This document shows, one piece after another, positions 1-35,969 of a stretch of DNA of 35,969 nucleotides. Numbering within the stretch: the first letter of the stretch is position 1; every line of letters begins with the position of its first letter. A program made the position numbers and the translations under genes. Below the pieces are notes generated by a model. It saw only the letters and a program-made list of their open reading frames with translations, had not been told where the DNA came from and did no database searches. This DNA is from Candidatus Methylacidiphilales bacterium (GTDB taxonomy: Bacteria; Verrucomicrobiota; Verrucomicrobiia; Methylacidiphilales; JAAUTS01): contig JAQTNW010000036.1 in assembly GCA_028713655.1 (NCBI GenBank), positions 1 through 35,969 of the forward strand, in the 5' to 3' direction.

Positions 1-2
1 CG

Positions 3-239
3 TATTTGCGCGATATCGGCCGCGCGCAATACACCTACGCCACCGATACGGAGGCCCTGGATGCGTTCCGCAAACTGTCGTCGCTCGAAGGAATCATCCC
101 GGCGCTGGAATCCGCCCATGCGGTGGCCTTTGCGATGAAGGAAGCGCCGAAAATGGACAAGGACCAAATTCTGCTGGTCAATCTTTCCGGGCGCGGCGAC
201 AAGGACGTGCAGGAAGCCGCGAAATATCTCCTCAAATGA
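3..239 (+). CDS. trpB: Tryptophan synthase beta chain, C-terminal part (cut by window edge)
   Basis: Only the last ~79 residues are inside the window; the gene starts to the left of it. The tail carries the hallmarks of the TrpB C-terminus: an RAQY(T/V) strand, the [12 protein letters not shown] segment and the closing [12 protein letters not shown], which lies close to the PLP phosphate and monovalent cation region in TrpB structures. TrpB condenses indole with serine to give tryptophan in the TrpA2B2 complex (known for the family). The TGA stop overlaps the ATG of the yicC gene (ATGA), so the two are translationally coupled. The left end has no other trp gene visible, so whether trpA is nearby cannot be told. 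Confidence 0.93.
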
Positions 240-1114
240 AGAGCATGACAGGATTTGGGTCCGCCGAGGCAAACGTGAACGGGCGGAAGATCAAGGTGGA
301 AATCACGTCGATCAACAGCCGGAAAGGCGCCGACCTTGCCATCAACCTGCCGCGCGAGCTCGCTGCGCTGGAATCGTCCGTGCGCGAGCATATTCAAAAG
401 CATGTGAGCCGCGGGCGCGTGACGGTTTCTGTTTTTCTCAAAGCCAACGAGGCCGGGGAGAGAAAGCTGCGCATCAACCGGAAAAAACTGCGCGCGTATG
501 ATAGGGAGTTGAAGTCGATTGCCTCGGAAATCGGCCATGCCGGCTGCGTCAGCCTGGAGTATTTGCTTAATTTACCGGGCGTGCTGGATGATGAGAAGCA
601 CGAGGGCCAGGACGAAAAGTTCAATGCCAAGGTGCTGCAGGTGCTGGAGAAGGCTGTGGACGGCTTTCAGAAGTCGCGCATGCGCGAGGGGCATTTTCTT
701 TGCCGTGAACTGGCGGGCCAGATGACCCGGCTCGACGCCTCGGTTGCGCGTGTCGAGGCGCGCAGGGAGGATATTCTGCTGCGCTACCGCCAGAACCTGC
801 AAAAGCGGCTTGAGGAATCGGGCCTTCAGGTGGCTTTGGACGATGAGCGGTTGTTGAAGGAGATCGTCATATTTTCAGACCGCTGTGACACGACGGAAGA
901 GCTTACGCGGCTGCGTGCGCATTTTGCGGAGGCGCGGAGGTTGCTTAAAACCCCGGAAGCCATCGGCCGCAACCTGGATTTTTTGTTGCAGGAGATCAGC
1001 CGGGAGGTGAATACCATCGGCAGCAAGGCAAACGATCTTGAGGTTTCCCGAAGGGTGGTGGAGTTGAAGACCGAGCTCGAAAAAATCCGTGAACAGGTGC
1101 AGAATCTGGAATAA
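236..1114 (+). CDS. yicC: YicC-family endoribonuclease
   Basis: This 292-residue protein is full length for the YicC/YloC family. It opens with the family signature MKSMTGFG, has the SINSR(K) motif shortly after, and ends with the conserved C-terminal block containing [11 protein letters not shown] followed by a charged coiled-coil helix. YicC proteins are stress-induced endoribonucleases acting on RNA; the E. coli member has been linked to small-RNA turnover (family knowledge, not shown here). The start ATG overlaps the trpB stop by 4 nt. The neighbour downstream is gmk, 8 nt away; yicC-gmk is a widely conserved gene pair in bacteria, which supports both calls. Confidence 0.93.
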
Positions 1115-1122
1115 CTGCTCTC

Positions 1123-1743
1123 ATGAATCCGGAAACCAACCCTACACGCCGCGGCATCATTTTTGTTGTTTCCGCACCCTCCGGCACCGGCAAATCCACG
1201 CTCTGCCAGAATTTACGGAAGACGCCGGACTTTGTTTTTTCCGTTTCCTGCACGACGCGCAAGCCCCGCCCGGGGGAAAGCGACGGTGTGGATTATTATT
1301 TTCTGGCGGACGACGAATTTCAGTCGCGCGTGGCGCGGGGTGACTTTTTGGAATGGGCGGTGGTGCATGGAAATCGTTACGGGACCCCGAAAGACAAGGT
1401 TCTGGACCTGGTCGGGAAGGGGACGGACGTGCTGTTGGACATCGATGTGGAGGGTGCGAGTAAAATCCGGGCCATTGCCGATCCCCGGGTGCAGGATGCG
1501 CTTGTGGATGTGTTTATCATGCCGCCGGATTCCCGGGAACTCGAACGACGCCTGCGCAAGCGCGGGACGGAGACCGAGGAACAAATCCAGGTGCGCCTGA
1601 AAAATGCGATTCGCGAGATGGGGATGTGGCGGGAATACAAATATACGGTGGTGAGTTCGACCATGGAGGAAGACCTGGCAAAATTCCGCGCCATCATGAC
1701 AGCGGAACGTTCCCTCAGCAAACGATCGGAACATAAGGCATAA
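1123..1743 (+). CDS. gmk: Guanylate kinase
   Basis: Gmk phosphorylates GMP (and dGMP) to GDP with ATP in the cytoplasm. The 206-residue product has the usual length. Visible motifs are the P-loop APSGTGKST at residues 18-26, the GMP-binding region with SCTTRKPRPGE and DYYFL, the FLEWA.VHGN.YGTP block, the DIDVEGA core (Walker-B-like strand) and the lid with RLRKRGTETEEQI. The first ATG after the yicC stop was chosen; it leaves a 9-residue lead before the first beta strand, normal for the family. It is followed after a single base by the coaC start. The usual rpoZ gene between gmk and coaBC is missing. Confidence 0.95.
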   Translation: MNPETNPTRRGIIFVVSAPSGTGKSTLCQNLRKTPDFVFSVSCTTRKPRPGESDGVDYYFLADDEFQSRVARGDFLEWAVVHGNRYGTPKDKVLDLVGKGTDVLLDIDVEGASKIRAIADPRVQDALVDVFIMPPDSRELERRLRKRGTETEEQIQVRLKNAIREMGMWREYKYTVVSSTMEEDLAKFRAIMTAERSLSKRSEHKA

Positions 1744-1744
1744 C

Positions 1745-2290
1745 ATGAGCAAATCGAAACGGATGATTCTTGGCATTACGGGATCGATCGCGGCGTACAA
1801 AGCGGCCGACATTGCGAGTTTATTGACGCAGAAGGGAGTGCTGGTGGATGTGGTCATCACGCAGGATGCGCAGCGTTTTATCAGCGCGATGACCCTGAGC
1901 GCCCTTACGCACCGCGCCGTGACTACGAATCTTTGGGACGAAGAGCAGCTCGGGCGCCCGACGCACATCGAGCTGGCGGATGCGGCCGACCTGGTGCTGG
2001 TGGCTCCCGCCACGGCCAATGTCCTGGCGAAGATGGCCCACGGGTTGGCCGACGATGCCTTGTCCGCGATTTTACTGGCAACCCCCGCCCCTGTGCTTGT
2101 GGCCCCGGCCATGAACGGGAAAATGTGGAAACATCCCGCCACGCAAAGCAACATGGAGTTGCTGAAAAGCCGGGGGGTACAGTGTATCGGCCCGGCCGAG
2201 GGGCTTCTTGCCTGCGGTTATGAGGGGTTGGGGCGGTTGAGCCCGGTTGAGGACATTGTTTCCGAGGCGCTGCGTCGGCTCTCCTCTTAA
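1745..2290 (+). CDS. coaC: Phosphopantothenoylcysteine decarboxylase, stand-alone (CoaC domain only)
   Basis: This flavoprotein decarboxylates 4'-phosphopantothenoyl-cysteine in coenzyme A synthesis. The Rossmann-like HFCD fold is clear: [11 protein letters not shown] near the N-terminus for FMN binding, catalytic His74 in the [11 protein letters not shown] segment, APATAN, the PAMN motif at 121-124, and the substrate clamp [10 protein letters not shown] with Cys157. Most bacteria fuse this domain to the CoaB synthetase (about 400 residues in total). Here the protein stops at residue 181, right where the CoaB domain would begin, and no CoaB-like frame follows, since the next 190 bases are a palindromic repeat and the acs leader. 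CoaB is therefore expected elsewhere in the genome. EpiD-type peptide decarboxylases share the fold, but the gmk context favours CoaC. Confidence 0.88.
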
Positions 2291-2299
2291 AGCGAAGCG

Positions 2300-2389
2300 T
2301 TTTGGAGTGCGCAGACATGTCTGCGCTTTGGTAACGGGCGACATGTCGCCCGTAGGGGGAAAGCGGTGTTGTGCCGCCTCACTCCAAAA
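2300..2389. repeat. 90-bp palindromic intergenic element with 10-bp terminal inverted repeats
   Basis: The ends are perfect 10-bp inverted repeats, TTTTGGAGTG at 2300-2309 and CACTCCAAAA at 2380-2389. Inside lie two perfect palindromes: 18 bp at 2309-2326 (GCGCAGACA/TGTCTGCGC) and 20 bp at 2334-2353 (ACGGGCGACA/TGTCGCCCGT). A weaker stem follows (GCGG at 2363, CCGC at 2373). The element fills the gap between coaC and acs, and a partial relative sits at 30135-30163. No coding capacity is seen. This is REP/BIME-like or MITE-like architecture. It could also act as a transcription terminator for the upstream operon or as an mRNA-stabilising hairpin. Confidence 0.8.
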
Positions 2390-2477
2390 AAGTTACAGGG
2401 TTGGGATTGCCACGGAAAATAACTTTGTTAGCTTGGTCAACCAACACAACGGTCTTCACAATCATCCAATTAATCTT

Positions 2478-4430
2478 ATGAGCGGCGAAAATATTGACAA
2501 TATTTTGAAAGAAACCCGGTCCTTCAAACCCAAGGCGGCTTTTGTAAAGAGCGCCTGGATCCGGTCGGAAAAGGAATACCGCAAGCTGCACCGGCAATCG
2601 CTCGAAAAGCCGGACAAATTCTGGGGCAGGATGGCGAAGGAACTGGATTGGTTCAAGCCGTGGAAGACGCTGTTGAAATGGCGCAGCCCTTTTGCCGAGT
2701 GGTTTGTCGGCGGTAAACTGAATGTTAGCTATAACTGCATTGACAGGCATGTCAAAGGGCCCCGCCGGAACAAGGCGGCCTTGATCTGGGAGGGCGAGCC
2801 CGGCGACCAGGTCACGTTGACCTATCAGCAGTTGTACACGCAGGTTTGCAAATTTGCCAACGTCCTGAAATCCGAAGGCGTGAAAGCCGGGGATCGCGTG
2901 GCGATTTACCTGCCCATGGTGCCGGAGGCGGTTGTGGCCATGCTGGCCTGCACGCGCATCGGCGCGGTGCATACTGTCGTCTTTGGCGGGTTCAGCGCGG
3001 AATCCCTGAAGGACCGCATTAATGACAGCGGCGTCAAATTGGTGGTGACGGCTGATGGCGGATTTCGCAGGGGCCAGGCCTCGGGGTTGAAGGTAAATGT
3101 GGATGCCGCGGTCACGCAGTGCCCGACGGTGAAGCGCGTGATTGTTTTGAAACGCACGGGCGGGGAAGTCGTGATGGGCGCGCTGGACCGCTGGTGGCAC
3201 GAATTGATGGAGGCTGCTTCGCCGGAATGCCCGGCCGCGCAACTCGATAGTGAGCATCCGTTGTTCATTCTTTATACCAGCGGCAGCACGGGCAAGCCGA
3301 AGGGCATCCTGCACACGACGGCCGGCTATTTGTTAGGCTGCCATTTGAGCACAAAATATGTCTTTGACCTCAAGGAAGACGACATTTTCTGGTGCACGGC
3401 GGATATTGGATGGGTCACCGGCCATTCCTATGTTGTTTATGGCATACTTTCCAACGGTGGCACCTCACTGATGTACGAAGGGACGCCGAACCATCCCAAG
3501 GCCGACCGCTTTTGGGACATCATTGAGCGGCATCGCGTGAATATATTTTACACCGCCCCCACGGCCATTCGCGCCTTCATGAAATGGGGCGATGACTGGG
3601 TGAAGAAGCACGATTTGAGTTCGCTTCGCCTGCTCGGATCAGTCGGCGAGCCGATTAATCCCGAGGCATGGATGTGGTATTACAAGGTGATTGGCAAGGA
3701 ACGCTGCCCCATCGTCGATACCTGGTGGCAGACGGAAACCGGCGCGCACATGGTGACCACGCTGCCCGGGGCCGTGCCGATGCATCCGGGGTCCGCGGGC
3801 CTGCCGTTCTTTGGCGTCGATATGGCTGTCGTTGACGAAAACGGGAAGGAAGTTCCCGCGGGCCAGGGCGGCAAGCTCGTCATCCGGCGTCCGTGGCCTT
3901 CCATGTTGCGTACGATTTATGGAGATGCGACCCGTTATCGGACGCAGTATTGGAGCGACGTCAAGGGCTGTTATTTCACCGGGGACGGCGCCCGCAGGGA
4001 CAAGAAGGGCTATTTTTGGATTGTGGGGCGGATTGACGACGTGCTGAACGTTTCCGGGCACCGCCTGGGTACTGCGGAAATCGAAAGCGCCCTTGTCAGC
4101 CATGGAAAAGTGGCCGAGGCCGCCGTGGTTGGCAAGCCGGATGAGCTAAAAGGGCAGGCGATTGTCGCGTTTGTAACGTTGAAGACGGGGGAAACCGCGT
4201 CCGACGAACTGTTGGCCGAGTTGCGCGCCCATGTGGCCCGCGAGATTGGCTCCATAGCCAAGCCGGACGAGATCCGGTTTGCGGAGGCCCTGCCCAAGAC
4301 CCGCAGCGGGAAAATCATGCGCCGCTTGTTGAAGGAAATTGCCACGAGCGGCAAGGTCAAGGGCGACATCACGACGTTGGACGACATGAATGTGGTAGCC
4401 GCGCTCAGCCAGGGCAAGAATGAGGAATAA
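2478..4430 (+). CDS. acs: Acetyl-CoA synthetase (AMP-forming)
   Basis: The 650-residue product matches the usual Acs length (E. coli about 652). It activates acetate with ATP to acetyl-AMP and then acetyl-CoA. The N-terminal Acs-specific region, the P-loop [11 protein letters not shown] at 266-276, the DTWWQTETG segment, the TGDGARRD hinge region, and the C-terminal TRSGKIMRR with Lys612 (the lysine reversibly acylated in Acs) are all visible. The open frame extends upstream to 2247, but that part runs through the palindromic repeat and has no Acs similarity. ATG 2478 gives [10 protein letters not shown], a normal Acs start, although no clear Shine-Dalgarno precedes it. The TAA stop shares one base with the next ATG. 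Confidence 0.96.
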
Positions 4431-5836
4431 TGGATGCGCTGAAGCTTGTTGAATTAAAAATGCGCCAGGCCGGGCTGGGCTGCACGGTCATTCGCGCATT
4501 TCGCCAAAATTACCTCGCCTTGGTTTCCGGTGAGACGGGGCTGATTCCCGAGGGCTCCATCCAGCCGGTTGAAAATCTGCCGCGCCTGGAGGAATTCCGG
4601 AGGGAAATTTCAAATGAGCGGGCGTCCGAGCTTGTTTCGCAGACCGTCGTTTTCAAGCTCAACGGGGGACTGGGAACGAGCATGGGGCTCGACAAGGCGA
4701 AGTCGTTGATTGAGGTCAAGAACGGCCTGAATTTTCTCGATTTTACGGCCCGCCAAATTCTGCATCTGCGTGAAAAATTTCACGCGCCGCTTCGTTTTCT
4801 GGTGCTTAACAGTTTCAACACCAGTGTTGACACGCTCAGGCATCTTCAGACGTATCCGGATCTGGGAGGAGGAGACTTGCCGTTGCAGTTGATTCAATCG
4901 AAAGCGCCGAAGCTGTGCGCCGACACGTTGCTGCCAGTGGAATGGCCCGAGCAGCCGGAACTGGAGTGGTGTCCGCCCGGACATGGTGACCTTTACCCGA
5001 CGCTTGCCGCCTGCGGATTGATGGAAAAATTCAGCCGTCTGGGGATTCGTTATCTTTTCATTTCGAATTCCGACAACCTGGGGGCAAATCTGGATCTGGG
5101 GTTGTTGGATTATTTTGCCACCTCGGAGATTCCGTTCCTGATGGAAGTTGCGGAACGCACCGCATCGGACAAGAAGGGCGGGCATCTGGCCCGGAATGCG
5201 GAAGACGGGCGATTGCTGTTGCGCGAATCGGCGCAGTGTCGCGATGAGGATGGAGCCGTATTTCAGGACATCACCCGGCACCGCTTTTTCAACACCAACA
5301 ATCTGTGGGTGAGGGTGGACCGGCTGGAGCAGGAATTGAAGGCGAACGGGGATGTTTTGCCGCTGCCGCTGATCCGGAACATCAAGACGGTGGATCCGCG
5401 GAACAAAAAATCGCCGCAGGTGGTCCAGCTTGAAACGGCGATGGGCGCGGCCATCCAGTTGTTTGAAGGGGCGGGTGCGGTTGTGGTGCCGAGGCGTCGT
5501 TTTGCCCCGGTGAAAACCACATCGGATCTTCTGGCGCTGCGTTCCGACGCGTATCGGATCAACAAGGATTTCACCTTGGAACTGGCGCCGGAGCGGAACG
5601 GCGTGCCTCCCGCCATCCGGCTGGAAGACGGGCATTACAAAATGATGGATTCGTTTGAACTCGCGTTTGGAGATGCCGTTCCCTCGTTGAAAGCCTGCCA
5701 ATCGTTGGAGATCAAAGGCCCGGTTCGTTGTGCCGGGGGCGTCCGCGTTGAAGGGAAAGTCAAAATCCTGAATAGCGCGCCGGAACGCAAGGAATGGAAG
5801 GCGGGGGTTTATCGGGATGCGGAAGTGGGCCTTTAG
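4430..5836 (+). CDS. UTP--glucose-1-phosphate uridylyltransferase, eukaryotic (UDPGP) type
   Basis: This 468-residue protein belongs to the UDPGP family (eukaryotic UGP-like), not the bacterial GalU family. It makes UDP-glucose from UTP and glucose-1-phosphate. The nucleotide-binding motif FKLNGGLGTSMG at residues 75-86 with K89 of the DKAKSL segment, the GHGDLYPTL segment, and the ISNSDNLGA motif all match the family. The C-terminal third has the expected beta-helix character (a run of KGPVRCAGGVRVEGKVKIL). Such UGPs occur in scattered bacteria including PVC members, so it is a weak taxonomic hint. It starts on the last base of the acs stop codon, so the two are probably co-transcribed. The UDP-N-acetylglucosamine pyrophosphorylase branch of the superfamily is less likely. 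Confidence 0.9.
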   Translation: MDALKLVELKMRQAGLGCTVIRAFRQNYLALVSGETGLIPEGSIQPVENLPRLEEFRREISNERASELVSQTVVFKLNGGLGTSMGLDKAKSLIEVKNGLNFLDFTARQILHLREKFHAPLRFLVLNSFNTSVDTLRHLQTYPDLGGGDLPLQLIQSKAPKLCADTLLPVEWPEQPELEWCPPGHGDLYPTLAACGLMEKFSRLGIRYLFISNSDNLGANLDLGLLDYFATSEIPFLMEVAERTASDKKGGHLARNAEDGRLLLRESAQCRDEDGAVFQDITRHRFFNTNNLWVRVDRLEQELKANGDVLPLPLIRNIKTVDPRNKKSPQVVQLETAMGAAIQLFEGAGAVVVPRRRFAPVKTTSDLLALRSDAYRINKDFTLELAPERNGVPPAIRLEDGHYKMMDSFELAFGDAVPSLKACQSLEIKGPVRCAGGVRVEGKVKILNSAPERKEWKAGVYRDAEVGL

Positions 5837-5871
5837 TCTGCGCATCTCACAGCTGAGCTGTGCAGACTAAA
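5832..5871. repeat. Inverted repeat at the end of the UGP gene (possible terminator)
   Basis: Perfect 10-bp arms TTTAGTCTGC (5832-5841) and GCAGACTAAA (5862-5871) enclose a second small palindrome, CACAGCTGAGCTGTG at 5848-5862. The left arm includes the TAG stop of the uridylyltransferase gene. There is no T-run directly after it, so a factor-independent terminator is possible but not textbook. It is the first of three abutting inverted repeats. Confidence 0.6.
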
Positions 5872-5872
5872 T

Positions 5873-5942
5873 GCTGGGCGGGGCGGGCGCCCAAGCCACG
5901 AAAAATGGGAGAACCGGCCGCTCCCTCTGCCATGTTTTCGTG
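5873..5942. repeat. Two further abutting inverted repeats
   Basis: Hairpin one: GCTGGGCG at 5873-5880 pairs with CGCCCAAGC at 5888-5896 with one bulge. Hairpin two: CACGAAAAATGG at 5897-5908 pairs with CCATGTTTTCGTG at 5930-5942 with one bulged base, and has an inner GGAG/CTCC stem. Together with 5832-5871 they fill the stretch up to the sulfur promoter with almost no unpaired bases between them. A terminator or processing array, or a tandem palindromic repeat, are the main options. Confidence 0.55.
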
Positions 5943-5954
5943 CCGGATGAGTGC

Positions 5955-5985
5955 TTGACATCATCCTCGGCCGATTCAATGTAAT
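5955..5985 (+). promoter_or_regulatory. Candidate sigma-70-type promoter of the sulfur/encapsulin operon
   Basis: A perfect -35 box TTGACA (5955-5960) is followed after 19 bases by TGTAAT (5980-5985). The spacer is longer than the ideal 17, which lowers certainty and is typical of an activated promoter. The expected start near 5992 falls just in front of the first leader hairpin (5997-6015), which makes the assignment coherent. Confidence 0.45.
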
Positions 5986-5996
5986 TTTAATATTAT

Positions 5997-6175
5997 TGCA
6001 CCGTCAACGGTGGCAACAGGTTAAACCCAAACGGCAGCCCACCGGTCATCTGGAGGTTCCATGAAATTGAAACAATGTTCATGTCCAGTTGTGTTCAGAT
6101 ACCGGTCGGATTAAAAAAATCCAAAGCCAGCGTTTGCCCGCGCGCTTTTTGTCTTCCCCTCATCGGGCTGAAGAC
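5997..6175 (+). promoter_or_regulatory. Structured 5' leader of the encapsulin/cysteine operon
   Basis: Several complementary blocks lie in the leader. P1: a small stem at 5997-6015 with loop TCAA. P2: a long stem of 6041-6054 (ACCGGTCATCTGGA) with 6094-6106 (TTCAGATACCGGT), 13 pairs with one bulged C and one G-U. P3, nested inside P2: 6060-6069 with 6073-6083, closing on an AAA loop with one bulged G. P4: 6151-6159 with 6165-6175 (GTCTTC/GAAGAC plus CCC/GGG). P2 covers part of the GGAGG that would serve the 17-codon frame at 6061, and P3 covers its start codon and both Cys codons. This looks like a translation-sensing or ligand-sensing control region. No match to a known riboswitch class was recognised. 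Confidence 0.55.
6061..6114 (+). CDS. Putative 17-residue leader peptide with two Cys codons
   Basis: The frame reads MKLKQCSCPVVFRYRSD and ends in TAA. A perfect GGAGG (6052-6056) lies 4 bases before the ATG, the best ribosome-binding site in this part of the window; the encapsulin gene itself has none. Cys codons are at positions 6 and 8 (TGT at 6076 and 6082), inside the 3' arm of the P3 hairpin. The operon that follows makes and consumes cysteine, so ribosome stalling at these codons under cysteine shortage is an attractive regulatory idea. This is inference; so short a frame can occur by chance. Confidence 0.45.
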   Translation: MKLKQCSCPVVFRYRSD

Positions 6176-6238
6176 GCCGAACCTTTCAATCTGGCCGGAC
6201 ATGGCGTTACATGCCTTTAAACGTCAACCATCAAAAAA

Positions 6239-7213
6239 ATGAGCAAAGATACCAACCCCAATCCGTCCTCTCCCTTGAGCTTGAGCGCCGCCGCGGCGCG
6301 CAACCTCGCCACCGCTTCCGTAACCGTACCGCAAATGTCGCAGATCACGCCGCGCTGGCTGCTGCGTCTTCTGCCCTATGTGCATGTGGATGGCGGTGTG
6401 TACCGCGTCAACCATGTGGCCCGCGCCAAAAAAGGTTCCGCCGCCAACGGGCATGGCGAAGTCAAAATTGATTTGTTGACTGTTGATAGCGGGGAGCCGC
6501 TGCTGCCAACGACTTTTGTCGATTACGAGACGGACCCGCGCGAGTATCATTTGACAACGATTCAGACGGTGCTGCATACGCACACGCGGGTCACCGACTT
6601 GTACAGCAATAAAATCGACCAATTGCGCGAGCAAATCCGCCTCACCATTGAGGCGCTCAAGGAACGCGAGGAATGGGAGTTACTCAACAACCCCGAGTTT
6701 GGATTGTTGCGCGAAGTGGCGCCGTCCCAGCGCATTGAGACGCGCAAAGGTTCTCCCACACCGGATGATCTCGACGAACTGCTTACGCTGGTCTGGAAAA
6801 AGCCGGCTTATTTTCTGGGCCATCCGAAGGCCATTGCCGCCTTTGGACGCGAGGCCACCCGCCGGGGCGTGCCGCCTGTCACCGTAAGCCTGTTTGGTTC
6901 GCCATTTTTGACCTGGCGTGGCGTGCCCCTGATTCCAAGCGACAAATTGGAAATCAAAGGCAACGCCACCAGCATTTTGCTGCTCCGCGTGGGCGAATCC
7001 GAGCAGGGTGTGGTCGGTTTGCAAAAAGCAGGCGTCACCGGGGAAGTAGAACCGGGGCTTTCGGTCCGCTACATGGGGACCAATGAACGCTCCATTGCTT
7101 CGCATCTCGTTACGCGTTATTTTTCCGCCGCGGTTCTGACGGAAGACGCCATCGCGCGCCTCGACAACGTCCAGGTCGGCAACTATCACGAATATGTCTA
7201 TCCCAAAGCTTGA
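6239..7213 (+). CDS. Family 2A encapsulin shell protein (SrpI-like nanocompartment)
   Basis: This 324-residue protein is a clear member of the SrpI-type (family 2A) encapsulins, HK97-fold proteins that assemble into a closed icosahedral shell in the cytoplasm. Recognisable features in order: an N-terminal arm with LSLSAAAARNLA, ITPRWLLRLLPYV at about 36-48, FVDYETDPREY, HTRVTDLYS, the NNPEFGLL segment at 150-157, PTPDDLDELL at 173-182, and the FLTWRGVPLIP segment near 223-233. The C-terminus ends with the NVQVGNYHEYVYP strand. In the family the shell encloses a cysteine desulfurase and is induced by sulfur starvation. The desulfurase gene follows here and overlaps the shell gene by 20 nt. No Shine-Dalgarno is visible, and an out-of-frame ATG lies at 6211, so translation may depend on the leader. 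Confidence 0.93.
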   Translation: MSKDTNPNPSSPLSLSAAAARNLATASVTVPQMSQITPRWLLRLLPYVHVDGGVYRVNHVARAKKGSAANGHGEVKIDLLTVDSGEPLLPTTFVDYETDPREYHLTTIQTVLHTHTRVTDLYSNKIDQLREQIRLTIEALKEREEWELLNNPEFGLLREVAPSQRIETRKGSPTPDDLDELLTLVWKKPAYFLGHPKAIAAFGREATRRGVPPVTVSLFGSPFLTWRGVPLIPSDKLEIKGNATSILLLRVGESEQGVVGLQKAGVTGEVEPGLSVRYMGTNERSIASHLVTRYFSAAVLTEDAIARLDNVQVGNYHEYVYPKA

Positions 7214-8888
7214 GCACGAGCCGACGACAGTGGAAGGGGACTTTGCCGACACAGCGCTGATTGCGCGGTTGGCCACTGAACTCTTTAGAGGGTTCGCAGG
7301 CTCAACACAGGCAGAGCGGCTGAAAGCTCCGGCAACCCCGGTTCATGACACCGGGTTGGCTGGCGCCTATCCTCCCGAAACCAGGCCCTATGCTCCGCCG
7401 GTACATCCCGCCTCACAAAGCAGCACCCGGGAACCGGAAACCGGGGGGCATTGTCCGGGTGCGGCGGATTCCTATCCTTTCGGGGAGCCGCGCTGCGTTC
7501 CCTCTCACACCGAGTCGGAAGCCGGGATAAAAAGCCCTACAGAAACTGTAGCGGCTGAGTCTGCCCGCAGCGAGCCTTTGGCAGCGCCTTTTTATTATTT
7601 CTTGAGTGAACCAGCTTCCGTGGGCAAGAACACTGCGGCAGGTTTCAACCCCGCGTCAGTGCCGATCCGTTCAGTGTTTGACGTGGAATCCGTCCGCAGA
7701 GATTTCCCGGCCTTACACCAGCAGGTTAACGGACGGCAACTCATCTGGCTCGACAACGCGGCCACCACGCACAAGCCGCAAAGTGTGATCGATGCGACTT
7801 CCAAGTTCTACGGGCGGGATAATTCCAATATCCACCGCGCAGCCCATGTGCTGGCAGCGCGGGCCACGGAGCTTTACGAGGGCGGGCGCGAAAAAGCGCG
7901 CCGTTTCCTTGGCGCCGCGGATGCTCGCGAGATTGTTTTTGCGCGCGGCACAACCGAGGCCATCAACCTTGTGGCGCAAACCTACGGCAGAAAATTCATC
8001 GGTCCGGGCGACGAAATTTTACTCACGACCCTGGAGCATCACGCGAATATTGTGCCCTGGCAATTGTTGTTGGAGCAGACCGGCGCGGTGATCCGGGTGG
8101 CTCCGATCAACGACCGCGGGGAATTGATTTTGGAGCAATTTGCAGGGTTGATTAGTTCGCGCACGAAGCTTGTTTCCGTGACGCATGTGGCGAATGCGCT
8201 GGGCACCATCAATCCGGTGGAGCAAATTATAGCCCTGGCGCATGCGCATGGCGTGCCGGTACTGGTGGATGGAGCGCAATCGACACCGCACATGCCGGTT
8301 AATGTGCAGGCCCTGGATGCTGATTTTTTTGCCTTTTCCGGGCATAAGGTGTTTGGGCCGACGGGCATTGGGGTGCTCTACGGCAAGTCGAAGTGGCTGG
8401 AGCAGTTGCCGCCCTGGCAGGGCGGCGGGCACATGATCCAGGATGTCACGTTCGCGAAAACGACCTACCAGAGCCATCCGCAGAAGTTTGAGGCGGGCAC
8501 ACAGGACATAGCGGGAGTGGTTGGTCTCGGCGCGGCGTTGGATTATTTGACAGGTCTCGGCCTTCCCGCTGTGGCGGCTTACGAGCATGAACTGCTCGAA
8601 TATGCCGCTGCCGCACTGGCAACAGTTCCGGGGCTGCGTCCCATCGGTACGGCTGCGGCCAAGGCCAGCGTTCTTTCATTTGTTATCCCGGGGATTCCTT
8701 CCGAGCAGGTGGCCAAACACCTGGACCGTTATGGCATCGCAGTGCGTTCCGGGCATCACTGCGCCCAGCCGGCCGTGCGCCGCTTCGGGCTGGAAAGCAC
8801 GGTGCGTCCTTCGCTGGCGTTTTACAACACCCGCGCGGAAGTGGATACCCTCGTCAACGCCCTGCATCAATTGTCCAAACCCGCATGA
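7194..8888 (+). CDS. SufS-type cysteine desulfurase with N-terminal encapsulation domain (encapsulin cargo)
   Basis: The protein has 564 residues; SufS alone is about 410. Residues ~163-564 form the group II cysteine desulfurase: the PLP lysine is K385 in SGHKVFGPTG, and the persulfide-forming cysteine is C523 in RSGHHCAQP. Residues 1-160 are low-complexity, Pro/Thr/Ala/Glu-rich and likely disordered, as in cargo desulfurases of family 2A encapsulins. Two short conserved-looking islands stand out: ALIARLATELF (21-31) and YYFLSEPAS (134-142), probably shell-contact motifs. The enzyme releases sulfur from cysteine as a protein persulfide, leaving alanine. The first ATG, 20 nt inside the shell gene, is needed to include the first island. 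It is the only desulfurase gene in the window and no SufU or SufE partner is adjacent. Confidence 0.92.
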   Translation: MSIPKLEHEPTTVEGDFADTALIARLATELFRGFAGSTQAERLKAPATPVHDTGLAGAYPPETRPYAPPVHPASQSSTREPETGGHCPGAADSYPFGEPRCVPSHTESEAGIKSPTETVAAESARSEPLAAPFYYFLSEPASVGKNTAAGFNPASVPIRSVFDVESVRRDFPALHQQVNGRQLIWLDNAATTHKPQSVIDATSKFYGRDNSNIHRAAHVLAARATELYEGGREKARRFLGAADAREIVFARGTTEAINLVAQTYGRKFIGPGDEILLTTLEHHANIVPWQLLLEQTGAVIRVAPINDRGELILEQFAGLISSRTKLVSVTHVANALGTINPVEQIIALAHAHGVPVLVDGAQSTPHMPVNVQALDADFFAFSGHKVFGPTGIGVLYGKSKWLEQLPPWQGGGHMIQDVTFAKTTYQSHPQKFEAGTQDIAGVVGLGAALDYLTGLGLPAVAAYEHELLEYAAAALATVPGLRPIGTAAAKASVLSFVIPGIPSEQVAKHLDRYGIAVRSGHHCAQPAVRRFGLESTVRPSLAFYNTRAEVDTLVNALHQLSKPA

Positions 8889-9883
8889 GCCGCCCCGTCA
8901 CCGTCCGTTCGGAGCAGGGCGTAAAATGCCCGGAACATGAACATGTGCAGGAATTGTCGATCTTGCCGGACAGGCCCTACGATGAATATGTGCCCGCGCT
9001 GCTTGCCTCCTACGAGCAGACAGGCGGATGGAACAATCGGGACGACCACAACATGCCGTCCAAGCGCGCCGTTGGATTGATTTGCAGGGACTTGTTGCAG
9101 ATCCTGTTTCCCGGGTTTCACGATGATGACGCGGTACACCACGGAACGGTCGCAGACTTGACGAGTGACCGTTTGTCGGACATGGCTTTGCGCCTGGAGG
9201 AACAGGTGCGGCGCAGTGTCCGCATCGGCAATCCCAAAAAGCCGACCGGTCGTACCCCGCCCATCCTGAAACAGTTCTGCAAATCCCTGCCCAAAGTGCG
9301 CGAACTGCTGCGCAGTGACATCGAAACTGCCTTTGAAAACGATCCCGCCACCCTGCATCGCGAGGAGGTTATTCTATCCTACCCATTCGTTGAAGCTATA
9401 GCGATCCAGCGCCTGGCCCATGTGCTGCATAAAGCCGGGGCGCCGATTGTGCCGCGGATGATGACAGAATGGGCGCATGCGGTGACCGGCATTGACATTC
9501 ATCCGGGGGCAAAAATCGGCTCGCATTTTTTCATCGACCACGGCACCGGTGTGGTGATTGGCGAGACTTGCCGCATTGGCAACCGGGTGAAGCTGTACCA
9601 CGGGGTCACACTGGGGGCGCGCAGCTTCGCCAAGGATGAAGCCGGGCGGGTTGTGAAGGGAGGCAAACGCCACCCTGATGTGGAAGACCATGTGACGATT
9701 TACCCGAACTCGACCATCCTCGGCGGGGAAACGGTCATTGGAGCGAATTCGACCATTGGCGCAAACGTGTTTCTGGTTTATAGTGTCCCGCCAGATTCGC
9801 TGGTGGTTTATGAGGAAAAACAATTGGTGATCCGTGACAAGGCCATTCGAAAAAAAACGGCGGACTACGATTGGATTATTTAA
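8885..9883 (+). CDS. cysE: Serine O-acetyltransferase (long form)
   Basis: The enzyme acetylates serine with acetyl-CoA to give O-acetylserine, the first step of cysteine synthesis. The 332-residue protein has an all-helical N-terminal ~200 residues and a left-handed beta-helix C-terminal domain. The core TGIDIHPGAKIG, the catalytic DHGTG at 218-222 (Asp218/His219) and VVIGET, then LYHGVTLGARSF, are diagnostic. A charged loop with KGGKRHPDVEDHV separates later hexapeptide coils. It is longer at the N-terminus than E. coli CysE (273) and fits the EpsC-like group found next to family 2A encapsulins. The ATG overlaps the desulfurase stop by 4 nt. The C-terminus ends in DWII; a terminal Ile is the feature that docks into O-acetylserine sulfhydrylase in cysteine synthase complexes. 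Confidence 0.93.
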   Translation: MSRPVTVRSEQGVKCPEHEHVQELSILPDRPYDEYVPALLASYEQTGGWNNRDDHNMPSKRAVGLICRDLLQILFPGFHDDDAVHHGTVADLTSDRLSDMALRLEEQVRRSVRIGNPKKPTGRTPPILKQFCKSLPKVRELLRSDIETAFENDPATLHREEVILSYPFVEAIAIQRLAHVLHKAGAPIVPRMMTEWAHAVTGIDIHPGAKIGSHFFIDHGTGVVIGETCRIGNRVKLYHGVTLGARSFAKDEAGRVVKGGKRHPDVEDHVTIYPNSTILGGETVIGANSTIGANVFLVYSVPPDSLVVYEEKQLVIRDKAIRKKTADYDWII

Positions 9884-9897
9884 AGGGTTTTTAAAGA

Positions 9898-10902
9898 ATG
9901 AGTTCTTCCCGCTATTATGGAATCGATCATCATGTGGGCCGGACGCCGCTGATCCGCCTGCGCCATCTCTCCGAATTGACGGGGTGTGAAATTCTCGGCA
10001 AGGCGGAATTCATGAACCCCGGTGGCTCGGTCAAAGACCGGGCTGCGCTGGGCATCATCAGCGCGGCGGAAGCCGATGGGAAACTGAAGCCGGGCGGCAC
10101 CATCATTGAAGGCACGGCTGGCAACACGGGCATTGGCCTCACCGTCATCGGCCATGCCAAAGGTTACCGCACTGTTATTGTCATTCCCGAAACACAGTCG
10201 GTGGAAAAGATCACTCTGCTGCGCACTCTGGGAGCCGAAGTGATTACCGTTCCTGAAAAGCCTTACAAGGATCCCGGCAATTACAACAAAGTGGCCCGCC
10301 GATTGGCGGAGGAGAAAGGCTGGTTTTGGGCGGATCAGTTTGACAACACGGCAAATCGGCTGGCGCATTACCGCAGCACAGGCCCGGAGATTTGGGAACA
10401 GACTTCGGGCGAAGTCTGCGCTTTTGTGGCGGCGGTGGGGACGGGCGGTACACTGGCGGGAACGGCTCTGTATCTGAAGGAGCACAATCCTGGCGTAAAA
10501 GTGGTTTGTGCCGACCCCTATGGCGCGGCCATGTGGTCGTGGTTCACTCAGGGCCACACTGAAATCAACGATGGTGATTCGGTGGCGGAGGGCATCGGCC
10601 AAGGTCGGGTGACGAAGAATCTGGAAGGCATTTCTGTGGATCACGCCTACCGCATTCCCGACCAGGAGGCGTTGACTCTTGTTTATCATCTGCTGCGCGA
10701 AGAGGGGTTGTTTCTGGGGCTTTCCTCGGGTGTGAATGTGGCGGGGGCGTTGCGCATCGCGCGCGAACTGGGGCCGGGCCGGACAATTGTTACGATTCTT
10801 TGCGATACCGGGGCGAAATACCAGTCCAAGCTTTTCAATGCCGAGTGGCTGGCCTCCAAGCAACTCAATCCCGGCCTACCGCTTGAATCGGTGCTGGGTT
10901 GA
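9898..10902 (+). CDS. cysK: Cysteine synthase (O-acetylserine sulfhydrylase)
   Basis: The product is a 334-residue fold-type II PLP enzyme. The PLP lysine is K46 in GGSVKDRAAL, the substrate loop is EGTAGNTGIG (71-80, typical TSGNTG-like asparagine loop), and the phosphate-binding loop is GTGGT (181-185). It replaces the acetoxy group of O-acetylserine with sulfide to make cysteine. It lies 14 nt after cysE, the gene for its substrate supplier and possible complex partner. A member of the cystathionine beta-synthase catalytic-core group would look similar, but the absence of a CBS regulatory domain and the operon context favour CysK. The gene ends 12 nt before the stop of the convergent metX gene, with no terminator hairpin recognised between them. 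Confidence 0.92.
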   Translation: MSSSRYYGIDHHVGRTPLIRLRHLSELTGCEILGKAEFMNPGGSVKDRAALGIISAAEADGKLKPGGTIIEGTAGNTGIGLTVIGHAKGYRTVIVIPETQSVEKITLLRTLGAEVITVPEKPYKDPGNYNKVARRLAEEKGWFWADQFDNTANRLAHYRSTGPEIWEQTSGEVCAFVAAVGTGGTLAGTALYLKEHNPGVKVVCADPYGAAMWSWFTQGHTEINDGDSVAEGIGQGRVTKNLEGISVDHAYRIPDQEALTLVYHLLREEGLFLGLSSGVNVAGALRIARELGPGRTIVTILCDTGAKYQSKLFNAEWLASKQLNPGLPLESVLG

Positions 10903-10914
10903 GGCTGATCAGAT

Positions 10915-13403
<2,489 letters not shown>

Positions 13404-13453
13404 TTAAGGCTGATGGTGTTTTCCGGATGGTTCATGGGGTTATATCCAACCTT

Positions 13454-13478
13454 TCCGGGAGGTCGTTTTCCTCCCGGA
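13454..13478 (-). terminator. Stem-loop between the outer membrane protein gene and metY
   Basis: The arms TCCGGGAGG and CCTCCCGGA (9 pairs, 7-base loop) lie 16 bases after the stop codon of the minus-strand gene 13494-14483. No U-run follows in the transcript direction (AAGGTTGG), so termination efficiency is uncertain. It may instead separate mRNA stability of the two units. Confidence 0.45.
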
Positions 13479-13493
13479 CAAATCCGCGCCGGG

Positions 13494-14483
13494 TTAGAAT
13501 TCGTATTTGACCTGCGCTGCGACGCCTGTCTTTTCCGATGTGTCGAGTACGTTTCCGAAATAGCCATAGCCGACAGTGATGGTGATATGGTTGTTGGGCA
13601 CAAAGGCCAGGCCCACGGTGTACCAATCCTCTTCGGGACGCACCAGATTGCCGATGCGCGTGTACGGATTGTCTTTCTGGCGGTATTCTCCGGCCAGCCA
13701 CAACCAATCCGTGACGTTGTAGGCGATGTTGCCTTCAAAAGTGGCTTGGTAGGTGTCGCCAAAGCCCACATAACCGAGTTGTGAGGCTTCAGTCAACCTG
13801 ACGCCTGCCGAAATCAGCAGCGGGCGGTCGAACACCTTCGGGAAGGTTTTGCTGGCCGTCAGAGTGAAGTCCACGCCGTCGTTGCTTTTGTATCCGATGT
13901 TGGTGAGTCCCCCGCCCAAACGGTTATTGATCTGGGCAATGCCATCATTGTATTTGTAGGAAATACCCGCTGTGATGGCGGGTACCGGGACATTAAAGCT
14001 GTTTTCAGGAATGATGAGTCCGCGTACATTGAAGTTGTACAGATAAACGTCGTCCCGTCTGATGTCGGGGCCCCCTGCATCAAGCACGGAATTACGCAGG
14101 CTGCCGGTGCCAAACCGGCTGGCGGAAAATCCGAGTTCGACGCGCTGCAGCAGGGTTTCGGTCAGAGCGAAGACTTCAATATTTTTTTGGTCTGCGTTAA
14201 TGTAGGTGCCGGAAACCGAGGGCAGTCCGAAGATCTGGTCTTTGGGCCCGGGATTCACCAGGTAAGCGGTTGGGGTAATGAGGATACCGCCTGTTCCTTC
14301 GATTGTGTGGAGGGGCAGAGGCGCGCCCTTTTCATTCCTGGCGGGTGCGTCTGACTGCACCACTTTGTCGAGTTCATGTACATTGGTTTTGGGGTTTCCG
14401 GTGTCGGCGTTGGCCAATGCCGGATAGAGCAGCAATAGTGAGGCGACGACCCAGGAAATGGATAAATATTTGGCTATTTTCAT
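13494..14483 (-). CDS. Predicted outer membrane beta-barrel protein, DUF3034-like
   Basis: A signal peptide is clear (charged MKIAKY, hydrophobic stretch to ~22, ALANA cleavage near residue 26). The mature part has alternating strands rich in aromatic and Gly residues and ends in VKYEF, the terminal Phe expected of an outer-membrane barrel recognised by BamA. The segment LLQRVELGFSASRFGTG resembles the RVELS block I associate with the DUF3034 family; that assignment is from memory and moderate. The function is unknown; a porin-like or surface role is possible. A good sigma-70-type promoter lies ~180 bp upstream (14664-14692), giving a long leader. A GGAG lies ~11 bases before the ATG. Confidence 0.7.
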   Translation of the reverse strand: MKIAKYLSISWVVASLLLLYPALANADTGNPKTNVHELDKVVQSDAPARNEKGAPLPLHTIEGTGGILITPTAYLVNPGPKDQIFGLPSVSGTYINADQKNIEVFALTETLLQRVELGFSASRFGTGSLRNSVLDAGGPDIRRDDVYLYNFNVRGLIIPENSFNVPVPAITAGISYKYNDGIAQINNRLGGGLTNIGYKSNDGVDFTLTASKTFPKVFDRPLLISAGVRLTEASQLGYVGFGDTYQATFEGNIAYNVTDWLWLAGEYRQKDNPYTRIGNLVRPEEDWYTVGLAFVPNNHITITVGYGYFGNVLDTSEKTGVAAQVKYEF

Positions 14484-14642
14484 GGTTTTTCATACTCCGC
14501 GAAAACCGCCAGGGGTCTGGTAAGTTCCAGCTCTAAATTTTATTAATAAGCCCGCACTGGAGTGGTGGCATGGATTCGACCTACCGGGGAGCAGGGAATC
14601 TGAGAGGCAGCCCATCCAAGGACATCCAGCGCAAATTCCATA

Positions 14643-14692
14643 AACCCTATCGAATACGTAGGGTATATAATTTAAGCGGTTAATTAGGTCAA
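14643..14692 (-). promoter_or_regulatory. Promoter and first leader hairpin of the outer membrane protein gene
   Basis: On the minus strand TTGACC (14692-14687) and TATATA (14669-14664) are separated by exactly 17 bases, a strong sigma-70-type promoter. Transcription should begin near 14657, about 175 nt before the start codon. A small inverted repeat, ACCCTA/TAGGGT (14643-14663), spans the start-site region and could be an operator. The remaining leader (14484-14642) shows only short stems. Confidence 0.55.
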
Positions 14693-14755
14693 AGAAAAAC
14701 AATAACAACCTGCAAGATAGTAACATATGTAATGTGGACATTAGGAATCTTTTCC

Positions 14756-14802
14756 ACGCCTGGCTGAATAACGTTGCCCCGTTGGGGCAAGCCAATCGAC
14801 AC
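14756..14802 (-). repeat. GCCCCAACGGGGC-type intergenic repeat, truncated copy
   Basis: On the minus strand the sequence reads GGCTTGCCCCAACGGGGC followed by AACGTTATTCAGCC. The core TTGCCCC/GGGGCAA (14774-14790) is a 7-bp perfect stem with a 3-base loop. The motif plus the TATTCAGCC tail resembles a dispersed repeat I have seen in Verrucomicrobia and Planctomycetes intergenic DNA (recollection, not searched). The rest of 14693-14963 contains no gene or other structure that I can support. Confidence 0.45.
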
Positions 14803-14963
14803 GCTCGTTGAGCTCACAATGGAAGCAGGCAGTTGCCGCGTTGCCTCACGGCTAAATGACACCGAAGGGTTGGGGTGATTGAATCAAGGTCTGGATAGCA
14901 GAACGGCTGGAGAATGCGGCTCTTGTACCTTAAAGTGCCTCCCGCCTTCTGAATTCTTCTTTT

Positions 14964-17000
14964 TCATCCCTGTTCCGGCAGGGCGACAAACGGGCTTTCC
15001 TTGAGTTCGTAGTGTAGCGTTCCGCGCAGCATGCGCACGCAGTGGGTGAGCGCCCCCGCCACAATCACCAGAACCAGAATCAAAAATCCGCCCGTCACAA
15101 CGGCGTCGAGCCGCATGTTGAATGCCAGGGTCTGCAGCCTGTGAATTTGCTCCGGCAAACTCGCGGCGCCTATTTGTTTGTCATACTCAGCGGCGGCGCT
15201 CAAGAACCCGAGCTTCGGATCCGGCGAAAATATTTTGATCCAGCCGGCGGAAAAGGTCACAGCGACGAGAAACGCAAGCGGGGCGGCGGTTACGGCCAGG
15301 TAGCGTTGTTTGCCCATCTTGATCAGGATCACCGAGCCGAGGCTGAGGGCGATGACGGCCAGCAACTGGTTGGCGATCCCGAAAATCGGCCAGAGGCTGT
15401 TGATGCCGCCGAGGGGATCGATCACACCCTGGTACAAAAAGTATCCCCACGCGGCGACAAACACAATGCTGGTAACCAGGTTCGCCGTCCATGATTTCGT
15501 GTTGCCCAGAGGTTTCCAAATATGAGCCAGCAGGTCCTGGAACAAAAACCGTCCGACTCGCGTTCCCGCGTCAATCGTGGGCAGAATGAACAGGACCTCG
15601 AACATGATGGCGAAATGGTACCAGAGGGCGAGGGCGCCCGAGTCGGCGAAGGCCTTGGAAAACATTTTGGCCATGCCGACCGCAAAGGTCGGCGCGCCGC
15701 CGGTGCGCCCGATCATTGTTTTTTCGCCGATTTCCGCCGCGAGTCCCGACATGCCGGCTTCCGTTACTGGAAATCCTGCGGCAGTGACGTGGGCGACCAC
15801 TTCAGCCGCGGGGCCTTTCATGTTGATGGCAAAATATTGTCCTGGTTCAAGGGCGCAGGCGGCGGTCAGCGCCATCAGGCCGACGACCATTTCCACGACC
15901 ATGGCGCCGTAACCGATCATTCGGATCTGGGGCTCGCGTTCGATCAGTTTGGGCGTGGTGCCGGAGGCGACCAGGCTGTGAAAGCCCGAGACAGCCCCGC
16001 AGGCGATGGTGATGCAGACAAAGGGGAACACAGGCCCGGCGAACACAAGCCCCGTGCCGTCGATGAAACGGGTGAGGGCTGGCATGTGCAATTGCGGTTG
16101 GAGGATGAGGATGGCGACGGCCAGCAAGGCCACTGCGCCGAGTTTTAGAAAGGTGCTGAGATAATCGCGCGGGGCGAGCAAAAGCCAGACTGGCAGTGCG
16201 GTGGCGGAAACTCCGTAGATCATCACGGCCCAGGCCAGCCGACGGTCGCTTTGCAGAAACCAGGTCTCGATGCCCGGGAATTGGTGCAGGTATTGTCCGG
16301 CCCAAACCGACGCCAGCAGGCCGAGCACACCGAGTATGCTCACCCAGCCGATACCCAGTTTTGTGTAGCGAAGGCCGCAGCCCATGAGAAAGGCAATCGG
16401 GATGGTCATCGCGACCGTGAAGACGCCCCAGGGGCTTTCCGCCATGGCTTTGACGACGACAAGTCCGAGGACCGACAGAAGAATCACCAGGATTGCCAGT
16501 ACACTAACAATGCAAACGATGCCGATCTCCGGCCCGATTTCCTCCTTCACCATTTGCCCGAGCGATTTGCCGCCGCGCCGGATGGAACTGAAGAGGATGA
16601 TGAGATCATGCACGCCGCCGCCGAGGGTTGCGCCGACCAGCAGCCAGAGCGTGCCGGGGAGATAGCCGAATTGCGCGGCCAGAACCGGGCCGACCAGAGG
16701 GCCGGGGCCGGCAATGGCCGCAAAGTGGTGCCCGAAGACCATCCAGCGATGGGTCGGGACGTAATCGATGCCGTCCTGGTGGGTGACGGCGGGGGGCGCG
16801 CGGTGCGGGTCGAGCACCAGGACTTTTGTGATGAGCCATTTGCTGTAAAAGCGGTAACTGACGGCGAGTGTGCAAAGTCCGGCGGTGACGAGCCAGATGG
16901 CGTTGACGGATTCTCCGCGGTTTAATGCCAGCAGGCCGATGGACAAGGCGCCCAGGCAACTGATGGCCGTCCAGAGCAGGATGGAACCGATTCGCTTCAT
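14964..17000 (-). CDS. cstA: Carbon starvation protein A (CstA family transporter)
   Basis: This 678-residue inner-membrane protein has about 15-18 hydrophobic segments. Diagnostic CstA stretches are DGIDYVPTHRWMVFGHHFAAIAG (residues ~76-98, too long to print further), PGPLVGPVLAAQ, LGGGVHDLI, a GAVSGFHSLVASGTTPK block with the GATVVE-like region following, and WPIFGIANQLLA. CstA proteins take up peptides or pyruvate and are induced on carbon starvation in enterobacteria (family knowledge; the substrate here is unknown). No second CstA-partner gene (YjiX/DUF466) follows. It is transcribed away from trpS; the 344-bp divergent spacer must hold its promoter, although none could be placed with confidence. 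Confidence 0.93.
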   Translation of the reverse strand: MKRIGSILLWTAISCLGALSIGLLALNRGESVNAIWLVTAGLCTLAVSYRFYSKWLITKVLVLDPHRAPPAVTHQDGIDYVPTHRWMVFGHHFAAIAGPGPLVGPVLAAQFGYLPGTLWLLVGATLGGGVHDLIILFSSIRRGGKSLGQMVKEEIGPEIGIVCIVSVLAILVILLSVLGLVVVKAMAESPWGVFTVAMTIPIAFLMGCGLRYTKLGIGWVSILGVLGLLASVWAGQYLHQFPGIETWFLQSDRRLAWAVMIYGVSATALPVWLLLAPRDYLSTFLKLGAVALLAVAILILQPQLHMPALTRFIDGTGLVFAGPVFPFVCITIACGAVSGFHSLVASGTTPKLIEREPQIRMIGYGAMVVEMVVGLMALTAACALEPGQYFAINMKGPAAEVVAHVTAAGFPVTEAGMSGLAAEIGEKTMIGRTGGAPTFAVGMAKMFSKAFADSGALALWYHFAIMFEVLFILPTIDAGTRVGRFLFQDLLAHIWKPLGNTKSWTANLVTSIVFVAAWGYFLYQGVIDPLGGINSLWPIFGIANQLLAVIALSLGSVILIKMGKQRYLAVTAAPLAFLVAVTFSAGWIKIFSPDPKLGFLSAAAEYDKQIGAASLPEQIHRLQTLAFNMRLDAVVTGGFLILVLVIVAGALTHCVRMLRGTLHYELKESPFVALPEQG

Positions 17001-17052
17001 GCCTTCTTATTAGACAGATGGGGGCGGGGTTGGGAAGCTCTTTGAGACGAAA

Positions 17053-17094
17053 TCAGAATTCAGAATTATGAATTCAGAAGTCAGAAGTCAGAAG
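17053..17094. repeat. Heptamer tandem repeat (6 units, TCAGAAT/TCAGAAG)
   Basis: Six 7-bp units in a row: TCAGAAT twice, TATGAAT once, TCAGAAG three times. A looser unit appears downstream at about 17103. Heptameric intergenic arrays of this kind arise by slippage and are common in some Verrucomicrobia and Deltaproteobacteria (recollection). It lies in the divergent spacer between cstA and trpS, 53 bp from the cstA start. Confidence 0.85.
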
Positions 17095-17131
17095 CAGGGC
17101 ACAGTCAGAACATAGGTAACACACTTGGCCG

Positions 17132-17258
17132 CAACCACGTCGTGGTTGATGAAATATTTGGCGATGCCTACCAAGCTGTTTTTAGGTTTTTAATCCTCCT
17201 TTTTGCATCTTTTGCGGCTTTGCGTCTTATGTTTCGCACACCGCCCGCCGCGGCGGGC
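17132..17258. other. Repeat-derived spacer before trpS with two palindromes
   Basis: CAACCACG-T-CGTGGTTG (17132-17148) is an 8-bp inverted repeat. GCCCGCCGCGGCGGGC (17243-17258) is a perfect 16-bp palindrome. Between and after them the sequence is T-rich and reads like a degenerate copy of the TTTGCGTCTTTGCGTTAAATC-type (split motif) dispersed repeat. A frame is open at 17142-17408 but looks like repeat sequence, not a gene. Promoter elements for trpS could not be fixed. Confidence 0.5.
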
Positions 17259-17344
17259 TTTGGAGGACCCTTTGCGTTAAATCTTGTTTCGGAAGTCCGT
17301 AGAAAGTGCTGGATGTCCTTCGCAACCTTTGGCATTCACTTAGG

Positions 17345-18307
17345 ATGCGAATTTTATCGGGTATCCAACCTTCCGGCGCGCCTCATTTGGGGAACTACTT
17401 CGGAATGATGCGTCCGGCGGTGGGGTTGCAGGCCCGGGGGGAATGCTTTTATTTTATTGCCGATTACCATGCCCTGACCACGACTGAGGATGCCGGGCTG
17501 TTGCGGGACAGGATTCGCGGTGTGGCCCTGGACTTTCTGGCTTGCGGGCTTAACCCTGAAAAGACAGTGTTTTTCCGGCAGAGCGCCGTGCCGGAGGTGC
17601 ATGAGCTGGCCTGGTATCTGTCGAATGTGACGCCGGTCGGGCTTCTGGAGCGCTGCCACAGTTATAAGGACAAGGTTGCGAAGGGTTTTTCCCCGAATCA
17701 CGGCCTTTTTGCCTATCCGGTTTTGATGGCGGCGGATATCCTGCTCTACGACGCGGACCTGGTTCCCGTGGGCAAGGACCAAAAACAGCATTTGGAGGTG
17801 GCGAGAGACATAGCGGCAAAGTTCAATGAAAGATTCGGGGCGGTTTTCAAAATTCCGGAGCCGGACATCCAGGAAGACGCGGCCACGCTTCCGGGCCTGG
17901 ACGGGCAGAAAATGTCCAAGTCCTACCATAACACCATTGAAATCTTTGCCTTGGAGAAGGAATTTCGTAAAAAGGTGATGTCGATCAAAACCGACTCCAC
18001 GCCGGTGGAATCGCCCAAGCCGCTTGAAAACTCGGTGATTCTGGCTCTTGCGCGTTGTGTGGCCAGCGCGGAGCAGACGGCTGAAATGACCGCCAGCATG
18101 CAAAAGGGCGGAAAAGGCTACGGGGAGTACAAGCAGCAGCTTTTTGAATGGCTCTGGCTGTATTTTGAGCCGATGCGGATGCGGCGCGCGGAGCTGGAGG
18201 CAAGACCGGGTTACGTGGATTCGGTGCTGGAACGGGGCGCCGCCACGGCGCGGGCGCAGGCGGGCGGTGTTTTGGAGCGGGTGCGGAAGGCCGTGGGTAT
18301 TCTTTGA
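17345..18307 (+). CDS. trpS: Tryptophanyl-tRNA synthetase
   Basis: The class I synthetase charges tRNA-Trp. The 320-residue product has normal length. The HIGH-like motif is GAPHLGNYFG (11-20) and the KMSKS motif is intact at 189-193. Other hallmarks: FYFIADYHALTT, LERCHSYKDK, GLFAYPVLMAADILLYDAD (19 residues) and VPVGKDQKQHLE. The open frame extends to 17306 but the protein begins properly at MRILSGIQPSG (ATG 17345), preceded by a weak TAGG. It leads a compact plus-strand series ending at 24101, with scpA 16 nt after its stop. Confidence 0.95.
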   Translation: MRILSGIQPSGAPHLGNYFGMMRPAVGLQARGECFYFIADYHALTTTEDAGLLRDRIRGVALDFLACGLNPEKTVFFRQSAVPEVHELAWYLSNVTPVGLLERCHSYKDKVAKGFSPNHGLFAYPVLMAADILLYDADLVPVGKDQKQHLEVARDIAAKFNERFGAVFKIPEPDIQEDAATLPGLDGQKMSKSYHNTIEIFALEKEFRKKVMSIKTDSTPVESPKPLENSVILALARCVASAEQTAEMTASMQKGGKGYGEYKQQLFEWLWLYFEPMRMRRAELEARPGYVDSVLERGAATARAQAGGVLERVRKAVGIL

Positions 18308-18323
18308 AAAATTTGAAACTATT

Positions 18324-19133
18324 ATGATGGATTTGGAAACAGCCGATTGGAAGATCAAGCTCCCCGTTTTTGAGGGGCCGCTCGACCTCCTCCTCTATTT
18401 GATCAAGAAGGAGGAGGTGGATATTTACCAGGTGGAGCTGGATAAAATTTGCGACCAGTATCTCGCCTATCTGGGCGCCTTGCGCGACATGGAACTGGAG
18501 GTGGCCGGGGAATTTCTGGTCATCGCCGCCACGCTGGTTTACATCAAAAGCCGCAGCCTGCTGCCGGAAGACCAGCAGTTGACCGCTGAGGAGGACGAGG
18601 AAGGGGAGGACCCGCGCTGGGAGCTGATCCGCCAACTGGTGGAGTACAAAAAGTTCAAGGACGCCGCGGGCCAGTTGGGCGAGATGCAGCAGTTGCAGGA
18701 GCGCTTGTCCTATCGGGATGTTATACCCGATTTGCCCAAGTCCAAGGAACCCGGCCTGGGTGACGTGGGCGTGTTCGACCTGGTCAAGGCCTTCCAAAAG
18801 ATCCTCCAGCGCGCCCGCGAGCGCGAGGGATTCAAGGAAATCCACGAAGACCGCTTTACCGTCAGCGAAAAGATCGAGATGATCCTGAACCGGATCCAAA
18901 CCGACCAGGTGATCCCATTTGAGAGCTTGTTTTCGGATTTAAGCTCGCGCACGGAGATTGTCGTGACATTTCTGGCGGTGCTGGAACTGGTCCGCCTCAA
19001 GCAGATCCGCGTCGCGCAATCTGAAAGTTTCGGCGAAATCGATCTGGTCCGCATCGATTCCGGTTTTCCGCCCGCGTCCCGGGTCGGAACAGAGCCCGAT
19101 CCGCAAAACCCCGGCCAACCCATCATTGAATAA
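18324..19133 (+). CDS. scpA: Segregation and condensation protein A (kleisin)
   Basis: ScpA is the kleisin that bridges the two heads of the SMC dimer in the bacterial condensin complex. The 269-residue product starts with the conserved FEGPLDLLLYLIKKEEVDIYQV region (around residues 14-35), continues with AGEFLVIAATLVYIKSR, an acidic linker (EEDEEGEDPR) and a C-terminal winged-helix part with the VVTFLAVLELVRLKQI segment. A double ATG allows a start at 18324 or 18327; the first was taken. scpB follows after 9 nt. The SMC partner gene is in the same window at 31.7 kb. Confidence 0.94.
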   Translation: MMDLETADWKIKLPVFEGPLDLLLYLIKKEEVDIYQVELDKICDQYLAYLGALRDMELEVAGEFLVIAATLVYIKSRSLLPEDQQLTAEEDEEGEDPRWELIRQLVEYKKFKDAAGQLGEMQQLQERLSYRDVIPDLPKSKEPGLGDVGVFDLVKAFQKILQRAREREGFKEIHEDRFTVSEKIEMILNRIQTDQVIPFESLFSDLSSRTEIVVTFLAVLELVRLKQIRVAQSESFGEIDLVRIDSGFPPASRVGTEPDPQNPGQPIIE

Positions 19134-19142
19134 ATCGAATTT

Positions 19143-19766
19143 ATGGAATTGATCCGCATTGTTGAAGCCATTTTATTTACGGCTAATAAACCGTTAGATT
19201 TGGAGGAATTGACCCGCCTGGTCCGCGAGGGCGCGCAGGCCGAGCCGCTCCTGCAGCCCTCGGTCGAGGCGTCGGAGGACGAGGTGCGCGGGGCTGTCGA
19301 TCAATTGAAGGCGGAACTGGAGGGGCGCAGCATGATGGTGCAGGAAGTGGCGGGGGGATACCGCATGGCCACGCGTGATGGGTTTGCCTCATGGATGAAG
19401 GTTTTGTTCGATGTGGCCCGCCCGCCCAAGCTCAGCCAGCCCGCCTTGGAAACGCTCGCGGTGATCGCCTACCGGCAGCCGATCTCCCGCGCGGAGATCG
19501 AGGCCGTGCGCGGAGTCGCCGTGGGCGGCGTTTTGGAGACGCTGGTGGACCGGGGCGTGGTGCGTGTGGCGGGACGCGCGGATGTGCCCGGACGCCCCCT
19601 GATTTATGAAACAACGGACTATTTTCTCGAGCATTTCGGACTAAGGGCCCTGAATGATCTGCCGAATGTTGAGGAACTCAAACGGGTTAAATTGCCGGAC
19701 CCGGCATCGGACGACTCCAGCAAGCAACAAGAACTTATTCATGAACCTGCAGAAAATCAGGGATAA
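19143..19766 (+). CDS. scpB: Segregation and condensation protein B
   Basis: ScpB dimerises and binds the central part of ScpA to regulate the SMC complex. The 207-residue protein has two winged-helix domains: the first with RIVEAILFTANKPLDLEEL, the second with PKLSQPALETLAVIAYRQPI, followed by the IEAVRGV block and the typical end with LIYETTDYFLEHFGLRALNDLP. This matches the ScpB family closely. The 3' end overlaps the next gene by 26 nt, in a different frame. Confidence 0.94.
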   Translation: MELIRIVEAILFTANKPLDLEELTRLVREGAQAEPLLQPSVEASEDEVRGAVDQLKAELEGRSMMVQEVAGGYRMATRDGFASWMKVLFDVARPPKLSQPALETLAVIAYRQPISRAEIEAVRGVAVGGVLETLVDRGVVRVAGRADVPGRPLIYETTDYFLEHFGLRALNDLPNVEELKRVKLPDPASDDSSKQQELIHEPAENQG

Positions 19767-20589
19767 AATCGACGCCATTGACTCGGACCTGCTGCGCCTT
19801 TTAAACGAGCGCTGCCGGTTGTCCGAGGAGGTGGGGAAGCTGAAGCTTGCCTCCGGCCGGGCTGTGTTTGCTCCGGACCGGGAGGAAATGCTGTTGCGGC
19901 GCCTGGTCCGGCAAAACAAAGGGCCGATCGGGGCCGGGTCCTTGCGCGCGATTTACCGGGAGATTCTCTCGGCTTCGCGCAGCCGTCAAAAGCAGATGAC
20001 GATCTGTTATTTTGGCCCGAAGGGCGCCTCCTGTCATCGGGCTGCGACGGAACGTTTCGGGGCCGCTGATAAATTTGTATCCAAACGCAGCATCCCCGAG
20101 GTGTTTGGTGTGCTTCAGCGCGGCGAGGTGGATGCCAGTGTGGTGCCGTCCGGAAATTTGAGCGATGGGACGGGCGATCAGGTGAACGATATGCTGGTAA
20201 CCTCGGACCTGCTGATCTGTGGTGAAATTTATCCGCGGAGACGGCATGCGAACATTCACGAAGCGTGCCGCAACCGGGAGTGCCATTTCATTTTGAGCCG
20301 GGAAATGCCGCCGCCTTCCGGCCATGACAAAACCAGCCTCCTGCTTGCGGTTGAAAATGAGGCGGGGGCCTTGGATCGGGTGCTTCGCTTGTTTGCAGAG
20401 CAGGACTTGAACATTGAAAAAATCGAGTCCCGTCCCTCTGCCACAGGCAAACCGGAATATTTGTTTTTTGTTGATGTCAAAGGACATAGCCAGCAACCTA
20501 AACTCAGAAAGGCGCTGGGCCAGATTCGCAAAAAAACACGTTGGCTAAAAATCCTGGGTTCCTATCCGCAAGCGCAACATCATGTCTAA
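19741..20589 (+). CDS. P-protein homologue: chorismate mutase plus degenerate prephenate dehydratase plus ACT domain
   Basis: The 282-residue product has the domain order of bifunctional PheA (~360-390). Residues 1-80 form an AroQ-type chorismate mutase (LQKIRDKIDAIDSDLLRLL, with LNERCRLSEEVGKLK). Residues 87-187 resemble prephenate dehydratase but are short: GPKGASCHRAA, then VVPSGN (134-139) where active enzymes have VVP(I/V)EN, then GEIY followed after about 20 residues by CHFIL (181-185), where active enzymes have TRF after about 100. Residues 196-275 are an ACT domain with ESRP at 229-232. About 85 residues and the catalytic Glu and Thr are absent. The frame is intact and the gene overlaps both neighbours, so it is not a decayed remnant. 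Dehydratase activity is unlikely; a Phe-regulated chorismate mutase or regulator is possible. Start ATG 19741 gives the standard mutase N-terminus. Confidence 0.82.
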   Translation: MNLQKIRDKIDAIDSDLLRLLNERCRLSEEVGKLKLASGRAVFAPDREEMLLRRLVRQNKGPIGAGSLRAIYREILSASRSRQKQMTICYFGPKGASCHRAATERFGAADKFVSKRSIPEVFGVLQRGEVDASVVPSGNLSDGTGDQVNDMLVTSDLLICGEIYPRRRHANIHEACRNRECHFILSREMPPPSGHDKTSLLLAVENEAGALDRVLRLFAEQDLNIEKIESRPSATGKPEYLFFVDVKGHSQQPKLRKALGQIRKKTRWLKILGSYPQAQHHV

Positions 20590-22657
20590 AGATTCCGAGC
20601 ATGAAAAAAAGAGTCTGTTCGCCGGCCTGAAAGCACTCTTTCGGCCTGAGAAGGAGGATTTCGTCCCGAAGCCGATTGTACCACCGGCACCCGTTGCGCC
20701 ATCGTCCGCACAACCCGCAAAGCCCCAGACCTTGCCTGGAGGCGAACCGTCGCTTGATTTGGCAAATGAGATGTCCGTTTTTGCGAAGCCCCCAACACTG
20801 GGCCGAAGCGTTACGGAGCGGATTACTCTGCCCAAGGAACAGCCTCCATCCCCGGATCTGGCCGCGGAGTTTGAGTTCCTCCGGCCCGGCGGAGCCGAAA
20901 TTGAAGAAACCGTTCCGGCACCCAAGCCTCCGGACGTTCACATGGCAAAGGATCCCTTGTCGCCACCGCCGCCTCTGCCGCCGGGACCTGCAGTTTCCAG
21001 GCCGCCTGTTGAAGCAAGGATTGCTCCGCCTCCGATTCCGCCGCAAAAAAGCGGCGAGCCTGAAAAGCCGAAGGCGACAATTCCGGGAACAGTGCCCGAG
21101 CCTCCCCAGTCGGCCAAAAAGGAAGAGCTGCCTCTTCCCAGAGGGCCCGTCAGGAGCGGCAGAGTCATGGCGCCTGAACTGGCAGTCCAGATGAGGCGGA
21201 CGGCCCCGCCTGCGCCACCCGCGCCGCCGCCGGTTCCAGTCAAACAGGAAGAGCTAAAAAAGGAGCCGATATCCGAGGCCAAGGGGAAAACCGTTCCTCT
21301 CGTCAAACCGCCTGTGGAAACTTTAAAATCCGAAGCAGGCGCCGTTCAGCCCACTGCAGTCCCATCCGATGAATTCCGGACCTTCAGCGGCGCTGAACTT
21401 GATAAAATCCGCATGCCGGCCGAGAGCGGGAAACCTGCCGCTGGCTCGAAGCAGACGGTCAGGCGCGTCGAACTGGAAGCCAACCGCGAACGCAAGAAAA
21501 AGCCCAGGGTGATCCTGCCTCCGCCTGAAGCACCTCCCCGCAGGCGGTTCCACTTCATGGTGCCCGAGTTTCCACGCTCCGTGCGCTGGTGGGCGCTGGG
21601 GCTTGTGCTGTTGGGGGTTGGAATCGGAACTTATCTCTATTTACGCGAGACAAGTGTTATTGCGCATGTGGTTCCCGGAGACCTGCAGATCGTTGACCGT
21701 CCGGCTGTGGTTTATAATTTTACGGGCAAACTGAGCCTGTTGAAATCGGATTATGCCAAGCGGGTACATCCGCTGGAAGAACAGTTGAAAGGCATCGAAG
21801 ACGACCTCGCGGCCGCCCAGGCGGACATGGCGGGACGGCAGGAAAGAAAAAAGTCGCTCGAAGGCCAGATTTCTGGATTGGAGGCGGAAATCCCGAGATA
21901 TGTCGATGCCAGCCAGACTGAGCTGGATGCCCTGTGGAAAACCCAGGGTGCTGCGCTTGACAGGGAGTATGCCGACACAAAGGAATCGTTGCAGAAGGAA
22001 ATCGAAGACCGTGCAAAAAAATGCGGGCTGAAATACGAAAGAAACAAGGATATCGATGCGTTGGAAGTCGCGGTCAATTCGTACAAACTCTCCCTTTATG
22101 CCGCGCCCAAGGGGGTGAAAGTGGACGAGGAACGGGCGTTTGGCGAAGATATCCTAAGTCGCTGGAAAAAGTTTGAAGCGGATTGGCAGATCCGCCAGGC
22201 CGCCATCAAGGCGAAAGCCCTGGAAATCAAAAAGGAGCCCGCTCCAAAAATCGATGAGACGCGCGCCAGGATTGACGGCTTTAAGACCGATCTCTCGTCG
22301 CTTGAAACGGAATTGGTGTCCCTTCAGGACGAAGTGGATCGCTATTCGCAGGCGAAGAAGGAGATGGAAGGGCAGATCGAGGTCATTGTGCGGCAGTTTG
22401 TCACGGATCTGCTCGCAGCCCCGAATGATTTCATCAAGATGAAATACCCCATTGAAGCGGATGCGACAGTTCAAATGCACAACCTCCAGGACAAGTCGCT
22501 GGACCTGCCTCCCGGCAACTACATCTTTTTTGTCCAGGCCAAATCCCCGGATCAGATTTACTGGGCGATGAAGGAATTTGCCATCAAGGAGTATGAGAGG
22601 ACGCAAATCGACATTACGCGGCAGGATTTTGTCCCGGCGCGCTCCTTCCTCAAGTAA
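20582..22657 (+). CDS. Proline-rich single-pass membrane protein with coiled coil (function unknown)
   Basis: I do not recognise this 691-residue protein. Residues 1-330 are a cytoplasmic-type low-complexity region rich in Pro, Lys, Glu and Ala, including runs such as SPPPPLPPGP and APPAPPAPPPVPV. A basic patch (320-335) precedes one transmembrane helix at ~336-354 (WWALGLVLLGVGIGTYLYL). Residues ~385-605 are long charged helices that look like coiled coil, and the last ~80 residues have a beta-rich, carboxypeptidase-regulatory-like feel (LDLPPGNYIFFVQAK). The topology suggests an N-terminal disordered cytoplasmic tail and a periplasmic stalk. It overlaps the pheA-like gene by 8 nt and is followed by prmA after 10 nt. 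Confidence 0.8.
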   Translation: MSKDSEHEKKSLFAGLKALFRPEKEDFVPKPIVPPAPVAPSSAQPAKPQTLPGGEPSLDLANEMSVFAKPPTLGRSVTERITLPKEQPPSPDLAAEFEFLRPGGAEIEETVPAPKPPDVHMAKDPLSPPPPLPPGPAVSRPPVEARIAPPPIPPQKSGEPEKPKATIPGTVPEPPQSAKKEELPLPRGPVRSGRVMAPELAVQMRRTAPPAPPAPPPVPVKQEELKKEPISEAKGKTVPLVKPPVETLKSEAGAVQPTAVPSDEFRTFSGAELDKIRMPAESGKPAAGSKQTVRRVELEANRERKKKPRVILPPPEAPPRRRFHFMVPEFPRSVRWWALGLVLLGVGIGTYLYLRETSVIAHVVPGDLQIVDRPAVVYNFTGKLSLLKSDYAKRVHPLEEQLKGIEDDLAAAQADMAGRQERKKSLEGQISGLEAEIPRYVDASQTELDALWKTQGAALDREYADTKESLQKEIEDRAKKCGLKYERNKDIDALEVAVNSYKLSLYAAPKGVKVDEERAFGEDILSRWKKFEADWQIRQAAIKAKALEIKKEPAPKIDETRARIDGFKTDLSSLETELVSLQDEVDRYSQAKKEMEGQIEVIVRQFVTDLLAAPNDFIKMKYPIEADATVQMHNLQDKSLDLPPGNYIFFVQAKSPDQIYWAMKEFAIKEYERTQIDITRQDFVPARSFLK

Positions 22658-22667
22658 TCCCAAATCC

Positions 22668-23510
22668 GTGGATGTCTGGTCCCGGATGATTCCGGCGCGC
22701 TGGGAGGATGCTTGGATCGAGCGTCTTGTTTGGTCCGGCAGAGAAAATTGCGTCGTAACCCATTTGCCCGGGCATAAAACCGCCCGGGTGGAGGTTTACA
22801 GCCAGACAGCTTCCTCTTTGCGAAAACTTCAACATGCCTTCGGCGGCAAGGTGGTCCGCAGGCGCGCCGCCGCCTGGATGGCCTCGCAGCACCGCCATTT
22901 TTATCTGCCGCTGCCGCCGTATTTGTGTCTGGCTTCGGAAGCCTCCGCAGTGCCCGTGCCGCATCGCCGGTTGCCGCGGCTGATAATTCCGGCGGGGATC
23001 GCCTTTGGGACGGGAGAGCACGCCACCACCGCGATGTGCCTGCGCCGGCTATTGCGGCATCTTCCGGAAAAACCCGGAAATGTTTTGGATGCGGGAACCG
23101 GGAGCGGAATACTCGCGCTCGCGGCCGGACTGCTGGGGCATCGGGTGACCGGCGTGGATTTTGATCCGGACAGCATCCGGGTGGCCCGGGAAAATGCGGC
23201 GGGCAATGAACGGATTCCGGAGGTCCGCTGGGTTTGTTCTGATATTTTGCGCTTCAAGCCGGACCGGAAGTTTGATCTGATTGTGGCGAATCTTTTTTCC
23301 GATTTGTTGGGGAAAGCCCTGCCGCGATTCCGCCGCTGGCTGAAGAGGGAGGGGAAGTTGATTGTTTCCGGAATTTTGCGCGATCAGGAAGCGACGGTGA
23401 TTAATGCGCTAAAGAAGAACGGCTTTACCGTACGGGAACGCCTCCGCAAGGGGAAATGGATTTGTTTGGTGGCTGTAATACCTCTTGGCTCCAGAGGCGG
23501 TTTATGCTAG
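22668..23510 (+). CDS. prmA: Ribosomal protein L11 methyltransferase-like protein
   Basis: This SAM-dependent methyltransferase resembles PrmA, which trimethylates ribosomal protein L11. With the GTG start at 22668 it has 280 residues; the next in-frame start is ATG 22686. Visible: FGTGEHATT (113-121), a PrmA hallmark; SAM motif I VLDAGTGSGIL (139-149); the acidic end of strand 2, GVDFDPDSI; and VANLFSDLL (206-214), where PrmA usually has N(I/L)LA. The N-terminal third is a poor match to the PrmA L11-binding domain, so another protein substrate is conceivable. It is the sixth gene of the trpS-led series. Confidence 0.8.
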   Translation: MDVWSRMIPARWEDAWIERLVWSGRENCVVTHLPGHKTARVEVYSQTASSLRKLQHAFGGKVVRRRAAAWMASQHRHFYLPLPPYLCLASEASAVPVPHRRLPRLIIPAGIAFGTGEHATTAMCLRRLLRHLPEKPGNVLDAGTGSGILALAAGLLGHRVTGVDFDPDSIRVARENAAGNERIPEVRWVCSDILRFKPDRKFDLIVANLFSDLLGKALPRFRRWLKREGKLIVSGILRDQEATVINALKKNGFTVRERLRKGKWICLVAVIPLGSRGGLC

Positions 23511-23519
23511 GATTTTGAA

Positions 23520-24101
23520 GTGGTGAAAAAATTAGGGCTGATTTTTTGCGTCTGGGCGCTCGCGGGGACTGCGGCAAGGGCGGGCCTTTCGGATGCGGGT
23601 GCGGATACCGGGCGCAATTTCCAACCGAGCAAGCTCACGGATTATTCAAAGATGGTGTTTTCAACGAAGGAATTCTCAACCAAAACGCTGAATGAAAAGG
23701 AGTCCTCGGAGTTTGACCCCAAACGACTGTCTGGTTTCGGCACCTGGGATAACAAGGAGTTCAAGGGCACTTACAACACAAAAGAGTTCCAGGGTGTTTC
23801 CACCTATGCGGTTTCTTCCAAGTCGCCTTATTCCGCGTTAAATACCTACAATCCCGGCGGCAAGGAAATCAAAGGCAAGGTGCTGGAATTTCAGCCTGCG
23901 CGCGAGTCCGGCCAGATGACCAATTTTGCGGACAAAAAATTTCCAGGTAAAGGGATGGACGAGCGTTATAGCGGGCCCGAGCTGAAGGTCATTTCCAAGG
24001 AAGTCAAAGTCATCAATGACACCTTGAAAAACAAGGACGATCTCAAGGACCAGCGCCTGAGCATGGATCAGATCCGCGAGATACTGAACAAGAACAAGTA
24101 G
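23520..24101 (+). CDS. Small exported protein with repeated KEF motifs (function unknown)
   Basis: The 193-residue product starts at GTG (two in tandem, 23520 and 23523), with AGGA 7-10 bases before. A signal peptide is evident: KK, a hydrophobic core and TAARA cleavage after residue 21. The mature protein is hydrophilic, with a loosely repeated motif: STKEF (48-52), DNKEF (77-81), NTKEF (86-90) and ADKKF (137-141), each set in Ser/Thr/Tyr/Gly-rich sequence, and a charged C-terminal helix. No family was recognised. The gene closes the trpS series; only one base separates its stop from the stop of the convergent BsuPI-domain gene. Confidence 0.75.
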   Translation: MVKKLGLIFCVWALAGTAARAGLSDAGADTGRNFQPSKLTDYSKMVFSTKEFSTKTLNEKESSEFDPKRLSGFGTWDNKEFKGTYNTKEFQGVSTYAVSSKSPYSALNTYNPGGKEIKGKVLEFQPARESGQMTNFADKKFPGKGMDERYSGPELKVISKEVKVINDTLKNKDDLKDQRLSMDQIREILNKNK

Positions 24102-24102
24102 G

Positions 24103-24681
24103 TTAGGGCTTGATGGTCAGGGTGCCTTCAGCCGAAATTTCAGGATAATTGGCCAGGATCATCTTCACATTGTAGGTGCCGGGCTTGGCGCTATTGAAAA
24201 GCTTTTCGATCGGGATTTGGCAATTGTAGGTGAGGGTTTCACCGTGATTCACAAAGCTTTTGCCCGTTGTTTGCTCAAATATCTTGTCGCCGGACCAGAG
24301 GTAGATCAGTTGGTCCTTGCCTTCAGTGACGGCGACGTCGTAGCGCTGCGCGTCGGGAAAGGAAAGAATGTAATTTTTCTTGCCCGCGTTTTTAACCTTG
24401 AAGGTGACCTTGACATCCGTTGGGGCAACGGTCGCCTGCTCCGCGGCCGAAGGCGTCTTTGACAGACTGTTGGGTTGAATGAGCAACTCCGCCTGAAAAT
24501 CCTTCAGGTTGACTTCATTGGCCTTTTGCACCCGTTCCGGGTCTCCTGCAAAGATGGAAAAGCGCTTCCCGGGCGGATTGATGAATTGATTCGGGACCGA
24601 TTGGCGGCTGGGGTTGACGTCGATTGCCGCCGCCCGGACGGCCAGGATCAGCAGTAAAACTGCGCTGGGTTGCCATTTCAT
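24103..24681 (-). CDS. Exported BsuPI-domain protein
   Basis: The 192-residue protein has a signal peptide (residues 1-19) and a C-terminal beta-sandwich resembling the BsuPI intracellular proteinase inhibitor domain (residues ~85-190). Key points are VKNAGKKNYILSFPDAQRYD, the YLWSGDKIFEQ segment and the LTYNCQIPIEKL strand, in the order seen in that family. The fold is also used by other Ig-like modules in secreted proteins, so inhibitor activity is not implied. It diverges from the SecD-like gene over a 77-bp spacer. Confidence 0.75.
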   Translation of the reverse strand: MKWQPSAVLLLILAVRAAAIDVNPSRQSVPNQFINPPGKRFSIFAGDPERVQKANEVNLKDFQAELLIQPNSLSKTPSAAEQATVAPTDVKVTFKVKNAGKKNYILSFPDAQRYDVAVTEGKDQLIYLWSGDKIFEQTTGKSFVNHGETLTYNCQIPIEKLFNSAKPGTYNVKMILANYPEISAEGTLTIKP

Positions 24682-24758
24682 TGAGGATTAGAATAAACAT
24701 CCCCGGCCAGGATTCAATTTTTTTGCTTTTATTTCTTTGTTCCGCTTTAATCAAGGGC

Positions 24759-25208
24759 ATGCGCATCAAAATTCTCGCGGTTGCGTTCTGGGGAGTTTTT
24801 CTGTCTGCCGCCATCGCCGGCAGTTCCAAGCCGGGGTTTGTTCTGCGGTTTTATTTGCAGTCCACCACGCAGACGGGGAGTAATTGGACGCTCGTTGAAG
24901 TGCCCGATCCACCCCAGACCATCGCGATCGAAAAATACGGTTTTCTCTCTGAAAAATACATAGACAAGGCCACTCTTCTGCCGGATGGGACGACTTTAAT
25001 CCAGTTCGACAGCATAGGCGTGAATGTTCTCAATACGACCACGAGCGCAAACATCGGAAAAATCATGGTGGTGGTCTGTAACAACCGTGTGATTTACGCC
25101 CCGGTTATCGATCAACCGCTGACTCAGGGACGCATCATGCTGCCTGGAATCCAGCCTGAGGAACTCAAGCAACTCAGGGAATATATAGAGAAACACAAGA
25201 AGGGGTAA
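24759..25208 (+). CDS. Small exported protein resembling the SecD P1 head domain
   Basis: The 149-residue protein has a signal peptide (cleavage after AAIA at 17-20) and no membrane segment afterwards. The mature part resembles the SecDF P1 head: ANIGKIMVVVCNNRVIYAPVI (residues ~97-117) parallels the family's N(V/I)GKRLAIVLDGKV(L/Y)SAPVI pattern, followed by a glycine turn and LPG. SecD proper is ~500 residues with six membrane helices; none of those are here. It may be an orphan periplasmic protein that arose from SecD. The start ATG 24759 was preferred over upstream frames because it opens directly into the signal peptide. Confidence 0.72.
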   Translation: MRIKILAVAFWGVFLSAAIAGSSKPGFVLRFYLQSTTQTGSNWTLVEVPDPPQTIAIEKYGFLSEKYIDKATLLPDGTTLIQFDSIGVNVLNTTTSANIGKIMVVVCNNRVIYAPVIDQPLTQGRIMLPGIQPEELKQLREYIEKHKKG

Positions 25209-25345
25209 GCAGTGGAAAGGGAGGGGTCTATAGCATTATGAAATGTTTAAGCCAGATTGGGGGGATCAATAATAAGCGCTGCTTATCTTTAATTGCGGAT
25301 GTTTCACCCTGTAATTGCTAGTTGCAACAAAGTCTCAATTTCCTT

Positions 25346-25373
25346 TTGCGTAATCCCCGATCTGTTCTATAGT
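25346..25373 (+). promoter_or_regulatory. Candidate sufC promoter giving an almost leaderless mRNA
   Basis: TTGCGT (25346-25351) and TATAGT (25368-25373) are separated by 16 bases. The expected start is at about 25380, one base before the sufC ATG (25381). There is no Shine-Dalgarno in this stretch. An upstream inverted repeat ATAAGC-GCT-GCTTAT (25272-25286) might be an operator or the end of the preceding unit. Confidence 0.4.
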
Positions 25374-25380
25374 TTTGTCG

Positions 25381-26145
25381 ATGAGTTCCTTAGAAATTAA
25401 AAACCTGCACGCCACCATCGAAGGGCGCGAGATCCTGAAGGGCCTCTCCCTTACGATCCCCAAGGGTGAAATCCATGCCTTGATGGGGCCCAATGGTTCC
25501 GGCAAAAGCACCCTCGCCAAGGCTTTGGCAGGCCATCCGGACTATGAAGTCACGGAGGGGGAGGTTCTCATCGATGGTCAAAATATTCTGGAGATGGAAC
25601 CGGATGCAAGGGCCCGTCTGGGCCTTTTCCTGGCTTTTCAATACCCGAGCGAAATTCCAGGCGTCACCATCGCCAATTTTATCCGTTCCGCGTTGCAGGC
25701 CCGCCTGCCCGAGGGTGAGGAACTCGATGCGGTCGAGTTTTACCAGGAACTTTATCGCAAGATGGATGAACTTGAAATGGACCGCAGCTTCACTTCCCGC
25801 TCAGTGAACGACGGCTTTTCGGGCGGCGAGAAAAAGCGGAATGAGATTTTACAAATGACCATGCTGAATCCGGCGTATGCGGTTTTGGACGAAACCGACA
25901 GCGGCCTGGACATCGACGCGCTGCGGATTGTTGCCGATGGCGTGAATCGTCTGCGCGGGCCGAAGTTGGGCGGGCTGGTCATTACGCATTATCAGCGGCT
26001 TTTGAATTATATTGTTCCGGATCATGTGCATGTGATGGTGCAGGGACGCATCGTGCGCAGTGGAGGCAAGGAACTTGCCCTGGAACTTGAAGAAAAAGGT
26101 TACGAGTCAATCATCCAGGCGGCTGGAGAACCGGTGGCTGCGTGA
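25381..26145 (+). CDS. sufC: SUF Fe-S assembly ATPase SufC
   Basis: The cytoplasmic ABC ATPase of the SufBCD scaffold has 254 residues from ATG 25381. Walker A is GPNGSGKST (36-44), the ABC signature is FSGGEKKR (146-153, the KKR form typical of SufC), and Walker B is [11 protein letters not shown] (from residue 167). The Q-loop lies in [16 protein letters not shown] at 25375 is in frame but would add only two residues and sit over the promoter. sufB follows after 32 nt with its own GGAGTGAG site. Confidence 0.96.
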
Positions 26146-26177
26146 TGCGCCGGAACACCGAACTGGAGTGAGTACAA

Positions 26178-27590
26178 ATGAATGTCGCCGAAAAACCTGA
26201 TTTGAATCTGGACGTGGAGATGGGAAATTTTTCCTATCCAGAGAGTTACGCCTTTGACGCGGGCATCGGCCTCAGCGAGGACACGGTACGTTACATCAGC
26301 GACATCAAGGACGATCCGGAGTGGATCCGCCAGTTCCGTCTGAGAGCTTTGGATATTTTTCTCAAGAAACCGACACCGACGCATTGGGCCAGCAAGGACC
26401 TGGAAAACATCCATTTTGAAAAAATCCGGTATTACCTGTCCAAGGGCCAGGTTCCCAAACGCAGTTGGGACGAAGTGCCGGATGATGTGAAGAGGACCTT
26501 CGAGCGACTGGGCATTCCCGAAAAGGAACGCAAATTTCTGGCCGGCGTGGAAGCGCAGTTCGACAGCGAAGCCGCCTACTCTAACATGAAGCAGGCCCTG
26601 ACCGACCAGGGCGTGATCTTTGTGGGGAGCACCGAGGGATTGAAAAAATATCCTGAGATTTTCCGGCCCTGGTTCGGCAAGGTGATCCCGATCGGGGACA
26701 ACAAATATTCCGCCTTGAACAGCGCGGTGTTCAGCGGGGGTAGTTTCATCTACGTGCCCAAGGGCGTGAAAGTCCGCCATCCGTTGCAGGCCTATTTCCG
26801 GATCAATGCCGAATCCTTCGGCCAGTTTGAGCGCACGCTCATCATTGCCGACGAAGGTTCTGAAGTGACCTACATGGAAGGCTGCACGGCCCCCAAGTTT
26901 GAGACCACCACGCTGCACAGCGCCGTGGTCGAACTGGTTGCGCTGAAAGGCGCCAAGATCCAGTACATCACCGTGCAAAACTGGAGCGCGAACGTTTTTA
27001 ACCTGGTGACCAAGCGCGGCATGGCGATGGAAGAAGCCGAGATCAAGTGGATCGATTGCAACATCGGCTCGCGCCTCACCATGAAATATCCCGGCGTGAT
27101 TTTGAAAGGCCGCAAGGCGCGCGGCGAAGTCCTCAGCATCGCCCTGGCCAACAACGGACAGCACCAGGACACCGGCGCCAAGATGATTCATGCGGCGGAC
27201 GAAACCACCAGCAACATCATTGCCAAGAGCATCAGCATCGGCAAGGGCCGGTCAAGTTACCGCGGCCTGGTGCATATCCCGAAACACTTGAAGCATTGCA
27301 AGAACAACACGGAGTGCGACGCACTTCTCATCAACCCGGAATCCCGGACCGATACGTACCCTGCGATTTCGGTCCGGGGTGACGGGAACTCCGTCCAGCA
27401 CGAGGCCAGCGTGAGCAAGGTCAGCGCCGAGCAGATTTTTTACATGCAACAGCGCGGACTCAGCGAGGCCCAGGCCATGAGCCTCAGCGTCAACGGATTC
27501 GTGAACGACCTCGTCAACCAGTTCCCGATCGAATACAGCGTCGAACTGAAACGTTTAATCGATCTTGAAATGGAAGGCTCAGTCGGCTAA
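26178..27590 (+). CDS. sufB: SUF Fe-S scaffold protein SufB
   Basis: The 470-residue protein is full length for SufB, the scaffold in which Fe-S clusters are assembled together with SufC and SufD. Hallmarks: an N-terminal helical region, [20 protein letters not shown] (20 residues), YMEGCTAP, the strand-rich beta-helix core, [29 protein letters not shown] and the C-terminal [13 protein letters not shown]. The [10 protein letters not shown] stretch resembles the SufB form seen in actinobacteria and some others rather than the E. coli form. It is second in the suf operon. Confidence 0.97.
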
Positions 27591-27630
27591 TTCGGAAGGT
27601 TCAAAACCTCAATATTAGACAAGGAAAACT

Positions 27631-27864
27631 ATGGCAGATTTAGCAAACCGTTATCCGGAAAATGTTCCGGGATCGTATTACGTGGACAACCAATGCATCG
27701 ACTGCGACCTGTGCCGTGAAACGGCTCCGGCCAATTTCAGCCGTCAGGACGACGGCGGCTACTCGTATGTCTATAAGCAGCCGGCCAGCCCTGAAGAGGC
27801 CGCGCTCTGCAAGGAAGCCATGGAAGGCTGTCCGGTTGAAGCCATCGGCAACGACGGCGCCTGA
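27631..27864 (+). CDS. [4Fe-4S]-type ferredoxin in the suf operon
   Basis: This 77-residue ferredoxin has one cluster-binding set: Cys22, Cys25 and Cys28 in CIDCDLC, and Cys67 in GCPVEAIG. Cys60 is an additional cysteine. The length and the lone CxxCxxC...CP set match single-cluster ferredoxins. A clear AAGGA site precedes the ATG. Its position between sufB and sufD suggests a job in cluster assembly, such as electron supply, or being the client; the latter two are inferred. Confidence 0.93.
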   Translation: MADLANRYPENVPGSYYVDNQCIDCDLCRETAPANFSRQDDGGYSYVYKQPASPEEAALCKEAMEGCPVEAIGNDGA

Positions 27865-27953
27865 CCCTTTTTTACTCGGTTAAATCGGGCTCAAAAGCGG
27901 CCCCGCCAGAGCCGGAGCCGGACGAAAACCCGGTTTCCGAATCTGGGAGTCTG

Positions 27954-29390
27954 ATGAAATACATGGAAACTGTTGTGGAAGAGAAATCATCGGGGACGGC
28001 GGCAAACGCCACAGGGACAAGCTCTTCCCTGTTATCAGATCCGGTTCCCGGCCGCCAAACGTCCGAACTTCCGGCTTGGTGGGTGGAAGGGCAACTGGAA
28101 AGCTGGAAACGGTTTCAGTCGCTGCCCATGCCCAAACGCAAGGATGAAGACTGGCGCTTTGCGACGATCCAAAGCCTGGAGCTCGGCCCCTATGTGCTGC
28201 CGGATCCGACGCCCGAATCCTTCCGCGAACAGATACTCAACGCTTCCAAAGCCGATTTTGAGACGGCCGGACATGCGGTTTTTGCCAATGACGAACTGCT
28301 GTCGTTTTCCGCCATCTCGGCGGACCTGGCAGCCCGCGGGGTTATCTTCGAACCCATTTCATCGGCCTTGCGCAAACATCCTGATTTGCTGAAAAAGCAC
28401 TTCATGGAACAGCCCGTTGTTTTGGGCTCTGAAAAATTTTCCGCCCTGCACCGCGCCCGCTGCTGCGACGGCATTTTGCTTTATGTGCCGAAGAATGTGG
28501 CGGTCGAATTGCCATTGGCGGCCTGGCATTGGATGACCGGCCGGAACAGTTCCGTTTTCCCGCACACGCTGATTGTGGCGGGCGACAACAGCTCGGTGAC
28601 CTTTGCTGATTTTTACCGTTCGCTGGACGAGACGCCCGGCTTTGCGTGCAGTGTGAGCGATTTGATCGTAGGGCAGGGGGCCCGCGTCAATTATCTCTGC
28701 TGCCAGACATGGAGCGAAAGCGTGCTGACATTCCAGATGTGCTCGACTCATGTCGGCAAGGACGCCAACGCGAAATCGTTGAACTTCAATCTGGGCGGCT
28801 CGTTTGCCCGCATCGAAAGCCACAGCCGCCTGGCCGGGCCCGGCGCGCGCAGCGAAATGCTCGGCTTGTCCGCCTGCCACGGGCGCCAGGAGTTCGACCA
28901 GCGGACCCTGCAGGATCACATTGAGCCCAATACCTGGAGCGACCTGCTTTACAAAAACACGCTGAACCATCGCGCGAAAACGATCTTCGAAGGCTTGATC
29001 AAAGTGGAGCCGGGCGCGAAGCAAACCGATGCCTATCAAACAAATCGCAACCTTCTTCTCAGTGCCGACGCCGAGGCCGATTCGATGCCGGGCCTGGAAA
29101 TCCGCAACGACGACGTGAAGTGCAGCCACGGCGCCACGACCGGGCAGATTGATTTTGAAGAATTATTTTACATGCAGACCCGGGGCATCCCGCGCCATGA
29201 AGCCGATTACCTGATATCGGTCGGTTTCGCCGAGGAAGTGCTGTCGCGCTTTGGGCGGCCCGAAATCAGCGCGCAGTTGCGCGGATTGATTGCCGAAAAA
29301 TTCCTTCGCTCCAGGGGCATCAGTGTGGATGCGGTGGCCGAGGGCGGGATCGACGAAACCAATGTCCGCAGCCTGCAGGGGACGGAATAG
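27954..29390 (+). CDS. sufD: SUF Fe-S assembly protein SufD
   Basis: The 478-residue product pairs with SufB in the SufBCD complex. The first ~45 residues are a poorly conserved linker rich in Ser and Ala; family similarity begins at about LPAWWVEGQLESW with the PMPKRKDEDWRF segment. The beta-helix part has LLYVPKNVAVELPL, INYLCCQTW and the SufD-type C-terminus with DVKCSHGATTGQIDFEELFYMQTRG. GGGAG is 4 bases before ATG 27954. The gap after the ferredoxin is 89 bp, the longest inside the operon, and contains no clear promoter. sufT follows after 18 nt. Confidence 0.94.
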   Translation: MKYMETVVEEKSSGTAANATGTSSSLLSDPVPGRQTSELPAWWVEGQLESWKRFQSLPMPKRKDEDWRFATIQSLELGPYVLPDPTPESFREQILNASKADFETAGHAVFANDELLSFSAISADLAARGVIFEPISSALRKHPDLLKKHFMEQPVVLGSEKFSALHRARCCDGILLYVPKNVAVELPLAAWHWMTGRNSSVFPHTLIVAGDNSSVTFADFYRSLDETPGFACSVSDLIVGQGARVNYLCCQTWSESVLTFQMCSTHVGKDANAKSLNFNLGGSFARIESHSRLAGPGARSEMLGLSACHGRQEFDQRTLQDHIEPNTWSDLLYKNTLNHRAKTIFEGLIKVEPGAKQTDAYQTNRNLLLSADAEADSMPGLEIRNDDVKCSHGATTGQIDFEELFYMQTRGIPRHEADYLISVGFAEEVLSRFGRPEISAQLRGLIAEKFLRSRGISVDAVAEGGIDETNVRSLQGTE

Positions 29391-29408
29391 TTCCCGGAAC
29401 AAAATTTC

Positions 29409-29966
29409 ATGAGCAAGCACGATCCGGTCAAGCTTACGCGCGACGTTGAAGCCACGCGCATCCCCAGTGGTGAGAAATTGACCCTCAAAGCCGGGCTTGA
29501 AGTCGGCATTACCCAGTCTTTGGGCGGGACCTATACCGTGGTGTCGAACCAGGGCATGGCCCGCATCGAAGCGCGCGACGCCGATGCGCTGGGTCTTGAA
29601 TCGGCGAAGGACGCTGCGGATCTGCCCGCTGCCGGGGAGCCGTTGGATGGCAAACAGATCGAAGCCAAAATTTGGGAGCTGCTGAAAACGGTTTATGATC
29701 CTGAAATTCCCGTGAACATCGTCGATCTGGGTTTGGTTTATGACCTGAGTCTGGAGCCAAAAGACGACGGCACCCACAAGGCCCAGGTCAAGATGACCCT
29801 GACCGCGCCGGGCTGCGGCATGGGGCCCGTGCTGCAGAACGACGCCCAGAACAAGATTTTGAGCATTGGCGGAGTCAGCGAAGCCGAGGTGTTCCTCGTC
29901 TGGGAACCGCCCTGGCACCAGGGCATGATCAGCGAAGTCGGCCGCATGAAACTGGGCCTGGTTTAG
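29409..29966 (+). CDS. sufT: SufT-type Fe-S assembly factor (MIP18/DUF59 domain)
   Basis: The 185-residue protein has a short N-terminal beta domain (residues 1-60) of the kind found in SufT, and a C-terminal MIP18/DUF59 domain (~82-180). The latter shows VYDPEIPVNIVDLGLVYDL (95-113) and LTAPGCGMGP with Cys136, the key conserved cysteine. SufT proteins aid Fe-S maturation in bacteria that carry SUF. It is the last gene of the suf operon, and the stop is followed by repeat sequence instead of a hairpin terminator. Confidence 0.92.
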   Translation: MSKHDPVKLTRDVEATRIPSGEKLTLKAGLEVGITQSLGGTYTVVSNQGMARIEARDADALGLESAKDAADLPAAGEPLDGKQIEAKIWELLKTVYDPEIPVNIVDLGLVYDLSLEPKDDGTHKAQVKMTLTAPGCGMGPVLQNDAQNKILSIGGVSEAEVFLVWEPPWHQGMISEVGRMKLGLV

Positions 29967-30259
29967 GAAGTTTCACCGCAGTCGCAGAGAGCGCAGAGGA
30001 ATACGGGTTTAACCGCTGATAACGCGGATTCCCCAGATTTCTGGCTTAAAACTTTCATTGAACCACGGATAAACACGGATGGACACTGATGTTGAAACAC
30101 CGTGAGCGCTGAAGGCGCGGAATAGGGTGGAAAATTTTGGAGTGCGTCCGCCGCTGCGGACGCTTTGCATTTGTATTAACGTCATGTCGCTCGCGGTACA
30201 TGGATATTCGAAGCCGTTCTCAAAAATCACTAAGAACCAAGAACAAGGAACCAAGAACT
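29967..30259. repeat. Cluster of dispersed low-complexity repeats
   Basis: Four repeat families are packed together. (a) CACCGCAGTCGCAGAGAGCG at 29974-29993 with a CAGAGGA tail. (b) AACCACGGATAAACACGGAT at 30061-30080, plus a degenerate copy at 30011-30031. (c) A TTTTGGAGTGCG element at 30135-30163, with GCGTCCGC/GCGGACGC as an 8-bp stem, related to one end of the 2300-2389 element. (d) AAGAACC heptamer-like units at 30232-30258. No gene is supported here. Such mixtures look like a graveyard of slippage repeats and palindromic elements. Confidence 0.75.
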
Positions 30260-30387
30260 ATTTCCCCCTTCCTCTCCCACCCAATCCCGGACTTGTCTCC
30301 AGCCCGAATCCATGCATGCTGCTGGGATCTGTGAGGTCTTCCTGAATGAAATTGCCCTAAATTTAAAATACTGTTAGGTTCAATATT

Positions 30388-30552
30388 ATGAGCAAAATAC
30401 TACAGCTCCTTGCGAAACGCTACGCCCTTTTTGCGCTACGAACACGCTCAAATCCAAATCTATCGATTTGTTTATGTATCCTTGGTGTACTCAATGCCTT
30501 TCGTAATTTCTGGATTTATTTCAGTAAAGCAGGACAGGATTATCATTTTTGA
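30388..30552 (+). CDS. Possible small protein in an AT-rich stretch (weak)
   Basis: A 54-codon frame (MSKILQLLAKRYALFALRTR..., ending in KAGQDYHF) starts at ATG 30388, just after the AT-rich tract 30356-30387. It has a short hydrophobic segment (residues ~26-38). There is no good ribosome-binding site and no family is recognised. The surrounding 30350-30660 is clearly more AT-rich than its neighbours, which may signal transferred or decayed DNA. A second overlapping frame (30410-30601) also exists, so chance is a real explanation. Confidence 0.15.
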   Translation: MSKILQLLAKRYALFALRTRSNPNLSICLCILGVLNAFRNFWIYFSKAGQDYHF

Positions 30553-30675
30553 TTCGGTGCATTTATGCTTGTTCTTACTCTTAGTATTTTTCAAAATATA
30601 GGTGTAAGGCTGCTATTTGATGAAATGGGAAAAGAGAATACCTAACTACCTATTCATCAAATCCCTTCCTCCACC

Positions 30676-31608
30676 ATGAAAACCATCCTTTGTTTCCTCG
30701 CTGCCACGGTGCTTTTTTCCCCGGGGTTGCATGCCCAGAAAACTTTGGACTGGGACGCGGGCCCGCTCCCGGAAGACCAGCTTAAAACGGTGCAATTCCG
30801 CGGGTGGATACCGGGCGGCGACGGCCCTTTGAACGGGGTGGTGGTCCTGATTCCGGGCCGCCACGGCGACGGTCGTGGCATGGCGGACGATCCCCACTGG
30901 CAGGCGCTCGCCACCGACGTGCGTTTCGCCATCCTGGCCTGCCGTTTTGCCGATGGCGACCCCTTCGCGTATCAAGGCGATCAGGGACCGCTCTGCAAAG
31001 TTATCAACCAAGCGGTGGAAAAGCTGGCGCAGGACAGCGCGCACGAAGAACTGCGCAAAGCGCCCCTGGCATTGTGGGGGCACTCCGCGGGATCGAATGT
31101 TTCGGTCCGCTATTGCACCTATTTCCCCGAACGAGTGGCCGCCTTTGCCAGCATCAGGGGGACTTGTGGCCCCGGAGCCGACATGCCTCCCGGCAAAGCT
31201 GAGATCCCTATTTTTATTGCCACCGGCGGGAAAGACAAACCGGACTGGGTGCAAGATGCGCTGAAAAACTACGAGGCCGGACGTCAAAAACACGCGGTAT
31301 GGACGCTGGCTCTCAATCCCAACGAGGGCCATGACATTGGGAAAAGCATGGATGTTGCCATCCCGTTCCTGCGCTCGGCCATTCGCAAACGGCTGTCGCT
31401 GGACGATACAGGCCACGGAAGCTTGCAAACCCAAGGCTCCGGCCAGGTGCATCTGGAGCGGATATCTTTTCAATCCGGCTGGCTGGGTGATCCGAAAACC
31501 TACGACATCGCCGTTAACAATGATTTTCATGGCAAACGTCACGAAGCCGTCTGGTTGCCGGATGAAGATGTGGCCAAAGCCTGGCAGTTGTATCTTCGCG
31601 GGAATTAA
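30676..31608 (+). CDS. Secreted alpha/beta hydrolase (putative esterase)
   Basis: A signal peptide is present (hydrophobic core to ~residue 16, cleavage near LHAQ at 18-21). The 310-residue protein has the alpha/beta-hydrolase core: VVVLIPGRHGDGRG as the oxyanion strand region and nucleophile Ser137 in GHSAG (135-139). The likely acid is in the GGKDKPD stretch (Asp187 or Asp190), and the likely base is His219 in NEGHD. The last ~70 residues form a strand-rich extension. Substrate unknown; related to dienelactone-hydrolase-like and polyester/cutinase-like secreted enzymes. A weak CCTCC-type sequence precedes the ATG, not a Shine-Dalgarno. It stands alone, with a repeat-rich spacer before it and smc after. 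Confidence 0.82.
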   Translation: MKTILCFLAATVLFSPGLHAQKTLDWDAGPLPEDQLKTVQFRGWIPGGDGPLNGVVVLIPGRHGDGRGMADDPHWQALATDVRFAILACRFADGDPFAYQGDQGPLCKVINQAVEKLAQDSAHEELRKAPLALWGHSAGSNVSVRYCTYFPERVAAFASIRGTCGPGADMPPGKAEIPIFIATGGKDKPDWVQDALKNYEAGRQKHAVWTLALNPNEGHDIGKSMDVAIPFLRSAIRKRLSLDDTGHGSLQTQGSGQVHLERISFQSGWLGDPKTYDIAVNNDFHGKRHEAVWLPDEDVAKAWQLYLRGN

Positions 31609-31698
31609 GAGCCCCAAATCTGGCCCTTATGAACCGGGCATCCACTACTAATGGTATTTTTTATTGCCACGTAGCCCGAGCCCTCTTTAATAGTCTGG

Positions 31699-34600
31699 AT
31701 GTATTTAAAGTCATTGGAACTCGCCGGGTTCAAATCCTTCGCCCCCCCGACTGCCATTAACTTCCACCGCGGTGTCACCGCCATCGTCGGCCCCAATGGC
31801 TGCGGAAAGAGCAATGTGCTCGATTCCATCCGCTGGGTACTGGGCGAAACTTCCGCCAAAGCCCTGCGCGGGGCCCAAATGCAGGACGTGATTTTTGGCG
31901 GCACCGACTCCCGAAAATCCATGGGCATGGCCGAGGTGTCCATGACCTTTGCCGACTGCGAAAAGGATCTCGAAGTCGATTTCAACGAAGTCCGGATCAC
32001 GCGGCGTGTTTTCCGCGATGGCCGCAGCGAGTACGAAATCAACAAAACGCCCTGCCGCCTCAAAGACATCCACAAGCTTTTCATGGACACCGGGATCGGG
32101 CGCAGCGCGTACTCGATCATGGAGCAGGGGAAAATCGACCAGATCCTGAGCTCCAAGCCGGAAGACCGCCGGGCGGTTTTCGAGGAAGCGGCCGGCATCA
32201 CCCGGTTTAAATCGCAGAAAAAGGAGGCTCTCAGAAAGCTGGAGCTAACCGAAGGCAACCTGCTCCGTGTCACCGACATTATCCGCGAGGTGGGCCGCCA
32301 GATCGGCTCCCTGCAGCGCCAGGCCTCCAAGGCGCGACGCTACCAGGAGGTGTACAACCGCCTGCGCGACATCGATACGCGCCTCGCGCATCATACGTAT
32401 GGCGAACTCAAGGCGAAACTGGACCACGGCGAAGCCCTGGCCCAGAACCTGCGCCGCCAATACGAAGAGACCCAGAGCGGCCTTGAGACCCGCGAGGAAA
32501 CCGTCCGCCAGCGCCGCTCCGAGATGGAACGCCTGGAACAGAACATCCGCCTGCTGGATCAGGAGCGCGGCAACGCCGAGGGCCGTGTTCAACGAGCCGG
32601 GCAACAGATTACCTTCAACCGGCAGCGCATCGAAGAACTTGAGTCCCTCAAGGAACGCAATCAGGCCGAGATTGCCGCCAGCGAGGAAAAGCTTCGCATA
32701 CAACGGGAACAATTTGAGTCCATCAGCGGCGAGTATGGCCGGGTCGATGTGGATATGCAGGCCATACGCAAGGAACTGGACGGCCACAAGGAACGGCTGG
32801 ATGCGAGCAAGCGCGCGGTGTCGGAAAATCTGGAAACCCGTTCCAGGTTCGAATCTCAAATTTCCGGCATTGACAAGGCCATCAATGAAGCCCGCACGAG
32901 GATGGCGGGCATCGAACTGCAAAAGAAAAATTACGGCGTCCGCCGGGTCAAGCTGGACGAGGACGAGGCCTTGTTTACGCAGCAAAAATCGGAACTCGTG
33001 GCCAAGTGCGAGGCTCTTGCGCAAAAAATTTCCTCACTGCGCTCCAACGGAGTGGCTCTTTCCTCTGAAATCGAGTCGGGCCGCACCGGGCTGGCCGCGC
33101 TCGAAGCGCAACGGAATGCCGCCCGCGCCTCCTTCGATGAGACTCGCAAGCAGATGGAAGAGTTGCAGGCGAACGCGCGGGTTTTGGAGAAACTCATCGC
33201 CGCCCATGCCGGATATTCCGAGCCGACGCGGAAGGTTTTGGAATCGTATAAAAACAAGGGCGTGGTGGGAACTTTGCTCGATTTCATCAAGGTCCAGCCC
33301 GGTTATGAGAAGGCTGTTGAAGCCGCTTTGGGAGCGGCTTGCGAGGCTGTTTTGGTGGAGTCGCCCAAAATCCTGGAAAAGATCCTGGGAGAACTCGGCG
33401 ACAGCGGTGTCCTGGCCTTTTCCGACCTCTCAAATGTTTCAAGCCAGCCGGCGCAGCAGCCACGGCCTGAGCAGCAGATGGAGTTGCCTCTCAATCCGTT
33501 GAAGAAATTCTGGGGCAGGGTTTCTTCAGTATTTGGCGCGCGATCTTCAGCGCCCGCGGCCCGTCCCGCTCCGATTGAAAAATCGCGAGAAATCTCCTCG
33601 ACCGTGCCGTCGCTTTCCAGTTTTGTAAGCTGCGAGGGCGATGCGGGCAGGCTGGCTTTGCGCATTCTCAACGAATTTTTGCTGGTCGAGAACGAGCACG
33701 ACGCAGATGCGTTGCGCAAGGTGCGGAGCGACCGTCATATCGTCACCAAGCGCGGCGAAATCTGGTATCGCGAGGGCTGGCAGATTCGCGGCATCGCGCG
33801 CGAGGACGGGCAATCGGTCTTTCAATACGAGAACCAATTGCTCGAACTGCGAAAGCAAATCGAGCCCTTGTCGGCGCGTGTGCAGGCGGCCACGCGCGAG
33901 ATTGACGGACTTTCCAGCCAGATCACGGATAAGGAACAACGCATCGCTGGGTTGCAGAAGCAAAAACAGGAGATGGAAGGCCAGCTTTCCGGATTGGATT
34001 ACGAGGAAAAGGGCTTTTTGCGGCAGCAGCACGACGCGGCCAACCGTCTTCAGGCTGTCATGCACGAGCGCAACAGTCTTGGCGCGCAGACCGGGACCGA
34101 CCAGGAGGATTACAAATCGCTGGAGAAAAGTCTCGGCGAGCTCGCCGCCAGCCGCGAGGAAAAGGCGCGCGAGCAGGAATCCCTGGCGGGACAATTCCAA
34201 CAACTCAGCCAGCAGGTGGAGCAATGGACGCAGGCTGTCACCGAATGCCGGGTCAAGGAAGCGGCGGCCTTGCAACGCCTGGAAGCCATCCGCCAGCAAA
34301 AGGAAGCCATCAGCGCCCGGCTTCATGAATTGGAGGAAGCGGTCAGCCGTTTGCTGGCCGAGACCGAGGATTACGAAGCCAAATCCAAGCAAAGCCATCA
34401 GGAGATCTTGGACGCCGAATTGGACTCAAGGAAATCGGAGGAAGAAGTCGCCGCCATCGCCGTCAAGATTCAGGAAACCGCTTCGATCAAGGAAGGCATT
34501 CAAGGAGAGCTGGTTGGAATTGAAGAGTCGCTGCGCCACGACCGCCGCCGCGCCACGGAATTGCAGACCGAATACAGCGGCGAGGAAGTCGCGGTCGCCG

Positions 34601-35586
34601 GTCAACGGATGAAGCTGGATGCCTTGATCGAGCGCATCAACCGCCAATACCAGGTGGATCTCGCCACCTGGAGCCCGTCCGTTACCGCGCCTGTTGAGGC
34701 TCAGCCGGAGAAAGCGGAGGCAGCGACGGAGGAGGGGACGTCCGAATCAGCCGAAGGCGAGGCGATATCGGTGGAGGGCGCAGAGCCTGTTGCCGAGGCG
34801 CCCAGCGTGCCGGAACCTGTTCAGGAAGTTGAAGAGCCCGATTGGGCGGCCCTCGAACAGGAAGTGGCCGAGCTGCGTGAAAAACTGGACCGCATGGGGC
34901 CTGTCAATGTGGAAGCGATTACCGAGTATGAAGAGCTCGAACAGCGCCATAAATTCCTCCAGACCCAGGAACAGGATCTGATCCATTCGCGCGATCAACT
35001 CCACGAGGCGATCAAGAAAATCAACCAGACCACCCAGGTGCTCTTTGCCGAAACCTTTGCGAAGGTGCAAAAGAACTTCGAGGAAATGTTCCTGGAGATT
35101 TTTGGAGGCGGGAAGGCCCATCTCGTGTTGCAGGACGAAAACGATCCGCTCGAATGCGGCATCGACATCATCGCCCGCCCTCCTGGAAAACAGTTGCAAT
35201 CCATCTCGCTGCTGTCGGGCGGAGAACGCACCATGACCGCCGTGGCGCTGATGTTCGCCATTTATATGGTCAAGCCGAGCCCGTTCTGTTTCCTCGACGA
35301 AATGGATGCGCCGCTCGACGAATCGAATATCAACCGGTTCATCCGTATTCTTCAGCGTTTTGTGAAGCAATCGCAGTTCTGCGTCATTACCCACAACAAG
35401 CGCACCATCAGCAGCGCGGACGTGCTTTACGGCGTGACGATGGAGGAGCATGGCGTGTCGAAGATCGTGTCGGTCAAGCTGTCGCGCAAGGAGGAATCGC
35501 CGCTTTTTGCGGAGAATGAGGAGCATCCGCGCTCCATTGCGGATTCCATCCGTGGGGAAAGCGTGCTGCCGGAGCAGGCGATCTAG
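31699..35586 (+). CDS. smc: Chromosome segregation ATPase SMC
   Basis: The 1295-residue protein is longer than typical bacterial SMC (~1150-1190). Walker A is GPNGCGKSN (31-39), the ABC signature LLSGGER (1171-1177) and Walker B FCFLDE (1196-1201). Two long coiled coils flank a hinge from about residue 505 to 700. Two insertions explain the extra length: one in the hinge (~578-645, Gln/Pro-rich with a basic-aromatic LKKFWGRVSSVFG segment) and one acidic Pro/Glu/Ala-rich (~993-1052) just before the DRMGPVNVEAI segment. It forms the condensin-like complex with ScpA and ScpB, encoded ~12 kb upstream. The start gives MYLKSLELAGFKSF, as expected. Confidence 0.96.
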   Translation: MYLKSLELAGFKSFAPPTAINFHRGVTAIVGPNGCGKSNVLDSIRWVLGETSAKALRGAQMQDVIFGGTDSRKSMGMAEVSMTFADCEKDLEVDFNEVRITRRVFRDGRSEYEINKTPCRLKDIHKLFMDTGIGRSAYSIMEQGKIDQILSSKPEDRRAVFEEAAGITRFKSQKKEALRKLELTEGNLLRVTDIIREVGRQIGSLQRQASKARRYQEVYNRLRDIDTRLAHHTYGELKAKLDHGEALAQNLRRQYEETQSGLETREETVRQRRSEMERLEQNIRLLDQERGNAEGRVQRAGQQITFNRQRIEELESLKERNQAEIAASEEKLRIQREQFESISGEYGRVDVDMQAIRKELDGHKERLDASKRAVSENLETRSRFESQISGIDKAINEARTRMAGIELQKKNYGVRRVKLDEDEALFTQQKSELVAKCEALAQKISSLRSNGVALSSEIESGRTGLAALEAQRNAARASFDETRKQMEELQANARVLEKLIAAHAGYSEPTRKVLESYKNKGVVGTLLDFIKVQPGYEKAVEAALGAACEAVLVESPKILEKILGELGDSGVLAFSDLSNVSSQPAQQPRPEQQMELPLNPLKKFWGRVSSVFGARSSAPAARPAPIEKSREISSTVPSLSSFVSCEGDAGRLALRILNEFLLVENEHDADALRKVRSDRHIVTKRGEIWYREGWQIRGIAREDGQSVFQYENQLLELRKQIEPLSARVQAATREIDGLSSQITDKEQRIAGLQKQKQEMEGQLSGLDYEEKGFLRQQHDAANRLQAVMHERNSLGAQTGTDQEDYKSLEKSLGELAASREEKAREQESLAGQFQQLSQQVEQWTQAVTECRVKEAAALQRLEAIRQQKEAISARLHELEEAVSRLLAETEDYEAKSKQSHQEILDAELDSRKSEEEVAAIAVKIQETASIKEGIQGELVGIEESLRHDRRRATELQTEYSGEEVAVAGQRMKLDALIERINRQYQVDLATWSPSVTAPVEAQPEKAEAATEEGTSESAEGEAISVEGAEPVAEAPSVPEPVQEVEEPDWAALEQEVAELREKLDRMGPVNVEAITEYEELEQRHKFLQTQEQDLIHSRDQLHEAIKKINQTTQVLFAETFAKVQKNFEEMFLEIFGGGKAHLVLQDENDPLECGIDIIARPPGKQLQSISLLSGGERTMTAVALMFAIYMVKPSPFCFLDEMDAPLDESNINRFIRILQRFVKQSQFCVITHNKRTISSADVLYGVTMEEHGVSKIVSVKLSRKEESPLFAENEEHPRSIADSIRGESVLPEQAI

Positions 35587-35628
35587 CGGTGGCGTTATTG
35601 CCGCCGATCTGATAAAATTACCGATTCC

Positions 35629-35969
35629 ATGACTACTCCTCCCGATTTGGATGCTTTACTCGAAACCGCGCGGCAATCCGCTTTGTCGGCGGGCGCTTTG
35701 CTGCGGGAACGTTTCGGCACGCAACTGGTGGTGAATGAAGCCTCGCATCACGACCTCAAGATCCAGTTGGATGTGGACATTCAAAACCTGCTGACGCGGG
35801 AAATTCAATCCGCTTTTCCGGAACATCTGATTCTGGGCGAGGAAGGCGGCGAAGGCAGCGGGGGCAGGGGCTACGAATGGATTCTGGACCCCATCGACGG
35901 CACAGTGAACCTTGCCTATGGCATTCCGCACTTTTGCGTCTCGGTGGCCTGCCGGCTCGACGACCAAAT
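35629..35969 (+). CDS. Inositol monophosphatase family protein, N-terminal part (cut by window edge)
   Basis: 113 residues are visible before the right edge. The metal-binding motifs of the family are present: Glu71-Glu72 in LGEEGG, and DPIDGTVN at 87-94 (family consensus DPIDGTxN), followed by the IPHFCVSVA strand. These Mg-dependent lithium-sensitive phosphatases act on inositol phosphate, 3'-phosphoadenosine 5'-phosphate (CysQ) or histidinol phosphate; the visible half cannot separate them. The sulfur-rich context elsewhere makes CysQ worth considering, though it is 22 kb away. ATG 35629 opens MTTPPDLDALLETA; it lies 42 bp after smc. Confidence 0.88.
   Translation, partial: MTTPPDLDALLETARQSALSAGALLRERFGTQLVVNEASHHDLKIQLDVDIQNLLTREIQSAFPEHLILGEEGGEGSGGRGYEWILDPIDGTVNLAYGIPHFCVSVACRLDDQ

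Follow-up and report, generated by a model that had tools for sequence, protein, structure and literature searches.

What controls an operon that joins an encapsulin shell to cysteine genes? The question is raised by a contig of a Candidatus Methylacidiphilales bacterium (Verrucomicrobiota; JAQTNW010000036.1, assembly GCA_028713655.1), of which a stretch of 35,969 nt, here called the window, was analysed. An earlier note, made from the letters alone, had proposed that the leader of this operon is a structured regulatory RNA with a Cys-codon mini-gene that sets the expression of the encapsulin gene. Our analysis points to a different element in the same leader. The leader probably holds an undescribed cis-acting RNA hairpin which belongs to a class-wide sulfur-assimilation regulon and serves as an operator at the mRNA level, presumably by way of translation or mRNA fate.

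The operon and its leader

Profile matches bore out that the operon consists of encapsulin and cysteine genes (Table 1). The shell protein scored above the cut-offs of both the 2A model (NF041162) and the 2B model (NF041163), and the desulfurase scored above the cut-off of the SufS family model. The operon has the SrpI-type shell and the cysteine desulfurase cargo of a family 2A encapsulin operon, the cargo model staying just short of its cut-off. Two SufB/SufD-type genes (Fe-S cluster assembly; 26178-29390, +) are found on the same contig. Directly behind the gene that precedes the leader there is a near-perfect long inverted repeat (TTTAGTCTGC...GCAGACTAAA, 5835-5873), which is perhaps a terminator or a repeat remnant.

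Table 1. Positions of the leader elements, the operon genes and the second hairpin match in the window
Feature	Position	Strand	Remark
TTGACA, probable -35 box	5955..5960	+	read directly
Sulfur-regulon hairpin, A-GCC-CA-CCG-GTCATC-TGG-A-GGT-T	6036..6058 (core 6037-6057)	+	top match in the window to models R1 and R2
Imperfect long stem, possibly an alternative fold (mutually exclusive with the hairpin)	6041..6106	+	predicted -21.2 kcal/mol; window only
GGAGG, 3' arm of the hairpin	6052..6056	+	GGA invariant in 30 aligned hairpins
17-codon frame MKLKQCSCPVVFRYRSD, probably no gene	6061..6114	+	present, not conserved, near chance frequency
Encapsulin shell, family 2 (SrpI-like)	6239..7213	+	PF19307, E 3e-109
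Cysteine desulfurase, encapsulin cargo	7194..8888	+	NF041166, 782 bits (cut-off 800, just under)
Serine O-acetyltransferase (CysE/EpsC-like)	8885..9883	+	NF041874, above cut-off
Cysteine synthase CysK	9898..10902	+	NF007989, 505 bits
Weak possible second hairpin copy, ACT-TA-CCA-GACCCC-TGG-C-GGT	14505..14525	-	11.0 and 11.3 bits, rank 4

The letters on which the mini-gene proposal was built are correct: the GGAGG, the ATG at 6061 and the 17-codon frame with its two TGT Cys codons are all present, and both the 13-pair stem (6041-6054 with 6094-6106) and the hairpin 6060-6083 appear in the predicted fold. Of the proposed TTGACA promoter only the hexamer was found; a convincing -10 box is missing, and a consensus scan scored no promoter on the + strand. 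The segment with the long stem gave a z of -2.4, for a segment picked by hand. The structure of the whole leader (263 nt) is not unusual (z -1.46, 15 of 200 shuffles being equally good), and the fold of 5997-6120 gave a z of -1.24. The encapsulin leaders of relatives that were inspected gave no sign of the long stem. A terminator-like hairpin inside the leader (6129-6146, +; a weak 5-pair stem, then T-rich), not seen conserved, could be a weak attenuator.

As the same-family relatives examined have no encapsulin, there is no close leader to compare. A whole-leader DNA similarity search of the bacterium's own genome returned the leader itself and nothing else, the same comparison with 62 genomes of the order gave short matches at chance level only, and direct MAFFT alignment of leaders yielded nothing informative for the window.

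A short hairpin recurs in encapsulin leaders

What is conserved is a hairpin of 21 bases with the pattern NNN-[G/C]A-CCN-(6 nt)-NGG-A-NNN (the GCUGACCGGACCACCGGAGGC hairpin). It consists of a 3-pair outer stem, an internal loop with GA or CA on the 5' side against A on the 3' side, and an inner stem which begins CC/GG and closes a loop of usually six bases. The six-pair hairpin is present in 12 of 37 verrucomicrobial encapsulin leaders (window included), compared with 0.28 expected from shuffles; in 268 kb of other sequence from the same loci it occurs 8 times. A strict scan gave 16 matches in 13 of the 37 leaders versus 12 in 261 kb elsewhere, and left 24 leaders without a recognisable copy.

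The pairing is kept while the letters change. Several leaders carry two copies with wholly different stems (GATCC/GGATC, GCGAGCC/GGTTCGC, TTC/GAA). In the alignment, 75 cells were changed on both sides versus 25.6 in shuffles, a count which is partly inflated because the scans and models demand pairing. The covariation score was 0.408 versus 0.174, and slid versions reached at most 0.08. Among the variable pairs 34 were G-U and 4 A-C, a ratio partly biased by the model. The ACC-N8-GGA core, for which pairing was not required, was found in the leaders 23 times on the coding strand and 0 times on the opposite strand. The inner helix is predicted with a median probability of 0.76; for the three outer pairs, which are weak, the median is 0.02.

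In 16 of the 17 hairpin-bearing encapsulin leaders TTGAC[ACGT] lies 39-104 nt upstream of the hairpin, and the copy of the window lies 82 nt after TTGACA, as in the relatives. The distance to the encapsulin ATG is about 80-230 nt, whereas at other genes it is often 20-30 nt. Two further leader pieces are conserved: GAGTCCACGAGGATAC, upstream of the hairpin in one genus (L003, L032), and CCGATCCCACGTGGGAACG, downstream of it in two families of the order to which the window belongs (L011-L014, L024, L025).

The window copy combines the [GC]A-CCN-N6-NGG-A core with the 3-pair outer stem, is the sole strict-pattern match on both strands of the 36 kb, and stands on the coding strand upstream of a sulfur-assimilation operon, the encapsulin/cysteine operon. 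Model R1, a covariance model trained on 14 hairpins from leaders other than that of the window, gave it the top score of the whole window, 18.1 bits (E 0.0097 over 72 kb; runner-up 12.3 bits). Model R2, built from 30 hairpins, again with the window left out, gave 19.2 bits (E 0.0033). A weak possible second copy lies 21 nt upstream of a DUF3034 gene (13494-14483, -), with C replacing the 3' A. It fits the regulon, but by its own score it would be chance. In G241, which is another genome of this order, the DUF3034 homologue carries two strong tandem hairpins (L075), and a possible further weak hairpin of the same shape is found before the DUF3034 gene of the window at 14573 (-).

Genes behind the hairpin in other genomes

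Covariance-model searches were done in 30 encapsulin genomes and then in 384 genomes of the class. The strongest matches were mostly located on the coding strand upstream of sulfur genes. The hairpin precedes cysK (L065, L066, L096) at 25-27 nt from the ATG, sulfate-binding proteins (L076, L129, L130, L164; TIGR00971 above cut-off), porins of the OprO/P, OprB and alginate-export types, and a carbonic anhydrase (L093). At L158 an encapsulin was recovered via the hairpin, its protein not having been used in the search. Sulfate operons are arranged as DUF2292, hairpin(s), porin, sbp, permeases and cysA; the stop codon of the DUF2292 (YezD-type) gene lies 1-89 nt upstream of the hairpin in the 14 loci examined (Pfam-confirmed in five), and one hairpin-bearing sulfate operon includes a PAPS reductase gene. 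Tandem hairpins are frequent, with a spacing of mostly 38-52 nt. Weaker model matches inside reading frames (most of L097-L112, L133, L134, L136, L137 and others) were set aside as chance.

Its recurrence before sulfate-uptake and cysteine genes of related Verrucomicrobia makes the hairpin a probable sulfur-regulation signal of a new kind. We consider it fairly probable that this small hairpin, often present in tandem, marks out a sulfur regulon which is controlled post-transcriptionally throughout the class and comprises sulfate porins, the sulfate ABC transporter, cysK and encapsulin, with an RNA-binding regulator or a metabolite as its reader.

Two observations concern neighbouring genes. 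Hairpin-bearing sulfate-uptake operons are adjoined by the gene of an Rrf2-type regulator at L182, L183, L190 and L191, which makes this protein a candidate sulfur regulator at the four loci. At L126, L135 and L155 the hairpin stands upstream of a type-IV-pilin-like gene (N_methyl/DUF1559). As L187, at the same place as L126, has permease and CysA-like genes downstream, the pilin-like protein may belong to sulfate operons.

Alternative readings of the leader

The earlier proposal amounts to a leader peptide in the style of the mycobacterial polycysteine leaders: ribosomes would stall on MKLKQCSCPVVFRYRSD when cysteine is short and thereby shift the fold of the leader. It can draw on the GGAGG 4 nt upstream of the ATG, on the frame with two Cys codons, on the possibility of mutually exclusive folds and on the weak terminator-like site 6129-6146. 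Encapsulin leaders were gathered both from GTDB contigs and from whole genomes belonging to the same class, and short frames that combine a ribosome site with Cys codons were looked for in them. None of the leaders inspected has a comparable Cys frame at that place, an outcome which the earlier note had itself named as refuting. A conserved run of Cys codons is not seen: the frame has two Cys in 17 codons and no homologous frame, and a frame that has two or more Cys codons behind a Shine-Dalgarno-like site turned up in 2.2% of the shuffled leaders, and 4.5% of the real 250-nt stretches taken from the window contained one. Part of the GGAGG falls in the long stem, as had been noted, but the GGAGG is the 3' arm of the short hairpin 6037-6057, which the first reading had missed, and this conserved hairpin accounts for it. 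An ATG after the GGAGG is peculiar to the window among encapsulin leaders, and elsewhere the hairpin recurs with no ATG following. We also considered the GGAGG as a displaced ribosome site and ruled this out because only GGA is invariant (GGAAGC, GGACGC and GGATGC occur). The encapsulin gene has no ribosome site of its own before its ATG at 6239, as had been stated; the inference from this that the leader frame is coupled to it is not supported, since a Shine-Dalgarno site is absent in 27 of the 29 leaders tested and its absence, being common in these genomes, is not evidence for coupling. The mini-gene looks accidental, and cysteine-dependent stalling on it would be very improbable. The more general suggestion of a regulatory RNA structure in the leader is supported by the conservation of the hairpin; the long stem and the Cys frame, which had been put forward as this structure, are not conserved. 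That the hairpin is real in the class and the window copy a chance look-alike is quite unlikely, too. When the upstream stretch of 402 nt is shuffled, 0.9% of the shuffles contain the six-pair pattern, and CA replaces GA in the internal loop. In the window's own genome no other strong copy was found beside a sulfur gene; its two best matches elsewhere (C26, C15) do not precede such genes. Yet the E values of R1 and R2 hold over 72 kb, and the match falls on the + strand of the expected leader, at the expected distance from TTGACA; the CA variant is present in L028, L085 and the first copy of L075 as well.

With the hairpin taken as the conserved element, the question is whether it acts as RNA or as DNA. 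The strand is fixed, the internal loop is asymmetric, the pairs covary, G-U is preferred over A-C, and the copies are placed between cistrons, just before starts which mostly have no Shine-Dalgarno site; for these reasons we hold with good confidence that the element works at the RNA level. Counted against this are the thermodynamically weak outer stem and the nearby Rrf2-type regulators, which bind DNA. It is unlikely that the inverted repeat is instead a DNA operator, the site of an Rrf2-type (CymR-like) repressor encoded beside several sulfate operons, as the Rrf2 genes near the hairpin in four examined loci and the position near the presumed transcription start of cysK at L065 might suggest. 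The hairpin copies do not look like an Rrf2/CymR operator, which would be symmetric, found in either orientation and placed at the promoter: they occur exclusively on the coding strand (23 versus 0), with an asymmetric internal loop and G-U over A-C at 34:4, they stand between genes of one operon, 1-89 nt past the DUF2292 stop, and in most encapsulin leaders they lie 62-104 nt beyond the -35 box. At the RNA level, a single or tandem riboswitch of small size, to which a sulfur metabolite (cysteine, O-acetylserine, sulfide or PAPS) would bind with no protein needed, would be consistent with the tandem arrangement, with the invariant letters of the internal loop and with a regulon made up mostly of sulfate and cysteine genes. 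We regard it as rather unlikely, as a metabolite aptamer would hardly be this small, single copies are common and the outer stem is weak alone.

An operator hairpin in the mRNA, read by a binder, is the interpretation we prefer. The hairpin would most likely act close to genes that have no Shine-Dalgarno site; there, a protein or metabolite that responds to sulfur may bind the [G/C]A/A internal loop and alter translation initiation or the fate of the mRNA. Points that speak against this interpretation are the many encapsulin leaders with no recognisable copy, the greater distance to the ATG in encapsulin leaders, the weak outer pairs, the more stable long stem in the window, and the genome of the window having shown no second strong copy beside a sulfur gene. 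Control of translation through such a binder is what we infer. In the window, the hairpin and the long stem are mutually exclusive, because 6041-6057 is common to both, and by prediction the long stem outcompetes the hairpin (-21.2 versus -6.5 to -7.0 kcal/mol). Binding could here also choose between the two folds.

Relation to known systems and implications

Rfam 15 (SAM, T-box, guanidine-II and other families) gave no relevant match in the loci scanned, even where E values up to 2-5 were allowed. The guanidine-II (mini-ykkC) riboswitch consists of paired small hairpins in leaders, a few tens of nt apart. The sulfur hairpin resembles it in this pairing of small leader hairpins but differs in its loops and internal loop, in the absence of an Rfam match and in the sulfur genes it precedes. 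With the SAM riboswitch families and T-box leaders it would share RNA control of sulfur or amino-acid genes; it is far smaller and the scanned leaders had no Rfam match to them. In Firmicutes, the CymR/Rrf2 cysteine regulon uses a single signal for sulfate-uptake genes and cysteine genes alike. The proposed regulon is similar in that a single signal covers both gene sets with Rrf2 genes nearby; however, the signal of Firmicutes is a promoter operator, whereas the hairpin is directional, intercistronic and paired like RNA.

In mycobacteria, polycysteine leader ORFs are described as cysteine-responsive attenuators (Canestrari 2020, as cited in PMC13236596). They are likewise leader elements before cysteine genes, but as PMC13236596 presents them their frames are rich in Cys, whereas in the window the frame lacks conservation and it is a hairpin of untranslated RNA that is conserved. 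Family 2A encapsulin operons comprise, in the accounts of PMC8049743 and PMC8346489, a shell, a cysteine desulfurase cargo and a serine acetyltransferase, all of which the window operon shares, and the same accounts have the SrpI of Synechococcus induced by sulfur starvation. A term search of the texts of these two papers found no leader RNA element.

No published description of the hairpin was found in the open-access literature. We know of no earlier RNA signal in Verrucomicrobia that acts in cis on sulfur-assimilation genes, and the hairpin would be the first such signal there to our knowledge. If our interpretation is correct, a shared RNA element ties the encapsulin nanocompartment to the sulfate-uptake regulon, and the question of when, and for what reason, the compartment is built in these bacteria would become directly testable. 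It would also point to an undiscovered sulfur sensor, which could be a protein that binds RNA or a riboswitch of very small size.
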